NCBI GenBank assembly: GCA_029266635.1
Contig: JAQSWM010000001.1
Span: forward strand, 372,001-436,000
Length of the DNA: 64,000 nucleotides
Reading direction: 5' to 3'
Source: Sphingobacteriaceae bacterium
GTDB lineage: Bacteria > Bacteroidota > Bacteroidia > Sphingobacteriales > Sphingobacteriaceae
The position numbers were made by a program, and so were the translations under genes. Positions 1 to 64,000 of this stretch are shown here, piece after piece; the stretch's first letter is position 1; each line of letters begins with the position of its first letter. The notes beneath the pieces are model-generated. The model was given only the letters and a program-made list of their open reading frames with translations. It was not told where the DNA came from and made no database searches.

Positions 1-1835
1 GCGTAGTCATCGCCATACAACGGCACAGCCAGCAAAGCTTCTCCAAGCATCCATTGATACCCGCGAACCCTTTCATTTTCCCGGTAATAAGTGGTTGTAT
101 CTGATGGGTAAGCCAGCGGCAGCGGTGTCATGGTATATGGGAAACCGGTAAGATGCGTTTTAACCGCCGCACTGTAAATGTAAGGGTGAAGCCTGTCGTG
201 CAGTTGGGCTGCGCTGCGGCACACATCAAGCACTTGTTTGTCTTTCAGGTTCCACGGGCCGTATCCAAAAGACATAGACGGATTTACCGCCGCATATTGT
301 GATTCCCTCATCAGGTATTTCCTTACGCGATCCTGTTGCGTTGCATATTTCTTATTGGTAAGGCCTGTGCCGCCGATAACATCGGGATACACATACGGAA
401 AACCGCTGTATGCAAAAGCCAGGCCGTTAACCGGACCGCGATCCTGATTCTCCGGAATGTTGAAATCATTATACCTGTGCAAATCCATTGGCGAACCCAC
501 ATAGCCATTTCTTCCCATCACGTACACTCCTCTGTTCATGAGGGCGGCGTTTACCGGATCTAATTTATCATCCTTAAAATCCCTGGTCTCATAACCATAC
601 AAGTCTTCTTTGAATCCGTCAACCCCGGCGGCTTCCCATTTCTTACAAAGGTCATCGTACCATCTTACTGCCTCCGGATTATCAGCATCCAGAAAATAGC
701 AATCAGTTTTCGGAAACCCAACTTTAAACAGGTAAGCCTGGCCATCCTTTTTAAGGAAATAACCTTTTTTCAGTCCTTCATCTGTGTAGAGGCCGTTGGG
801 GATAAAAGCGATCCGCAATCCTATTATAAACTTCAGGTTCTTCTTATGAAAGTAGTCAATGAACCCTTTCGGATCCGGGTACTTCACTGGATCCCACGCA
901 CCAAAACTTGTGGTCGTAAAGTGCTTCGGCTCATTGCTGGGCCAAAAACCCGATCCAACAACCATCCAGCTTAACGGAAAACCCTCTGCCAGGTAATGAT
1001 CCACATCCTGGGTAACAGTTTGATAATTGGTATTCCAGACCAGAGCGCCCCACGCCTCCCATCCTACTCCAAACCACGCATATTTCGGGAGATATACTTT
1101 GTAGCCCTCCTGGTTGCGCACACGCAGGTAATCCGCATAAATCTGTTTTACAGAGCCAATAAAATAGTACATCGCCGGCATTTCTGATCTATTGAAACTT
1201 CCCTGCACCAGCTCATCCTTATCTACCTTGACTATCTTTCTGTCTGGCTCCAGGTTTATACATGCCAGCCCTTGTTTCGGGAACACTACAAAGTTGCTGA
1301 CCAGCCTTGACTCTCTTGCCTGCACAGACTTGGCACCAAACTCTTTATCGAGAAATCCTGTTAGCTCGGCATCGTACGGCTCACGAAATCCTGCGTTGTC
1401 GGCAAGGCCGAAAGCCGGTGCTAACCCTTTGGTGCGGGCCACAATAGAGCCGCTGATGGGTTTGGCGTCAGCATAGCGGACTGACATTTTGAAGTAATTG
1501 TCAGACAAAGTAAAACGAACGGTCGCCCTAACGCCGATGTCATTTGTAACACTGAATTCAGCGCTTCCCGCATCCTGGCTCACCAATCGGGCATCGGCAA
1601 TGGCAGAATTCAGTAATAACAACCCGGAGCTTGCATGCGCCTGCAGAAGCGGGCTATTGTCGGGTTTTAAAATCGAATACCTGAATCCTTTTTTAAGTAT
1701 CTGGATGCTGTAAGATGGCTTCTTCAAAGTCCAGACGGATTCTGCCGCGTCTCTTGTATTTGAAACTGCATAGCCGGGCACAGCAAGCTGTATCGCCAGA
1801 TAAGTAAAGAGGATATAAGTTTTTATTCTTTTCAT
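1..1835 (-). CDS. Glycoside hydrolase family 31 alpha-glycosidase, secreted (C-terminus cut by window edge)
   Basis: Reading leftward from an ATG at 1835, the frame stays open to base 1, giving about 611 residues without a stop. It begins with a signal peptide (residues 1-23, MKRIKTYILFTYLAIQLAVP followed by GYA). The middle matches the GH31 TIM barrel: a WDPVKYPDPKGFIDYFHKK stretch, then DGFKEDLYG with Asp411 in the nucleophile position, and ENQDRGP with Asp465 in the acid/base position just before YSGFPYVYPDVIGG, the usual glycine-rich GH31 segment. Family knowledge: GH31 enzymes hydrolyse alpha-linked glucose, xylose, galactose or sulfoquinovose with retention. The exact specificity is not readable here. 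It is the last gene visible in the leftward PUL, 100 bases after the preceding gene, and probably acts in the periplasm. The remaining C-terminus lies outside the window. Confidence 0.9.
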   Translation of the reverse strand, partial: MKRIKTYILFTYLAIQLAVPGYAVSNTRDAAESVWTLKKPSYSIQILKKGFRYSILKPDNSPLLQAHASSGLLLLNSAIADARLVSQDAGSAEFSVTNDIGVRATVRFTLSDNYFKMSVRYADAKPISGSIVARTKGLAPAFGLADNAGFREPYDAELTGFLDKEFGAKSVQARESRLVSNFVVFPKQGLACINLEPDRKIVKVDKDELVQGSFNRSEMPAMYYFIGSVKQIYADYLRVRNQEGYKVYLPKYAWFGVGWEAWGALVWNTNYQTVTQDVDHYLAEGFPLSWMVVGSGFWPSNEPKHFTTTSFGAWDPVKYPDPKGFIDYFHKKNLKFIIGLRIAFIPNGLYTDEGLKKGYFLKKDGQAYLFKVGFPKTDCYFLDADNPEAVRWYDDLCKKWEAAGVDGFKEDLYGYETRDFKDDKLDPVNAALMNRGVYVMGRNGYVGSPMDLHRYNDFNIPENQDRGPVNGLAFAYSGFPYVYPDVIGGTGLTNKKYATQQDRVRKYLMRESQYAAVNPSMSFGYGPWNLKDKQVLDVCRSAAQLHDRLHPYIYSAAVKTHLTGFPYTMTPLPLAYPSDTTTYYRENERVRGYQWMLGEALLAVPLYGDDY

Positions 1836-1935
1836 CAACAGGTGATTTATTTAAATTCAGTTACAGTTAAAATTGAGGGTTTGGTTGTTTATTGATTTGC
1901 TTGATTATCAGAAATCAAATCCTACCCCTTCTTGC

Positions 1936-4761
1936 CTACCGTTCTAATTTGACGACTTGTATTTTTTCTATTCTTCTATCGGGAGTCTCCGCATCAATTG
2001 AAAATTCGAACGTTTTCTCATTATGATGAAGCGGTACAGATAGCTCAAACGGATAACTTGAATCGGTCACTTTTTTCCACTCCTTGTCGCCAGGCAACCG
2101 ATAGCTGAAAGTTGCCCCTTTTACTTTTTCAGTATTTCCTTCCAGCCATACATAAGCGCTGCTTACTTTGCCGTACGAGATAAGCGCTGACCGTATTTTG
2201 CCCACCTGGCTGTCAGCCATCCGGAAACTCTTATTGCCCGGACTGTTCTCCTCCAGCGTTTTTTGCTGGAACTGTGTCGTAATCGAGACATCGTCAATAA
2301 CTATCGCAGTAATTCCTTTCGGGCTGAGCTTTATCCTCACCTTCCCATTTTTGATTGTTACATTTTGTGCTTTCCCGTTATCGGTGCGGATAACTGCTGT
2401 ATTGGTGCCGCTCATATTAACCGGTACCAGATCCGGATTTAAGGTAATCTCGGCTTCCTGCGGCCGGTTGCTCTGGTTAGTAAAAGCCATATAGAACTTG
2501 TTGTTGCCAAAAGCAGTAAGATAATTTACCTGCTCGTTATCAACTTTCAGCACCTGTTTCGGCATCCACAACGTAACGTTTTTATCGCCATAAAAGCTGC
2601 CTTCCTTTTGTCCGTATACGTTGCTTTTCAGATAAGCGTAGCCTACAGCAAATTCCGGTTCGAAATTGATATTCTCTTTGGAGAGCACATAAGTATCTGA
2701 GATAAGATAGTCGAACAGCAAAGCGATCTGCGGCCAAACGTGATTGTAATAGAACTGGTTGTAAGAAACCTCGTGCTGATAACGCAACGGATAATCGGCC
2801 CGGGAATAGATCGTGTTAAACTCGCCATTGATGTCATATCCCGGGTAATTGGAATATCTTCCAACTACCGCCGCCCGTCCGGCAGCACGGAAAAAATCAT
2901 CGTTGGTATAGTACGCAAGCCTTAATAAATGTGCCGCCTGATTTGCCAGAAAAATTGCCGGGTTTGCGCCTGCCGTATAAGTAGATTCTGATGTTAATCC
3001 GATCTGGGATACACGCCATGCGGGCACCTCTTGCCTCGGACCAGGCATCGGCGGAATTTTTTCGCGAACAGCTTCAGTGCACAGGTATTTAGAAATGCCA
3101 TCTTTATTAACAACTAATGTACTATCCGGAATAACAGGATAAAACCATGTATGCTGCATGTATTGTTTGGCACCGGCAACCGCCGCATCCAGGTATCGCT
3201 TTTCCCTTGTATTTTCATACAGGCTGAGCATTTCCATCCAGAGCGGGGTGTAGTCTGTCCAGAACATAGCAGCCTGCTCTGTATTGGAATCAGAAAAATC
3301 TGTTTGCCTGGTGGTTATACGCCATTTAATATAATCGTCTGCTTTTTGCTTCGCACGCTCCAGGTAGGATTTATTTCCGCTCATCCGATATAATTCCAGG
3401 AGATTGGGCCAGTCATCGCCTTTGCTGTCTTTAACCAGATTAAGCTTACGGGTGGTATTTTTCAGGCTGTCGGCAAAGTACCTGAAGACAGGAGTTTTGC
3501 CTTTATAGTAAATATCATAAGCTGCAAGTTCTGAAACTTCAACAGCGGGGCCGGCTATCAGACTGGAAGTACCCTGTCGGGTGATGTTCTTGTCGACCGA
3601 AAACAGGTATTTCTGTCTGGAGATCAAATATTCTATGATCGGCAAAGCCCGCCTGGTATAGATCCCCTGGTTATCAGTGATCAACGCAACAGAAAGCGGA
3701 TGCAAGCCCGAAACATTTTTAACGGTGTTGGCTATATCTGTGGAGTAATCAAAACCCTTCATATCAGTGCTCCAGCGGCTGTACACATCATCCATCTGAA
3801 AATCGATGATATTTTCGATGGTCTGATTAAGATTGACATATACGTTTTCACGGTAGTCTTTGAACGAGAACATGTTCTTTGCCAGGCTGATATAGGCATC
3901 CGGCTGTGTACCCTGATAAGCAAACAGCCTTATCTTAAATGAATGGCTTGTTCCTTTGGCCAGCCGGGAGTTTGGGTTGCCCAGTACGGGCGAAAAAAGC
4001 ATTGGCTGTGCATTTCCCTGCTGATTGCGGAGTACTACGCCAAACAGTATCTTACCTGAAGGCTGGTCGGGCAGTTCGTATGGCAACACCCGCGGATCGG
4101 CCATTACGCCGTAGGTGACGCCCTTGCTTTCCACCATTGTTCCCGGTAATGCACAGATGACATCGTGCGTAGAAAAAAATGGCTTTTCTGGAAAACGCCT
4201 TTCCTGCCATACCGGCGGCTGCCAGATTCCATCTGCTTTCGCGGGATCGAGCTGCGGCATGCCTGTAAAGCCGAGCGTATACCAGCCATCGCCTCCTGAG
4301 ATAAACTCGTAGGAAATTACCGGCTCCGCAATATTATTTTCGAATCCGACACTCGCAGTCAGCTTTCCCTCGCCATTGGCTGGAAAAGCCATGTTAATCG
4401 AATTAGAAGAAACATTCAGAGAGGTAGCAGACCACACCCGAGGTTTGGCAGCTTCAAAGAAATTGGCTGTGCTTTCTGTGTTGCCTTCCAACTTCCATAG
4501 CGGCAGGCGCAACTTGTCATTCGTTTTAGGCGCATATTTCTTAGCTGTAGAAAATGTAAAACGCAGGCCGGGTTCTTCGGTGCGTTTCATAATTGTGAAC
4601 TGCGGAAGCAAAGTATATTGCCTTCCGCTTTGCTTATGTCTCAGTACAAGCGTTTTGTTGCTCCTGACTTCAATTTCATAGTTGCCATTTGAGATTTTAG
4701 ATTGAGCCGTAACGACGGTTGCAGATACACAAACAAGGATAAAACACAATAATTTACGCAT
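1936..4761 (-). CDS. Secreted protein with predicted alpha/alpha-toroid core, probable glycan-active enzyme (paralog A)
   Basis: 941 residues with a signal peptide (residues 1-19, ending VVTAQ). I do not recognise the family. The layout appears to be an N-terminal beta-rich part (about 20-300), a helical part (about 330-720) with repeated motifs such as LLELYRMSGNKSYLERAKQ and MLSLYENTREKRYLDAAV, which are typical of alpha/alpha-toroid carbohydrate enzymes, and C-terminal beta-rich modules. It is clearly a paralog of the protein at 8808-11654. Both carry PAWR-x-S-x-IGLT-x-ES, a GY-x-IN-x-E segment and a matching (F/Y)xxNH-containing helix. The start lies one base after the FAD oxidoreductase stop, so the two are probably co-translated. 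A hydrolase or lyase role on the PUL substrate is inference from fold style and context only. Confidence 0.75.
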   Translation of the reverse strand: MRKLLCFILVCVSATVVTAQSKISNGNYEIEVRSNKTLVLRHKQSGRQYTLLPQFTIMKRTEEPGLRFTFSTAKKYAPKTNDKLRLPLWKLEGNTESTANFFEAAKPRVWSATSLNVSSNSINMAFPANGEGKLTASVGFENNIAEPVISYEFISGGDGWYTLGFTGMPQLDPAKADGIWQPPVWQERRFPEKPFFSTHDVICALPGTMVESKGVTYGVMADPRVLPYELPDQPSGKILFGVVLRNQQGNAQPMLFSPVLGNPNSRLAKGTSHSFKIRLFAYQGTQPDAYISLAKNMFSFKDYRENVYVNLNQTIENIIDFQMDDVYSRWSTDMKGFDYSTDIANTVKNVSGLHPLSVALITDNQGIYTRRALPIIEYLISRQKYLFSVDKNITRQGTSSLIAGPAVEVSELAAYDIYYKGKTPVFRYFADSLKNTTRKLNLVKDSKGDDWPNLLELYRMSGNKSYLERAKQKADDYIKWRITTRQTDFSDSNTEQAAMFWTDYTPLWMEMLSLYENTREKRYLDAAVAGAKQYMQHTWFYPVIPDSTLVVNKDGISKYLCTEAVREKIPPMPGPRQEVPAWRVSQIGLTSESTYTAGANPAIFLANQAAHLLRLAYYTNDDFFRAAGRAAVVGRYSNYPGYDINGEFNTIYSRADYPLRYQHEVSYNQFYYNHVWPQIALLFDYLISDTYVLSKENINFEPEFAVGYAYLKSNVYGQKEGSFYGDKNVTLWMPKQVLKVDNEQVNYLTAFGNNKFYMAFTNQSNRPQEAEITLNPDLVPVNMSGTNTAVIRTDNGKAQNVTIKNGKVRIKLSPKGITAIVIDDVSITTQFQQKTLEENSPGNKSFRMADSQVGKIRSALISYGKVSSAYVWLEGNTEKVKGATFSYRLPGDKEWKKVTDSSYPFELSVPLHHNEKTFEFSIDAETPDRRIEKIQVVKLER

Positions 4762-4762
4762 G

Positions 4763-7039
4763 TTAGTTTGAATAACATCTCACTTCAAAGAGCGAAGACG
4801 GTGAGTTAGGATTCGAATTTTTAACAATTAGAGTCAAGGAATCGGTAACGAGGCTCTCGTCAATGCGGATTATTCCTTTGGCCTGGTGGTTATTTCTCAG
4901 GGCAGCTATTTCCTTGCCTTTCTGGCAAACCACCACTTCTGTGGCGCAGAAAGGCTGCACTGCGTCAGGCTGGCGCATCAGCACGTTTTCCATCGGGTGA
5001 TCGTAGTCGCAGTCGAAGCTAAATTCTATGCGCTTAATGGATACTTCTTTATCCCACCTGATCCTTACCTCAGGCTCCTCCTCGTCCAATCCCGCCACCC
5101 AGGCATTCGGCCCCGCCACGGGGCGCTGCAAACCGTTGCACAAATTAGCTGGTTTGAAAACACCCAGTCCCGGAGAAATCTTCATCGCGATATTCTGTCC
5201 TTCAGGCCTGCGCTGAGGGCACCAAAATTCAAACTCCTCCACCCCTATATCCTCGCCTGGCGACTGCTTTCCATAATTCGATACAGCGGGATTTGTTGCG
5301 TTGAACACTGACAAAACACCCGAAATACGCTTATCGCTGTATTCCAGTTCAACATCTTGGTTTTTCATGAAGCATACAAATGCATAGCAGTCCTCATCAA
5401 AATGGGTATCGAAGTTCAGAGTGAGGCCCTGCGTGCCTGTTGCCAGGGATATTTTTTTGGTGCCAAGTGTTACGTCGGGCGAGTGGTTAAACGGCTTGGA
5501 GCTTTTTCTGAGCTGAACTTCTATTTCGGTGTCTGCTAATGCTTTTACCCTTACTCTTAGTTCAGGCATCGGCCCTGCCGTTACCGGCAACATTTGAGCA
5601 GCAGAGTGGACAATTGGTTTCCATATTTCTGCAGAAGGGATTTCAGTAAGCACCAGCGAGGGTGCATCAATAGAAGCTGCTTTCTGAACAAGGTCTTCCT
5701 GATCCTTGAGCCGAAGCCCTGGCAAATGTTGCCCTGTTCTGAGCAGTTCCGTTTGAAGTTCCTGGATGTGGCGGCTGCCAACTACGCGGGGGCTTACCCC
5801 ATATTTCCTGCAAAGTGCCGCCGCTACTGCAACGGCCTGAGCTCCGTGCGCACAAGTTCCCATAACCCGGCTTGACCCAAAGGCAACGTGCGTGGCACTG
5901 ATAATACGGCCCGCGATAAAAAGGTTGTTGACGTTCCGGCTGTAATAACATCTGTAAGGAATTCCGTAAACGCCTTTGCTGTGCCACTGGCTGCAGCCGG
6001 GCTTCTCACTAAACACACCGTCGGCGGGATGTAAGTCGATGCTCCATCCACCAAAAGCCACCACATCTTTAAAATCCGTTTGCTCAATAATATCCTGTTG
6101 CTTCAGCATGTAATCGCCTTCAAAACGACGGCTTTCGCGTTTGCCGGGTATAGTGCCCACCCATTCAAGGCTCATGTTTTCAGCTTCGGGGAACTGGCCG
6201 GAATTCTTGATGTAGTTCCACACTCCGTAAACCACCTTCCAAAGTTCCCACTTGATGGTTTCTGTTTCGTGCACAGTGTCTAAACGGCCGCCGTACTCAA
6301 GCCACCAGAGGTTGCAGCCCTGATCTTTAACGGAAAATTTGCGGTACCGGGGGATCTTTGTGATGTCGGTGAGCGCAAAAGATGGCGGCACATATTTCAC
6401 CGGGCGGCCTGTATCCTTTGTATAGAAATAGATCGAGTGGCCCAGCAGCTCGCCATACTCTTCTGAAGGGGCAAACTTCTCGCCAAATTCGCTTTCAGCC
6501 TCCGCTCCCATCCTGAACGCGGCGCCCGCCAGGAAAGCTATAATTCCATCGCCCGACGAATCGCAAAACAACGGTGATTCAACCGAATAACTGGTACTGC
6601 TTTGGCTGCAAAACGCATGTACCGACTTTATATCACCGTCTTCCTTTTTGCTTATCTCGTAAACAGCGGTATTTAACAGCAGGGTAATATTTGGCTCTTC
6701 TACTACTTTTTCCAGCAAAATCGTATCGAAAATCAATGGGTTGCTTTCCTCGTTACGGAAGGCGTTCTCGGTTAGTATCTCATTTACCACCCCTCCTTCA
6801 CGTGCCCAGCGGTTGTTGTTCCCCATGTGGGATGTGGCGCCCAGCACCCAAAGCCGCACCTCGCTCGAAGAGTTTCCTCCCAAAACAGGCCGGTCCTGAA
6901 TCAACACCACTTTCAATCCCTGTCTTGCCGCTGTTATTGCACCGCATGTGCCCGCCAGTCCGCCGCCAACAATGGTTAAATCAGCCTTTAAATCCTTTTG
7001 TCTTGCCTGCCGCCGTTGCGCAGGCCCTTCATTAATCAT
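4763..7039 (-). CDS. FAD-dependent oxidoreductase (FAD_oxidored type) with C-terminal discoidin-like domain
   Basis: 758 residues. Residues 20-45 form a Rossmann dinucleotide fold with GGGLAG at 25-30, followed by RPVLGGNSSSEVRLW, the signature of the PF12831-type FAD oxidoreductases. Further conserved pieces are GDGIIAFLAGA, GTIPGKRESRR and AGRIISATHVAFGSSRVMGTC. The last 130 or so residues (SLVTDSLTLIVKNSNP and neighbours) look like an F5/8-type jelly roll. There is no signal peptide: the start MINEGPAQRRQARQKD is hydrophilic, so the enzyme is probably cytoplasmic, unlike most PUL neighbours. It would then act on sugar brought in by the symporter gene 32 bases upstream. These enzymes commonly sit in carbohydrate loci, but their reaction is poorly defined. 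Substrate not assignable. Confidence 0.85.
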   Translation of the reverse strand: MINEGPAQRRQARQKDLKADLTIVGGGLAGTCGAITAARQGLKVVLIQDRPVLGGNSSSEVRLWVLGATSHMGNNNRWAREGGVVNEILTENAFRNEESNPLIFDTILLEKVVEEPNITLLLNTAVYEISKKEDGDIKSVHAFCSQSSTSYSVESPLFCDSSGDGIIAFLAGAAFRMGAEAESEFGEKFAPSEEYGELLGHSIYFYTKDTGRPVKYVPPSFALTDITKIPRYRKFSVKDQGCNLWWLEYGGRLDTVHETETIKWELWKVVYGVWNYIKNSGQFPEAENMSLEWVGTIPGKRESRRFEGDYMLKQQDIIEQTDFKDVVAFGGWSIDLHPADGVFSEKPGCSQWHSKGVYGIPYRCYYSRNVNNLFIAGRIISATHVAFGSSRVMGTCAHGAQAVAVAAALCRKYGVSPRVVGSRHIQELQTELLRTGQHLPGLRLKDQEDLVQKAASIDAPSLVLTEIPSAEIWKPIVHSAAQMLPVTAGPMPELRVRVKALADTEIEVQLRKSSKPFNHSPDVTLGTKKISLATGTQGLTLNFDTHFDEDCYAFVCFMKNQDVELEYSDKRISGVLSVFNATNPAVSNYGKQSPGEDIGVEEFEFWCPQRRPEGQNIAMKISPGLGVFKPANLCNGLQRPVAGPNAWVAGLDEEEPEVRIRWDKEVSIKRIEFSFDCDYDHPMENVLMRQPDAVQPFCATEVVVCQKGKEIAALRNNHQAKGIIRIDESLVTDSLTLIVKNSNPNSPSSLFEVRCYSN

Positions 7040-7071
7040 TAGTATATGTTTTGTATGTCCACGATAGGAGC

Positions 7072-8787
7072 TTACTGCTCCATTGATAGTTTATTTATTT
7101 CTTTCTTTACTCTTTGCGAAGATATCCAGGGAATGAGAGCGATCAGCAGAATTCCTGCACCGGTGATAAATGTTACCTGCTGGCCTGTAGGAGTTATCCC
7201 ACTCAGAATGAAAAGCATGATTGCTGTAACAAGCAGCGAAAAAGCAATGATTTTTAGCCCGAACTGGTTCTGGCGCTTAACCTGAAGAACCTCCTCGGGA
7301 TCGGCAGTAAGTGCCGCCTTCTGATCCTTTCTGATCTTTGTAGCCTCCACATATTCAACGTAATCCTGCGAAGCTGAAATCCTGCTTATCTGATATAATT
7401 CATTGAGCAACAGCAACAGGACAGGCAATCCCATTCCAACAACCATCTCTGCTCCCCGGTCCAGCTTAAAACCGTTAATAGCAGGCAGAACCATTTTAAA
7501 GAACAGATTTACGAGCAAAGTGAATATGGTGATGCGGATGGTCACATATCCCGAAAGGCGTTTCGAAAACAGCGCCCAGACTGGCGGAGCTAACAAAGGG
7601 CCAGCGGTTACGGCGGCAACAGTCAGGACTACCGCAACCATTCCTCCCATGTAAGGCACAATTAATGCGATAATGATCATCAATATCCCTAATGCCCAGG
7701 AAGAAAGCCTGGCGACCCGCATTAGCTGCTTATCGGAAGCATCCGGGCGAATTACATTCTTGTAAATATCGTTTGTAAAAACTGCAGCTACTACGTTCAA
7801 AGTTGTATTCGCAGTGGCGGATGTAGAAAAATACATCCCGGTAAGCATCAAGCCCATTAATCCCGGTGGCAATACCATCTGGCAGATCTTAAGGTAGGCA
7901 TTTTCTGTATCAAGCCCCTGCAAAGAGGGGTCAATAACTTTATAGATCATCGGCGGCAGCATCCAGATTACCGGGCTGATCAGATACAATGCGGCAAAAA
8001 GATAGGCTACTTTACTGGCTGATTTCGGGCTGTCAACACTGGTATAACGCTGTACAAAAGTCCAGTTTCCGCCAATATAAAAGATGTGGTATCCGGCGAA
8101 AGCCAGCACAAACCAGAGTGTGAACTCTCCGTTCAGGCTGTTGAAAAAACCTTCCGGTGCATGATCAACAAAGGCGGATGCGCCTCCAACTTTATCGAGA
8201 GCCAGAGGCAGAATAATCAACACCGCCGCCGTTAGCACCACGAACTGTAAAATATCGGTAACCATAACGGCCCAAAGGCCTCCAGCTGCTGTATAGGCAA
8301 TCATAATCAGCCCTAAAACTATTGTAGTCTCCGGCAACGGGAAGCCGAGAGATGAACTCACTAATTTAGCTACCGGATACAAAACCGCTCCTTTGATGAA
8401 TAAGGAAACACCCATAAAGATGTAGATGTAGAGCTTTTGCACTTTGGCTCCAAGCCTTTCCTGGATGTATTCCGCTGCGGTCAGGTTGCCGGTCTTTTTC
8501 CACCTGGGGGCGATGAACAGGGCTGCGATGAGGGCGCCGAACGCCATTGTCCATTGGATGGTTACAGACACCCATCCGTATTTGTAAGCTACCGAGCCCC
8601 AGGCAACAAAAGTGCCGGCGGAGAAAAAACTCATAAACAACGACAAGCCACCAATAAACCAGGGCACCGCTTCGCCGCCGGCAAAGAAGGATTTCATGTT
8701 TACACCAGTACGTGAAAACAATAACCCAATGCCAAGGATAAAGGCTGAGAAGAAGAATATTACGATAAAATCTAAGGAGGAGGTCAT
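7072..8787 (-). CDS. Sodium/solute symporter (SSS family), probable sugar importer of the PUL
   Basis: 571 residues with about 13-14 hydrophobic segments. SSS family marks are visible: TAAEYIQERLGAK, the YTAAGGLWAVMVTDILQ block, and a long central run of helices ending in a charged loop near residues 470-510 before two last helices. Family knowledge: these inner-membrane carriers couple sodium or proton entry to uptake of sugars or organic acids. It lies between the second toroid-type protein (20 bases) and the FAD oxidoreductase (32 bases) in the same leftward transcript. The simplest reading is import of mono- or oligosaccharides released in the periplasm, replacing the MFS transporter found in many PULs. 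Confidence 0.9.
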   Translation of the reverse strand: MTSSLDFIVIFFFSAFILGIGLLFSRTGVNMKSFFAGGEAVPWFIGGLSLFMSFFSAGTFVAWGSVAYKYGWVSVTIQWTMAFGALIAALFIAPRWKKTGNLTAAEYIQERLGAKVQKLYIYIFMGVSLFIKGAVLYPVAKLVSSSLGFPLPETTIVLGLIMIAYTAAGGLWAVMVTDILQFVVLTAAVLIILPLALDKVGGASAFVDHAPEGFFNSLNGEFTLWFVLAFAGYHIFYIGGNWTFVQRYTSVDSPKSASKVAYLFAALYLISPVIWMLPPMIYKVIDPSLQGLDTENAYLKICQMVLPPGLMGLMLTGMYFSTSATANTTLNVVAAVFTNDIYKNVIRPDASDKQLMRVARLSSWALGILMIIIALIVPYMGGMVAVVLTVAAVTAGPLLAPPVWALFSKRLSGYVTIRITIFTLLVNLFFKMVLPAINGFKLDRGAEMVVGMGLPVLLLLLNELYQISRISASQDYVEYVEATKIRKDQKAALTADPEEVLQVKRQNQFGLKIIAFSLLVTAIMLFILSGITPTGQQVTFITGAGILLIALIPWISSQRVKKEINKLSMEQ

Positions 8788-8807
8788 TGGTTGATTGATG
8801 GTTTTAA

Positions 8808-11654
8808 TTATTTATCGCCCAGGTTTATAATCCCACTCTTTACTTTTTCACCATTTTTTTTGGTAGCCAAAAGCTGAATGGTGATTGCGTTCTCTGTTTC
8901 AGGCAAATCAACAGTAAATTCAAATGGATATGCTTTGTCGTTCAACTGGACTGATTTGCCATCTTTTAACTTGTAAATCATCGTCACATCAGAAAACTTC
9001 GAATCGTCTTCGCGGAGATACACGTAAGCTTTAGACACTTCGCCCAGGCGGAATATAAAGGCCTGGGCTTTGCCCAAATCTATTTCCGCCATATCCTTTC
9101 TTACAGCCGATATATTCGCCAGTAATTTGTCCTGAAACATAACCTGCGGCAGTACCTGATCAATCCTCACTACCGTAAGGCCATTTGGCGCCACCGAAAT
9201 ATTGAACATACCTGAAGCAAGCGCCTGCGGAGTGAGCCATTTATCACCCTTCAAGACAGAAAAAGTGGGGCTGTCGGCCTGATGAACCAGGCTTTGGTCA
9301 ATAGCAACTGATGAGTTTACCGGTTTAGAGGATTGGTTCATGAAAGCAATAAAAATGCTGTTCCCTCTCCGGCCGGCTATATAATTTAGCTCTACATCAC
9401 TGGTTTTCACCAGCCCGGATGGCATCCAGAGTTGTACATTATTCTCGCTGTAAAAAGAGCCAGGCTTAGCACCGTAGAAATTGCTCTGCAGATAGGCGTA
9501 ACCTTCTATAAACTCAGCAGGGAAGGCGATTTTTCCGCCAGACCTGACAAACGCGTCTGTAACCAGGTAGTCAACCAGCATAGATGCCATGGGCAGAATG
9601 TGGTTAAAGTGGAAAGAGCTTACGCTCTGGTCCTTGAACTCGTGCAAAGGAAAATCCAGCTTCTCGTAAGCAGTAGTTCTTTCGGTGTTGATGTGATAGC
9701 CTGGAAAATTCCGGTAGCGGCCAATAACTGCCGACTTCGCCACCTCCTTCAAAAACGCATCATTGGTATAATATCCCAGTTTCAACATCCACGGCGCATA
9801 ATTCGTCATAAAAATTGCCCTGTGTCCCGAGCTTGTGCCCGACGACTCCGGCGTAAGCCCAATTTCTGAAAGCCGCCATGCGGGAGCCTTTTCTTCCGGG
9901 TAGTACATCTGCTTATGCCCCTTCGATTGCAAATACCAGTACATGGGAGCCTTTCCGCCCTTGTTAACGGTTATGGAGCTATCGGGAATGGCCGGGGCCA
10001 TATAAGCGTACATGGCATAGTGCCTGGCACCTTCGTGTGCGGCATCGAGATATTGCTTTGATCCGGTTAGTTCGTAAAGTTGCAAAAGATCAATCCACTT
10101 GTTGGTGTATGATGTCCAGAAAAATACACCGCCGGCAAATTTGTCATCAAACGCAAGTTGCGGCTTATCCACCCTTACCTTGATATATTCATCGGCTCCC
10201 GCGATTGCCTTTTGCAGATAAGTTTTGTCGCCTGTAGCTCTATACAGATGCATAGCATTCATCCAGCTATCGCCATTTTCTTTCACATCCAAATTCCTCT
10301 CCCTCGCCTGCGCAAACTCATTTTTAGCTATCGCAACAAACAGCGGATTCTGTTTGTTGAAGATGTTATAAAGCGCTACCAGTTCTGAAATAGGAGCTAC
10401 AGGCCCGCTCAGCTTACGCGATGGGTTTTGGATTTTCTGAGCTGAGTCTAAAGAGAACAGGAATTTCTCACGCGAGAGCATATACTCCATCAGCGGATAC
10501 GCTCTTGTATCAAACATTTCTTTTTTATCTGTCAGAATAGCCAGTTCAAGCGGATTCAGGCTCGAAACATTCTTAACTGCACCCGGTACATCGGTTGAAT
10601 AGGCAAAGCCCTTTAAGGAATCTACAAACCAGGTGTATTTACTTAAAGCGTAGCTGGTAATATTATCCAGCGTTTGATTTAAAGTTGAGATATCGTTATG
10701 GCGATAATCTTTAAAGCCGAAGTATTCGCGGGCCAGCTTTTCATATGTGCGGGTAATATTTTGAGGTTCTGCAATCAGGAATAAATCGAAGTTAAAGATT
10801 GAACCTGCAGCCATTTCTGATTTATAACCTCCCAGTATGGGTGCGAAAATGGCGCTTTGAGCGTCGCCGGCTTCGTTGCGAAGAGCAATTCCGAACTGGC
10901 TGTTGATTAACAGGGGCAATGGTTCAAACGGCAGATGCTTCGGTGCAGCCATGACTCCGACGCTGCTTTTGCCGTCAAAGCTCAGAGTAACAGGAAGCGT
11001 GGCCATGTGAGCCGGAGTGAGATATGGGCGATCTGGAAAACGCATCTCCTGCCAGATCAAGGGCTGCCAGATTTCCTTCAGGCTTTTAAGCTTAAACATC
11101 GGCGCACCGTTATATCCAACCGAGTAAAATCCTTTTGTAAGGGGCTTAAGCGAAAACCGGAGGACAGGAGCCTGCGTAGCGGAAAGTACCATCTTCGCTG
11201 AGAAATTGAAAAGCGGGCTTGACTTATAATTAAAGGTAATTGTATCACCCTTCCGGGATACAGATGTGGGCGTTACGGCGATAGTTTGTGCACCGTTCAC
11301 AATGCTGCTTGTGCGCCCGCTCTGGTTGCTTCGTATTATTTTATCATCAAAGCCATCACCCGCCGTGGTAGCTGTGGTGTTGGTCTTTTTCAGATCTGAA
11401 GCTTTTCCCGGATATGTTTTCCAGGTGGGAACATTGTAAGGAACTCCCTCTATACCAGCGGGGCGCAGAGCCATATCCGGGTTCTTTTCGGTAAACAGGA
11501 TTGTAAAATCTGCGGTGAACGTGTAAGTGCCCGCACCTGATCTAATTGTTATGGCACCGTTTTTTGGCGATATTGCATACCTGCTTTGTGCGCTGACTAC
11601 AGTTGCCCAAACACACACCGCTATCACTACAGCTAATATCCTTCTAAACATCAT
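8808..11654 (-). CDS. Secreted protein with predicted alpha/alpha-toroid core, probable glycan-active enzyme (paralog B)
   Basis: 948 residues with a signal peptide ending VVSAQ. It has the same layout as the protein at 1936-4761. Shared landmarks include FKDYRHND and the following STLNQTLDNI, STDVPGAVKNVSSLNPLELA, toroid-style helices (MHLYRATGDKTYLQKAIAG, LLQLYELTGSKQYLDAAHEG), PAWRLSEIGLTPESS, and GYHINTERTTAY. Its first codon overlaps the stop codon of the SGNH gene by one base (TAATG), so the two are translationally coupled. Family not recognised; a glycan lyase or hydrolase is inference from the fold style and PUL context. The two diverged copies in one operon suggest two related bonds or two stages of one substrate. 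Confidence 0.75.
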   Translation of the reverse strand: MMFRRILAVVIAVCVWATVVSAQSRYAISPKNGAITIRSGAGTYTFTADFTILFTEKNPDMALRPAGIEGVPYNVPTWKTYPGKASDLKKTNTTATTAGDGFDDKIIRSNQSGRTSSIVNGAQTIAVTPTSVSRKGDTITFNYKSSPLFNFSAKMVLSATQAPVLRFSLKPLTKGFYSVGYNGAPMFKLKSLKEIWQPLIWQEMRFPDRPYLTPAHMATLPVTLSFDGKSSVGVMAAPKHLPFEPLPLLINSQFGIALRNEAGDAQSAIFAPILGGYKSEMAAGSIFNFDLFLIAEPQNITRTYEKLAREYFGFKDYRHNDISTLNQTLDNITSYALSKYTWFVDSLKGFAYSTDVPGAVKNVSSLNPLELAILTDKKEMFDTRAYPLMEYMLSREKFLFSLDSAQKIQNPSRKLSGPVAPISELVALYNIFNKQNPLFVAIAKNEFAQARERNLDVKENGDSWMNAMHLYRATGDKTYLQKAIAGADEYIKVRVDKPQLAFDDKFAGGVFFWTSYTNKWIDLLQLYELTGSKQYLDAAHEGARHYAMYAYMAPAIPDSSITVNKGGKAPMYWYLQSKGHKQMYYPEEKAPAWRLSEIGLTPESSGTSSGHRAIFMTNYAPWMLKLGYYTNDAFLKEVAKSAVIGRYRNFPGYHINTERTTAYEKLDFPLHEFKDQSVSSFHFNHILPMASMLVDYLVTDAFVRSGGKIAFPAEFIEGYAYLQSNFYGAKPGSFYSENNVQLWMPSGLVKTSDVELNYIAGRRGNSIFIAFMNQSSKPVNSSVAIDQSLVHQADSPTFSVLKGDKWLTPQALASGMFNISVAPNGLTVVRIDQVLPQVMFQDKLLANISAVRKDMAEIDLGKAQAFIFRLGEVSKAYVYLREDDSKFSDVTMIYKLKDGKSVQLNDKAYPFEFTVDLPETENAITIQLLATKKNGEKVKSGIINLGDK

Positions 11655-13048
11655 TATAATTTCTGTTGCTTGATCAGTTCGCCCCGCAGCAATATCTTAC
11701 CTAAATAAATAACTGATCTGTTATACTTTTCAGGATTAGCCGAGATGTCCTGAAGCTGGCGTTCTCCAAGTATCTTCCTTTTGTCCGGAATTTCTTCGCT
11801 GATTTTAAAAGATACATTGTGCAAGCCTTCCTTCAATTCAATGCAGATAAATTGCCCGCGATAACGGTCATTGCAAAATACATTAAACCGGTTGAGCTTT
11901 TCACCACTGCCTTCAACAACTGCAAACCGGTTGGTCCCTTTAGATTTTAGCTTCACAGATTTGCCGTCTACCAGCATTTCCAGTTGCCCGGCTTCGGGAC
12001 CACCGATATCAAAGAAACCAAACATGCTTCCCTTAAAAGAAAAACTGAAGGATTCGCCGGCCTTTTCAGCCTTCATAATATAAGGGAACCATTCTTTATA
12101 TCTGGCAAAGCCGATGCTATCGGGATTTTTCATTTCCCATCCGGAAGAAAAACTTGCAGCATCCGGAGGTAACATTTGCGCATCCTGCCAGTTATCGGAA
12201 AACAAAGACGGAGGCAACTTCTGTGCTTTTTTTGCCTTTGCAGCCATCATCTTAACCAAGGAGCGTGCAATTGCCGCAGCGTATAAATTACCTCCCTCAA
12301 TTAGCGGATGTACGCCGTCTTTAGAGAAAATATTTTTGCCAGCCAGTTTTTCCGGATCGCCCTGTTCAGTAAGCTTGCCTGATTTTGCGAGTTGTGCAGC
12401 TTCTTTCGCCAAATGTATGGAAGGGATAGAATAATGGTTTGCAATACTATCGAGCTTTTTGATGCCTGATGGGATTTGCTCTTTCTCATATTCCCGCAAC
12501 TGCGCAGACGTGACGGTGTAGATCAAGCAAATATCTGTTTGAGGATTTCTTTGACTCGTTTGCCTTATTATTCCCTCCACTCCCTGCGGAAAACCGCCAT
12601 TCACCGCAAATTCTATAAACAGAAGATCGGGATTATACTTCAATACCTGCTCCTGCAACCTACAAGCACCAAGATCCGCATCTGTACCAGAAATCCCGGC
12701 GTTTATCGCTTCCACTGTTGTGCCGGGAAACAAAGTTTGTATAAACTTCGCCGACTGTAGCCTGTACATATAGTCGCTGCGGGTGATGCTGCCGCCTAAG
12801 TACGCTATCCGCACCGGCTTTTTTGCCCTCATTTTCGAGAGAAAATGCGGCAGCCCATCCCGAACATAGCACTCTGTTGGATCATTGAAATTCCCTGGGG
12901 AAATAACAGGTATTGCCGGGTCCGACGGTTCAAAGAACACCAATGCTGCATCAGCTTGAGTCGCGGCAATGATTTCTGTCGTGCCCTGCTTTTTCTGTGC
13001 AAGGCAACATATCGGAAAAACGCATGCCATCATAATTACTTTAAGCAT
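11654..13048 (-). CDS. Secreted SGNH/GDSL-family hydrolase, probable carbohydrate esterase
   Basis: 464 residues with a signal peptide (residues 1-18, ending CCLAQ). SGNH blocks are visible in order: AYLGGSITR with Ser87 as nucleophile (GGS instead of GDS), NAGISGTDAD for the oxyanion glycine, FIEFAVNGG with Asn150, and DGVHP with Asp244/His247. A further C-terminal beta-rich region (about 300-460) may bind carbohydrate. Family knowledge: PUL-borne SGNH proteins usually remove acetyl or other ester groups from polysaccharides; which ester is unknown here. It lies 62 bases after the second SusD gene and overlaps the next gene by one base. Confidence 0.87.
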   Translation of the reverse strand: MLKVIMMACVFPICCLAQKKQGTTEIIAATQADAALVFFEPSDPAIPVISPGNFNDPTECYVRDGLPHFLSKMRAKKPVRIAYLGGSITRSDYMYRLQSAKFIQTLFPGTTVEAINAGISGTDADLGACRLQEQVLKYNPDLLFIEFAVNGGFPQGVEGIIRQTSQRNPQTDICLIYTVTSAQLREYEKEQIPSGIKKLDSIANHYSIPSIHLAKEAAQLAKSGKLTEQGDPEKLAGKNIFSKDGVHPLIEGGNLYAAAIARSLVKMMAAKAKKAQKLPPSLFSDNWQDAQMLPPDAASFSSGWEMKNPDSIGFARYKEWFPYIMKAEKAGESFSFSFKGSMFGFFDIGGPEAGQLEMLVDGKSVKLKSKGTNRFAVVEGSGEKLNRFNVFCNDRYRGQFICIELKEGLHNVSFKISEEIPDKRKILGERQLQDISANPEKYNRSVIYLGKILLRGELIKQQKL

Positions 13049-13110
13049 TTCCGTATTGATATGAAGCCCCGCAACAGCAAATCAAGCCCCAGTTCGCTCG
13101 CAAAAATTTG

Positions 13111-14823
13111 TTACCATCCCCTGTTCTGCACAATTACGCCCCCGGATTTGCTTATTTCCACCTGTGGTATAGGATAGAAATAAAGCCGGTCATTCCAAAC
13201 ACGGTTTTCAACCATCGTTGGTGTATAGGTGAACGTACCGTTGGTATTTTTAACAATATCAACTCCCTTCAGCGGGCCCCCAATAGCTTTATCAGCTATC
13301 TTCCAGCGGCGAACATCCCAATAACGGTGCCCTTCAAAAGCAAGTTCTACCTGCCTTTCACGCCTGATCAAGTCCCTGAGCTTTGCCTGGGTTTGTGAAG
13401 CAGGTATGGCTTTGAGGCCTACAGCGGCACGTGTTCTAACCGAGTTTAATGCAGAACGTGCGCTGACTGTTAATGTGCCCGGACCGGTGCCTTCCGGACC
13501 GTAAGCTTCATTCATTGCCTCTGCGTAGTTGAGATAGATTTCGCCCAGGCGCATATAAATCCACTGTTTGGTTGAGGTCTCGTTTAGCTGTAAGTCAAGA
13601 GCTTCATTTAAATATTTACGCAGATAATATCCCGTTTTAGAAGCCCTGTCTCTGGGCTTGCCATTGTCGCCGCCATAAAAAAGTTCTACCGTTGCTGCGG
13701 TTTTACCAAACTTTGAGGCATTTACCACCACAGTTTTAGCAAGCCTTGGGTCGCGGTTTGCATAAGGGTTAGCTGCGTGCGTTGGTTTGCTCCAATCGAA
13801 ATCTCCATCAACTGTGTGTTCATATGCATCAACAAGATTTCCTGAAGGGCAAGTACCAGTTTGCCCCAAAGGAAACCCAATAGCAGTATTTTCCTTTTCG
13901 AAACTATTGCTCGATCCATATCGCCTTTCAAAGATCACCTCATTGCTTTTGGTAGAGCCCAGAGTAGATATGCCCTGATAGTTGGCGTGAAAGGCATATG
14001 CCGGAGTCAACGTGATAACTGCCCGGTTAGCTTCGGCAGCTTTTACCCACCGTGCTGTGCGGTCGCCGCCAACATAGCCCAATAATGGATCTGTGTTAGA
14101 CGGCTGATTGTATAAATCACTTGCTGCGTACAGCAACATACGAGCTTTTAAAGCCATCGCTGCGCCTTTGGTTGCACGGCCGTAGTTTCCGGTATCGTAG
14201 GTGGAGGGGAGTTCAGCGGCAGCTTCATCGCACTTTGCTACTATAAAATCTACGCAGTCGGCGAACGACCTCCTCGGGAAACGTGAAATCCATTCTTCAT
14301 CCCTGTTGATAACCTCATCAACAATCGGCACTCCGCCATAGCGTTTTACCAGCTCGAAATAGAAAAAAGCTGTTAAAAATTTAGCCTCACCCCTGTATTG
14401 GCCAACAAGCTTTATGCGTGAAGCATATTCAGTTGGATTTGAATACTGGTATTCTTTCCAGGTGATTGTATCGGTTGACTGGATAAAAATCTTTGCATTC
14501 CTGATCGACTCATACGATTTATCCCAAACCGCATCGGGATTTGAAAACGGCGTGATGTTGCCGATGTTGAAATTCTGGATATTCTCTGCGTTGTTCACTT
14601 CCTCAGCTTCATCGCAGGCAGCGGCAAGCCAGGAGGCGCCTATGTCGCCGTAGCCATCAGGAAGCCCGCTATAAACACCATTCAGCACACTCCTGATCTT
14701 GGTGATATTAGTATAAATCTCACGGTCATCTATAAACGTAAGGTTTTCAGGATCTGTGGCCTTACACGCAGAGATAATGGTGATTATGGATACTGTAAAT
14801 AATACTCTCTTTATATTTTTCAT
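13111..14823 (-). CDS. SusD/RagB-family surface glycan-binding lipoprotein (second pair)
   Basis: About 570 residues from the ATG at 14823. An in-frame start exists 33 bases upstream, but the signal peptide begins at MKNIKRVLF, so the later start is preferred. The lipobox-like end IISAC places the lipid-anchored Cys about 20 residues in. SusD features include the N-terminal DAVWDKSYESIRNAKIFI helix, RGEAKFLTAFFYFELVKRYGGVPI, MRLGEIYLNYAEAMNEA and the closing LRDLIRRERQVELAFEGHRYWDVRRWK block. Family knowledge: SusD proteins cap the paired SusC channel at the outer membrane and bind oligosaccharide. It follows the second SusC gene by 36 bases. Confidence 0.95.
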   Translation of the reverse strand: MKNIKRVLFTVSIITIISACKATDPENLTFIDDREIYTNITKIRSVLNGVYSGLPDGYGDIGASWLAAACDEAEEVNNAENIQNFNIGNITPFSNPDAVWDKSYESIRNAKIFIQSTDTITWKEYQYSNPTEYASRIKLVGQYRGEAKFLTAFFYFELVKRYGGVPIVDEVINRDEEWISRFPRRSFADCVDFIVAKCDEAAAELPSTYDTGNYGRATKGAAMALKARMLLYAASDLYNQPSNTDPLLGYVGGDRTARWVKAAEANRAVITLTPAYAFHANYQGISTLGSTKSNEVIFERRYGSSNSFEKENTAIGFPLGQTGTCPSGNLVDAYEHTVDGDFDWSKPTHAANPYANRDPRLAKTVVVNASKFGKTAATVELFYGGDNGKPRDRASKTGYYLRKYLNEALDLQLNETSTKQWIYMRLGEIYLNYAEAMNEAYGPEGTGPGTLTVSARSALNSVRTRAAVGLKAIPASQTQAKLRDLIRRERQVELAFEGHRYWDVRRWKIADKAIGGPLKGVDIVKNTNGTFTYTPTMVENRVWNDRLYFYPIPQVEISKSGGVIVQNRGW

Positions 14824-14859
14824 AATACAATTTCTATGGAATCCTTTATGATACATCTA

Positions 14860-17685
14860 TTAAAACTGAAGGCTTATTCCTGCATTGTAGGACTTCATTA
14901 CCGGATATCCTGACATTACTTCAGGGTCTGTGTATTTGAGGTGATCCACCGTTAGTAGGTTCATTCCGCGTAAGAAAAAGCGGGCCTGGCTCAATTTGAT
15001 ACGGTCAATCAGGCTTTTTGGAAGATTATAGCCAATATCAACACTGCGCAGGCGTAAAAAATCACCGTTCACATACCAGAATGAAGACTCGCGATAATTG
15101 TTGCTGTTTTCCTGAGTGGTTAAACGCGGATAATCGGCGGTGCTTTTGGTTTGCTCAGTCCAGAATTGGGTTGCGTACGTGCTGATGCGGCCATTGTTGT
15201 TCACAAGCGGCCAAAACAGTATCGGCTCGCTGCCCAGATATAAGCTTCTGCCTAATTGTCCTTGCAGAAATGCATTGAAATCAAACCTTCCGAGCTTAAA
15301 GCCAAAGTCGAGTCCCATATCCCACTTTGGCAAAGTGGAATTTTGAAGAGGTATCTCATCAAACGCATCAATGATATTATCCCCGTTCTGATCCTTGTAC
15401 TTTATATCGCCTGGCTTAACAGTTCCGAACGTTTGAAAAGGGCTGTTCTGGATTTCGGCCTGCGAGTTAAAGAATCCAACCGCTTCCAGCATGAATGGCT
15501 GATTAATTCTGTTGCCGGTTCTATACAGGTAATCGTAAGGCTGTGTGGCCTCAGGAAAATACTTGATCTTGTCTGTAACATAGCTTGCATTAAAGCCGAC
15601 ACGATAACCCCACCTGCCTTTATCCTTCACATACGACAGGCTTCCTTCAAAGCCGCTGTTGTGCGTTATGCCTGCATTGATGTTCGGCAGGTCAGCCCCG
15701 ATAGTGCTTGGAAGTATATTATTTTCAGGGACAAGGATATCGCTTCTTTTCTGGAAGAAATAAGTTAAGGAAAGATCTAACGCTTTGAAGAGGCGTGAAT
15801 CTATTCCCAAATCATACTTATGAGCCGTTTCCCAGGTAAACCCGCTGTTTGGAAGAACACCGGAATAAAGCCCCGCTTGAGAAGCATTGGCATTGCCGAA
15901 ATTGTATCCGTCATCAGAAGCAGTGTACTGCCTCATGTTACTAAACCGTTCCCCTACAGCAGAGTTGCCAACAATACCCGCTGATACGCGGAACTTCAAA
16001 AAGCCTATAACCTTGCTGCCTTTCAAAAACGATTCTTCAGACACTATCCATGCTGCAGAAGCCGCCGGGAAAAAGCCAAAGCGATGACCTTCAGGAAATG
16101 CTTCTGTTCCGCTGTATGATGCGGCAAGTTCAGCAAAATACTTTCCGCGGTAGCCATAGTTCACCCTTCCTGCCAAAAACTGATGATTGTACGGGCTTTC
16201 GCTTCCGATAATCAGGCGATCCTGGTGGTAAATAAGCTGAGTGTTCAGATAATGATTTGGGCCAACTTGCGGTAGGTATTGAATGTTCCCTTCGAATGTA
16301 TTTCGCTTGTTTTGCACATCATTCAGTGGGTAGCCGCGACTAGCGGTTGTATTATTTAGCGGCGTTAAGTTTGTGTTTGTACCGGTTGGGTTGCTGAGGA
16401 CCGGATTACCCGAAGCATCAGCCCCTAAAACTTCGCGAACGGCAAAGTTTTTGGTGTAGCCTTCTTCGTTAGCATAAAAATTGTCTGTAGAGAACTTTAA
16501 ACCTGCATTTAGCCCCTTTACTAAATCGCCAAAATTGTAGTTAGTAAATAATGTTGACATGATGGCCCGGTTATTCCTTAGGCGGTATCCCCTTCCATTT
16601 ACAAAGCCAACAGGGTTGCTCGGATAAACAGCAGTTCCTCCGTATATGCCGTCCTGTACCTGTACAGGAAACAGGTGAGCCGGATATTTGTAGATGTTAT
16701 CCCAGGCTGTGGAAGTGGCCTGTACCGGAGAGTTTTTCTGATATACCCTGCCACTCAAATCCAGCCCAAAAGACCAGTTCTCATTGATGTTCAAATCCAG
16801 ATTGGACCTGAACGACACGTTATCGAGGTCAAGGTTTGTGGAGTAACCATCGTTCATATCGGTATTTTTATATATCCCGCCCTGGCGGAAGTACCCTAAT
16901 GATGCATAATACTTTGCTGCCTTTTCTCCTCCCGAAACGTTGACATTCGCCTTAGTGCCGGTGGCAAAATCTTTGGTTACCTCTTTCCGCCAGTCAACAT
17001 CGGGATAATAGTATCTGTCTCCACTCTCGTAGCCGGCAATTTGCTGTTGGCTATAAAATGCTGGCAAGCCGTCATTGATTGAAGCCTGGTTGTACAGTTT
17101 GACAAAGTCGGCTGAATTATAGAACTCAGGTATCCGCGTAGGCGACATCAAGCTTTGTTGCACATTGGCATTTACCCGAAGGGGGCTTTGGCTACCTCTC
17201 CTGGTTGTAACAAGGATCACCCCGTTGGCACCCCTGATGCCGTAAATAACTGAAGATGCAGCATCTTTCAACACAGACACACTTTCTATATCTTCCAGTT
17301 GAACGTCGTTGATATCTCTTTCAATGCCATCAACAATAACAAGCGGTGTGGTGGTTTTTGTAGTGCTGCGGCCGCGTAGGTAGAATGCTGGGGCATCACT
17401 GCCGGGCTCGCTTGTGCGTTGAAGTACAGTTAGGCCGGGAAGTTTCCCGTAAAGGCTGTTTCCGGATAGATATACAGAGTTCCCGGAAAGTTCATTTCCA
17501 CTAACTGTACTGATGGAGTACGTAGTTTGCTTTTTATCTATTACATCGTAGGCTACATGAACCTTCTTCTCGGCTTTCGAGGAGTCAGCGGCAGAACTTG
17601 TTCTTTCCTGTCTTGCAGTACCCGTAGACGCATATATTAGAAAGAGCGATGCGCTACAGAGGCTTTTGAGTATGTTGGATTTCAT
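14860..17685 (-). CDS. SusC/RagA-family TonB-linked outer-membrane transporter (second pair, lacking the carboxypeptidase-like domain)
   Basis: About 941 residues from the ATG at 17685. An in-frame start nine codons upstream is less likely because the signal peptide starts at MKSNILKSL. After the signal peptide there is only a short linker (about 25-55) before the plug, marked by PLVIVDGIERDI and SVSVLKDAASSVIYGIRGANG, then the beta barrel ending in NAGISLQF. The carboxypeptidase-regulatory-like domain found at the N-terminus of most SusC proteins, including its partner at 19506-22574, is missing. No TonB-box stretch is obvious to me. Family knowledge: the protein forms the glycan import channel with the downstream SusD. 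It starts 20 bases after the first SusD gene. Confidence 0.95.
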   Translation of the reverse strand: MKSNILKSLCSASLFLIYASTGTARQERTSSAADSSKAEKKVHVAYDVIDKKQTTYSISTVSGNELSGNSVYLSGNSLYGKLPGLTVLQRTSEPGSDAPAFYLRGRSTTKTTTPLVIVDGIERDINDVQLEDIESVSVLKDAASSVIYGIRGANGVILVTTRRGSQSPLRVNANVQQSLMSPTRIPEFYNSADFVKLYNQASINDGLPAFYSQQQIAGYESGDRYYYPDVDWRKEVTKDFATGTKANVNVSGGEKAAKYYASLGYFRQGGIYKNTDMNDGYSTNLDLDNVSFRSNLDLNINENWSFGLDLSGRVYQKNSPVQATSTAWDNIYKYPAHLFPVQVQDGIYGGTAVYPSNPVGFVNGRGYRLRNNRAIMSTLFTNYNFGDLVKGLNAGLKFSTDNFYANEEGYTKNFAVREVLGADASGNPVLSNPTGTNTNLTPLNNTTASRGYPLNDVQNKRNTFEGNIQYLPQVGPNHYLNTQLIYHQDRLIIGSESPYNHQFLAGRVNYGYRGKYFAELAASYSGTEAFPEGHRFGFFPAASAAWIVSEESFLKGSKVIGFLKFRVSAGIVGNSAVGERFSNMRQYTASDDGYNFGNANASQAGLYSGVLPNSGFTWETAHKYDLGIDSRLFKALDLSLTYFFQKRSDILVPENNILPSTIGADLPNINAGITHNSGFEGSLSYVKDKGRWGYRVGFNASYVTDKIKYFPEATQPYDYLYRTGNRINQPFMLEAVGFFNSQAEIQNSPFQTFGTVKPGDIKYKDQNGDNIIDAFDEIPLQNSTLPKWDMGLDFGFKLGRFDFNAFLQGQLGRSLYLGSEPILFWPLVNNNGRISTYATQFWTEQTKSTADYPRLTTQENSNNYRESSFWYVNGDFLRLRSVDIGYNLPKSLIDRIKLSQARFFLRGMNLLTVDHLKYTDPEVMSGYPVMKSYNAGISLQF

Positions 17686-17705
17686 AAAATTTCTTTTTTC
17701 TTGAA

Positions 17706-19496
17706 TTACCATCCTGGATTTTGAACTAGACCATACTTTAAATTGACTTCTGAAGGCGGAAGTGGGTGTAAATAGTACCAGTCGTAAAACGGCCGGTCTT
17801 CATACTTGTACTTGGTGTATGTGTATGTGTTATTGTTGAACTTCTTAACCTTTAAATCATAGATTGGCCCTTTAAAAACGTTTCCTAGTTTCCAGCGCTT
17901 AAGGTCGAAATAACGATACTCCTCAAAAGCAAACTCAATACCCCATTCGTCCTGTATTTTGCTTCTCATCACGTCTTTCGAAAGCCCGGCAGTTATGTTA
18001 GGCATCCCTGAGCGGTTTCGGATAATATTAATCCTGTTGTACACGCGGCTGTCGGGTGCAGTAAGGCTTTCGTTCATTGCCTCAGCATATATCATGTAGA
18101 GATCAGTAAGCCGCATCTGCGAACATATAGGCTGCCACGTTTTTTGAGTAATGGTTCTGTCCTCATATCCAAAAACGTGTTTTCTAACCTGGTGGGCCCA
18201 TTGTGAACTAGCCTTGCTGTTGCTATTGTTACCCGCCAACGAAGGCGTTTCATGCTCATAGAACTGAAAAAATGCGTTTGGATAAACCTCTTGCATATTA
18301 TACATCACTGACTGATTAAACCTGGGATCAAGGTTCTTATAGGGGAATGTTGGATCATTTGCAGGCGTAGTAATAACATTGTTCCAGTTTACGTAAGAGC
18401 CATCCTTATTTTGATATTTCTCCACCATGTTGAGGCTTACTAAATTCGATGAAAAGCCTCCTACAAAAGGAGTCCCCCGTGGATTCCAATAGGCCATACT
18501 TGGATTGCTGACTTGCATGGTAGCCCAAATCATCTCAGTGTTGCCTTGGCTAGGCCGGTACTGATAAGATATCGTATAATTCAAATTCGTATTAGGCGTA
18601 TTTACAAGTGCATAGCCATTTGACTCGCAGTATTTAATTGCATCGTCGGCGTATTTAGCCGCCGTCTCCCATCTCGCTGGGTCATAAGATCCAAGGCAGA
18701 TCAGCTTGTTGTTCGCTCCGAAATCCATGTAAGGCGTAGCGGTATTAAAGAGAGGGCTGGCGATCCACAATGCAGCTCTTGCTTTGAGCCCGTAAGCAAA
18801 TGCCTTGCTCAATCTCCCGAAATCGAGCCCATCGTAACGAGCGGCGAATTCTGGAACGGCGATAGCCTCGTCAAGCAATTTAATTATGTAACTATATACA
18901 TCAATAAGTGGCGCTCTTCCGATATTGATATCGTCCTTTGCAGGATCTAAACGTTTGGTTAAAAGCGGCACTCCCCCATAACGCTTCAATAACTGGAAGT
19001 ATTGAAAAGCAATCATAGTTTTTGCTTCGGCTTTGATCCGTTCCTTCTGGCCTGGCGGGGCGTCAGGAACCTCGTCGATTCGATCAAGCAACGTAAATCC
19101 TTTGCGTATGGTAAGGTAATGTTCTGGGTAGTTATCCTCACCGTAGTTAGTGTTCGACAACATTTCTGCCTGAACTGTGCCGAAATTAAATTTATGTGAA
19201 AAGTAATTGGCATTTAGCCGAAGGCTGCACCCAAAATCTGTGGCTGACTCAAGCAATGATCCGTTTAAACGGGTGGTTGGATTTGCGCTGGATGAAACAG
19301 AAAGTTGAAGGTAATAAGGCTTCAGAGCATACAGATCATTAACTAATTTTTGTGCGTTCTCATATTTTGTAAAAACGGAGTCCTCATTAAAAGATACCGA
19401 AAACGGCTGTCTTAGGAAGTCCTTTTTACACGAACCAAGCATCGCTGATACCGCAAGCAGTAAGGCAACTACTAACGGAAGTATATTTTTTTTCAT
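17706..19496 (-). CDS. SusD/RagB-family surface glycan-binding lipoprotein (first pair)
   Basis: 596 residues with a lipoprotein signal peptide ending MLGSC (Cys23), followed by KKDFLRQPFSVSFNEDSVF. SusD/TPR features are visible: AEAKTMIAFQYFQLLKRYGGVPL, RLSKAFAYGLKARAALWIASPL, MRLTDLYMIYAEAMNESL and the C-terminal WGIEFAFEEYRYFDLKRWK block with final HPLPPSEVNLKYGLVQNPGW. It starts 9 bases after the first SusC gene and is expected to work with that SusC as a lidded importer at the cell surface. It is long but within the normal SusD size range. Confidence 0.95.
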   Translation of the reverse strand: MKKNILPLVVALLLAVSAMLGSCKKDFLRQPFSVSFNEDSVFTKYENAQKLVNDLYALKPYYLQLSVSSSANPTTRLNGSLLESATDFGCSLRLNANYFSHKFNFGTVQAEMLSNTNYGEDNYPEHYLTIRKGFTLLDRIDEVPDAPPGQKERIKAEAKTMIAFQYFQLLKRYGGVPLLTKRLDPAKDDINIGRAPLIDVYSYIIKLLDEAIAVPEFAARYDGLDFGRLSKAFAYGLKARAALWIASPLFNTATPYMDFGANNKLICLGSYDPARWETAAKYADDAIKYCESNGYALVNTPNTNLNYTISYQYRPSQGNTEMIWATMQVSNPSMAYWNPRGTPFVGGFSSNLVSLNMVEKYQNKDGSYVNWNNVITTPANDPTFPYKNLDPRFNQSVMYNMQEVYPNAFFQFYEHETPSLAGNNSNSKASSQWAHQVRKHVFGYEDRTITQKTWQPICSQMRLTDLYMIYAEAMNESLTAPDSRVYNRINIIRNRSGMPNITAGLSKDVMRSKIQDEWGIEFAFEEYRYFDLKRWKLGNVFKGPIYDLKVKKFNNNTYTYTKYKYEDRPFYDWYYLHPLPPSEVNLKYGLVQNPGW

Positions 19497-19505
19497 AATC
19501 TTATA

Positions 19506-22500
19506 CTAAAATTGAACGTTTAAGCCGGCGTTAAATATTTTAAGCTGCGGATACGAAAAGCTATTGGAAGCTTGCTGCTCCGGATCAACCAACTTGAGTT
19601 TGTCCCAGGTTAGCAGATTCTGGCCGCTTACATAAAACCGGGCACTGTTTATACCCACCTTTTTGAGGAATGAATTATTAAACTTGTATCCAAGCTCAAC
19701 ATTCTTAAGCCTTAGGTATGATGCATCCCGCATCCACAAAGTAGAATTTGTGTAATTGCTTGCATTACCATAAGTAGCGGTTAACTTAGGAAGAGTTGCG
19801 TTTGCGGCATTTTCAGGAGTCCAGCGTTGTTGCATAACGTTGGCAAGGGTAGTTCCATATTGATTCGCCGGCCTCTGCATATAACCACTAAGCACCCGGC
19901 TAACATTTTCAGCTCCCTGGAACAAAACACTAAAATCGATTCCCTTAAATGACAGCCCAAACGAAGTACCGTAATTTATTTCAGGGTAAGTCGGATCTCC
20001 GATAGGCAAAAAGTCGTTTTCATCGATTTTTCCGTCTCCGTTGCTGTCTTGATACTTTACATCACCCGGGGTTGATCTTGCGGCATACTGTAATGGCCAT
20101 GCATCTGCCTCAGCCTGGGTATTGAAAAACCCGAGAGCTGTCAATCCATAGGTTTGATTTAATGAATTCCCTAGCTGATTTTGAGGCGATTCCGGTGTGC
20201 CGTTTTCTATTACCCTGTTGCGGGCGAAGGTGTAATTGCCGTTTATATAATAACTTACATTGCCGATCTTACTATCCCAACCCAACTCGATCTCATATCC
20301 TTTATTTCTGATCCGTGCAATATTATAAACATCCTGAAGGGCGGCGGCCACATGAGCTATAGAAGGCTTTTGATATAGGATATTATTTCTATAATCCAGA
20401 AAGTAATCAAGTTTCAAACTTAGCTGGCTGTTAAAGAATGTCGATTCCAGACCGAAATTCTGCTTAATTGCTTTCTCCCAGGTAATATCAGGATTTCCCA
20501 GCTGACCCTCAACCACACCCTGATATTGTTTAAATTCCTCTCCAAGTTGTGCCCGGTTATTGATGAAAGTATATTCAGAAGGGAAGTACATGAACCTTTG
20601 GTAGATATTATTCCCATCTATCAGTTTATCATTTCCTGTTTCCCCATATGATGCCCTGAACTTCAGTAAAGACAGCCAATCGCTTCCGCCAAGTTGTTTG
20701 ATTACCCAAGGCTCGCGTGTAACGTTCCATCCAGCAGAAATCGCGGGAAAAGTGCCATATCTTTTGCCTTTAGGAAAGTTCTCCGATCCGTTTCTTCCAA
20801 CGGAAGCCTCAAGCAGGTAACGGCTATCATAATTGTAGGTTACTCTTCCAACCACGCCAAGGTAACCTATCGGTACATCCGGGTATTCAACATCATATCT
20901 TGAACTTGACGGCCAGAATTGCTTGTTCTGGTTATAGAGCACTAAAGCACCAACATTATGTTTTTGAAAGGCACGGTTGTACTGTAAAGCGCTTTCAAAA
21001 TAGTTCCTTTTTGACCTGCTATCGAACGTTTGGCTACCCACGCCTCCAATAGACTGGTCTGCTAGTGGCTGCAGCACAAGTGTCTCAACTCCATTGATCA
21101 CGGTTTTTATAGGAGCATAAGTAGCTCTTGTTACATTCTTGCCAATTAAAGTTCTATAATCGGAGTCAAATCCCAGTTTTGAACGGAACGATAAGCCTTT
21201 CAAGACGAAATCCAACTTTTGATTTAAATCTGCGGTTACGTTAAACTGGTTTACAAAACGCTCGTCGTAGCCCTCGGAGATCGCCGGGAGCGGATTTCGG
21301 CCTGTTATCGTATTGTTGATGATAATCTTGTCGCCTATCAGCCCCGGGGTTATCAATGAGGGCGTACTTTGAATTCCACTAAATGGATTTCCTGCAGTAT
21401 GGTATTTATCGGAATAGCCGCCAAGTGAAATACCGAAAACAGTTGACTTAGAGAGGTTAAAATCTACATTCGAGCGGAAGTTGTATCGCTTATATGTAGT
21501 GTTATTGCTATAGCCGAATTGTCTGTTAAACTCCTTCCATAATCCATCCTGATCCACATAACCTGCCGATATAAAGTATTTCGCTAATTGGCCACCTCCG
21601 TTAACAGTCAACGAACTTTTAGACTGTGGAGCCGTTTTCTTCATCATAAAATCGAACCAGTCTATATCCGGATGAAAAATGGGATCGCTGCCGTCGGCGT
21701 ATTGCTCGATATCTTTTGCTGTAAATAATGGCGTTTGATTTGGATTATCGTTATATAATGCTTCGTTATACAATACTGCATAATCGTGAGCATTGGCAAA
21801 CTCAGGCATACGTGTAGGAGTCTGAAGTGCCAGATTAGTATTAAAACTTACATTTGCCCTTCCACTTTTTCCACGCTTTGTAGTAACCAATATTACCCCG
21901 TTTGCACCTCTGATACCATAAACTGCCGTGGTGGAAGCATCTTTCAAAACGGTGATATTATCAACCTCTTCGGCGTTAATGCTGTTGAATGGACGCTCAA
22001 TACCATCAACTAACACCAGCGGTTCATTATTTGCGTCAAAGGTGCTCGACCCCCGAATACGGATGCTCACCGCATCATTTCCCGGCTGCCCTGTGCTCTG
22101 CTGGGCCAAAAGCCCCGGGGTACGCCCCACTAAGGCTTGCGCTAGATTCACATTTGGCGATTTAGCAAGCTCCTCGCCTTTTACAGTAGACAACGCACCT
22201 GTAACTGAAATCTTTTTCTGAGTTCCGTAGGCAACCACAACTACTTCTTCTAATGATTCCGAACTTGGCTTCAAAGAAACATTGATTACGCTCCGGTTAT
22301 TTATAGGCTGTTCGATGGTTTGATATCCAACAAATGAAAACACCAGCACTTCTGAGCCGCTTATGCCACTTATCGAATAATTTCCCGATACGTCAGTAAC
22401 GGTACCTTGAACCTTGCCCTTTACTTTGATGCTAACCCCCGGCAATGGGAGCTGTTCGTCGTCAAGTACCTGTCCCTTGACACTGATCGCATTTTGCGCT

Positions 22501-22574
22501 CGTAGATCTAAAGCTATGAGCTGACATAATACAATAACAATACAGGCTCGTACGATGTAAAAATTTATGTTCAT
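19506..22574 (-). CDS. SusC/RagA-family TonB-linked outer-membrane transporter (first pair)
   Basis: About 1022 residues from the ATG at 22574; the frame could open two codons earlier at a TTG, but the ATG starts the signal peptide MNINFYIVRACIVIVLCQ. Domains in order: signal peptide ending LRAQ, carboxypeptidase-regulatory-like domain (GVSIKVKGKVQGTVTDVSG), TonB-box-like EEVVVVAYGTQKK, plug (EPLVLVDGIERPF, NITVLKDASTTAVYGIRGANG) and beta barrel ending in NAGLNVQF. Family knowledge: it imports oligosaccharides into the periplasm using TonB energy with SusD. It lies 9 bases before the first SusD gene; the 490-base space upstream probably contains its own promoter. Confidence 0.96.
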   Translation of the reverse strand: MNINFYIVRACIVIVLCQLIALDLRAQNAISVKGQVLDDEQLPLPGVSIKVKGKVQGTVTDVSGNYSISGISGSEVLVFSFVGYQTIEQPINNRSVINVSLKPSSESLEEVVVVAYGTQKKISVTGALSTVKGEELAKSPNVNLAQALVGRTPGLLAQQSTGQPGNDAVSIRIRGSSTFDANNEPLVLVDGIERPFNSINAEEVDNITVLKDASTTAVYGIRGANGVILVTTKRGKSGRANVSFNTNLALQTPTRMPEFANAHDYAVLYNEALYNDNPNQTPLFTAKDIEQYADGSDPIFHPDIDWFDFMMKKTAPQSKSSLTVNGGGQLAKYFISAGYVDQDGLWKEFNRQFGYSNNTTYKRYNFRSNVDFNLSKSTVFGISLGGYSDKYHTAGNPFSGIQSTPSLITPGLIGDKIIINNTITGRNPLPAISEGYDERFVNQFNVTADLNQKLDFVLKGLSFRSKLGFDSDYRTLIGKNVTRATYAPIKTVINGVETLVLQPLADQSIGGVGSQTFDSRSKRNYFESALQYNRAFQKHNVGALVLYNQNKQFWPSSSRYDVEYPDVPIGYLGVVGRVTYNYDSRYLLEASVGRNGSENFPKGKRYGTFPAISAGWNVTREPWVIKQLGGSDWLSLLKFRASYGETGNDKLIDGNNIYQRFMYFPSEYTFINNRAQLGEEFKQYQGVVEGQLGNPDITWEKAIKQNFGLESTFFNSQLSLKLDYFLDYRNNILYQKPSIAHVAAALQDVYNIARIRNKGYEIELGWDSKIGNVSYYINGNYTFARNRVIENGTPESPQNQLGNSLNQTYGLTALGFFNTQAEADAWPLQYAARSTPGDVKYQDSNGDGKIDENDFLPIGDPTYPEINYGTSFGLSFKGIDFSVLFQGAENVSRVLSGYMQRPANQYGTTLANVMQQRWTPENAANATLPKLTATYGNASNYTNSTLWMRDASYLRLKNVELGYKFNNSFLKKVGINSARFYVSGQNLLTWDKLKLVDPEQQASNSFSYPQLKIFNAGLNVQF

Positions 22575-22919
22575 AATCAATTATTGGTTAGTTACGCAAC
22601 AACATAGGTATTGGTCCAGCAGGCTGAAGCAAAGGCCTGGCATTGCGTAGAGTGTATCGATTAAATTAGCTTCTTAAAATTTGAGTATCTGTAAGTCAAA
22701 CTTGAGAAGGCTGGCATTTAGGTTATCTATATCGCAGGAAAGCGGGGGTTTGTCATGACTATCGGACCAGTGCCGATACAATACAGAGTTAGGAAGATGA
22801 GAACGAGACTTGGGATGCCTGGCAATGAAATTTTTGAGCATAAGTTTAGGATTTAATTGGTATTGGCTAAAGTATATCGCTGGGCGGGCGGGTCTCAGAA
22901 AAAGAGCAGGATTTTTTTT

Positions 22920-22952
22920 CCGGGAGCCGTCCCATACGCCGGGAACCGTCCC
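22920..22952. repeat. Two tandem CCGGGARCCGTCCC palindromic repeats
   Basis: Two 14-base copies, at 22920-22933 (G in the variable position) and 22939-22952 (A), lie 19 bases apart, close to two helical turns. Each is itself a GGGA-N4-TCCC inverted repeat. On the leftward strand they are followed by a run of A rather than T, so they are not an intrinsic terminator for the upstream gene. They could be a tandem operator or an RNA hairpin pair in the susC leader. Confidence 0.55.
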
Positions 22953-23037
22953 GAAAAACCGGCATGCTATACAATAGAAATCAGGAGCCATAGTTTGGGA
23001 CAGGTTCATGCATAATTTATTGATAGTGATTTGTTTA

Positions 23038-23045
23038 AAGCGCTT
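23038..23045. promoter_or_regulatory. AAGCGCTT palindrome, weak candidate LacI-type operator
   Basis: A perfect 8-base palindrome with TT and GAA flanks resembles LacI-family sites, which have a central CG step. It shares CGCTTG with the stronger candidate sites at 25510, 25591 and 25801. It is isolated, short, and about 460 bases from the susC start, so the call is weak. Confidence 0.3.
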
Positions 23046-23066
23046 GAACGTGGCGAATTATCCCGA

Positions 23067-25463
23067 TCATAGCAACTCAAAAAATTCTATTTCTGGCTTT
23101 ATTGGATATTTCTTCCCGTTTACAAGAACATTCTTAATTCCGTCTATCGGAGGAATATGAAGAATAATCCGTTCGGGTTTTTGATGGAAACTGGACTTGT
23201 AATCAATATCTAAATCTTTTCCATCTTTACTAAGTTGCCACCGCAACGTTAAAGGCCCGTACGCTGTAGGCATATTCTCAAACTTTGTTTCTTTATCCTT
23301 AGATATCCATGCCAGCGGACAGATTCGTAAAAGATGTAATTCCTTATCAGCAATAATGTCATCCACAACAGCCAGCCTGGTCATGTAAAAAGGCATGTCT
23401 GCGTGAGTGATACGCCCGGTGATGCCGCCCCGAGACTCGCAAAGCGTTTTGGTCTGCCGTGATACGGCGCCCGCATACTGGCTGTACATACCTTCGAGGA
23501 AATGATAGCGGTCCCCGGTCTGATGACTGATAAAATTATTCCAACTATATCCCGGAATGCAGCTGGACATTTCGTGCCGGAGAAATGGAACCTGGTTGTA
23601 CGATGCTCCAAACCGTGCAAAATGTTGGGGCGGGCCTTCTCTGAACCATTTTAAGGCCGACTGCATAAGAGGATCGTTGGCATCCATTAATCCTGCAAAA
23701 ACCAGGATCATTGGTCCCGTATCCAGGTAAAATCCATGACGTGCAGACTCCTCTACAAAGCCGTGAAGGCTGGAGGGAATGAAATGATGTACTTGGCCAG
23801 CGCTGTCAACCCACGTATCAGTCTTAGATGCTGCGAGGCGAAATGCCTTAACAAATGTTTGTTTGTAATCCTCAGCTTCCTTCGTGAACTCATCTGCTCG
23901 TGGATCATTGATTTGGCGCAGGAACCTCGCGGCTGTAGCAAGTCCCTTATAATTCCAGCCATCGTTCCACACCCCCTGGGTCTGGTCGGGCTTGTCTGAA
24001 TATCTGGCGGGCGGCAAAATGCCTTCCACACCACCATGACCTTTGATTTTCCGTGCTGCCTGGATAAACTCACATGCTTTTATCACAACAGGAAGATAAC
24101 GCCTCTTTTCTTCTGGATTATCGATTAACAGGGCGTGATTGGCGATGGCGAACAACAACGACCCATGGTCTGCCATCCAATCAATAGATGTAAAAGCCGC
24201 CGGCGAACCTAAAAATCCTGGATGTTTTTCAATGAATGTGCTAGGTGGCTTAGCCGTGCCCTGCGCTTCTATAAACGGCTCAAGATATTGGGCGGCCAGC
24301 TCATGATAGCCAAGCGGATCTAAAAACATAGAAACGAGTTTGCCCGTTGGAGTGGCCCAGGCAGCGACATACTGAAGTGAGCCACTGAGCGACATATTTC
24401 TCCCTTTTTCAGGAACCCGCTCTGAGATAACTTCCGAGAAGCGCTCGAACTGATATAATGTATTATTGATCTCCGGTTCAGGAACCTGAATAGTTGCTGC
24501 AGTAGCTGGGCGCTGTGACCAAAATGGTTCCGATTCACTTAATGCCTTATCATACCCTAACGCTAACTCCCTATCCGCAATAGATTTATCTGTTGGCAGC
24601 ATCGGCAGTAATATGTCGACGTGCGCTCCGGCGTTTGCATTCAGTGTGATTGTAAGTAGCGGGTCTTTCTCTTTATCATTTCCTTCTAAAAAAACTGTCT
24701 CAACATCAGCCCCGGGCGCAACAGCCAACCTCACCTTACCATCTGGCTCCAAAATCCTCAACCCAGACTCTTTGTCGTACTTGCCAGCGTTTAAATGCCG
24801 GGGGTATTTCGCCTTATCAAACTCCATACGGATATTCGACCGAACAAACATCTTCGCATAGACATGCGGAGCATTAAATTTCAGTGAAAAACTATATTTC
24901 TTTGGCTTGGGGATGCCGGGCATTGTTTCATGCACCGATAGCCTCACCCACGCAAACAGAGGCTCAGTGCCTGTTTTTACATCTGTGCTTCCGGGTACGT
25001 GAGCGAATACATTTTCCCTCAATAGCAGCCCATCCTTCGACCACTCAGTCCATAACACCGGAGTTTTATTTTCGGTCCAGCCCTGTTTGGTACTATGGTC
25101 ATCAACAAGGCTAATGGGCACAGACCTCCGGGAATCCAAAGTTTTGGCTGATGCAACGGCATACGGCTCAACGTTGAGTTGCAGCCCCTGCCCCACCCAT
25201 TCTTTGGCAGTTTTGCTTAAAGATGGGTCGGCATAAATTGTACCGTCGAAAAACACGTTATAACGGAAGCGATGGTGTTTCCAGCCAACAGGGGTCCAAT
25301 AATCTGTCAGGTCTGGCCACCACTGCTCTGCTAACAGCATATTTGGCTCGGAAAAGGTTCTCCCTTGCACCGGCACTTTCTCAAGAGCTCCGGGCTGCAC
25401 AGTTACGCAACCAGCAATGAAAATAGCTACTGTAGCTAATACAAAAGATTTATCTATTCCCAT
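23067..25463 (-). CDS. Lipoprotein with predicted six-hairpin glycosidase-like catalytic domain
   Basis: 798 residues with a lipoprotein signal peptide ending IFIAGC (Cys19). The N-terminal half is beta-rich (LTDYWTPVGWKHHRFRYNVFFDGTI, LFAWVRLSVHETMPG). From about residue 340 a helical region has toroid features: GSLQYVAAWATPTGKLVSM, GYHELAAQYLEPFIEAQG, SIDWMADHGSLLFAIANHALL, QGVWNDGWNYKGLATAARFL and LRHEMSSCIPGYSWNNF. The acidic residues in DWMADHG and WNDGWNY are candidate catalytic or substrate-binding positions. I cannot assign a GH family. As the gene nearest the regulator and transcribed toward the SusC/D pairs, it is probably a surface-exposed enzyme making the first cuts. Function is inferred from fold style and location. 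Confidence 0.75.
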   Translation of the reverse strand: MGIDKSFVLATVAIFIAGCVTVQPGALEKVPVQGRTFSEPNMLLAEQWWPDLTDYWTPVGWKHHRFRYNVFFDGTIYADPSLSKTAKEWVGQGLQLNVEPYAVASAKTLDSRRSVPISLVDDHSTKQGWTENKTPVLWTEWSKDGLLLRENVFAHVPGSTDVKTGTEPLFAWVRLSVHETMPGIPKPKKYSFSLKFNAPHVYAKMFVRSNIRMEFDKAKYPRHLNAGKYDKESGLRILEPDGKVRLAVAPGADVETVFLEGNDKEKDPLLTITLNANAGAHVDILLPMLPTDKSIADRELALGYDKALSESEPFWSQRPATAATIQVPEPEINNTLYQFERFSEVISERVPEKGRNMSLSGSLQYVAAWATPTGKLVSMFLDPLGYHELAAQYLEPFIEAQGTAKPPSTFIEKHPGFLGSPAAFTSIDWMADHGSLLFAIANHALLIDNPEEKRRYLPVVIKACEFIQAARKIKGHGGVEGILPPARYSDKPDQTQGVWNDGWNYKGLATAARFLRQINDPRADEFTKEAEDYKQTFVKAFRLAASKTDTWVDSAGQVHHFIPSSLHGFVEESARHGFYLDTGPMILVFAGLMDANDPLMQSALKWFREGPPQHFARFGASYNQVPFLRHEMSSCIPGYSWNNFISHQTGDRYHFLEGMYSQYAGAVSRQTKTLCESRGGITGRITHADMPFYMTRLAVVDDIIADKELHLLRICPLAWISKDKETKFENMPTAYGPLTLRWQLSKDGKDLDIDYKSSFHQKPERIILHIPPIDGIKNVLVNGKKYPIKPEIEFFELL

Positions 25464-25507
25464 TTAAAGGACTTGCTCGGGTCTCGTTTGAAGCATAAAA
25501 TGAAGCT

Positions 25508-25520
25508 GCATCGCTTGCAT
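25508..25520. promoter_or_regulatory. Candidate LacI-type operator (half-site quality)
   Basis: GCATCGCTTGCAT matches the right half of the neighbouring sites (ATCGCTTGC shared with the complement of 25591-25602) but is not a good palindrome. It lies about 45 bases upstream of the leftward lipoprotein start, a position where a bound repressor could block transcription. Confidence 0.35.
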
Positions 25521-25582
25521 TTCATTCACTAAATTAGGTTCTACAAATGTCATAACCACACATTTACAACCAGAGAAAAGAC

Positions 25583-25610
25583 GATTTTCTATCGCAAGCG
25601 ATTGAAAACG
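25583..25610. promoter_or_regulatory. Candidate LacI-type operator
   Basis: Arms ATCGC and GCGAT surround a two-base centre at 25591-25602. The symmetry extends imperfectly outward through TTTTC and GAAAA. It shares the 12-base string CTATCGCAAGCG with the complement of the operator at 25801-25821. Confidence 0.55.
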
Positions 25611-25800
25611 ACGTGGCAGATAGATTAGCAGCCTCACATAATGCCGATAGTTTAAAGAATTCAAGATGCCGACATATAAATCAGATAGGAATAAGATAGA
25701 TAGGAAGTACCTCTTTATTATTTGTATCCTGATAAATGCCGTTAAAAGCTTACATTAGAAGTTCGCCTGGATGTTTTCACATGGCAGGCGTTCTTTTCAA

Positions 25801-25821
25801 CTATCGCAACGCTTGCGATAG
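25801..25821. promoter_or_regulatory. Perfect palindrome, probable operator of the LacI-type regulator
   Basis: CTATCGCAA and TTGCGATAG form perfect 9-base arms around a 3-base centre (CGC). The site ends 15 bases before the ATG of the regulator at 25837, the position expected for autoregulation. Size, symmetry and the central CG are typical of LacI-family operators. Confidence 0.65.
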
Positions 25822-25836
25822 CTAACAGGTTTATTT

Positions 25837-27009
25837 ATGCCGCGTGTTAAATGTATTAAGTGTCTAAAAGAGGAAACCGTTCTAAGGGCCGGGTTCATAC
25901 GGGGGAAACAACGTTTTTTATGCAAGGAGTGTAATTACCATTTCACTATTTATAAAGAACGTGATAACGATAAGCCTTCGAGAAAAAACCACGCAACTAC
26001 TATCATTGATATTGCCAAAGCAATTGGCATTTCGGTTTCAACCGTATCACGAGCGTTAAAAGATCACCCCGATATTAGCTTGCAAACAAAAAAGGCAGTT
26101 AAACAGGTAGCCGCTGATCTCAACTATCATCCCAATACCTTAGCTCAAGGCCTCAGCAAGCGGGAAACCAGGACGATCGGCGTAATCATTCCAGATATTG
26201 AAACGTATTTCTTCTCCTCTATCCTGACCGGTATTCAAAATGTGGCTTCGGCAGCCGGATACAAGGTTATGATCAGTCAATCCAAAGAATCGCACGAAAC
26301 GGAGGTAGCCAACACTCACGCTTTTATGACAAATTGGGTGGATGGCTTACTAATTTGCCACTCAAAGGAGACAAAAACATTTGATCACATTAAGCTCCAT
26401 TTGAAAAGCGGCATACCAATCGTACACTTCGACCGTGTTTGTGACGAACTTGGAACATCTAAAGTATTGCTTGATGATTTAAACGGAGGCTTTCAGGTAA
26501 CGGATCATTTGATCTCGCAGGGCTGTAAGCGCATCGTTATTGTGATAGGCCCGCCACATTTAAATGTTTGTATAAAGCGGCTTGAGGGGTACAAAAAAGC
26601 CCTGAAGAAGAACAACATGGAATTTGATCCATCACTTGTTTGCCATACTAACCTTTCGATTAAATCCATCCTCGAAAATGTGGATGCAATTATGAAGAAG
26701 GATAAATCCATCGACGCTATTTTTTCCATATCCGATATCGGAGCAATCCGCACGATTGTCCATCTTAAGAAGAAAGGCATCAAAATTCCTGAACAAATAT
26801 CTGTGGCGGGTTTTGGCAACGAGCCGATGGGTGAAATAATTGAACCGACTCTCACATCCTTCAACCCACAGACTTACAAGATTGGTGAGACAGTGGCACA
26901 GCTTTTTCTGAACCATCTTATTGAAGGAGAAAACCACCAGCCTGCAACCAAAGTTGTAAAAGGAAACCTGATTGTAAGGTCTTCGACGCTGAGAAATCCA
27001 CCCGATTAA
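25837..27009 (+). CDS. LacI-family transcriptional regulator with N-terminal IS1-transposase-like zinc ribbon
   Basis: 390 residues. Residues 1-40 carry Cys6-x2-Cys9 and Cys29-x2-Cys32 in a setting (RAGFIRGKQRFLCKECNYHF) that strongly resembles the zinc ribbon of IS1-type InsA proteins. A basic linker follows, then a standard LacI helix-turn-helix (TIIDIAKAIGISVSTVSRAL, about 55-74) and hinge, and a periplasmic-binding-protein-like sensor domain (about 110-385; TIGVIIPDIETYFFSSILTG, DGLLICHS, VAGFGNEPMG). Standard LacI proteins are about 330-345 residues, so the ribbon accounts for the surplus. It is divergent from the PUL, with a perfect palindrome 15 bases before its start, and probably controls the PUL in response to a sugar. 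Whether the ribbon binds DNA or zinc is inference. Confidence 0.88.
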   Translation: MPRVKCIKCLKEETVLRAGFIRGKQRFLCKECNYHFTIYKERDNDKPSRKNHATTIIDIAKAIGISVSTVSRALKDHPDISLQTKKAVKQVAADLNYHPNTLAQGLSKRETRTIGVIIPDIETYFFSSILTGIQNVASAAGYKVMISQSKESHETEVANTHAFMTNWVDGLLICHSKETKTFDHIKLHLKSGIPIVHFDRVCDELGTSKVLLDDLNGGFQVTDHLISQGCKRIVIVIGPPHLNVCIKRLEGYKKALKKNNMEFDPSLVCHTNLSIKSILENVDAIMKKDKSIDAIFSISDIGAIRTIVHLKKKGIKIPEQISVAGFGNEPMGEIIEPTLTSFNPQTYKIGETVAQLFLNHLIEGENHQPATKVVKGNLIVRSSTLRNPPD

Positions 27010-27048
27010 AGGACGAGATTACCACATTCCTCAGTCCGACAGCAGGCG

Positions 27049-28335
27049 CTACCGGTTCGCGATTGCCACAAACGGCCGGTTTGTTTCGCCGGTATAGATC
27101 TGACGCGGGCGGCCGATCGGCTCCTTGTTTTCACGCATTTCTTTCCACTGGGCAATCCATCCCGGCAAACGGCCGAGGGCAAAAAGCACTGTAAACATGT
27201 CAGTGGGGAAGCCAAGCGCACGATAGATGATACCTGAATAGAAATCTACGTTAGGGTAAAGCTTACGCTCAATGAAATACGGGTCGCTCAAAGCCACTTC
27301 TTCGAGCTGCTTAGCAATTTCCAATACAGGATCGTTTATTCCGAGTTTAGACAAGATGTCGTCGCACGACTTTTTGATGATGCTGGCCCGAGGGTCGAAG
27401 TTCTTATAAACGCGATGCCCAAAGCCCATCAGGCGGAAGGGATCGTTTTTGTCTTTTGCTTTCGCGATCCATTTTTGGGTATCTCCTCCATCATTGCGGA
27501 TCTTCTCGAGCATTTCAATTACAGCCTGGTTAGCGCCACCGTGAAGCGGTCCCCAAAGCGCAGAGATCCCTGCAGATATAGAAGCGTATAAGTTACACTC
27601 CGAAGAGCCAACCATACGCACGGTTGAGGTTGAGCAGTTTTGCTCATGGTCTGCGTGGAGGATAAGCAGCTTGTTCATGGCGTCAACCACTACAGAATCT
27701 ATCTCAATATCTTCGGTACGTTGCCCGAAGGTCATATTCAGGAAATTACTGACATAATCCAGCTTGTTTTGCGGATATACAATTGGGTGCCCGAGGGATT
27801 TCTTATGTATCCAGGAAACAATCGTTGGCATTTTTGCCAGCAACTTGATAATAGTAAGGTTTTGATCTTCTTTAGACGGATGCGGGTCGAGGCTTTCAGG
27901 ATAAAATGCAGATAGCGAACAAACCAGCGAACAGAGTTGGCCCATTGGGTGCGACTTTGAAGGAAATCCATCAAAGAACTTCTTCATGTCTTCGTGCACA
28001 AGCGTATGCCTGCTTATTTGAAACTGAAAATCGTCAAGTTGCTCCCGCGTTGGCAGGTTACCGTAGATCAGCAGATATGTTACTTCAATAAACGATGCCT
28101 TTTCAGCAAGCTCTTCAATGCTGTAACCGCGATACTTCAATACGCCTTTTTCGCCATCAAGGAAGGTGATCTTGCTCTTTGTAGCTCCGGTATTTTTATA
28201 GCCAGAATCAAGCGTTACAAAACCGCTCTGATCTCTAAGCTTGGAAATATCAATTGCCTTCTCCTCCTCCGTGCCTATTACTACCGGTAGATCGTACGTT
28301 TTCTCGCCTAACTTTAAAGAAGCTGTATCTGACAT
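27049..28335 (-). CDS. gltA: Citrate synthase
   Basis: 428 residues from the ATG at 28335. An in-frame start seven codons upstream exists, but homolog-like sequence begins at MSDTASLKLGEKTYDLPV. It is the type II citrate synthase of the TCA cycle: oxaloacetate plus acetyl-CoA gives citrate. Catalytic residues are visible as His in LILHADHEQN, His in GPLHGGANQ, and Asp in YPNVDFYSGI. GFGHRVYKNFDPR is the conserved substrate-binding block. The length is normal. It stands alone, convergent with the LacI regulator (39 bases between stops). A perfect -7 box lies just upstream. Confidence 0.97.
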   Translation of the reverse strand: MSDTASLKLGEKTYDLPVVIGTEEEKAIDISKLRDQSGFVTLDSGYKNTGATKSKITFLDGEKGVLKYRGYSIEELAEKASFIEVTYLLIYGNLPTREQLDDFQFQISRHTLVHEDMKKFFDGFPSKSHPMGQLCSLVCSLSAFYPESLDPHPSKEDQNLTIIKLLAKMPTIVSWIHKKSLGHPIVYPQNKLDYVSNFLNMTFGQRTEDIEIDSVVVDAMNKLLILHADHEQNCSTSTVRMVGSSECNLYASISAGISALWGPLHGGANQAVIEMLEKIRNDGGDTQKWIAKAKDKNDPFRLMGFGHRVYKNFDPRASIIKKSCDDILSKLGINDPVLEIAKQLEEVALSDPYFIERKLYPNVDFYSGIIYRALGFPTDMFTVLFALGRLPGWIAQWKEMRENKEPIGRPRQIYTGETNRPFVAIANR

Positions 28336-28353
28336 TATAATTGAGTTATCTGG

Positions 28354-28361
28354 CAAAATTA
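28354..28361 (-). promoter_or_regulatory. Bacteroidota -7 box (TAATTTTG) for citrate synthase
   Basis: A perfect match to TAnnTTTG on the leftward strand, placing the transcript start about 15 bases before the ATG. No clear -33 TTG element was seen at the expected distance. Confidence 0.5.
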
Positions 28362-28477
28362 ATTAAATCTCCATCTTTTGGAAGTTTTTTTAGATGGCCG
28401 TTTGAAAATGGCCAGACAGTGAAATTGTAGTTCACGCATTTGTGTTTAGCCGCCATTCTTAAAAGAGAACTATTTGC

Positions 28478-30640
28478 CTACAAACGGATTTTTAGCCCTC
28501 CGTTCACAACAAAACCATCAAGGGGAGCATAGATGTCTGTAAACACGGGGTTGGTAATACTCCCTGAATAAATGTTGCTGAATTTGGTTTGCCTTGTATC
28601 TAAGAAGTTTTCAAAGTTCACATATAGCGAAAATGTTTCCCATAGCTTTTCTGCCATAAACCCCGTAGTCCAGTAAGCTTTGCCTGTTGCGCCGGTATTT
28701 AGGTTTTGTTTACCGAAATAGTAAGCCTCAGCTCCCACTTTCCACTTATCCTCCACCTCGTACATCAGTACAGAATTTATCCGGTGTGCCGGCGTAAGAG
28801 AATTTTGAACAATGCTCATTCCCTCATGAACCTGTGCATCTGTATATGTGTATCCCAAAAACAGTTGAAAGTCATCGAACCCAAGTTTCACATTGGTTTC
28901 TGTTCCGCGGGTATCTATATGGCCGTTTATATTTTGCAACTGGTAAGTTTCGGCACTCAGCGGTACCAGGAACGTCGGGTGGTTCAGGTATGTATAAAAA
29001 AACAAATGATTGATGCTGAAGCTAACATCACCGCTCAGCGACGGAGTGAAGTTAAAGTCCAGGTTTGCGCCATAGCTTTTCTCCAGCCTGTTTAATGATG
29101 GGCTGATTGGCAACACCCCCTCGTAATGGATCCGCTCGCTTTCTTCCGTAAAAATGGTCGGGGCTTTATAGCCAAGGCCGCCACCAAGGCGGGATGAAAG
29201 CGTATTACTCACCTTAAACAGAGCCGATATCCGGGGCAGTAATGCCCAGCCGTAATCCGCAACATGATCTGCCCTTAAACCTGTTTCAATATTCATCCAT
29301 CTGGTAACCGTAAAGGTGTTCTGGACAAAAGCGCCGACTGTGTTCTGGCTATAGTCGCGGGCTAGTGTTGGGCTATTTTGTTCTTCGAAATTATCGGCGA
29401 ACACATTCAGCCCGGCAATCCACTCGCTCCTGTTGCCAGTAAATGAATAATTGGCTTCACTGAATAGCGACTTCTGCACGCCGCTGAAGCTATAATCCGG
29501 CACAGTGATCGCTCTGTCAAAGTAGCCGTAACTTGCTTTTAAATGCACCTGGCTCCTTTCATTCAACACATGCTGAAAAGATAATTGAGAGCTCGCCCGA
29601 CGGGTTCTGTTCCGTTCAAAGTAGGTGTGCCCAGCATCAGCATCACCTTCAATAAAGTGAATGTCGCCGCCTACGCGGTTTTCAAATGTGGTGTTCAGGC
29701 CTACATTCAGGCTGGTTTTCTCCCCCAGGTAGAGAAATATCTTTGGATTGAAATAATACCTTTCGAACTCAGGAATGGCTGTCAGATCAATTCCTGCCGG
29801 GTCGTAAGCTGAATTCGAATTTCGCGAAGCAAACAACGTAAGCCCAAGTTTTTCGCTCAGCCGCTCACCATAAAATCCGTTTATGTCCAATCCTCCGGCA
29901 GATGTTGCATTCAGGTGAAACCGAAGTTCACGTTCATTCCGGGGAGTTTTTGAGATCAGGTTCACAAGCCCGGCAATAGCGCCGCCTCCGTACAAAGTAG
30001 ATGCAGAACCTTTGATTATTTCCACTTGCTTCAGGTCCAGAGGAGCAGTTTGCAGCAGCCCCAACCCACTTGCAGCGCCTGAAAATAACGGGAAACCATC
30101 TTTTAATATCTGGGTGTACCTTCCATCTAAACCCTGTATTCGGATAGACGCGTTTGCAGATGTCGCCGACGTTTGCTGCGTTTGTATGCCGGTGCTCTCT
30201 GCGAGCAGCATCCTGATGTCGCCGGGCTTCATGTTTCCTTTTTCTTCCAGTTCTTCGCCCGCGATAAATTCTACCCTCGTCGGGATACTTTGAATGGTGC
30301 GGGTACTGCGGGTTGAGGTAATTACCACCTCATCGATTTCCTGTGCTATGGGGGCAAGCAACACGGCGATTGTGTCTGTTGATGAAGGGAAAACAATGCT
30401 ATCAGTCCGTGTAAAATAACCTATATAACTGAACCGTACAGGCAACTTCCCATTCGGCAGGCCTTCTATCCTTACGAAACCATTTTGATCAGCAGAAGTA
30501 ATTTCGCCGTTTATCATTACAGTTGCCTTGGGTAAAGGTTCTGCTGTGCGACTGTCTCTGATCAGAGCTTTAAAAATATTCTGGCTATAGAGTTGTGAAC
30601 CGCTCAAAACCATGAGCATTAAAAAAACATATTTTTTCAT
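28478..30640 (-). CDS. TonB-dependent outer-membrane receptor (non-SusC)
   Basis: 720 residues: signal peptide (ending LYSQ), carboxypeptidase-regulatory-like domain (about 22-95, with ADQNGFVRIEGLPNG), TonB-box-like EIDEVVITSTRS, plug (IRIQGLDGRYTQILKDGFPL, VEIIKGSASTLYGGGAIAGLVNLISK) and barrel ending in VNGGLKIRL. The plug and size match siderophore, vitamin or metal receptors rather than the SusC class; the ligand is not determinable. There is no partner gene beside it: citrate synthase lies 142 bases away on the 3-prime side and a DUF1206 gene diverges upstream. Confidence 0.92.
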   Translation of the reverse strand: MKKYVFLMLMVLSGSQLYSQNIFKALIRDSRTAEPLPKATVMINGEITSADQNGFVRIEGLPNGKLPVRFSYIGYFTRTDSIVFPSSTDTIAVLLAPIAQEIDEVVITSTRSTRTIQSIPTRVEFIAGEELEEKGNMKPGDIRMLLAESTGIQTQQTSATSANASIRIQGLDGRYTQILKDGFPLFSGAASGLGLLQTAPLDLKQVEIIKGSASTLYGGGAIAGLVNLISKTPRNERELRFHLNATSAGGLDINGFYGERLSEKLGLTLFASRNSNSAYDPAGIDLTAIPEFERYYFNPKIFLYLGEKTSLNVGLNTTFENRVGGDIHFIEGDADAGHTYFERNRTRRASSQLSFQHVLNERSQVHLKASYGYFDRAITVPDYSFSGVQKSLFSEANYSFTGNRSEWIAGLNVFADNFEEQNSPTLARDYSQNTVGAFVQNTFTVTRWMNIETGLRADHVADYGWALLPRISALFKVSNTLSSRLGGGLGYKAPTIFTEESERIHYEGVLPISPSLNRLEKSYGANLDFNFTPSLSGDVSFSINHLFFYTYLNHPTFLVPLSAETYQLQNINGHIDTRGTETNVKLGFDDFQLFLGYTYTDAQVHEGMSIVQNSLTPAHRINSVLMYEVEDKWKVGAEAYYFGKQNLNTGATGKAYWTTGFMAEKLWETFSLYVNFENFLDTRQTKFSNIYSGSITNPVFTDIYAPLDGFVVNGGLKIRL

Positions 30641-30797
30641 CTGAAGGCTAACCGATTATCAACAAACTTGTCTATAAGATGACATCGTCCGCAAGCCGCA
30701 AAACTACACAATCTGCTTCCCTCCTTCGCCGAAGCCGACGGCTGGTTCAAACAAATTCAGGCCATCTTTCTTATTAGCTTAGTTTCAGCAACCATAC

Positions 30798-31604
30798 ATG
30801 AACATCGGTAAAAAATTAACGGAAAATGTCAAGCCTATAGCCCAAACGGGGCTTATTGCCAAAGCTATTGTGTACTGCCTGCTGGGTTTGCTGGTGCTAA
30901 TGGCAGCGATGAACATGGGCGGGCATTCTGAGGAGGAGACAGATAAAACAGGCGTTGTAAAATTTGTTTATGACTTACCCGGCGGCGAGATAATTCTTGC
31001 GGCCATTGCATTAGGGTTGATCTGTTATTGCATTTGGCGTGGCATCAAAACCTTTCTGGATACCGAACACAAAGGCAATAAAGCAAAGGGTCTGGCGGCA
31101 AGGCTTCGGTACCTGTTCAGCGGTTTAATTTATGCGGCACTTGCAGCCTATGCAATTAAGGTACTATTTTCCGGCAGCAACAACTCTGGCGACAGCAAAC
31201 AAGGTTTGGCGCAGAAGCTGTTGAGCGAACCGATGGGAGAATGGCTTGTGGGAGCCGCAGCATTGATTTTTATCGGAGTGGGAATTTACCAGGTTTTTTA
31301 TGGGCTATCCGAAAAATATCGGAAACACGCAGACAAAGCCGGAGATGCCAGCACAAAAAGAATTCTACTGATGGCCGGCAAAGTCGGGTATGTGGCAAGA
31401 GGCATTGTATGGCTGCTGATAGGGTGGCTTTTCCTCAAGGCCGCTCTTCACTCTAACTCATCCGAAGCAGGCGATACTTCCAAAGCGTTCGGCTTTCTAT
31501 CGAAAGCATCTTATGGACCCTACCTGCTCTTCATCATGGGGTTCGGGCTGATTTGCTACGGCATCTTTAATTTTGTGCGTGTGCGATATGAAAAGTTCGA
31601 CTAA
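30798..31604 (+). CDS. DUF1206 family membrane protein
   Basis: 268 residues containing three repeats of a two-helix unit: GLIAKAIVYCLLGLLVLMAA, LRYLFSGLIYAALAAYAIKV and VGYVARGIVWLLIGWLFLKA each begin a repeat, and each is followed by a second helix (for example ILAAIALGLICYCIWRGIKT). This internal triplication is diagnostic of DUF1206. The function is unknown; it is an inner-membrane protein. It is transcribed alone, divergent from the TonB receptor. Length is typical. Confidence 0.88.
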   Translation: MNIGKKLTENVKPIAQTGLIAKAIVYCLLGLLVLMAAMNMGGHSEEETDKTGVVKFVYDLPGGEIILAAIALGLICYCIWRGIKTFLDTEHKGNKAKGLAARLRYLFSGLIYAALAAYAIKVLFSGSNNSGDSKQGLAQKLLSEPMGEWLVGAAALIFIGVGIYQVFYGLSEKYRKHADKAGDASTKRILLMAGKVGYVARGIVWLLIGWLFLKAALHSNSSEAGDTSKAFGFLSKASYGPYLLFIMGFGLICYGIFNFVRVRYEKFD

Positions 31605-31713
31605 GCTCCTTTTACCGTACATCGTTATACAATTGTGACATAACAGTATAGATAATTATTAGTCCAAAACGCTGGAGAATACCTAAATTGCCGTCAGAAA
31701 CCAATTATTCTCC

Positions 31714-34035
31714 ATGCGCCGTAGAGGTTATTATCTGCTGCTTGCCGGCTTGGCGACTTTATACGCCGTAGACTCTTGTAAATTTGCAACCTCGGCTGCT
31801 TCAGAGCCTTCCATCCCCGATACGGTAAGCTACAATTTCGACATCCGGCCTATTTTATCTGATAAGTGCTTTGCCTGCCATGGTCCGGATGCCAACAAAC
31901 GTGAAGCAGGCCTCAGGCTCGACATTGCCGATTCTGCTTACAAAGCTTTAAAGGAGCATCCCGGAGCCCACGCCCTTGTGCCTGGCAAACCTGAATTTTC
32001 AGAAGCATTTCTCCGCATCACCTCAAAGGACACTTCCATGCTGATGCCGCCGCCTTCGTCAAATTTGAAATTGACTACAACGGAGATAAGCTTAATTGAA
32101 AAGTGGATCAAACAGGGAGCAAAATATGAGAAACACTGGTCGTTCATCCCACCTAAAAAGCCATCACTACCCAAAATAGAAGATGAGGAGTGGCCCAAAA
32201 ATCAGATTGACTATTTCATCCTGGCGAAACAGGAAAAAAGAGGTTTGTCGCCCAATCCCGAGTCCGACAAAGAGCGCCTGCTGAAGCGGGTTAGCCTCGA
32301 TCTTACAGGCTTGCCGCCTACCATTGAGATGATGGACCGCTTTATGGCAGACAAAAGCGCTAATGCCTACGAAAAGATAGTTGATCAGCTTCTCCAAAGC
32401 CCAGCTTACGGCGAAAAGATGGCTCTTCATTGGCTGGATATAGCCCGGTACGCCGATTCACATGGCTACCAGGATGACAGCTATCGCAGCCAATGGCCTT
32501 GGCGTGATTGGGTGATCCATGCCTTTAACAAAAACTTCTCTTACAAAGATTTCCTGACTATGCAGTTGGCCGGCGATTTGATACCGAACGCCACCAAAGA
32601 ACAGATACTGGCAACAGGATTCAATCGGAACCATAAGATTACAGAAGAGGGCGGCGTTGTAGATGAAGAGTACCGCATAGAATATGTTACTGATCGCACC
32701 AATACCTTTGCCAAGGGAATTTTAGGTATCACGATGGAATGTGCGCACTGCCACGACCATAAGTACGACCCGTTCTCGCAAAAAGAACATTACCAGATGT
32801 CCGCATTCTTCAACAATGTAAAGGAAGTTGGGCTTGAGTCGGTGGTGGGCGGACCTGAAACCTACGCCAAGAAGCCGCTGATGGCAATCACCGACAAGGA
32901 TATTAAAGATGTGTTGAGCTTCATCAACAAACCCGATACAAGCCGGCTGATTGTTTCGGTGATGGGCGACAATGATACGCTGCGAAAAACACACATCCTG
33001 AATCGCGGCTCCTACGATGCTCCCGGTGAAGAAGTAGAAGCCGGTACACCCAAATCAATACTCGCCTTCGACAAAAAATATCCGAAGAACCGCCTTGGCT
33101 TGGCTGAATGGCTTTTCGACAAACGCAATCCGCTTACATCACGAGTTTTCGTCAACCAGATGTGGCAGGAAATATTTGGAAAAGGAATAGTGAAAACCTC
33201 GGGCGACTTTGGCATGCAGGGCGAGCTTCCCTCCCATCCTGAACTCCTGGACTGGCTTGCAGTAGATTTTATGGAGCATGGCTGGAATATCAAGCGGCTG
33301 ATGAAGCAATTTGTAACTTCCGCCACCTACAGGCAGTCAACAGCAGTTCCTGCTGAAAAATTGAAGGCAGATCCTGATAATATTTTATTGGCAAGAGCTC
33401 CACGGGCGAGGCTACAGGCAGAATTTGTGAGAGATTTAGTATTGTCAACCAGCGGGCTGTTGGTGCGCACAGTGGGCGGCCCGAGCGTTAAGCCCTATCA
33501 GCCGCCCGGCTTATGGGAACTGGCATCGTCCGGACGAGGGATTCTGAAAACATACCGCCAGGATCACGGCACCGACTTGTATCGTCGTGGCATTTATACT
33601 TTCATCAAACGCACGGTTCCGCCGCCAATCATGGGAATTTTCGATGCCAGCAACCGCGACCAGTGTGAGGTGAAACGCCTAAATACCAACACACCCTTAC
33701 AAGCTTTGGCAATGCTGAACGACCCGACGGTTAATGAAGCTTCGCGAGTACTGGCAGCCAGGCTGGCCGTAGAAAAGACTTCTGTTAAAGACAAATTGAC
33801 TAAAGCCTTCCGGCTAATCATCTGCCGCAAGCCGAAAGAAAACGAATTAGCACTGCTCAATAACTATTATACCGAGCAATTAAAGACATTCAAGTCGCAG
33901 CCGGCGAGAGCAGAAAAACTACTGGCGATTGGGGAGTTCCCGATCCCGGATAACTTAAATAAGGTAAATACCGCCGCCATGATGCAGGTGCTTACAGCAA
34001 TTTACAACCTGGAGGAAGCCATAACAAAGTCATAG
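31714..34035 (+). CDS. PSCyt1/DUF1549/DUF1553 domain protein (planctomycete-type cytochrome)
   Basis: 773 residues. After an N-terminal signal (possible lipoprotein Cys in AVDSC) comes a PSCyt1 c-type heme domain with the motif CFACH in ILSDKCFACHGPDANKREAG. Next is DUF1549 (PKNQIDYFILAKQEKRG, HWLDIARYADSHGYQDD) with a second CxxCH in MECAHCHDHKYDP, then DUF1553 (KRNPLTSRVFVNQMWQEIFG, TSATYRQST, NRDQCEVKRLNTNTPLQALAMLNDP). Family knowledge: this architecture is abundant in Planctomycetes and occurs in Bacteroidota, always next to DUF1501 genes; its biochemical role is unknown. It starts a rightward operon with a two-base gap to the next gene. Confidence 0.93.
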   Translation: MRRRGYYLLLAGLATLYAVDSCKFATSAASEPSIPDTVSYNFDIRPILSDKCFACHGPDANKREAGLRLDIADSAYKALKEHPGAHALVPGKPEFSEAFLRITSKDTSMLMPPPSSNLKLTTTEISLIEKWIKQGAKYEKHWSFIPPKKPSLPKIEDEEWPKNQIDYFILAKQEKRGLSPNPESDKERLLKRVSLDLTGLPPTIEMMDRFMADKSANAYEKIVDQLLQSPAYGEKMALHWLDIARYADSHGYQDDSYRSQWPWRDWVIHAFNKNFSYKDFLTMQLAGDLIPNATKEQILATGFNRNHKITEEGGVVDEEYRIEYVTDRTNTFAKGILGITMECAHCHDHKYDPFSQKEHYQMSAFFNNVKEVGLESVVGGPETYAKKPLMAITDKDIKDVLSFINKPDTSRLIVSVMGDNDTLRKTHILNRGSYDAPGEEVEAGTPKSILAFDKKYPKNRLGLAEWLFDKRNPLTSRVFVNQMWQEIFGKGIVKTSGDFGMQGELPSHPELLDWLAVDFMEHGWNIKRLMKQFVTSATYRQSTAVPAEKLKADPDNILLARAPRARLQAEFVRDLVLSTSGLLVRTVGGPSVKPYQPPGLWELASSGRGILKTYRQDHGTDLYRRGIYTFIKRTVPPPIMGIFDASNRDQCEVKRLNTNTPLQALAMLNDPTVNEASRVLAARLAVEKTSVKDKLTKAFRLIICRKPKENELALLNNYYTEQLKTFKSQPARAEKLLAIGEFPIPDNLNKVNTAAMMQVLTAIYNLEEAITKS

Positions 34036-34037
34036 GT

Positions 34038-35489
34038 ATGGATAAAGAAATTATAGAACACGGCTTAACGTTCAACCGGCGGCGCTTTTTGTCGAGGTTG
34101 AGCCTTGGCTTAGGAAGCATTGCACTGGGTTCGCTTTTGGTGCCGGATCTCTTCAGCGCAAGTGCCGAGGAGAACGATCTTCCCACCGGCATCCCTCACT
34201 TTGCGCCGAAGGCAAAGCGGGTTATCTACCTTTTCCAGAATGGAGCGCCTTCTCAACTGGAGCTGTTTGATTACAAGCCATTGTTGAGGCAAATGATGGG
34301 CCAGGAGCTCCCGGCTTCCATCAGAAGCGGGCAAAGGCTCACCGGGATGACTGCTAATCAGGCTTCGTTCCCACTGGTTGGCTCCTTCACGAACTTTGAA
34401 CAATACGGGCAATCAAGAGCCTGGATTAGCGATTTGCTGCCATACACGTCGAAAGTGGTAGATGATCTCTGCATCGTCAAGTCCATGTACACCGAAGCCA
34501 TCAACCACGATCCTGCCCTCACCTTCTTCCAAACCGGGGCGCAGCAGGGCAATCGCCCGAGTATGGGCTCCTGGTTGAGCTACGGCCTGGGAAGTGAAAA
34601 CAAGAACCTCCCATCCTTCACCGTACTCCTCTCAAAAGGAAAAGGCAACAGCCAGGGAGTGTATTCCAAACTTTGGTCGAACGGATTTCTGGATTCTATC
34701 CACCAGGGGGTACAGTTCAGCAGTGGCGAAGATCCCGTGCTTTATCTGAATGATCCTGAGGGCATGAACCGCTTTGAGCGGAGGAAAATGCTTGACAAAA
34801 TTTCAGCGCTGAACCAGTTATCGTACGATGAATTCGGTGATCCTGAAATCAACACCAAGATCCAGCAATACGAAATGGCATACCGCATGCAAACGGCGGT
34901 GCCTGATATTATGGACCTTTCCAAAGAGTCGGACGATATTATTAAGATGTACGGGTCCGATTGTATGGTTCCCGGAACTTTTGCGGCTAACTGTTTGCTG
35001 GCACGAAAGCTTTCGGAAAACGGGGTACGCTTTGTACAATTATATCATCAGGGTTGGGATCAGCATAGCAACCTCCCCAATGCACTCACCGGACAGGCAA
35101 AAGATGTTGATCAGGCATCTGCGGCTTTAGTGACTGATCTAAAGCAAAGAGGGCTGTTGGATGAAACGCTTGTGATCTGGGGCGGAGAATTCGGGCGTAC
35201 TAATTACAGCCAGGGTAAGCTTACTGCAACCAATTACGGTCGCGACCATCATCCGCGTTGCTTTACAATCTGGATGGCGGGCGGAGGCATAAAGCCCGGC
35301 ATCGTGTATGGCGATACCGACGATTTCGGTTATAACATCACCAAAGATCCTGTTCACGTACATGATTTTCACGCAACGGTTTTAAATCAGCTCGGGCTGG
35401 ATCATGAGAAACTCACATATAAGCATCTCGGGCGAAGATATCGCCTTACTGACGTTGCCGGAAAAGTAATAAAAGGCATCATAACATAA
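34038..35489 (+). CDS. DUF1501 domain protein with twin-arginine signal
   Basis: 483 residues. A twin-arginine-type signal, NRRRFLSRLSLGLGSIALGS, lies near residues 13-33, so it is probably exported folded. DUF1501 features belong to the alkaline phosphatase/sulfatase-like superfamily: RVIYLFQNGAPSQLELFDYKP, VDDLCIVKSMYTEAINHDPA, WDQHSNLPNALTGQAKDVDQ and WGGEFGRTNYSQGKLTATN followed by YGRDHHP. Family knowledge: DUF1501 proteins are the constant partners of DUF1549/DUF1553 proteins; no enzyme activity is established. It is separated by two bases upstream and seven downstream, so surely one transcript. Confidence 0.93.
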   Translation: MDKEIIEHGLTFNRRRFLSRLSLGLGSIALGSLLVPDLFSASAEENDLPTGIPHFAPKAKRVIYLFQNGAPSQLELFDYKPLLRQMMGQELPASIRSGQRLTGMTANQASFPLVGSFTNFEQYGQSRAWISDLLPYTSKVVDDLCIVKSMYTEAINHDPALTFFQTGAQQGNRPSMGSWLSYGLGSENKNLPSFTVLLSKGKGNSQGVYSKLWSNGFLDSIHQGVQFSSGEDPVLYLNDPEGMNRFERRKMLDKISALNQLSYDEFGDPEINTKIQQYEMAYRMQTAVPDIMDLSKESDDIIKMYGSDCMVPGTFAANCLLARKLSENGVRFVQLYHQGWDQHSNLPNALTGQAKDVDQASAALVTDLKQRGLLDETLVIWGGEFGRTNYSQGKLTATNYGRDHHPRCFTIWMAGGGIKPGIVYGDTDDFGYNITKDPVHVHDFHATVLNQLGLDHEKLTYKHLGRRYRLTDVAGKVIKGIIT

Positions 35490-35496
35490 CCATCCA

Positions 35497-36522
35497 ATGG
35501 ACCGACGGAAATTTATTCAAAGCTCAACAGCTGCTACAGCGAGCCTTCTCATCATGAAGGATTTGTTTGCGAAAGACAAAGGCGTAATCTATGGGCACAA
35601 TGACATGCGCTACCGGATGGATGCCAGCTGGGGGCAATTAGATTTTGCCAAATATCCGGTTAACGACTGCCACGAGATGGTCCAGGACAAGAAAGGGCGC
35701 ATAATCCTCCTTACAAACGAGACGAAGAACAACATTCTTATCTACAACAAATCCGGGAAGCTTTTGGGATCTTGGGGCCACGATTTCCCCGGCGGGCACG
35801 GGCTCACCATAGCCGATGAAAACGGAACCGAATATCTCTACATCACCGATATCGTTAAACATCAGGTTTATAAAACCACAATGGATGGCAAAATCCTGCT
35901 AACCATTGATCTTCCATTGGATGCCGGGATTTACACAGAAGCAAAGCAATTCCTGCCCACTGAAATAGCCGTTGACACCAATGGCGATTTCTTTATTGCG
36001 GATGGCTACGGTGCGCAATACGTGTTGCATTATGATGCTACTGGCAAGCTGAAAGGCTATTTCGGTGGCAGAGGCGAAGGCGACGCTCACCTCGACAATG
36101 CGCATGGCATTGTTATCGATCGCCGTTACGGCACACCGACACTGCTGGTAACAGATCGCAAACGCAACTGCTTTAAGCGCTTCAGCATGGACGGCAAACT
36201 TCAGGAAGTGATCAAGTTGCCCGGAGCGTGCGTTTGCCGCCCGGTGATCAAAGGCGATCATCTGTACGCAGCCGTTTTGCGTTCTCCGGACATGAAACAG
36301 GTTGGCAGCGGCTTTACCACCATCCTTGACAAAAGCAACAAAGTAGTCTCAAATATCGGCGGAACAGAACCGGTTTATAAAGACGGGCAACTTCAGCCAA
36401 TGGCGCAGGCCGAAAAAATATTCGTCCATCCGCACGATGTTTGTGTTGACGACGACGAGAACCTGTATGTAGCGCAATGGGCATCCGGCAAAGTGTATCC
36501 TTATAAATTTAGAAGAGTTTAG
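35497..36522 (+). CDS. NHL-type beta-propeller protein with twin-arginine signal
   Basis: 341 residues. It starts with DRRKFIQSSTAATASLLIM, a twin-arginine-type export signal. The body holds propeller repeats: GRIILLTNETKNNILIYNKS, GTEYLYITDIVKHQVYKTTM, NGDFFIADGYGAQYVLHYDA, TLLVTDRKRNCFKRFSMDG and ENLYVAQWASGKVYPYKF. These are NHL-like blades such as those of 6-bladed peptidylglycine-lyase-like proteins. No catalytic residue can be assigned. Operon partner of the DUF1501 and DUF2231-cytochrome genes; a binding or scaffold role is inference. Confidence 0.85.
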   Translation: MDRRKFIQSSTAATASLLIMKDLFAKDKGVIYGHNDMRYRMDASWGQLDFAKYPVNDCHEMVQDKKGRIILLTNETKNNILIYNKSGKLLGSWGHDFPGGHGLTIADENGTEYLYITDIVKHQVYKTTMDGKILLTIDLPLDAGIYTEAKQFLPTEIAVDTNGDFFIADGYGAQYVLHYDATGKLKGYFGGRGEGDAHLDNAHGIVIDRRYGTPTLLVTDRKRNCFKRFSMDGKLQEVIKLPGACVCRPVIKGDHLYAAVLRSPDMKQVGSGFTTILDKSNKVVSNIGGTEPVYKDGQLQPMAQAEKIFVHPHDVCVDDDENLYVAQWASGKVYPYKFRRV

Positions 36523-36557
36523 TGCCGCCCTTCACTCCAAATCTTTTTACGTTTTAA

Positions 36558-38894
36558 ATGAAAGCCAGCCACAAGGGTTTAGCAGGGAACATTCTATTTG
36601 CGCTCAACATTTTCATCGTTTTCCTCCTGGTATTTGAATCTAGGATTGTGGTTCCGCAGTGGCTGCAGCCGCTGGGCCGGATGCACCCGATGTTCCTCCA
36701 CTTCCCCATCGCAATCCTGATGCTGGCTATGCTGATGGAATTCTTCCGCTTCAGGACTGCCTACCGCACACAGGAATTCTATCAAAGCTTTACCACCAAT
36801 CTACTCCTGGCGGGATTATTTACATCAGCCATCACCGTTATCATGGGGCTGGTGCTTTCGCACGAAAAAGGCTATGAAGGCAGTGCTTTGCAATGGCACA
36901 AATGGTCGGGCGTGAGCATTGTATTCATCACCTCGATAATTTACTGGAGCAGACATTCCACCTGGTACAAAGTGCCTGTGGCGAAAACAGGGGCTTTTTT
37001 AACTTTTATCTGCCTGCTCTTTGCCGGGCATTACGGTGCTATCCTGACACATGGCGACAATTTCATATTAGCACCTATCGCATCTGAAGAAGCGCCCGTC
37101 CCTTTGGAGCAGGCGATGGTTTTCAACGACGTTATCAGTCCGATTTTAAAGCAGAAATGCATTAGCTGTCACAATCCTGATAAGATAAAAGGCGGGTTAA
37201 TTTTAACCGATTCGGCATCTGTGCTTCAGGGGGGTAAAACAGGTCCGCTTTTTATAGCAGGGAACCCTGAGATGAGCTTGTTGCTGCAAAGGCTGCATCT
37301 TCCTGAAGACGACAAGAAGCACATGCCCCCCAGAGGCAAGACTCAGTTGAGCGAGGAGGAACTCGCCCTATTGTATTTGTGGGTAAAAGAGAATGCCTAT
37401 TTCAGCAAGAAGGTTGTTGACCTGGCGCCAACCGATTCCTTACGCTTGCTTGCTTCTAACAGATTAGGTGGTGGAAGCGCAAACACAGAGGAATTCGCCT
37501 TCGCTGCGGCGGATGAAAAAACCGTCCGTGAACTAAACAATAACTACCGGGTTATCGCTCCATTGGCTAAAGGATCGCCAGCCTTATCTGTCAACGTCTA
37601 CAACAAGGCTTCGTACACCCCGAAAGTGCTTGAAGATTTAACTCCGATCAAAACACAGATCATTTCGCTGAACGTGGATAACATGCCTGTGAAAGATTCG
37701 GAGCTCCGCACGATTGCAGGTTTTGAAAATCTGCGAGAGCTGAACCTGAACTTTACCGACATCACAGGAAAGGGCCTTCAACATCTCACAGCGCTGAAGA
37801 AGCTGAAAAGCCTTTCGCTTGCCGGGACAAAGATGAGCTACGCCGCATTTAAACAACTGCCTGCGTTTACGAGCTTGCAGAAAGTGATTGTTTGGGAGAC
37901 AGGATTGAAAGATACCGAAATTGAAAGCCTTCAGAAATCGAATAGGAATGTCCAGATAATTTCCGGATTTAAGGATGACGGAAAACCGATAAAGCTTAAC
38001 CTTCCTACTTTGAAAAATAAGGCTACGGTCTTCGCAGATGTGCTGCCGCTGGAGCTGGAACACCCGATTAAAGGTGTTGAATTGCGTTACACCTTAGACA
38101 ACACAGAACCCGACAGCCTTAAATCCGCCAAATTCAAACCTGGTACTTCGATAAAAGAAAACGCAACAGTGAAAGTTAAAGCTTTCAAAGAAGGATGGAT
38201 CAGCAGCAATGTGGCTGTGTTCAATTTCCAGAAGAGCCGCTTCAAACCAGACAGTATAGAATTCCTGAGCCCACCTGACGATCGCTTCAAAGGCGACGGC
38301 GCTCGCAGCCTTGTAAACGGGCTTTCGGATAATTACCCTATTAAAACGAGTGATGAGTGGATTGGGTTTACAAACACCGACCTCAACGCTTTGCTGAAGT
38401 TTAAAAAGCCAAAAACAGTCTCTTCGGTTTCGTTAAACATTATGATTGACGTGAATGGAGAAGTCCACCCGCCGGCATCTATGCAGGTCTGGGGCGGCAG
38501 CGATAAATCTCACCTGCGATTATTAAAGTCTGTAGTACCTCAGCGGCTAACCGCCAGAGACACGGTTAAGAAAGGACAAAAGCTAAACACAATTGTATGT
38601 AAGTTTAACCCTGTAGCTGTGAATTACCTGAAAGTTGTCGCGGTAAGGCAAACCCATTCATTGAAGGAAACTATTGCTTCAGAAAAAAAGGCTGAAGTTG
38701 CGAGGAAGCAAAAAGAAGCTGAAGCTAAGAATCCCGGAAAAGGAAAGAAGGGCAAAAAAGGCAAAGGCAAGAAAAAGAAAGCCGCTGCAGATAAAGCTAA
38801 AGCCGCCACAAAGAATAAGGTTAAAGTGCCTCCGCCTAAGCCCAAAAAGCCTCAGCCCGCTTCGCTTTTTGTAAACGAGATTTTGGTGAACTAA
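36558..38894 (+). CDS. Membrane-anchored multidomain cytochrome protein: DUF2231, PSCyt1 heme, leucine-rich repeats, FN3-like and discoidin-like domains
   Basis: 778 residues. The N-terminal 170 residues carry five hydrophobic segments with GRMHPMFLHFPIAILMLAML and GHYGAILTHGDNF, the DUF2231 signature. A PSCyt1 heme motif follows (ILKQKCISCHNPDKIKGG), then leucine-rich repeats (LRELNLNFTDITGKGLQHL, LKSLSLAGTKMSYAAFKQL), a chitobiase/FN3-like module (VELRYTLDNTEPDSLKSAKF) and a discoidin-like module ending SLFVNEILVN. A lysine/alanine-rich stretch of about 65 residues breaks the last loop of that final module. Family knowledge: the membrane and heme domains suggest electron transfer at the inner membrane with large periplasmic recognition modules. 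Same operon, 35 bases after the propeller gene. Confidence 0.9.
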   Translation: MKASHKGLAGNILFALNIFIVFLLVFESRIVVPQWLQPLGRMHPMFLHFPIAILMLAMLMEFFRFRTAYRTQEFYQSFTTNLLLAGLFTSAITVIMGLVLSHEKGYEGSALQWHKWSGVSIVFITSIIYWSRHSTWYKVPVAKTGAFLTFICLLFAGHYGAILTHGDNFILAPIASEEAPVPLEQAMVFNDVISPILKQKCISCHNPDKIKGGLILTDSASVLQGGKTGPLFIAGNPEMSLLLQRLHLPEDDKKHMPPRGKTQLSEEELALLYLWVKENAYFSKKVVDLAPTDSLRLLASNRLGGGSANTEEFAFAAADEKTVRELNNNYRVIAPLAKGSPALSVNVYNKASYTPKVLEDLTPIKTQIISLNVDNMPVKDSELRTIAGFENLRELNLNFTDITGKGLQHLTALKKLKSLSLAGTKMSYAAFKQLPAFTSLQKVIVWETGLKDTEIESLQKSNRNVQIISGFKDDGKPIKLNLPTLKNKATVFADVLPLELEHPIKGVELRYTLDNTEPDSLKSAKFKPGTSIKENATVKVKAFKEGWISSNVAVFNFQKSRFKPDSIEFLSPPDDRFKGDGARSLVNGLSDNYPIKTSDEWIGFTNTDLNALLKFKKPKTVSSVSLNIMIDVNGEVHPPASMQVWGGSDKSHLRLLKSVVPQRLTARDTVKKGQKLNTIVCKFNPVAVNYLKVVAVRQTHSLKETIASEKKAEVARKQKEAEAKNPGKGKKGKKGKGKKKKAAADKAKAATKNKVKVPPPKPKKPQPASLFVNEILVN

Positions 38895-38922
38895 CCCGAA
38901 TTATTACTGCTGGTAGCTTGGC

Positions 38923-38966
38923 AACTCATTTCAAAATGAGTTCGTACTGTAGAAAACAACTCATTT
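38923..38966 (+). promoter_or_regulatory. Alternative-hairpin element before the CHRD gene
   Basis: AACTCATTT occurs at 38923-38931 and again at 38958-38966, ending right at the ATG (38967). Its exact complement AAATGAGTT lies between them at 38934-38942. The middle copy can pair with the first (tight hairpin) or with the last (which would cover the start codon surroundings), but not both. Confidence 0.45.
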
Positions 38967-39437
38967 ATGAAAACCACGACTTTAACAAAAATGATTATGG
39001 CCGTCGCCGTTGTGGCTTCGTCCTTTACATCCTGCAAAAAGGATAAAACTCCGGACCTTATCAAGAGGACCACGGCAACACTCTCAGGCGCTCAGGAAGT
39101 GCCGGCAAACAGCAGCACCGGCACAGGCACGGCTCAAATCAGCTACGATCCCACAGCAAAAACTATCACCTACACAATGAGCTGGCAATTGGGTTCATCC
39201 ACCGCAACCACGGCAAACATGCACTTTCATGGCGCAGAGGATGGTACTGATATTAAAAGTTCCCCTGTAACAATTGGCATTACCGGTTTTGCAACGGGCA
39301 GCTCGGGTACAATTACGGGAACAACACGTGCTCTCACAGATGCCGAAGCAAACCAGCTGTTAGCAGGAAAGTGGTATCTGAATGTGCACAGCTCAACTAT
39401 TCCGGGTGGAGAGTTAAGGGGAAATATTAAGTTCTAA
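38967..39437 (+). CDS. CHRD domain lipoprotein
   Basis: 156 residues with a lipoprotein signal ending SFTSC (Cys23). The rest is a single CHRD domain: TATLSGAQEVPANSSTGTGT, ANMHFHGAEDG and LAGKWYLNVHSSTIPGGELRG are the conserved blocks. Family knowledge: CHRD domains were named from chordin; bacterial members are common and of unknown function. It is 72 bases after the DUF2231-cytochrome gene on the same strand and is followed by a strong terminator, so it is probably the last gene of that transcript, or has its own promoter in the gap. Confidence 0.92.
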   Translation: MKTTTLTKMIMAVAVVASSFTSCKKDKTPDLIKRTTATLSGAQEVPANSSTGTGTAQISYDPTAKTITYTMSWQLGSSTATTANMHFHGAEDGTDIKSSPVTIGITGFATGSSGTITGTTRALTDAEANQLLAGKWYLNVHSSTIPGGELRGNIKF

Positions 39438-39462
39438 TAATGTCTGGAGGATGATTTAGATA

Positions 39463-39486
39463 GCAGGCCAACAGGCCTGCTTTTTT
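39463..39486 (+). terminator. Intrinsic terminator after the CHRD gene
   Basis: A perfect 7-base stem GCAGGCC/GGCCTGC with loop AACA is followed directly by six T. It lies 26 bases after the CHRD stop. The hairpin also lies past the stop of the convergent trpA but has no T-run on that strand. Confidence 0.9.
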
Positions 39487-39538
39487 GTTTGCCTTCGCTC
39501 AAAGGGGATCAGCTCGTACAAGCCAAGAGGATTGCCTC

Positions 39539-40312
39539 CTAACTTTTTATCGATTTTACAAACGCAGCAATTTTCCCAAGATAATCGTCCCCGGTTCCCA
39601 GCATCTTCACAAACGCACTTCCTACAATCGCTCCCCGGGTATATTCAGAGGCTTTATCGAAGGTTTGCTTATCGGATATCCCAAAGCCGATCATGGTTGG
39701 ATTTTTAAGATTCATGTTTTTTATCCGCCCGAAATACTCTTCGGTAGAAGCAGAAACATCAAGGTTCTTGCCGGTGGTAGCGGAGGATGAAAGCAGGTAA
39801 ATAAAGCCATTGCTCAATCCGTCAATTTTCCGAATGCGCTCCTCAGAAGTTTGCGGCGTTACCAGAAAGATATTGCTCAGGTTGTACTTGTCGAAGCAAT
39901 TACAATACATTTCTTCGTACTCATACATCGGAAGATCGGGCACAATTACGCCATCAACTCCAGCCTCCGTCGCAGAGGCGCAAAATTTCTCTACGCCATA
40001 CTGAAGCACCGGATTAAAATATCCCATCAAAAGCACCGGAATAGAAACACGTTTGCGCAACTCTTTTAACTGTTCAAATAGAAGTTCCAAAGTCATTCCA
40101 TTTTTTAGCGCCACCTGCGAGCTTTCCTGGATCACTGGGCCATCGGCAACCGGATCTGAGTAGGGAAAACCAATCTCTATGAAATCAGCTCCGGACTTCT
40201 CTAATTCAGCGGCAATATCAACCGTGCTGTCGAGGTTCGGGTAACCTGCAGTGAAATAAACGGAGAGTATGGGTTCTTTTTTGGTATCGAAAAGAGTTTT
40301 GAGTCGGTTCAT
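39539..40312 (-). CDS. trpA: Tryptophan synthase alpha subunit
   Basis: 257 residues. It cleaves indole-3-glycerol phosphate to indole and glyceraldehyde 3-phosphate, and passes indole to TrpB. Visible family marks are YFTAGYPNLDSTVDI, the catalytic Glu/Asp region in GADFIEIGFPYSDPVADGPVIQ, GVIVPDLPMYEYEE, and the phosphate-binding GFGISDKQTFD and GAIVGSAFVKML. Length is normal. It is the last gene of the leftward trp cluster, separated from trpB by 104 bases that contain a heptamer repeat array, unlike the tight overlaps elsewhere in the operon. Confidence 0.97.
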   Translation of the reverse strand: MNRLKTLFDTKKEPILSVYFTAGYPNLDSTVDIAAELEKSGADFIEIGFPYSDPVADGPVIQESSQVALKNGMTLELLFEQLKELRKRVSIPVLLMGYFNPVLQYGVEKFCASATEAGVDGVIVPDLPMYEYEEMYCNCFDKYNLSNIFLVTPQTSEERIRKIDGLSNGFIYLLSSSATTGKNLDVSASTEEYFGRIKNMNLKNPTMIGFGISDKQTFDKASEYTRGAIVGSAFVKMLGTGDDYLGKIAAFVKSIKS

Positions 40313-40317
40313 TTGTT

Positions 40318-40370
40318 AGGTGAAAGGTGAAAGGTGGAAGGTGGAAGGTGGAAGGTGGAAGGTGGAAGGT
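40318..40370. repeat. Heptamer tandem array (AGGTGRA) between trpB and trpA
   Basis: Seven full units, two AGGTGAA then five AGGTGGA, plus a partial unit. The following bases (to about 40412) hold a C-rich stretch that is also roughly 7-periodic (CCCTAAA, CCCTGAA, CCTTACA). Its CCTTACACCT can pair with AGGTGGAAGG with one mismatch, so the transcript could fold into a long imperfect hairpin. Confidence 0.85.
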
Positions 40371-40416
40371 AACGAGCAAACGCCTTATGCCCTAAACCCT
40401 GAACCTTACACCTCAT

Positions 40417-41598
40417 TTACAAATTAAAATATTTCATATAAGTAGCTAAATCCTTGTCGCCGCGGCCTGAGAGGCAAACCACAACAGTTTCGTTGGCCTT
40501 AAAGGTCATTTTTTCGAGTTGCGCTAATGCGTGCGAACTTTCTATAGCCGGGATGATGCCCTCCAACTGAGCTAGAAGCCGGCCCGCTTGCATGGCTTCA
40601 TCATCCGTGATGCTTACGTATTCTGCACGCTTCACTTTGTACAGGTGGGCATGCTGCGGGCCGATGCCGGGATAATCCAATCCCGCAGAAATGGAATAAG
40701 GCTCAATCACCTGCCCGTCGGCTGTTTGCATCAGGATGGAGCGGCTGCCGTGCAGCACGCCTTCTTTCCCCAGCATGGTTGTAGCCGCCGACTCTCCGCT
40801 GTCCACGCCCTTGCCCGCAGCCTCTACAGCCACTAGTTTCGCGTTAGCATCATCCAGGAAATGATAGAACATTCCGGCTGCATTGCTTCCACCACCTACA
40901 CAGGCGAGGACATAATCAGGACTCTCGCTGCCGGTTTTTTCTTTAAGCTGCCAGCGTGTTTCCTCTGAAATTATAGACTGGAAGCGAGCAACCATATCCG
41001 GATACGGATGCGGCCCAACTACCGACCCGATGATATAGTGCGTGTCAACAGGATTATTGATCCAATCACGCATTGCTTCGTTAGTGGCATCCTTTAGAGT
41101 TTTGCTGCCCGAAGTAGCGGGAACAACTTTGGCTCCCATCATTTTCATGCGGGCCACGTTCGGTGCCTGACGCTCGATGTCAATTTCACCCATGTAAACC
41201 ACGCATTCAAGCCCTTTCAGTGCACAGACAGTTGCTGTTGCTACTCCATGCTGACCGGCACCGGTTTCGGCTATGATGCGTTTTTTGCCGAGGCGCTGCG
41301 CCACAAGGATCTGCCCGATGGTGTTATTGATCTTATGCGCACCGGTGTGGTTGAGGTCTTCGCGTTTGAGGTAAATGTTGGCACCGTACCGCTCTGAAAG
41401 CCTCTCAGCTAAAAATAAAGGCGATGGCCGTCCTACGTAATCCTTCAAAAGCTGCTGAAACTCTTCCTGAAAACCAGGCTCATGCATAATCTCCAGATAT
41501 TTAGAGCGTAACTCCTCCACGTTGGGATACAGCATTTCGGGAATGTAAGCTCCGCCGAAATCGCCATAGTACCCCTTTTCGTTTACATGATAATTCAT
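40417..41598 (-). CDS. trpB: Tryptophan synthase beta subunit
   Basis: 393 residues. This PLP enzyme condenses indole with serine to give tryptophan. Visible are [13 protein letters not shown], the PLP lysine (Lys89) in [11 protein letters not shown], the catalytic Glu in [11 protein letters not shown], and the phosphate-binding [12 protein letters not shown]. The start codon overlaps the trpF stop (ATGA), so translation is coupled. Length is typical for the TrpB1 class that pairs with TrpA. Confidence 0.98.
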
Positions 41599-42248
41599 AG
41601 TCTTTTTGTACTCTGCCCTACGGCAGGAAAATTCTTTATTTGTTCAAATGCCTTTGTAAGCTTTTCCACATCCTTTAGGGCAGGCAAAACTTCAAATTTG
41701 CTGTTCAGGTCGATGGCATACAGCCGCTCATCGTTAATCAAAGCTATTTTACTCAGATTATCCGGACCGATACCGCCGCTCAAAAAGTAAGGCTTGGAGT
41801 AGGGATAGTTTTTAAGTTCGTTCCAGTTAAACGATATGCCCGAACCGCCATATTCAGGAACTTTCGTATCGAAAAGAAAATAATCTGTGCACTCAAGGTA
41901 AGGCTCAGTCACATAAAAATAAAAGCCCTCATGCACACCAAAAGCTTTTATCACCTCAAGCCCGTCTTGCTGCAGCGTTTTGCAGAAAACCGGTGTTTCT
42001 TCGCCATGTAACTGTACGGCGTCCAACCCGTAAGCAATAACAGTGTCTTTGATTTCCTGATAAGAAGCATCCACAAAGACGCCTGTCTTTTTGATGTGTG
42101 GCGGTAGCTCGCGGAGGGCACTCATATCAGCCTTTCCAACATAACGCTTGGATTTCGGATAGAAAATGAATCCCAGGTAATCGGCACCCAAAGCAGCCAC
42201 CGCCTGGATGTTTTCTCCATCACGCATCCCGCACACTTTTATCTTCAT
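41595..42248 (-). CDS. trpF: Phosphoribosylanthranilate isomerase
   Basis: 217 residues from the ATG at 42248. A longer frame opens upstream inside trpD, but the family always starts near MKIKVCGM, and this ATG overlaps the trpD stop as ATGA. Marks include the catalytic Cys in [28 protein letters not shown], and the phosphate-binding [10 protein letters not shown] and AIDLNSKFE. TrpF isomerises N-(5-phosphoribosyl)anthranilate to the CdRP substrate of TrpC. Note that trpC itself is absent between trpD and trpF. Confidence 0.95.
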
Positions 42249-43231
42249 GCTACTAACTTTTTGAAGCTGCTCAAAGCTTTTTTGCTCATTAAGGATTCTT
42301 CTGCCTCGTAATAACAATCAGCAAAAGAGCTTTCCGGCTTGATTGTGTTGATGGCGATAGCGGCATTGCATAGCACCACGTTATTTTGCTCGCTGCTGCC
42401 TTCTGTATTCAACACAGTGCTGAATATTTCCGCCGATTCCTGCACCGTGCTGCCGCCTTCTATCTTTTCAGGAGAGATTTGTTCAAAACCTAGCTCACCA
42501 ATGCTGTGGATGTGTTCGCCTGTATTCGAGAAGGTTTTAAAATCGCAGGTAAGCGAAACTTCATCATACCCTTCCAAAGCATGTAAAATAGTGAATTTTT
42601 TGTCCGATTTCTGGTAGATATACGCAAAAAGGCGAGCAAGTTCCAGGCTGAATACTCCAACGAGCTGATTTTTCGGCTCCGCCGGATTTACCATCGGGCC
42701 CAGCATGTTAAAAAATGTCTTGACAGCAAGTTCTTTACGGATCGGTGCCACGTTTTTCATTGCCGGATGAAACAATGGTGCGTGCAAAAAGCATATTCCT
42801 GCGTCATCCAGAGTTCTTTTAAGCTCACCGGGATCGTTGGTGAATTTGTAGCCGAGGTATTCCATCACGTTAGAAGACCCGCAGCCCGACGACACACCGT
42901 AATTGCCGTGTTTTGCAACCTTGTATCCGGCACCAGCCACCACAAACGAAGCAAGAGTAGAAATATTAAAGGTATCCTTACCATCGCCGCCTGTTCCGCA
43001 AAGATCAACCAGCTCGTAACCATCAAGACCCGGATCTATGCAAAGTTCCAGCATTGCATCGCGGAAGCCCTCTAATTCGTCAATTGTAATATTCCGCATG
43101 CAGTAGACAGCCATAAAAGCTGCCATTTGCGAGTTATTGTATTTTCCTTGCGCCAGGTTAGACAGTATCTCCTTGGCTTCTGTCCTGCCAAAAGTTTTCT
43201 GCTCAAAAAGGCGATTTAAGATTTGTTTCAT
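42245..43231 (-). CDS. trpD: Anthranilate phosphoribosyltransferase
   Basis: 328 residues. It joins anthranilate and PRPP. Conserved blocks are visible: LCGTGGDGKDTFNISTLASF (PRPP binding), KHGNYGVSSGCGSSNVMEYL, FHPAMKNVAPIRKEL and FNMLGPMVNPAEPKNQLVGV. Length is slightly short but normal for this phylum. It is the first structural gene of the cluster; its leader (43232-43420) carries a Trp-rich leader peptide and a terminator. Confidence 0.97.
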   Translation of the reverse strand: MKQILNRLFEQKTFGRTEAKEILSNLAQGKYNNSQMAAFMAVYCMRNITIDELEGFRDAMLELCIDPGLDGYELVDLCGTGGDGKDTFNISTLASFVVAGAGYKVAKHGNYGVSSGCGSSNVMEYLGYKFTNDPGELKRTLDDAGICFLHAPLFHPAMKNVAPIRKELAVKTFFNMLGPMVNPAEPKNQLVGVFSLELARLFAYIYQKSDKKFTILHALEGYDEVSLTCDFKTFSNTGEHIHSIGELGFEQISPEKIEGGSTVQESAEIFSTVLNTEGSSEQNNVVLCNAAIAINTIKPESSFADCYYEAEESLMSKKALSSFKKLVA

Positions 43232-43286
43232 TTGTCATCATATTGGACTTCTTAAAGCATTTGAAGTCTCCGGTTTTGGCACAAAA

Positions 43287-43310
43287 AAGGGCTGCTTTGC
43301 GGCAACCCTT
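43287..43310 (-). terminator. Intrinsic terminator (attenuator) upstream of trpD
   Basis: On the leftward strand AAGGGTTGC pairs with GCAGCCCTT (nine pairs, one G-U) around a six-base loop CGCAAA, followed by four more T. It stops the transcript about 55 bases before the trpD ATG. On the rightward strand there is no T-run, so the direction is clear. Confidence 0.85.
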
Positions 43311-43356
43311 GTTATTTCTTATTAAGAACTCTATACAAATATGGCTTGCCGGGATT

Positions 43357-43401
43357 TTACAAGTGCCAGCGCCAGGCTTGATATAGGTTTTGAATGCTCA
43401 T
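43357..43401 (-). CDS. trpL: trp leader peptide (two Trp codons)
   Basis: A 14-codon frame, MSIQNLYQAWRWHL, runs from an ATG at 43401 to TAA at 43357-43359. Trp codons are 10 (43372-43374) and 12 (43366-43368), among 14 codons; Trp is the rarest residue in most proteins. It lies 47 bases before the terminator that precedes the trpD-F-B-A operon. When charged tRNA-Trp is scarce, a ribosome would stall at these codons and free segment 2 to pair with segment 3, letting transcription pass. The function is inferred by analogy with enterobacterial trpL. No Shine-Dalgarno is visible, which is usual in this phylum. Confidence 0.8.
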   Translation of the reverse strand: MSIQNLYQAWRWHL

Positions 43402-43412
43402 CTTTATACGAG

Positions 43413-43443
43413 CAAATATGATTAATCTTTTTTTGAACGCAAA
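43413..43443 (-). promoter_or_regulatory. Candidate promoter of the trp leader
   Basis: On the leftward strand TTTG (complement of 43440-43443) and CATATTTG (complement of 43413-43420) are 19 bases apart, matching the Bacteroidota -33/-7 layout with one mismatch in TAnnTTTG. The transcript would begin about 8 bases before the leader-peptide ATG. Confidence 0.45.
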
Positions 43444-43525
43444 GTATTTCCCTCATTTAAAGTCATCTTAAAGACATGAAGCTCGAAAGTTTTCGGGCCT
43501 TTTAGTTTTTCTTTATTTTAGGGCG

Positions 43526-44413
43526 ATGAAGGTAAACAAGAACTACAGGCGTTATAGAATCATCCGCCTCCAGCTGGGCAACTTTGCATTCATTGCGGCG
43601 GGCGTGCTGATGGCAGCATTCGGACTGAAAGGCTTTCTTATCCCAAACCACTTTATTGACGGTGGTATCGTGGGTGTTTCGCTCTTAGCAACCAACATAA
43701 CCGACATACCTGTTTCTATTTGGCTGGTTATTTTTAACGCTCCATTCATATTCTTAGGCATCAAACAAATAGGGAAACAGTTCGCAATTACCACTTTGAT
43801 AGCAATTGTGGCTCTCTCGCTTATTATCTATTTCTTTAATTTCCCTGTAATCACAAACGATAAACTGCTGATATCCATTTTCGGTGGATTCTGCATTGGA
43901 GCAGGAATCGGGCTGGCCATGCGGGGCGGATGTGTTCTTGATGGTACTGAGATTATTGCTGTGTACCTGAATCGGAAGAGTGTGCTTAGCATTGGCGATA
44001 TAATCCTTGTGATAAATATTTTAATATTCAGCGTGGCTGCCTTCGTGCTGAATGTAGAAACGGCATTGTATTCCATCCTAACTTATCTGGCCGCCTCCAA
44101 AACGGTGGATTTCATCGTGCAGGGGATTGAGGAATATACCGGTGTTACGGTTATTTCTGCTAAAAGTGAGCAAATCAGAGAAGCCATTATTAACAATCTT
44201 GGCAGAGGCGTTACCATTTACAAAGGCGAGCGGGGCTATGGCAGCAGAGGCTACAACGACAAAGAAATGGACATCATTTTTACCGTAGTTACCCGTCTGG
44301 AGATTAGCAAGTTGAAGCAGGAGGTGCTGGCAATAGACCGAAAAGCCTTTATGGTGATGAACGTAATTACAGATACAAAAGGCGGTATGGTAAAGCCACG
44401 GCCGCTACACTAA
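43526..44413 (+). CDS. YitT family membrane protein (DUF161 plus DUF2179)
   Basis: 295 residues. Five to six hydrophobic segments fill residues 15-195 (FAFIAAGVLMAAFGLKGFL-like first helix; GGFCIGAGIGLAMRGGCVLDGTEI is the typical DUF161 glycine-rich block). The C-terminal soluble DUF2179 domain (about 205-290) reads GVTVISAKSEQIREAIINN and MNVITDTKGGM. Family knowledge: YitT proteins are inner-membrane proteins of uncertain function, with a transporter role proposed for some. One base separates its stop from the potassium channel start, so the two are co-transcribed. The gene diverges from the trp leader. Confidence 0.92.
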   Translation: MKVNKNYRRYRIIRLQLGNFAFIAAGVLMAAFGLKGFLIPNHFIDGGIVGVSLLATNITDIPVSIWLVIFNAPFIFLGIKQIGKQFAITTLIAIVALSLIIYFFNFPVITNDKLLISIFGGFCIGAGIGLAMRGGCVLDGTEIIAVYLNRKSVLSIGDIILVINILIFSVAAFVLNVETALYSILTYLAASKTVDFIVQGIEEYTGVTVISAKSEQIREAIINNLGRGVTIYKGERGYGSRGYNDKEMDIIFTVVTRLEISKLKQEVLAIDRKAFMVMNVITDTKGGMVKPRPLH

Positions 44414-44414
44414 C

Positions 44415-45365
44415 ATGTCGTTGAGGCTAAAAAAAGGGATCTCCGGCAACGACCTCGGCTTCGGGAACGGCCCGACCGTGAATAACCAGCGGTTGCTGAA
44501 TAAAGACGGCACTTCAAACATCCGCCGCGTTGGCCTGCCGTTCTTCCGCACTGCGGACAATTACAACGCCCTGATCACGATGAGCTGGGGCAAGTTCCTC
44601 CTCCTCATTTTTGCCGCTTATTTAGTAATTAACACCTTGTTTGCCGCTCTGTATGTATGGATTGGTGTTGAGCATTTAGATGGAGCCGATGGCAAAGGCG
44701 CAGTGAACCAGTTTTTTGATGCGTTCTTCTTTTCGGCACAGACAATCTCTACGGTGGGTTACGGACACATCAGCCCGCAAGGTATGGTTGCAAGCTTTTT
44801 GGCGGCGTTCGAATCCATGCTTGGCCTGCTTGCCTTTGCCCTGGCAACCGGCTTGCTTTATGGTCGATTCTCCAGGCCAACCGCCAAAATCGTATACAGC
44901 AAAAACATGCTTATTGCTCCTTATCAGGATGGAAAGGCACTGATGTTTAGATTGGCAAATCTGCGCAGCAGTCAGCTGATTGAGATTGAAGTACAGGTTC
45001 TATATTCCACAAACGTGAACGAGAAAGGCAAGATCATGAGGAATTTTGTTCCGTTGGAGTTGGAGCGAAGTAAAATCAGTTTGCTCACGCTGAGCTGGAC
45101 AGTTGTGCATCCCATTACGGAAGGCAGTCCACTTTTCGGTTTAACTCAGGCGGATATGAACGAAGGAGACGCCGAATTCATGATCATGCTGAAAGCATTT
45201 GATGATACTTTTTCCCAGACGGTGCATTCCCGCACATCTTTCGCAAACGAAGAACTGGTTTGGGATGCCAAATTTGAACCGGTGATTTCGAGCGATATTG
45301 ATGGAGTATCTACGCTTGATTATTCCAAAATGGGAGCATACAAGCTCCTCAACTTCGTTTCATAA
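44415..45365 (+). CDS. Inward-rectifier (KirBac-type) potassium channel
   Basis: 316 residues. An N-terminal slide-helix region (DNYNALITMSWGKF) is followed by the outer helix (LLLIFAAYLVINTLFAALYV), a pore helix, the selectivity filter TVGYG (113-117), and the inner helix (FESMLGLLAFALATGLLYGRF). The rest is the immunoglobulin-like Kir cytoplasmic domain (KALMFRLANLRSSQLIEIEV). Family knowledge: KirBac channels pass potassium and are gated by lipids and ligands. It is co-transcribed with the YitT gene, and its 3-prime end overlaps the convergent esterase gene by 17 bases. Confidence 0.94.
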   Translation: MSLRLKKGISGNDLGFGNGPTVNNQRLLNKDGTSNIRRVGLPFFRTADNYNALITMSWGKFLLLIFAAYLVINTLFAALYVWIGVEHLDGADGKGAVNQFFDAFFFSAQTISTVGYGHISPQGMVASFLAAFESMLGLLAFALATGLLYGRFSRPTAKIVYSKNMLIAPYQDGKALMFRLANLRSSQLIEIEVQVLYSTNVNEKGKIMRNFVPLELERSKISLLTLSWTVVHPITEGSPLFGLTQADMNEGDAEFMIMLKAFDDTFSQTVHSRTSFANEELVWDAKFEPVISSDIDGVSTLDYSKMGAYKLLNFVS

Positions 45366-46197
45366 AGTCCAGCATCATTCTATATTGCGGGCTCCAGCCG
45401 AAATACATATAGCTGATCATCCCGATGTGCTTCTTACGGTTCCTCCAGATTTCCTGAACAGGAACATGAGCTTGCAACAAGTATTCATATAAACAGCCGG
45501 ATTGTATTTGAATGGCTGGATAGGTGCGCCCGCCAATCAGGATGAGGTGCGGGTTTGAGATGTTGCTTTTGTAAGTTAACGGCGATGCCTTTTTCCACAC
45601 CTCAGGATCTTCTGTAAACGTGCGGATGAAATCGCGGTAGAAGTCATCGCCCTTTGTGTTGCTTAAATACTGATTCATGTCCAGTCCAAAAGCATCGTCC
45701 AAGATCATTCCCCGAATTGGAGTGGCTATTCCTTCTGCTTTAAAGAAGCGTGGATCAGCGTTGATCAGTTCGCCTAAATGTCCGCCCGCAGAATGCCCCA
45801 TCACAAATATCCTGGATGAATTGCCGCCGTAGCGGGATACATTTTCTTTCGTCCACTTCACCGCACGTGCACAATCCTGCGCCATTTGCTCATACTGAAA
45901 CTCCGGCGCAAGGCTATAATTAATGATCACCGCTACAACTCCCTTCCGGGCAAAGTTCTTTCCCAGCCAGGAATAAGTTTCTTTGTGACCGCTGTGCCAG
46001 GAACCGCCGTGAATGAACACCACAACGTCTTTAGCTTCTCCCTTTATTTTTGGATAGTAAACATCCAGCAGGTTCCGTGTTCCTGCAGCTTCGGAGGAAT
46101 AAGAAATGTCTTTTACAATCTCAATCCCAAAGCTCTGGATACTGAAAGAAGAAATTACAACGAGGACAAGAAAGTAACGTAACACGGGTTGAAACAT
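45349..46197 (-). CDS. Secreted alpha/beta-hydrolase (esterase/lipase-like)
   Basis: 282 residues with a signal peptide (about 1-24). An oxyanion-hole HGG (VVVFIHGGSWHSGH), the nucleophile elbow GHSAGGH, and a C-terminal His in KKHIGMISYMYF are visible. The usual third-member Asp is not obvious: the strand LILIGGRTYP ends without it. The family resembles BD-FAE/kynurenine-formamidase-like esterases. The substrate is unknown. Single gene, followed at its stop by the convergent channel gene. Confidence 0.85.
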   Translation of the reverse strand: MFQPVLRYFLVLVVISSFSIQSFGIEIVKDISYSSEAAGTRNLLDVYYPKIKGEAKDVVVFIHGGSWHSGHKETYSWLGKNFARKGVVAVIINYSLAPEFQYEQMAQDCARAVKWTKENVSRYGGNSSRIFVMGHSAGGHLGELINADPRFFKAEGIATPIRGMILDDAFGLDMNQYLSNTKGDDFYRDFIRTFTEDPEVWKKASPLTYKSNISNPHLILIGGRTYPAIQIQSGCLYEYLLQAHVPVQEIWRNRKKHIGMISYMYFGWSPQYRMMLDFMKRS

Positions 46198-46240
46198 ACC
46201 TTAACTACGGCTTCAGCACCGTTTTAGTTCTAATGTGAGG

Positions 46241-47056
46241 CTATTTTATCAGCGGATCTTTTTCTTTGGAGAAAAGTTTGTAAACCTGTGTATCGACCCA
46301 TCCCGGAAAAAGCTTATTCATGAATACAGCAAGTTTGCCTTGGGAAGTCATGATCAACGTGCGCTTGCGGGCTGCAATGCCACCAACAATTATCTCGGCA
46401 ACTTCTTCTGAGGTCATCATCTTACCTTCATCTAAACTGCTTTCGCCCTGGGATGTGCCGTCTTTAGCGAGAGCCGTGTTTCGGATATTGGAAGAAGTAA
46501 AGCCGGGAGCCGCCACCATCACGTGAAGGCCGGTTTTCAGATTCTCTACCCGCAAAGCCTCTAGAAAGCCATTCATCGCGAACTTGGATGCTGAATAGCC
46601 CGTGCGTCCGGGCAGCCCGCGGTAGCCGGCGATTGAGGAAACGCCAACTACCGAGCCTTGGGTTTTCAGCAGCTCAGGCAAAGCGTATTTGGTGCAGTAG
46701 ACCGTTCCCCAGAAGTTTACGTCCATCAGGTTTTTAAACACTAGCAAATCCAGATCTTTGAATAAAGCACGCATACTGATGCCTGCGTTATTTATAAGCA
46801 CATCAATCCTGTTAAAGGTAAGTATAGCTTGTTTAATCAGATATGCGCACTCGTCTTCCTTTGAGACATCGCATTGCACCGCCACAGCTTTAATACCGTA
46901 TTTCTGTTCGAGCTCCTCTGTTATCTGGCAAAGCGTTACGTACTGACGGGCGCCTAAAACCAGGTTTGCACCTTGTTTTGCGAACTCTTCTGCGCAGGCT
47001 TTTCCAATACCTGAAGATGCACCTGTGATGATTACGGTTTTGTTTGTGAATTGCAT
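46241..47056 (-). CDS. Short-chain dehydrogenase/reductase
   Basis: 271 residues. The classical SDR layout is present: TGASSGIGKA (cofactor binding, near 10-19), DVSKEDE, NNAGISMR, catalytic Ser in VGVSSIAGYRG, and the YSASK catalytic Tyr/Lys pair in GRTGYSASKFAMNGFLEALR. The residue after the second beta strand (LGARQ) suggests NADP preference. It is a cytoplasmic or membrane-associated oxidoreductase of unknown substrate, similar to DHRS7B-like members. The downstream esterase starts 43 bases after its stop. The gene 3 bases upstream ends right before it, so the recR-hypothetical-SDR genes may share a transcript. Confidence 0.9.
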   Translation of the reverse strand: MQFTNKTVIITGASSGIGKACAEEFAKQGANLVLGARQYVTLCQITEELEQKYGIKAVAVQCDVSKEDECAYLIKQAILTFNRIDVLINNAGISMRALFKDLDLLVFKNLMDVNFWGTVYCTKYALPELLKTQGSVVGVSSIAGYRGLPGRTGYSASKFAMNGFLEALRVENLKTGLHVMVAAPGFTSSNIRNTALAKDGTSQGESSLDEGKMMTSEEVAEIIVGGIAARKRTLIMTSQGKLAVFMNKLFPGWVDTQVYKLFSKEKDPLIK

Positions 47057-47059
47057 AGA

Positions 47060-47599
47060 TTATTTATAGCCAAAATATCCTGTTAAAATATTGAAAGCGT
47101 AAGTTCTAACCTCAGCCTTTGTAGAGGATAAATATGTTTGTACTAGCAAATTTTGTAGAAGGTCATAAGCAGCAACATTGCCGGCTACCCGAGGAATTTG
47201 AATAGAAAACATATGGGATGTAGCGCCTGTGCTTACCGTGAATGAAGCATCCAACCCATCAAGAATAGAACGAGTGTCTTTGTAATTAAGTAATGTGGGT
47301 AAATTTACAATCAACTCTTGACACTTCATGTACAATGCTGTCTTATTGCTGAAAACGCTTGTGTCTCTTAAATCCTGAGATTGAAGTTTCTGATGCTTTT
47401 TTTTATTGCGCATCTGATACATCGTAATACCAGATTCATGAAACATCACTTCTAATTCCTTATCCTGATTTATTTCAAATGTGCAGCCACGCTCCATAGA
47501 GGGGCTAACCCGAATTAATATTTTTGTTTGGGATTGCGAAGTCTTTGCACGTAGTACAAGAGCTACCAGAAACAAGCTACAAAAGAGGCGGACAAGCAT
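47060..47599 (-). CDS. Hypothetical secreted protein downstream of recR
   Basis: 179 residues from the ATG at 47599; the frame extends 17 codons into recR, but the later ATG starts a signal peptide (MLVRLFCSLFLVALVLRAKT, followed by a cleavable SQSQ). The mature part has no family I recognise. It contains MFHESGITMYQMRNKKKHQK, DLRDTSVFSNKTALYMKCQELIV and a hydrophobic C-terminus. One base separates the start from the recR stop codon. Codon use looks like the neighbours. Function unknown. Confidence 0.7.
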   Translation of the reverse strand: MLVRLFCSLFLVALVLRAKTSQSQTKILIRVSPSMERGCTFEINQDKELEVMFHESGITMYQMRNKKKHQKLQSQDLRDTSVFSNKTALYMKCQELIVNLPTLLNYKDTRSILDGLDASFTVSTGATSHMFSIQIPRVAGNVAAYDLLQNLLVQTYLSSTKAEVRTYAFNILTGYFGYK

Positions 47600-47600
47600 A

Positions 47601-48215
47601 CTATTTTTCAGAAATGCCATAAGGAACACGTGTAGCAATCGATCGTCCAAGCGTTATCTCATCTACATATTCAAGTTCGCCGCCAAAGGCAATGCCGCGG
47701 GCAATAGTAGACACTTGAACCTGCAGATCTTTTAAGCGTTTATAGATGTAGAAAATAGTGGTATCGCCTTCCATTGTTGCGCTGAGCGCCAGGATTACTT
47801 CTTTTATATCACCGGTTTTTACCCTTTCAACAAGGGTTTCAATATTCAAATCCGATGGGCCAATCCCATCCATCGGCGAAATCAAGCCCCCTAAAACGTG
47901 GTAAACTGCATGATATTGATTGGTATTTTCAACTGCCATTACATCGCGAGTATCCTCAACAATACAAATTACAGATTTGTCCCGCTTCACGTTCGAGCAG
48001 ATCTCACAAACAGGCAAATCAGAAATATTATGGCAGACCTGGCAGAAGCGGATGTTGTTGCGCAGGCTGGTTAAAGCATGGCTAAATCGCTCCACGTCTG
48101 CCTGAGGCTCGTTTAAGAGGTGCAAGACCAAGCGCAAAGCCGTTTTTTGCCCCACACCCGGCAATCTTGAGAACTCGTTAACTGCATTTTCCAGCAGTCG
48201 CGATGAGAAATTCAT
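47601..48215 (-). CDS. recR: Recombination mediator RecR
   Basis: 204 residues, the usual length. It has the helix-hairpin-helix PGVGQKTALRLVLHLL (about 20-35), a four-cysteine zinc finger (CQVCHNISDLPVCEIC), and a Toprim domain starting ICIVEDTRDVMAVE. RecR acts with RecO (and RecF) to load RecA at single-strand gaps. A -7 box sits immediately upstream of the ATG, suggesting a nearly leaderless mRNA. Confidence 0.97.
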   Translation of the reverse strand: MNFSSRLLENAVNEFSRLPGVGQKTALRLVLHLLNEPQADVERFSHALTSLRNNIRFCQVCHNISDLPVCEICSNVKRDKSVICIVEDTRDVMAVENTNQYHAVYHVLGGLISPMDGIGPSDLNIETLVERVKTGDIKEVILALSATMEGDTTIFYIYKRLKDLQVQVSTIARGIAFGGELEYVDEITLGRSIATRVPYGISEK

Positions 48216-48219
48216 TGCA

Positions 48220-48227
48220 CAAAGATA
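48220..48227 (-). promoter_or_regulatory. Bacteroidota -7 box (TATCTTTG) for recR
   Basis: A perfect TAnnTTTG on the leftward strand whose last G is five bases from the recR ATG, so the transcript would start at or within a base or two of the start codon. No clear -33 element. Confidence 0.45.
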
Positions 48228-48333
48228 GCACAGCTTGATCGGGAATAAAACGATTTGCCCGCGTTTCTGTTAGGATGCAGGCTTTATACAATCATCATAA
48301 AATTATTACATTAGCCACCCTAACCTATTCAAC

Positions 48334-49839
48334 ATGTCGCCAGCGATTCTCTTATCATTTATCATCGGATATTTTCTTCTGCTGATCGCGGTTTCGTACT
48401 TCACATCCCGCAAATCGTCTGATAACTCTACGTTTTTTATTGCTAACCGGAATTCCAAATGGTATCTGGTGGCATTTGGGATGATTGGGACGGCTTTGTC
48501 GGGCGTTACGTTTATTTCCGTTCCGGGGAAGGTGGGCTCGCCAGGCGGAGACCAGTTTGAATACTTTCAGTTCGTGCTGGGCAACGCGATAGGCTTTATT
48601 GTAATAGCAACGGTTTTGCTCCCGCTTTACTACAGGATGAACCTGACCTCCATTTATGGTTATATTGAAAAGCGCCTTGGCACCTGGAGCTATAAAACTG
48701 CTGCAAGTATATTTTTGCTAAGCCGCACAATTGGCTCTGCATTCCGCTTGTACTTAGTTGTGATTGTGTTGCAACGCTTTATTTTCGACAGTTATAATGT
48801 GCCGTTCTGGGCAACTGTGCTGATATCGCTTGCGTTGATCTGGTCGTACACCTTTAAAGGCGGCTTGAAGACAATTATCATCACTGATACGTTGCAGACC
48901 GTTTTCCTGGTTTCATCCGTGTTTCTAACCATATATTTTATTTGTACCAGCCTTGGGCTAAATATCCCTGAAACCTTTGAAGCGATTAAGAACAGCAATT
49001 ATTCCAAGATCTTTTTCTACGAGAACTTTCTTACCAACAAGTTCCACATCAGCAAACAGCTTATCGGGGGGATGTTTGTAACTATTGCAATGACAGGTCT
49101 TGACCAGGATCTGATGCAGAAAAATTTAAGCTGCAAGAACATCGGCGAAGCCCAAAAAAACATGTTTACGTTTACTGGAGTGTTTGTGGTGCTCAACTTA
49201 TTTTTCTTGAGCGTAGGCGCACTCTTATACATTTATGCTTCTAAAAATGGCATAGCTATTCCAACCGACGCAGCCGGCAATCCACGAACAGACTTCCTGT
49301 TTCCGGAAATCGCACTGAACCATTTGGCTACAGTGCCTGCAATCATCTTCATGATGGGCTTAACAGCAGCTACTTTCGCGACCACAGACTCGGCATTAAC
49401 CGCCCTTACCACCTCATTTTGCGTAGATTTCTTAGGCATGAGCAGCAAGGAAAAAGCTGAGCATTCGTCGGCGGTGAGAACCAGGCATTTAATTCACGTG
49501 GCATTTTCGATCCTGATGTTCCTGGTTATTATTCTGTTTAACTCGGTAAACAATGCCGCAGTTGTAAGTGCCATATTTACTGTGGCTTCGTACACGTACG
49601 GACCACTCCTGGGGCTCTATGGCTTCGGGCTGTTCATGAAAGGGCTTGATTTGCGGGACAAACTGGTGCCGTTTATCTGTCTGATCTCGCCCGGTGTTTG
49701 CTACTTCCTGAATGCGAATTCAAAATCATTGCTGGGCGGGTACGTATTTGATAACGAACTTATCCTTGTAAATGGTTTAATTACCTTTGTGGGATTGTTG
49801 ATTATCAGCAAACCGGCGACAGGCCAAACAAAATTTTAA
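48334..49839 (+). CDS. Sodium/solute symporter (SSS family)
   Basis: 501 residues with about 13 membrane segments. SSS marks: FIANRNSKWYLVAFGMIGTALSGVTF-type N-terminus with conserved SGVTFISVPG, SIYGYIEKRLGTWS, YTFKGGLKTIIITDTLQ and LTAATFATTDSALTALTTSF for the sodium-site region. The substrate is unknown; the sequence is quite different from the PUL symporter at 7072-8787. The next gene starts 17 bases after the stop. Confidence 0.92.
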   Translation: MSPAILLSFIIGYFLLLIAVSYFTSRKSSDNSTFFIANRNSKWYLVAFGMIGTALSGVTFISVPGKVGSPGGDQFEYFQFVLGNAIGFIVIATVLLPLYYRMNLTSIYGYIEKRLGTWSYKTAASIFLLSRTIGSAFRLYLVVIVLQRFIFDSYNVPFWATVLISLALIWSYTFKGGLKTIIITDTLQTVFLVSSVFLTIYFICTSLGLNIPETFEAIKNSNYSKIFFYENFLTNKFHISKQLIGGMFVTIAMTGLDQDLMQKNLSCKNIGEAQKNMFTFTGVFVVLNLFFLSVGALLYIYASKNGIAIPTDAAGNPRTDFLFPEIALNHLATVPAIIFMMGLTAATFATTDSALTALTTSFCVDFLGMSSKEKAEHSSAVRTRHLIHVAFSILMFLVIILFNSVNNAAVVSAIFTVASYTYGPLLGLYGFGLFMKGLDLRDKLVPFICLISPGVCYFLNANSKSLLGGYVFDNELILVNGLITFVGLLIISKPATGQTKF

Positions 49840-49856
49840 AATACATAGAACAAGAA

Positions 49857-50561
49857 ATGACAGGTGACGATAAAATAAGAAGTGCGTTTGAGAACAAAAA
49901 CTGGCAGGAAATCAAAGTAACAGACTCTTGGCAGATATTTAAAATAATGGCCGAATTTGTGGATGGCTTTGAGAAGCTGGCAAAAATCGGGCCTTGTGTA
50001 TCGATCTTCGGTTCTGCCAGAACACCAAATGACAGCAAGTACTACAAATTAGCTGAAGATATTGCTGCCAAGCTTACGGAGCGGGGCTATGGAGTGATTT
50101 CCGGCGGCGGACCGGGAATTATGGAGGCTGCGAATAAGGGTGCGTATGAGGCTGGCGGAAAATCTGTGGGGTTAAATATTGAACTTCCATTTGAGCAATT
50201 CCACAACAAATACATCGATCGGGATAAGCTGCTGGAATTTGACTATTTCTTCATCCGCAAAGTGATGTTCATGAAATATTCCCAAGGCTTTATTGTCCTC
50301 CCGGGAGGCTTTGGAACCATGGATGAAATGTTTGAAGCTATCACCCTAATCCAAACCGGCAAAATTGCACGTTTTCCAATCGTGCTGGTTGGAAGCGAGT
50401 ACTGGAAAGGGTTGTTGGATTGGGTAAAATCTACCATGGTTGAAAATAAAACCATCAGCCCTGAAGATCTAAATCTATATCGTTTAGTTGATACAGCCGA
50501 GGAAGCAACAGAGCATATCTTCAGGTTCTACGACAAGTATGTTTTGAAGCCGAATTTCTAA
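49857..50561 (+). CDS. LOG-family (TIGR00730) nucleotide-binding protein
   Basis: 234 residues. The LOG motif PGGFGTMDE and the upstream GGGPGIMEAANKGA are both present, with FGSARTP at the first strand. Family knowledge: LOG proteins release cytokinin-type bases from their 5-prime monophosphates, and bacterial members have nucleotide phosphoribohydrolase activity; the physiological role in this phylum is unclear. Length is normal for the longer bacterial class. Probably co-transcribed with the symporter. Confidence 0.93.
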   Translation: MTGDDKIRSAFENKNWQEIKVTDSWQIFKIMAEFVDGFEKLAKIGPCVSIFGSARTPNDSKYYKLAEDIAAKLTERGYGVISGGGPGIMEAANKGAYEAGGKSVGLNIELPFEQFHNKYIDRDKLLEFDYFFIRKVMFMKYSQGFIVLPGGFGTMDEMFEAITLIQTGKIARFPIVLVGSEYWKGLLDWVKSTMVENKTISPEDLNLYRLVDTAEEATEHIFRFYDKYVLKPNF

Positions 50562-50568
50562 AAACAAT

Positions 50569-50611
50569 TTATACGTATAATTTTTTATTTAATTACGTAT
50601 AACTATATTTG
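50569..50611 (+). promoter_or_regulatory. Promoter with two TACGTA operators for the toxin-antitoxin genes
   Basis: TTATACGTATAA (50569-50580) is a perfect 12-base palindrome. A second copy with the same TACGTATAA core lies at 50593-50602, 22 bases further, which is two helical turns. A perfect -7 box TATATTTG follows at 50604-50611. The first palindrome falls in the -33 area and the second touches the -7 box, as expected for a repressor-controlled promoter. Confidence 0.7.
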
Positions 50612-50616
50612 TTGAG

Positions 50617-50624
50617 AAAGGAGG
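50617..50624 (+). promoter_or_regulatory. Strong Shine-Dalgarno (AAAGGAGG) of the antitoxin gene
   Basis: A full-length AAAGGAGG lies five bases before the ATG at 50630 and selects this start over the in-frame codon at 50609. Such strong sites are unusual in Bacteroidota. Confidence 0.8.
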
Positions 50625-50629
50625 CACTC

Positions 50630-50887
50630 ATGAATACAAAAGTAACATTGAGCTTTGATGATTCCGTAATCCGCAAAGCCAAAAAATATGCTGCAGATAA
50701 CAACCTGAGCCTTTCAAGGCTGATTGAATTTCTGTTAACCAAAGTAACTACAAAAGAATATCAGTCTTTAGAAGATTTGCCCATAGCAGATTGGGTTAAC
50801 CAGGTTGCCGAAGGCCCTGCCATCTACAAAACTAAACAGAACAGCCGAAAGGCTTCCAAAGATGAATTTTTCGCATCTAAAAAATGA
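50630..50887 (+). CDS. Antitoxin, ribbon-helix-helix-like (DUF6364 type)
   Basis: 85 residues from the ATG at 50630. The N-terminal MNTKVTLSFDDSVIRKAKKY followed by NNLSLSRLIEFLL is a ribbon-helix-helix-type DNA-binding fold. The C-terminal half is charged and probably binds the toxin. Its stop overlaps the PIN gene start (ATGA), as in classic vapBC-type modules. It probably represses its own promoter through the TACGTA palindromes. The family name is from sequence style; the antitoxin role follows from the neighbour. Confidence 0.85.
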   Translation: MNTKVTLSFDDSVIRKAKKYAADNNLSLSRLIEFLLTKVTTKEYQSLEDLPIADWVNQVAEGPAIYKTKQNSRKASKDEFFASKK

Positions 50888-51306
50888 ACATCTTTTTAGA
50901 TGCGAATATTCTGGTTTCTGTTTTAAATAAAGAATACCCTCTTTTCACTTTTACCTCAAGAATTCTAAGCCTTTCCGACAGCAAGCGTGTTCAATTGTAC
51001 ACATCGCCGGTGTGCTTGGCGATTGCCTTCTATTTTGCTGAGAAGAAAAGTAAAGCAGCCGTTGCCAAGCAGAAAATCGAATTGCTTTGCAGGCATATCG
51101 CTATTGCAGAAAACTCATCAGCTACAGTGATCAAAGCTTTGAAAAACCCCTCCGTTCACGACTTTGAAGATGGCTTGGAATATTACGCAGCACTTGAAAA
51201 TAAATGCAATTGTATCATTACCGAGGACACTTCCGACTTCTACTTTTCTGACATAGAAGTGCTGAATAGTGTAGATTTCTGCAAGAAGTATTTGCTGAAA
51301 AGTTAA
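50884..51306 (+). CDS. PIN-domain toxin (VapC-like ribonuclease)
   Basis: 140 residues. PIN acidic residues are in the expected order: Asp6 in IFLDANILVSVL, Asp93/Asp96 in VHDFEDGLEYYAA, and Asp115/Asp118 in IITEDTSDF. Family knowledge: PIN toxins cut tRNA or rRNA when released from the antitoxin. It overlaps the antitoxin by four bases and is translationally coupled. Its TAA stop shares bases TTAA with the stop of the convergent gene at 51303. Confidence 0.88.
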   Translation: MNIFLDANILVSVLNKEYPLFTFTSRILSLSDSKRVQLYTSPVCLAIAFYFAEKKSKAAVAKQKIELLCRHIAIAENSSATVIKALKNPSVHDFEDGLEYYAALENKCNCIITEDTSDFYFSDIEVLNSVDFCKKYLLKS

Positions 51307-51737
51307 AGCAGGTATGCTTCGGGTATGCGGAATTGATCAGTTTCATCGCACCAAATCATGGAGGTAATCAGCCATCTACCTTCAATATAGATGTACTGAA
51401 TATAGTTTACCCCTCTCATCCAGGGCTTAGCCGGATCACTTGCAGAGCTATGCTCATACACACTAATTCGCTGGGCAGATTTGCAGAAAAGCTCAGTCTG
51501 ATCGCTAATTTCCTGCTGAGCAAACTGGCTGATATTGCCCGATTCTATTTGCTTCATCAAGGCCTGGCTAAAGCTTTGAACAGTAAAATCCACCGGCTTA
51601 TCGAAGTTGTTATTAATCAGCTTTCCATCGCCATAAAACAACTCCTGCAGCATATCGAAATTTGGATAGTGCTCGGCGTTGAAGGATATGCTTTGATAAA
51701 AGCGCTCAGTTAAATGGTCAATTTCCGGGATAGTCAT
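51303..51737 (-). CDS. NTF2/SnoaL-like protein
   Basis: 144 residues. The pattern ELFYGDGKLINNNFDKPVDF, FAQQEISDQTELFCKSAQRISVYE and YIYIEGRWLITSMIWCDE fits the cone-shaped NTF2-like fold with the conserved closing strand W-x-I-x-S. No signal peptide. There is no assignable reaction; such proteins range from isomerases to binding proteins. It lies alone, converging on the toxin gene. Confidence 0.75.
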   Translation of the reverse strand: MTIPEIDHLTERFYQSISFNAEHYPNFDMLQELFYGDGKLINNNFDKPVDFTVQSFSQALMKQIESGNISQFAQQEISDQTELFCKSAQRISVYEHSSASDPAKPWMRGVNYIQYIYIEGRWLITSMIWCDETDQFRIPEAYLL

Positions 51738-51779
51738 AGTGGTAAATGAATTTAATTAACACGCCAAGGCGGATTTGGT

Positions 51780-52115
51780 TCATCCGAACAGCCGTTTCAA
51801 CAAGGATTCTTTTAACCCAACATACAATCCATCCTCCCGCACTTCCACAGGATACAAGTCAATGTAATCCCCTTGCCCTGGATTCCCTCTGCCTGTTCTC
51901 AGATCATATTCATAGCGGTGATATGGGCAAATCAACTTCCCCTCCTTGCAAGTTCCGTATCCCAGCGCTGCACCTGCGTGAGGGCAATATGGCTGTGTGG
52001 CAAAGAACTCCTCTCCTACTTTAATAACACAGATCTTTCTGCCGGCCGCATCCGCGAAGCGCACGAAGTCATTAGCCTGTAATATCTCCTTGCCGAAAAC
52101 CTTTACCCAATTCAT
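51780..52115 (-). CDS. Rieske [2Fe-2S] ferredoxin-like protein
   Basis: 111 residues from the ATG at 52115. The frame can be opened earlier at a TTG at 52157, but that codon abuts the divergent queE start and MNWVKVFGKEIL is a typical beginning. Cluster ligands are visible as Cys/His in YCPHAGAALGYG and CPYHRYEYDLRTG. It is a small soluble electron-transfer protein of the type that serves oxygenases or nitrite reductase; its partner is not beside it. Divergent from queE with about 40 bases between starts. Confidence 0.9.
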   Translation of the reverse strand: MNWVKVFGKEILQANDFVRFADAAGRKICVIKVGEEFFATQPYCPHAGAALGYGTCKEGKLICPYHRYEYDLRTGRGNPGQGDYIDLYPVEVREDGLYVGLKESLLKRLFG

Positions 52116-52156
52116 GTTAGTGCCAATAGGTATATTTGCAGCCTTAAAATTAAACA

Positions 52157-52780
52157 ATGCCGCACCAAATACCAGCCGATGGAACTTTATTGCCGCTCAT
52201 GGAAGAGTTCTACACCATCCAGGGCGAGGGCTTTCACTCGGGCAAGGCTGCGTATTTTATTCGCTTGGGCGGCTGCGATGTGGGATGCCATTGGTGTGAT
52301 GTAAAAGAAAGCTGGGATGCTGAACTTCACCCCTTGACACACGCCGACCAGATTGTGGCAAATGCCAGCCTTCATCCCGGCAAGGCCGTGGTAATAACGG
52401 GCGGCGAGCCACTTATCTACAATCTTGATTACCTTACCTCGCAGCTGCAACAGCGAGGCATTAAAACCTTCATCGAGACATCGGGAGCTTACCCTCTCTC
52501 AGGCCATTGGGACTGGATTTGCCTCTCTCCTAAAAAATTCAAATCACCGCGATTGGATGTTGCGCCGCACGCCGGCGAGTTGAAGGTAATTGTTTTCAAC
52601 AAGAGCGATTTTGAATGGGCTGAGCAATACGCAGCGCTGGTATCGCCCGGGTGCAAGCTTTACCTTCAACCGGAATGGTCAAAGCACCAAGCCGTGCTGC
52701 CGCTCATCATAGATTATGTAAAGGCGAACCCGAAGTGGGAAATCTCCCTCCAAACACATAAGTATCTCAACATCCCTTAA
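52157..52780 (+). CDS. queE: 7-carboxy-7-deazaguanine synthase
   Basis: 207 residues. A radical-SAM enzyme of queuosine biosynthesis that makes CDG from CPH4. The cluster motif is Cys40-x3-Cys44-x2-Cys47 in GGCDVGCHWCDVKESW, the usual QueE spacing. EEFYTIQGEGFHSGKAAYF at the N-terminus and VVITGGEPLI are the other family blocks. Length is normal. No other queuosine gene is adjacent. Confidence 0.95.
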   Translation: MPHQIPADGTLLPLMEEFYTIQGEGFHSGKAAYFIRLGGCDVGCHWCDVKESWDAELHPLTHADQIVANASLHPGKAVVITGGEPLIYNLDYLTSQLQQRGIKTFIETSGAYPLSGHWDWICLSPKKFKSPRLDVAPHAGELKVIVFNKSDFEWAEQYAALVSPGCKLYLQPEWSKHQAVLPLIIDYVKANPKWEISLQTHKYLNIP

Positions 52781-52878
52781 TCTTCGGTAAAATAAATTGC
52801 GCAAATTCTTGTTTAGGTAAGCAGCAGCGATAATACCGCTGTTATTTCTAACTTCATGGCGTAATCTGTACTGGGAAA

Positions 52879-54786
52879 ATGAAATTTTTATTAGCTCTTG
52901 TTTTTAGCTTTTGTGCAATTCAGTCATCAGCTCAAAAGAGCATACAATCTAAGAACAAGTCGGCGCAACGGGCATATGAGCAGGCCGGGCAGTCCTTATC
53001 GCTCAACTTTTATGACCAGGCGATTGAGCAGCTAAAAGATGCAATAAAAAACGACAGCGAGTTTGCTGCAGCCTATCAGCAGTTAGGCGATGTGTATCGC
53101 AAAAAACAGGACTATGCATCGGCCAAGCCCAATTACCTAAAAGTACTTTCCATTGACCCTGAGTTCTATCCGGGCACTTACCTCGGTCTCGGCGAAAGCG
53201 AACTAAATACCGGCGATTACCAAAACGCACTTCAGCACTTCACAAAATATCTCGCTTATTCTAACATTTCTGATGCGAGCAAGAAACTCGTTTCTAAATA
53301 TGTAAAGGACTGCCAATTCAGCATTGAAGCTATTAAAAAGCCGGTGCCATTTAAGCCGGAAAACCTGGGAGCTTCCGTCAACACAAAAGATCAGGAATAT
53401 TTGCCTGTAGTTACTGCAGATGAAGAAACGCTCATTTTTACCCGTCGGAAAAACAACATGGAAGACTTTTACAAAAGCGTAAAGGTGGACAACCAGTGGA
53501 GTAATTCTCAATACCTGAGCAAAGACATTAATACCGACATTTACAATGAAGGTGCTCAGTGCATCTCACCAGACGGGCTTTATCTTTTCTTTACAGGATG
53601 CAACCGTCCTGATGGAATGGGCCGATGTGATATCTACGTCTCCCGCCGCGAAGGCAAAGGCTGGAGCAAACCATTTAACCTTGGCGCACCTGTAAACACG
53701 CCGGGTTGGGAATCGCAACCTACGCTTAGCGCTGATGGACGGATCCTTTACTTCACCAGCACCCGCCCCGGCGGATTGGGCGGGTATGACATTTATCGCA
53801 CTGAGTTAAAAGAAGGCGGTGCCTGGAAAGTTCCGGTGAATTTAGGACCGCTGATCAACACTGCGTACGATGAGCAGTCGCCTTTCATCCATCCCGATGG
53901 GCAGACGCTTTACTTTTCCTCTAATGGCTGGCCGGGATTTGGAAGCCGCGATATTTACATCAGCCGGAAAGACGCTAACGGTAACTGGCAAAAAGCAGAA
54001 AACCTCGGCTATCCAATCAACTCATACGCAGAGGAAGCAGGTTTAACACTCAGCAGCAACGGCAAAAAGGCATTCTTTTCAGCCGATAAACCGGGCGGAC
54101 AGGGCGGATTAGACATCTACTCATTTGACATGCCTGAAAACCTCCGTCCAAAGCCGGTTACATACGTTAAGGGAGCCACTTTTGATAAAAAGACCAAAGA
54201 ACTTGTTGGTGCAGAAATTAAAATCACAAACCTGGCTGACGGGTCCTTGATTTATGATGATTCGTCGGATGAAGAAACGGGACAATTCCTCGCGACTATG
54301 CCAGCGGGAAAAAAGTACGGACTTACCATCAAAAAAGAAGGCTATTTATTCTACTCTCAGAACTTTACCCTTGATAAACCCGCAAGTATAACTAAGCCAT
54401 ACTTGCTAAACGTTCCGTTGGAGCAGATAGAAGTTGGCGCAATGGCTGTTCTAAACAATGTTTTTTTTGAGACAAACAAGTTTACTTTACTGCCGGAATC
54501 GAAGGTTGAACTCCAGCAACTGATTTCATTTCTGAACACCAATCCAAAAGCTTCGATTGAAATATCCGGACATACCGATAATGTAGGCGATGACAAAGCA
54601 AATCAGTTACTTTCTCAAAATCGTGCAAAAGAAGTCTATAACTTTTTATCAGCCAACAAAATCCCGCCAGCAAGGCTGGTTTACAAAGGCTACGGAGAAA
54701 CACAGCCAATTGCTGATAATTCTACCGAGGAGGGCCGACAAATGAACCGTCGCACAGAGTTCAAAATTTTCAGAATAGCTCTTTAA
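52879..54786 (+). CDS. OmpA-family protein with TPR and PD40 (WD40-like) repeats
   Basis: 635 residues: signal peptide (ending QSSAQ), two to three TPR units (about 25-140; AIEQLKDAIKNDSEFAAAYQ), PD40 propeller repeats (about 165-430; ISPDGLYLFFTG, LSADGRILYFTSTRPGG, IHPDGQTLYFSSNG), a carboxypeptidase-regulatory-like stretch (about 435-510), and an OmpA C-terminal domain (ISGHTDNVGDDKANQLLSQN, NRRTEFKI) that binds peptidoglycan. This arrangement is common in Bacteroidota and relates to PorE-like envelope proteins. It tethers outer membrane or surface assemblies to the cell wall; the exact role is unknown. Confidence 0.93.
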   Translation: MKFLLALVFSFCAIQSSAQKSIQSKNKSAQRAYEQAGQSLSLNFYDQAIEQLKDAIKNDSEFAAAYQQLGDVYRKKQDYASAKPNYLKVLSIDPEFYPGTYLGLGESELNTGDYQNALQHFTKYLAYSNISDASKKLVSKYVKDCQFSIEAIKKPVPFKPENLGASVNTKDQEYLPVVTADEETLIFTRRKNNMEDFYKSVKVDNQWSNSQYLSKDINTDIYNEGAQCISPDGLYLFFTGCNRPDGMGRCDIYVSRREGKGWSKPFNLGAPVNTPGWESQPTLSADGRILYFTSTRPGGLGGYDIYRTELKEGGAWKVPVNLGPLINTAYDEQSPFIHPDGQTLYFSSNGWPGFGSRDIYISRKDANGNWQKAENLGYPINSYAEEAGLTLSSNGKKAFFSADKPGGQGGLDIYSFDMPENLRPKPVTYVKGATFDKKTKELVGAEIKITNLADGSLIYDDSSDEETGQFLATMPAGKKYGLTIKKEGYLFYSQNFTLDKPASITKPYLLNVPLEQIEVGAMAVLNNVFFETNKFTLLPESKVELQQLISFLNTNPKASIEISGHTDNVGDDKANQLLSQNRAKEVYNFLSANKIPPARLVYKGYGETQPIADNSTEEGRQMNRRTEFKIFRIAL

Positions 54787-54841
54787 TTCCAGCCTTAGAC
54801 CAACTTATCGTGCTAGTTAAATTTCAGCCATAGCAGATTTT

Positions 54842-54849
54842 TAAATTTG
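54842..54849 (+). promoter_or_regulatory. Bacteroidota -7 box (TAAATTTG) for the cytochrome c gene
   Basis: A perfect TAnnTTTG 39 bases before the cytochrome ATG. A TTTC 16 bases upstream is too close to be a good -33 element. Confidence 0.4.
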
Positions 54850-54887
54850 CTTGTAACGCTTGGTGGTATCGGAGCGTCTTATTGCTG

Positions 54888-55895
54888 ATGAAAAAATTTA
54901 CCAAAACCTTAGTATTTATTTTTTTAGCATTATTTATTGTGGCCGGAGCTTTGCTCGGGTATGTAAAGTTTGCCTTACCCAACGTCGGGCCATCGCCCAG
55001 CCTAGTAGTTGAACCTACTCAAAAACGGATCGAACGGGGCCGCTACCTTGCCAATCATGTAACCGTTTGCATGGATTGCCATTCTACCCGCGATTGGACT
55101 AGATTCGCAGGCCCATACAAACCCGAAAGCCTGGGTGCTGGCGGAGAAAAGTTCAGCCGTGAGCTCGGATTTCCCGGCAACTTTTACGCTCCAAATATCA
55201 CTCCTTCGCACCTGGGTAGTTGGACTGACGGCGAAATCTTTAGAGCAATTACAAGCGGTGTAAACAAAGACGGCAAAGCGCTCTTCCCTGTAATGGGATA
55301 CCTGAACTTTGGGAAGATGGATAGGGAGGATATCTACTCAATTATCACTTACATTCGCACCCTGCCGAGTAAAGACACCAATCCTCAAGCCTCAGAGGCA
55401 GATTTTCCGATGAACTTCATCATCAATACCATCCCATCTAAAGCAACCCTCACACAACTCCCCCCAGAAAACGACCAGGTAGCATATGGAAATTACCTGG
55501 TTAACGCAGCTTCTTGCGGAGATTGCCACACCCGTCAGGAAAAAGGCAGCCCTGTTGCAGGAATGGAGTTTGCCGGCGGCTTTGAATTTAACTTACCTTC
55601 CGGGATCACCTCGTCTGCAAACATAACACCGGATAAGAAAACCGGAATTGGCGAGTGGAGCAAGGAGCAGTTTGTTAGCCGCTTTAAGATGTTTGCAGAC
55701 TCCAACTACAAAGCACCGGCGGTGGGAAAAAAGGATTTTCAAACTGTTATGCCATGGGCGATGTACGCTGGCATGAAAAAAAGCGACCTTGAAGCTGTGT
55801 ATGCTTATTTGAAAACTTTAAAGCCAATTCAGAATCAGGTTGTAAGGTTTAAACCCTCATCACCTGCTAACAGCGCTCTGAGCTCGAATCTCTGA
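54888..55895 (+). CDS. Membrane-anchored diheme cytochrome c
   Basis: 335 residues from the ATG at 54888; the frame opens two codons earlier only at a TTG. One N-terminal transmembrane helix (LVFIFLALFIVAGALLGYV) anchors the protein, and the rest is periplasmic. Two heme c motifs are visible, CMDCH (in NHVTVCMDCHSTRD) and CGDCH (in NAASCGDCHTRQE), each in its own domain. PNITPSHLGSWTD and ANITPDKKTGIGEW are the matching domain-2 landmarks typical of alcohol- or aldehyde-dehydrogenase-associated cytochromes. The partner dehydrogenase is not here. The last 29 bases overlap the convergent monooxygenase gene. Confidence 0.92.
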   Translation: MKKFTKTLVFIFLALFIVAGALLGYVKFALPNVGPSPSLVVEPTQKRIERGRYLANHVTVCMDCHSTRDWTRFAGPYKPESLGAGGEKFSRELGFPGNFYAPNITPSHLGSWTDGEIFRAITSGVNKDGKALFPVMGYLNFGKMDREDIYSIITYIRTLPSKDTNPQASEADFPMNFIINTIPSKATLTQLPPENDQVAYGNYLVNAASCGDCHTRQEKGSPVAGMEFAGGFEFNLPSGITSSANITPDKKTGIGEWSKEQFVSRFKMFADSNYKAPAVGKKDFQTVMPWAMYAGMKKSDLEAVYAYLKTLKPIQNQVVRFKPSSPANSALSSNL

Positions 55896-57834
55896 TAACA
55901 GTTTGGGGTGAGTTGGAGAACTTACCGATCCAGATAGCCCCATTCTTGCTTTCATATTTGTCTAAAAGGCCATTCTTATGTAGCTCCAGAAGAGTTTCTG
56001 TAGCTTCTTCAAGGCTGATATTACTTAAAAAAGCAAACTCCTTGTTGGTCATGGTCGGAAATTGTTCAAACAGGCTTTGGGGGGCTGTATCTATAGTTTC
56101 CTTCTGAGCGAAAGGTATAAGTTGATGTATGATTTCCTCAAACTTTTCATAAGGTTGGAAACCTTTGATAGAGACCTGCTGTCCATCTCCGTCATAAAAA
56201 AACAGGGTAGGGAAACTGGTTACATTCAAGTCCTGGGCAAGCTTTAGGTCTTCGCGGAAAAGCTCCTGAGCAGGCCCTTCAAAATCCCGAAGCAGCCTTG
56301 CAGAATCAAGCCCTACGTGGAATGCAGCCCGCTCCAGGAACCTCCACTGAATGATATTCTTCTTTTCAAGAAATACCATCTCCTTAATACGACGCAGAAA
56401 TAAAATCGCCAGGTCAGTGTCCTGCATTTGGGCGGCTTTAAAAGCAATGGACGGCGGGTAAGAAGAGGTGAGCGGATCTTCAAGCCAAATATCTCCATCA
56501 AGTGGGATTTCGTGGCAAGCACAAACTTCTTCCCAATGCTTAGCTGCATCCGAAGGCTTCTGAATTTTGCCTTTGGTGTATTCGTCCCAGGATGGAAGCA
56601 GCCCCCCCATACGGTATTCAATATTCAGGTAATTGCCGTATTCGAGTTTCAGCTTGCGCAAAAGCGGCTGAATTATCCAGCACGTTGAACAAATAGGATC
56701 CGTGAAATAAAGAACGTTGATCAGTTTGCCTTCTTCGGAAACGCCACTCCTCTGCGGAATTAGCGGCACCGGTATATCATCGTCGTTTTGTCCCAAAGGA
56801 TCCAAAAAGACACGCTTCAGCTCACGGCCTAAAGCAGTATGTTTATGAACTTCCTGAGCCCGCATGTTGTAGTAACGGCTAAAAGCATCGGTATAACTTT
56901 TCGACTCAGAAAGGCTGGTTGCAAGCGTTTGTGCGTCTACAATAGCATTGGTTGTCCCTGCACTTGTAAAAGGAAGGGCAAGGTGGGCCGCGTCGCCGAT
57001 AAGTACCACGTTCTCATGATGAAAGGACGGCAAAAGATCGAAATCCCGCGTATCCCAAACATAACTTGTAGAAAAATCATTGCTTGAAAGAATTTCCTGA
57101 ACTTCCTCCGGAAACTTCTTCAGCAATTTCCTGCAGAACTTTCCTAAACCCTCAGGAGTGGGTTCTTCTATGTCTGAGATTGAGGGGTCGTACTGCAGAA
57201 ACCAGACGAACTCATCGTTGGCAGTAGGGATTAATCCAAACGCCAGCCCTGTGTCGCCGTTCTGAAACTTGGTAAAAATGCTTTCATGTGTTTTCGAGAG
57301 CTTTTCGCTCGTTGCGATACCCACCACTTCTTTGACCTGAATTGGGGTAAACTCCACCGGTCCCAAAATCAGGCCTCTCACTTTGGAGTTTCCACCATCT
57401 GCACCCGCAAATACATCGCCATACTCCACCTCGCCATTGGTAAAAACTGCCGCAATCACCTTGCTGCCTTCGTACAAAAAGTGCGAGAATTTACGGCCTT
57501 CTTTGAAGTTTTCGGCACGGAGAAGCGAATGCAAAAACCGGATGAGTTCGCCTCGTTTGATGCATTGCCATGAATTTAACTGCAAGTGCTTTATCTCTTT
57601 CCCGTTAGGGCGGCGAAGGCTGTAGGTGTGAAGCCTTTTGCCGGGAAGCACTACACTTCTATCAGCACTTAACTCATTTAAAATAGTCAAGCCGTCTGTG
57701 TGCATCAAAAACGCATGCCCTTTTATAGGCATTCCTACTGTACGTTCGTTTACTACAACGTCTATACCTTTTTTTTGTAAGAAAACTCCGAGGGTCAATC
57801 CGGCAATGCCGCCACCAATAACTACTACCTTCAT
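55867..57834 (-). CDS. Fusion of FAD-dependent monooxygenase and DsbA-family thioredoxin domain
   Basis: 655 residues. Residues 1-345 form a UbiH-type FAD monooxygenase: GGGIAGL (7-13), DG motif GADGGNS (144-150), and GDAAHLALPFTSAG (280-293). After a linker rich in Asp/Pro (350-368), residues 370-585 are a DsbA/FrnE-like domain with the active site Cys382-x2-Cys385 (DPICSTCW) and the cis-Pro loop SFPTLFFYDG. A short C-terminal part (about 595-645; MTNKEFAFLSNISLEEATET, LHKNGLLDKY) looks winged-helix-like. One uninterrupted frame covers all parts. The start overlaps the stop of the upstream aminotransferase gene (ATGA). Either half alone is common; the combination is unusual. The joint function is unknown. 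Confidence 0.85.
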   Translation of the reverse strand: MKVVVIGGGIAGLTLGVFLQKKGIDVVVNERTVGMPIKGHAFLMHTDGLTILNELSADRSVVLPGKRLHTYSLRRPNGKEIKHLQLNSWQCIKRGELIRFLHSLLRAENFKEGRKFSHFLYEGSKVIAAVFTNGEVEYGDVFAGADGGNSKVRGLILGPVEFTPIQVKEVVGIATSEKLSKTHESIFTKFQNGDTGLAFGLIPTANDEFVWFLQYDPSISDIEEPTPEGLGKFCRKLLKKFPEEVQEILSSNDFSTSYVWDTRDFDLLPSFHHENVVLIGDAAHLALPFTSAGTTNAIVDAQTLATSLSESKSYTDAFSRYYNMRAQEVHKHTALGRELKRVFLDPLGQNDDDIPVPLIPQRSGVSEEGKLINVLYFTDPICSTCWIIQPLLRKLKLEYGNYLNIEYRMGGLLPSWDEYTKGKIQKPSDAAKHWEEVCACHEIPLDGDIWLEDPLTSSYPPSIAFKAAQMQDTDLAILFLRRIKEMVFLEKKNIIQWRFLERAAFHVGLDSARLLRDFEGPAQELFREDLKLAQDLNVTSFPTLFFYDGDGQQVSIKGFQPYEKFEEIIHQLIPFAQKETIDTAPQSLFEQFPTMTNKEFAFLSNISLEEATETLLELHKNGLLDKYESKNGAIWIGKFSNSPQTVIRDSSSERC

Positions 57835-59015
57835 AAAGCGTGCACTGTCGTTTTCATTCTTGCTAATGCTTCTGTTAATATATCCTGTGAAGTGGCAAAA
57901 CTGATGCGTATGTAGTTGCGAGCACCATCACCAAACCACTGTGGCAACCCGGGCACAACTGCCACTTTAGCGATATTAAACAAAATTTCGTGCATTTCTG
58001 CACTCGTTTTGCCGGTTCCTTCAATATTTATGAAAGCCACGTAACAGCCTTGCGGGGCAATGCAGCTAAAGCCGGGGATCGCATTCAGATTGGAGACACA
58101 TAAGTCTCGCATTTGCTGAAGATGCTGCAAGAACCCGTTAAGCCAATAATCGCATTTTTCTAAAGCGGCTGTCGCTGCAACCTGCGAAAGCACATTAGCT
58201 CCATGTATGGTAGAGCCATGAAGCGAGGCAGCAAAAAGCTTTTCAAAAATCTCCTTTGTGTGTGCCATTACAGCGCCAATGCGAAGGCCCGCCAAGCCAA
58301 AAGATTTACTGAAACCTGTTACTGTAACAGTACGATCGCGTACATCCGTGTTCAGAGAAGCTATGCTTGTAAACACATTTGGCGTAAAGACAATGTCGCT
58401 CCAAATTTCATCAGACAATATGAGCAGATTATGCCGGCAGGCGATCTCGCCTAAAGCTTCCAGTTCCTCCCTTGTGAAAACTTTCCCCGTAGGATTAAGA
58501 GGATTGCACAGGCATATAAGCTTTGTTTTAGCAGTGATAAGATCCTCTAACGGTGAAAAATCTATGCTGTCGGTAGTCGGCGGAATGGGAAATGCTACAG
58601 CCGTTGCACCGACAGCCTCAACAGAATACCGAAAAAGAAAATCTACCGGATTGAAAATTATTGCTTCATCTCCTGCTGATAAAAAAGCTTTACAGGTTAT
58701 GTAAATGCCAAAAGCAGCGCTATCGACAGGAAAAACCAGTTCCGGCTGAGCAGGGATGTGGCGCTTTTCCTGGAAATATGCAGCCATGCTTGCTTTGAAC
58801 TCGGGCAAGCCTTCGGGTGGGCCATATGAAAAATACCGCTCAGCTGCGAAGCGCTTGATTGCCTCCGCAATTTCGGGTGCGCAGGGAAAGTCCGGGTCGG
58901 CTGCCGTTAATGGAATTATGCCTTGCGGCACCGAGGCCCAACGCAAATTGTAGGCTCGCCTTTTCAGAATTTCTAAATCGACAGAGGCTGAGGAAAAAAG
59001 GTTCAGGTCAGACAA
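57831..59015 (-). CDS. PLP-dependent aminotransferase (class I/II, MalY/PatB-like)
   Basis: 394 residues. The PLP lysine is Lys237 in VTGFSKSFGLAGLRIG; NPLNPTGKVF (171 onward) and SDEIWSDIVF (201 onward) are the cofactor-binding blocks. The fold-type I domain is complete. The start codon is TTG: there is no ATG near it, and an in-frame TAA lies four codons upstream. It may be an aminotransferase or a C-S lyase; I cannot separate these by eye. Its stop overlaps the start of the monooxygenase-DsbA fusion by four bases, so the two products are probably made together. Confidence 0.88.
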   Translation of the reverse strand: MSDLNLFSSASVDLEILKRRAYNLRWASVPQGIIPLTAADPDFPCAPEIAEAIKRFAAERYFSYGPPEGLPEFKASMAAYFQEKRHIPAQPELVFPVDSAAFGIYITCKAFLSAGDEAIIFNPVDFLFRYSVEAVGATAVAFPIPPTTDSIDFSPLEDLITAKTKLICLCNPLNPTGKVFTREELEALGEIACRHNLLILSDEIWSDIVFTPNVFTSIASLNTDVRDRTVTVTGFSKSFGLAGLRIGAVMAHTKEIFEKLFAASLHGSTIHGANVLSQVAATAALEKCDYWLNGFLQHLQQMRDLCVSNLNAIPGFSCIAPQGCYVAFINIEGTGKTSAEMHEILFNIAKVAVVPGLPQWFGDGARNYIRISFATSQDILTEALARMKTTVHAL

Positions 59016-59031
59016 GGGCGGTTATCGGCTG

Positions 59032-59439
59032 TTAGTTTGGGCTTAATTCATCAAGCATCTGAATAAACCTTTCCTTTTCGAAAGGCTTAATAATGAAATC
59101 TGAAACGGTATTGATCCTCTTCGATCGTTCAATATCGTGAGGCGAGATAGATGATGATGCAAGATAGAGCCTGACCTTGTTCAGCATATCGGGATTCAAG
59201 GCATTATACTCTTCCAAAAACTCCCAGCCATCCATAATGGGCATGCTCAGGTCCAATAGCACAATTTCCGGCCATTGCTCCTTTTCATTCTGTATAGATT
59301 TTAGCTTTTCAAGCCCCTCCTCCCCATCCTTAAAAACCTGAACATTTTCAACCCTGCCTGTAGATTGGATAATCTTCAATGTCAGGAACACGAAAATTTC
59401 ATCATCATCAATGATAAACAAGTTTTTAATTGGCTTCAT
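59032..59439 (-). CDS. Single-domain response regulator
   Basis: 135 residues, a lone receiver domain. The acidic pocket is Asp11-Asp13 (FIIDDDEIF), the phosphorylation site is Asp63 (IVLLDLSMPIMDGWEFL), and the conserved Lys is in FIIKPFEKERF. It has no output domain, so it acts by protein contact or phosphotransfer. Its ATG overlaps the histidine kinase stop by one base (TGATG), a sure sign of a cognate pair. Confidence 0.95.
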   Translation of the reverse strand: MKPIKNLFIIDDDEIFVFLTLKIIQSTGRVENVQVFKDGEEGLEKLKSIQNEKEQWPEIVLLDLSMPIMDGWEFLEEYNALNPDMLNKVRLYLASSSISPHDIERSKRINTVSDFIIKPFEKERFIQMLDELSPN

Positions 59440-61088
59440 CAGTTCTGATTTGCAAATTCAATGTAAAAGGTAGATCCTTCATCAGGAGTGCTCTCCGCCC
59501 AGATCTTACCTCCCATAGCCTCAACCTGGGTCTTTGTCATGAACAAACCAAAACCTTTACCATCCGGATTGCGATGAAATACTTTTCCAATTTTAAATAA
59601 ATTATCTTTATGTTTTGTCAGGTCCATTCCTAAGCCGTTGTCCTGGATAGACAATATAATTTTATCTTCCCGCCTGGTAGTCCGGATTATGATGTGAGGC
59701 TTACGCTTGGGAGATTGATATTTCAGTGCGTTGCTTAGCAAATTGTGAAATATGCTAAACATATATTTAGGAGGAGAATGTATTTTATTAGCTTCAGTGA
59801 TATTAAGTTCTATAACAGCCTCCGACTTGTCTACTTCCGCTCTCAGTCCTTCCTTGGTACGCTCCAGGCAATCCCTCAGGCAAACCTGTTCAGAGCTAAC
59901 TTCAAGATCCTGCTTAATCTGAATAGATTCCACCAATTCATTAAAAGTGCTGTGGATGCTTTCAATAACCGGATTTAACTTTGAAATCAGAAGCTTTCTC
60001 TCAGCGTCGTCCTGGCTTTCTTCAATAAACTTGGCCAGCATAGACATATTTACCAGCGGAGCCCGGAGGTTATGGGATACGATGTTACAGAAATCAACCA
60101 GTTGCACGTTTTGAGCCGAAAGCTGCGCCAGCATTTCGGTTTGTTTCTCTTCAAGGTGTTTACGGTCCGTGATATCGATTCCAAAGCCGATCACCATAGC
60201 AAGTTCGCCCTTGTCGTCGTAAACCGGAAATAGTCTGCGGAGGTGCGTAATGGTATTGCCTTCAGGATCTTTTAAACTATCCTCCCACCTTATTTCTTTC
60301 GCATTGTTCTTGATCTCGAGAAACTGCTTGCGGCGCATCTCGGCTATTGATGTATCGCGATTGCGATAAGCGGCATACTCAAAATCATCTTTTCCAATGA
60401 TGTATTTACGAAACTCATCATTTTTGATAGCTCCCGGATTAGCGAAAATGTATTTATGCTCAGGGTTAAAAACTACGATGTCGGTTGGAAGCTTATTAAG
60501 GATGTTTTCGTAAAATTCCTTTTGCTTATGGAGATTTCGGTTAGATTCATCGGTTTCGTGGCTCAGTACCTGGTTAATCTCGCTAACTTTATTGACTTCC
60601 GAACGCAAGTTCAGCAGCTTTCCAATTTGCCTTCCCAAAATACGCAAGCCGTTGCTTTGGGTTTTTGTCAAGGTACGCGGATGCAGGTCAAGCACGCACA
60701 GGTTGCCTATAACAAGATCATTTTCTAACACAATGGGTATTGCCGCATAAAAGCGGAGGTTGTGGCCTTTTATAGCAGATGTCCCGCTAAATTCCATTTC
60801 GGCGCTGACATCCGGAATAATTACAAGATCATTGTTATCAAGATGATAGGTACAGAATGACTCTTCCCGCGGCACCTCAGTAATTTCCAAGCCTTTCTTA
60901 GCCTTAAACCAAGCTCGCTTTCTATCAATGAACGCAATCAGTGCGATAGGCACATCGCATATTTGCGCTGCAAGGTTTACAATGTCGTCAAAATCCTCTT
61001 CCGGTCCAGTATCTAATATTCTGAGATTGAGAAGTGCGGAAAGCCTCTCCTTTTCATTTGCAGGTATTGTACTGTTTTGTATTGACAC
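59439..61088 (-). CDS. GAF-PAS sensor histidine kinase
   Basis: 549 residues starting at GTG; an in-frame stop lies four codons upstream and there is no better start. GAF domain at about 24-165 (DDIVNLAAQICDVPIALIAF, GNLCVLDLHPR), PAS at about 190-310 (KLPTDIVVFNPEHKYIFANP, GFGIDITDRKHLEE), the phosphoacceptor His339 in IVSHNLRAPLVNMSM, and a HATPase domain with FHNLLSNALKYQ, DNGLGMDL and GKGFGLFMTK. There are no membrane helices, so it is a cytoplasmic sensor. Family knowledge: such kinases sense small molecules or redox/light through GAF or PAS; the ligand is unknown. Confidence 0.93.
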   Translation of the reverse strand: MSIQNSTIPANEKERLSALLNLRILDTGPEEDFDDIVNLAAQICDVPIALIAFIDRKRAWFKAKKGLEITEVPREESFCTYHLDNNDLVIIPDVSAEMEFSGTSAIKGHNLRFYAAIPIVLENDLVIGNLCVLDLHPRTLTKTQSNGLRILGRQIGKLLNLRSEVNKVSEINQVLSHETDESNRNLHKQKEFYENILNKLPTDIVVFNPEHKYIFANPGAIKNDEFRKYIIGKDDFEYAAYRNRDTSIAEMRRKQFLEIKNNAKEIRWEDSLKDPEGNTITHLRRLFPVYDDKGELAMVIGFGIDITDRKHLEEKQTEMLAQLSAQNVQLVDFCNIVSHNLRAPLVNMSMLAKFIEESQDDAERKLLISKLNPVIESIHSTFNELVESIQIKQDLEVSSEQVCLRDCLERTKEGLRAEVDKSEAVIELNITEANKIHSPPKYMFSIFHNLLSNALKYQSPKRKPHIIIRTTRREDKIILSIQDNGLGMDLTKHKDNLFKIGKVFHRNPDGKGFGLFMTKTQVEAMGGKIWAESTPDEGSTFYIEFANQN

Positions 61089-61102
61089 GGTAATTGGTTA
61101 AA

Positions 61103-61136
61103 CAAATATATTGTTTACGCAGCGCAATTAAACAAG
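61103..61136 (-). promoter_or_regulatory. Promoter of the histidine kinase/response regulator pair
   Basis: A perfect -7 box TATATTTG (complement of 61103-61110) has a CTTG element 22 bases upstream (complement of 61133-61136). The transcript would start about 10 bases before the GTG. Confidence 0.5.
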
Positions 61137-61216
61137 TTCCGGTAAATAGCTCACGCACTTATCTGCTTTGGTATGACTCTTGTATTATACATAGCACCTA
61201 TTAAAAACATAAAAAT

Positions 61217-61873
61217 ATGAAAACATCTCTCCTTATAGTCGGATTTAGTTGCCTGTGTGCTGCTGCCACTGCTCAAGTAGCAAATGAATATAATAAATTT
61301 GATATTGGCGCTGCTTACGGCGTAAAAAAAGTACTTAACACTCCCGGAATTGATAATTCTGCAAAGTTTATCCACGTTAATTTGGGTTATAACTTTACTC
61401 CTTATACAAACTTTATCGCGGAATATCAGAATGGGCACATGGGTGGAGTGATCAACGGAGTTGATTTCACTAACCGTTACCAAGCGGGTTTAGTCCGCGG
61501 ACAAATACAAGCCGGTGCATTCCTGACCAACTCTGAATCACGTTTTGCATCAGCAATGAAAAACGCGTATGTTGGAGCTGGCGTGGGAACTATCACATTC
61601 AAAAACGGCGAACCACTTGATGGATCTGTTCCTAAGAACCGCGTGAGCAATAATATATTTGTTCCTTTAAGGGCAGGATATGAGTACAAGCTTTTTATCG
61701 GGAATGCGCCCTCAATTAAACTTGACGCAGCATATCAGTATAGTTTCATGTATAACGACGGCAATCAGGGGTTCAGGTCAAACCACTATAATGATACCGG
61801 TCACCAGTTTATACTCGGTGTAAAAATCGGTTTCTTGAGCCGCTCAAGCTTCCAAAGATCAATAAGACGATAG
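61217..61873 (+). CDS. Predicted outer-membrane beta-barrel protein
   Basis: 218 residues with a signal peptide (1-19, ending AATAQ). Alternating strands such as KFIHVNLGYNFTPYTNFIAEY, NAYVGAGVGTITFKNG, FVPLRAGYEYKLFIG and HQFILGVKIGFLSR, with aromatic girdles, indicate a small OmpA-like barrel of about eight strands. No known family beyond this. It diverges from the kinase pair, which could be regulatory but is not proof. The stop is immediately followed by the stop of the convergent mqnA. Confidence 0.8.
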   Translation: MKTSLLIVGFSCLCAAATAQVANEYNKFDIGAAYGVKKVLNTPGIDNSAKFIHVNLGYNFTPYTNFIAEYQNGHMGGVINGVDFTNRYQAGLVRGQIQAGAFLTNSESRFASAMKNAYVGAGVGTITFKNGEPLDGSVPKNRVSNNIFVPLRAGYEYKLFIGNAPSIKLDAAYQYSFMYNDGNQGFRSNHYNDTGHQFILGVKIGFLSRSSFQRSIRR

Positions 61874-62596
61874 CTAAAGAGCTTGAACGAAGGCAAGAAA
61901 TTTGGATATAGCTTGCTTCTTCTTATCATCGAGAACAAAGTCTATCCTATTCATCAGGTAATCTCCCAAATCGAAATCATCGCGTTGGGAGATTTCTTTT
62001 ATTACCGCTTCCCTGTTATCAACGCCTAACTTTAATGCTTCGTTAAACTCCTTTATAAAATCATCGGGCAAAGACCTATTAGCAGCCCAAACTGCAAATG
62101 CAAAAGGCAAACCGGTAAATTTGATCCACTCTTCAGCAAGATCATAGACGTAAGGAAACTTCGTGGTTTTTCCAAAGGTGCGGTCGCCTATTTCTACAAA
62201 GCCATCTGGTTCGGCGTCTTCTTCTACTATCTTAGGACTAAGTTCCCAGTAATTTTTGAGCAACACTTTCGCTAAATTGTTGGATGTACGCGATTGCGCA
62301 TCAAGCCGCAGCGTCTTAAGCTCCTGAATGGGAACATTGCTGAAAATGAAAACGGAATTAACAGCCTGGGAAGCACCAATGCAGTAATCAGCAACAATAT
62401 GATGATCAGGGATGTTGAGCAAAGCAGCCACGGGTACCAGGCCAATATCAGCCGTTCCGCTAATTAGTTTTTGCGCACAATCTGATGGAGTATCAAGGCT
62501 TAATTCAATCTTTTCGAGAATGTCTGAATGTTGTAAACCGTATATGAAAGGCTTGGAATTGGTGTATGATACCGCAGAAATTTTAATCTTCTTCAC
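61874..62596 (-). CDS. mqnA: Chorismate dehydratase (menaquinone, futalosine pathway)
   Basis: 240 residues with a GTG start at 62596, placed right after the phosphatase stop. It is the MqnA fold: KISAVSYTNSKPFIYGL at the N-terminus, SGTADIGLVPVAALL, DAQSRTSNNLAKVLL and FPYVYDLAEEWIKFTGLPFAFAVW. It dehydrates chorismate to 3-enolpyruvylbenzoate, the first step of the futalosine route. With mqnE at 63253 this shows that the organism makes menaquinone by futalosine rather than by MenF-D. Length is normal. Confidence 0.94.
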   Translation of the reverse strand: MKKIKISAVSYTNSKPFIYGLQHSDILEKIELSLDTPSDCAQKLISGTADIGLVPVAALLNIPDHHIVADYCIGASQAVNSVFIFSNVPIQELKTLRLDAQSRTSNNLAKVLLKNYWELSPKIVEEDAEPDGFVEIGDRTFGKTTKFPYVYDLAEEWIKFTGLPFAFAVWAANRSLPDDFIKEFNEALKLGVDNREAVIKEISQRDDFDLGDYLMNRIDFVLDDKKKQAISKFLAFVQAL

Positions 62597-62598
62597 GT

Positions 62599-63249
62599 TC
62601 AGCTCAGCACGTATTTTAAATGATCGGTGTTATTAAAATCAATTATTTCAAACTTCTCTCCGTCGTAAGAAAGCTTGTACAAAGTAGTATTCAGATGCGG
62701 GAACTTCTCCATCTCCACCAGGGGCAAATCCATTAAAACACACAAAAACAACCGCATTGCCCTGCCATGCATACATATCAGGATGTTTTCATCGCCATTC
62801 TGCTCAATTAATTTTTCAAGCACTTCGAGTTGGCGCTCCCTGACTTCGAGCGGGCTTTCGCCGTTTTCGAACTTCAGATGAGTATCCCCTTTCTGCCAGC
62901 TTTTCAACAAATCCTTAAAAGCAGCCCTGTTTTCCTGAGTGCTCTCCATGCCTTCGTAAACTCCCCAGGCAAGTTCGTCTAAACCGGCATATTGCACCCA
63001 AGGGATGCCATCGTCTATAAACTTCTGAACGGTTTGATGTGTCCGCTTAAGCGTGGAAGTATAGATTCTGTCGAACGGAATGTGCTTGTAAGCATTATAA
63101 AAAGCCTGGGCCTGCGTTCTACCGGTTTCGTTCAGGTCGGTGTCCATGCCACGCCCTTGCACAATTCCTTTTTTATTCAAGTCGGTTTCGCCGTGGCGGA
63201 TGATATAAATCGTTTTATTCTGAACAGCCGGTTGGGTGGGTTGATCCAT
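62599..63249 (-). CDS. Histidine phosphatase (phosphoglycerate-mutase-like)
   Basis: 216 residues. The RHGE motif is at 18-21 (IIRHGETDLNKKGIVQGRG), His19 being the phosphoacceptor, and the second His is in ICMHGRAMRLFL. The acid region (AWGVYEGM) is present. It is a cofactor-independent phosphatase of the branch with broad substrates; the partner is unknown. It lies between mqnE (3 bases) and mqnA (2 bases) with no spacing, so it belongs to the menaquinone transcript. A role in the pathway is inference from position only. Confidence 0.93.
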   Translation of the reverse strand: MDQPTQPAVQNKTIYIIRHGETDLNKKGIVQGRGMDTDLNETGRTQAQAFYNAYKHIPFDRIYTSTLKRTHQTVQKFIDDGIPWVQYAGLDELAWGVYEGMESTQENRAAFKDLLKSWQKGDTHLKFENGESPLEVRERQLEVLEKLIEQNGDENILICMHGRAMRLFLCVLMDLPLVEMEKFPHLNTTLYKLSYDGEKFEIIDFNNTDHLKYVLS

Positions 63250-63252
63250 TTG

Positions 63253-64000
63253 TTAAGATAATTCACTTTCCGTTGCCTGATTTATCACCGGCAACTTGTA
63301 AAATTTAGGTTTTTCCTCTTCAGTAAACTGAAAATCTTTATAGTCAGTAATGATATTATAAAGCGTATTCCGTTCAATTGGATGCCTCCCCACCTGCTTG
63401 ATTAGTTCCACCAACTGCTGTGTGCTCATGGCCGGATTCTGCTCTTCGGCTCCAGCCATCGAGTAAATTTTAGTGGTATCGTCTAACGTGCCATCAATGT
63501 CATCCACACCAAAATTCAAAGACAGCTGAGCACTGCTGCGGCTGATCATCGCCCAATAAGCTTTAATGTGATCAAAGTTGTCAAGATAGATCCTGGAAAT
63601 TGCGTAGTTGCGCAAATCTTCAATAACTGAAACCTCAGGCACATGCGACATTTGGTTGCCCTGATTTCTGAATTTTAGTGGGATGAAGGTTTGAAATCCT
63701 CCTGTCCGATCCTGAAGCTGGCGCAATTGCTCCAGATGATCAACCCGATGCCAGAACTGTTCAATATGCCCATAGAGCATGGTTGCATTTGAGCGCATGC
63801 CGAGCTTGTGCCATTCCTCGTGGATAGCCAGCCACTGCTCGCCCGTACACTTATCTTTCGCTATTTGTTCCCGTATTTCGGGATGGAATATCTCAGCGCC
63901 CCCGCCGGGAATGGAATCCAGGCCGGCATCCTTCATCAGCTTCATCCCGGTAGCATAATCTATCTTTTCTTTCTTGAAAATGTAGTGATATTCTACAGGC
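63253..64000 (-). CDS. mqnE: Aminodeoxyfutalosine synthase, partial (N-terminus beyond the window)
   Basis: The frame is open from 64000 to the stop at 63253, about 248 residues of the C-terminal part. The MqnE signature GLDSIPGGGAEIF and NFGVDDIDGTLDDTTKIYSMAGA are visible; the latter separates it from MqnC, which has a different end. GHIEQFWHRVDHLEQLRQLQ and TFIPLKFRNQGNQM complete the radical-SAM barrel. The SAM cluster motif lies outside the window. It joins 3-enolpyruvylbenzoate and SAM to give aminodeoxyfutalosine, the step after MqnA. Confidence 0.93.
   Translation of the reverse strand, partial: PVEYHYIFKKEKIDYATGMKLMKDAGLDSIPGGGAEIFHPEIREQIAKDKCTGEQWLAIHEEWHKLGMRSNATMLYGHIEQFWHRVDHLEQLRQLQDRTGGFQTFIPLKFRNQGNQMSHVPEVSVIEDLRNYAISRIYLDNFDHIKAYWAMISRSSAQLSLNFGVDDIDGTLDDTTKIYSMAGAEEQNPAMSTQQLVELIKQVGRHPIERNTLYNIITDYKDFQFTEEEKPKFYKLPVINQATESELS

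Follow-up and report, generated by a model that had tools for sequence, protein, structure and literature searches.

A predicted ribosome-mediated tryptophan attenuator upstream of trpD-F-B-A in a Sphingobacteriaceae bacterium

Introduction

Does the short open reading frame (ORF) in front of trpD in a Sphingobacteriaceae bacterium belong to a transcription attenuator of the enterobacterial type, and why would such a leader head an operon that starts at trpD? We examined these questions in a stretch of 64,000 nt (assembly GCA_029266635.1, contig JAQSWM010000001.1, positions 372,001-436,000), hereafter the window. Coordinates are those within the window, and "family" in all counts refers to Sphingobacteriaceae, to which the named relatives in the set belong. 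The analysis argues that a ribosome-mediated attenuator controls trpD-F-B-A in response to charged tRNA-Trp, a reading to which we assign a probability of about 0.93.

Results

The element lies on the minus strand. Its leader peptide gene, MSIQNLYQAWRWHL, occupies 43357-43401, with the ATG at 43401, 14 codons and a TAA at 43357. The regulatory codons are Trp10-Arg11-Trp12 (TGG CGC TGG, 43366-43374), with Trp codon 10 at 43374-43372 and Trp codon 12 at 43368-43366; most relatives have WWW at this site. A Bacteroidota promoter (consensus TAnnTTTG, PMC9723704) is predicted at 43413-43443, where TTTG (43443-43440) is separated by a 19-base spacer from CATATTTG (43420-43413), and its end is 11 bases from the leader ATG. 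The predicted start is a few bases 5' of this ATG, which would leave no room for a Shine-Dalgarno sequence.

Segment 1 (43366-43386), assigned from the MFE fold, comprises leader codons 6-12 and forms the 5' arm of the 1:2 hairpin. Segment 2 (43331-43352) contains a core, CGGCAAGCC (43351-43343), that pairs with segment 3 as well, and segment 3 (GGGTTGCCG, 43300-43308) is at once the 3' arm of the antiterminator and the 5' arm of the terminator. The intrinsic terminator, the 3:4 hairpin, has nine pairs and a T run (43283-43310); it reads AAGGGTTGC-CGCAAA-GCAGCCCTT from 43310 to 43287, after which the T run extends to 43283, 51 bases from the trpD start codon at 43231. The initial annotation of this DNA had described the 14-codon leader with both Trp codons, the nine-pair hairpin with its T run, exact complementarity between CGGCAA and TTGCCG, and an alternative pairing of the CGGCAA segment with the leader codons. 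All of these are present, the complementary bases at 43351-43346 and 43305-43300 and the alternative pairing as a long 1:2 hairpin. A short gap between the leader stop and the hairpin likewise exists, but we count 46 bases rather than the 47 given before.

Four genes follow on the same strand. The first, trpD (anthranilate phosphoribosyltransferase, 42245-43231), matches TIGR01245 at 300.6 bits, above the cut-off. It is followed by trpF (phosphoribosylanthranilate isomerase, 41595-42245), whose best match, NF002298, has an E value of 3.8e-51 and lies below the equivalog cut-off, and by trpB (tryptophan synthase beta, 40417-41598; TIGR00263, 588 bits) and trpA (tryptophan synthase alpha, 39539-40312; TIGR00262, 240 bits), both of which pass the NCBIfam cut-off. 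As in attenuators as a class, the short ORF carries regulatory codons for the product of its operon. Since the upstream neighbour gene (43526, plus strand) is divergent, trpD needs its own promoter. A search of the bacterium's own genome for the TrpR repressor found none.

The folding of the window leader was compared with that of shuffled sequences. Folding energies are -13.4 kcal/mol for the terminator (z -3.4), -13.8 kcal/mol for the antiterminator segment on its own (z -2.8) and -31.7 kcal/mol for the entire leader (z -2.2). The duplex between CGGCAA and TTGCCG is lengthened by CC:GG across one G.G mismatch, and the 2:3 pairing is better than that of shuffled spacers (p = 0.02). The MFE fold of the leader includes the terminator and the long 1:2 hairpin between segment 2 and the leader codons. 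The 1:2, 2:3 and 3:4 pairings are mutually exclusive, again as in the attenuator class. We simulated the ribosome by masking its footprint (15 nt upstream and 12 downstream) and folding the RNA once segment 3 had emerged. With the ribosome stalled at Trp12, the 2:3 antiterminator forms; with the ribosome at the stop codon, the CGGCAA:TTGCCG contact is lost; with no ribosome, 1:2 forms. Once the leader is complete, its MFE fold contains the terminator in all of these states; the choice must therefore be a kinetic one, as it is in E. coli.

The element is conserved throughout the family. Among the 89 family loci where the region upstream of trpD could be read, 85 have a leader with a Trp pair, a terminator and an antiterminator, as one would require of the attenuator that had been suggested here, and this conservation means that the window element is not a chance arrangement. 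The four exceptions are L037 and L041, where a model search places the element farther upstream, L090, where the leader is down to a single Trp, and L062, where no leader is shown upstream of trpD. In the two Pedobacter loci, L037 and L041, about 390 bases of repeat-like sequence stand between the attenuator and trpD. Three Trp codons are found in 75 of the 85 leaders and two in the other 10; a relative, L093, shares the WRW of the window. Codon 10 is the earliest Trp codon in 68 of the 85. Among 84 leaders, 59 have CATATTTG as their -7 box, and across all 84 this box (or CATCTTTG or AATATTTG) lies a median of 9 bases (5-18) 5' of the leader ATG. Outside the Trp block the peptide sequence is poorly conserved, and in the codons preceding that block the fraction of synonymous single-base differences is 0.35 versus 0.17 expected.

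Covariation of the stems was examined on a 51-sequence alignment with 500 shuffles. In the 3:4 stem, 96.1% of cells are paired and the covariation score was matched by 0 of 500 shuffles; the covariation of the relatives' 1:2 stem exceeds that of all 500. The initial annotation had looked to covariation in the 2:3 and 3:4 stems, and the outcome is divided: 3:4 covaries, and so does 1:2, but 2:3, although conserved (89.6% paired versus 26-45% in slid controls), has no excess of covariation over the shuffles in this alignment. Such an excess is not to be expected of a stem whose segment 3 has to match two partners and so has little freedom to change.

The distance between the Trp codons and segment 2 is nearly constant. 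From the last Trp codon to the segment 2 core it is 18 nt with a standard deviation of 0.8 and a range of 15-20 (n = 84); the window has the shortest, 15 nt, against a median of 18 in its relatives. The stop codon, in contrast, lies anywhere from about 19 nt past the core to 11 nt before it (standard deviation 9.2). In relatives with 24-residue leaders the ORF continues through segment 2; the leader ORFs of Mucilaginibacter, Pedobacter and the window end before or at segment 2. A constant distance is what sensing by a ribosome stalled on Trp codons would predict. The constancy is partly due to common descent, for which the freely moving stop codon serves as an internal control.

Why the leader heads trpD is explained by the family's trp operon having been split, with trpE carrying its own attenuator. 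Cytophagia and Flavobacteriia have an intact trpE-G-D-C-F-B-A. Fifty-two family loci have the order trpD-F-B-A and lack other trp genes within about 4.5 kb, and shorter loci agree. In the bacterium's own genome a different contig carries trpE-trpG, followed after a gap by trpC. This trpG-trpC gap of about 240 bp (L002:640-880), which may set trpC apart in transcription, holds sequence resembling a dispersed intergenic repeat. That the leader heads trpD was thus correctly described at the outset, but the "notable layout" that was seen in it is the norm in Sphingobacteriaceae.

The own trpE leader, VNNTTHTQNWWWQLKALRGNVC, is a second leader in this genome, with WWW and a terminator, and in a genome-wide search with the R1 model the trpD and trpE leaders are the two top hits. 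Masked folds of the trpE leader with the ribosome stalled or at the stop gave the same results as those of the trpD leader; without a ribosome, its decision-stage fold includes the 2:3 pairing. Nearly all of the family genomes checked have a leader with Trp codons 5' of trpE, and so do the named Cytophagia and Flavobacteriia whose operons are intact. The terminators of trpE differ in sequence (CCCGACGC type versus GGGTTGCC type), so that the architecture has been kept with different stems.

Discussion

We propose that the window element, which is real and conserved, is almost certainly a working Trp attenuator, judged from its sequence and that of its relatives, and that trpD-F-B-A would almost certainly be made only when tryptophan is short. 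From the anatomy we infer the following course of events. Transcription would begin a few bases 5' of the leader ATG, and a ribosome would start on the leader while RNA polymerase advances. When charged tRNA-Trp is scarce, the ribosome would stall on Trp10 or Trp12 and open the 1:2 hairpin, leaving segment 2, which lies just beyond, free for segment 3; the 2:3 pairing (CGGCAAgCC:GGgTTGCCG) would then block the terminator and the operon would be transcribed. When tryptophan is plentiful, the ribosome would reach the stop codon and cover the start of segment 2, so that segment 3 would pair with segment 4 and transcription would end before trpD. In the absence of a ribosome, 1:2 and the terminator would both form. 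The genome would hold two such switches, this one before trpD and the other before trpE-trpG. The enterobacterial logic that had been proposed for this leader is strongly supported by its conservation in 85 of 89 loci and by the covariation of 3:4 and 1:2. The response in the window may be weaker because its two Trp codons are split by Arg and its Trp-to-segment 2 distance is the shortest.

The same features of the window copy might instead mean that it is decaying, a lost Trp codon and a shifted stop having brought about near-constitutive termination or read-through. WRW in place of WWW, the 15-nt spacing, a stop earlier than in the closest relatives by TrpD and the failure of Rfam to detect this copy all point in this direction. 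Yet each of the three pairings is complete and strong, a relative (L093) shares WRW, and the E. coli trp attenuator works with two Trp codons; we consider decay improbable. It is more doubtful still that the terminated leader RNA or its peptide acts mainly in trans, as a small RNA or regulator, with attenuation in cis being secondary. An attenuator by design releases a short RNA, here of about 120 nt, and in S. meliloti, another bacterium with split trp operons, rnTrpL, an RNA derived from trpE, regulates trpDC in trans (PMC7143759). The conserved elements of the family, however, are exactly the parts of a cis switch, and the peptide residues other than Trp are poorly conserved. Moreover, both operons have cis attenuators of their own, which makes a link in trans unnecessary.

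A terminator and antiterminator pair by itself would suit any sensor, and the Trp codons could then be incidental to control by a T-box, a TRAP-like protein, a riboswitch or Rho. This we regard as highly improbable: Rfam detects neither a T-box nor a riboswitch at the site, the position and number of the Trp codons are conserved, and the distance from them to segment 2 varies far less than does that from the stop codon. Sensing by a ribosome on the Trp codons remains our preferred reading.

An element of this kind has already been described in the phylum. RF01692, "Bacteroid-trp" (Weinberg et al. 2010), is listed as cis-regulatory (PMC2864571), and in F. psychrophilum it has been likened to the Trp leader of E. 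coli (PMC6414381). In Rfam it is the "Bacteroidete tryptophan peptide leader RNA" and matches the trpE leaders of Winogradskyella and others of the same class. At the gathering threshold, a search of the entire window had no T-box, riboswitch or RF00513 match at the site, and neither had a search of the site itself at E values up to 1, in which the window copy has no match to RF01692 either; a weak match to STnc250 there (E 0.33) was rejected. Across 201 family genomes, RF01692 is found above the cut-off in nine and at E values up to 0.1 in 107. Three of four above-cut-off loci examined are immediately 5' of trpD, and the contig of the fourth is too short to tell. Two further genomes of the same class have RF01692 before a trpB-first operon, so there is precedent for a leader on an operon with a first gene other than trpE. 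The window has what the description of RF01692 names: a Trp-rich leader ORF, alternative terminator structures, trp genes downstream and a host in the Bacteroidota. It differs in that its operon is trpD-F-B-A, whereas the other matches examined are trpE-first or trpB-first. We conclude that the window copy is probably a divergent ortholog within RF01692. Our literature search turned up no previous account of a leader before trpD in Sphingobacteriaceae, and Naville and Gautheret (2010) do not mention Bacteroidetes.

The enterobacterial trp leader (trpL, RF00513) is similar in logic and proportions, in its segments 1-4 and in a terminator with a T run; that of E. coli encodes a 14-residue peptide with its first Trp at codon 10. 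The window leader differs in lacking an Rfam match, in its place before trpD instead of trpE in a genome where TrpR was not found, and in a predicted start so near the ATG that a Shine-Dalgarno sequence has no room. Sinorhizobium meliloti resembles this bacterium in its split trp genes and a Trp-codon attenuator on trpE (PMC7143759, PMC7298713), but there the released RNA controls trpDC in trans, whereas trpD here has an attenuator in cis.

These results extend a little-studied Rfam family to the whole of Sphingobacteriaceae, with a split pathway and a Trp sensor on both operons. Since RF01692 now misses the window copy, its model could be widened by a family-wide alignment. The remaining interest lies in two attenuators for one split pathway, in the Trp-to-segment 2 ruler and in near-leaderless initiation; ribosomes of Bacteroidota initiate mostly without Shine-Dalgarno pairing, and the element offers a clean system for asking about the coupling of ribosome and RNA polymerase in this phylum. 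Possibly, though at somewhat short of even odds, the Bacteroid-trp attenuator was duplicated when trpEGDCFBA was split in Sphingobacteriaceae, each half keeping a copy and both being nearly leaderless and free of Shine-Dalgarno sequences. If true, this would mean that transcription and translation are tightly coupled in Bacteroidota. With the R1 model, most Flavobacteriia-type trpE leaders score 45-52 bits, the family's trpE leaders 15-29 and the own trpE leader 34, scores that are confounded by base composition and are suggestive as to the descent of the trpD leader from an ancestral trpE leader.

Several minor observations were made along the way. Clues to attenuation of other amino-acid operons in F. 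psychrophilum have been reported (PMC9723704). In the own genome a His-rich short ORF, MPLVFTHHMHFDHHPCGDR, is located 5' of hisG (L155, about 1224-1283), near which no clear T-run terminator was seen by eye. Fulvivirga marina has two tandem WWW leaders 5' of trpE, each with a terminator (L067:2168-2413 / L142:2927-3172). In Xanthocytophaga flavus (JASJOS010000010.1, L147:547-620), a complete tRNA-Trp(CCA) gene stands between the terminator of a Trp attenuator and trpE, an exact pattern that is absent from ten other genomes of the class. This tRNA has a 75% identical match elsewhere in the same genome, and its gene would itself be under the control of a sensor of charged tRNA-Trp.
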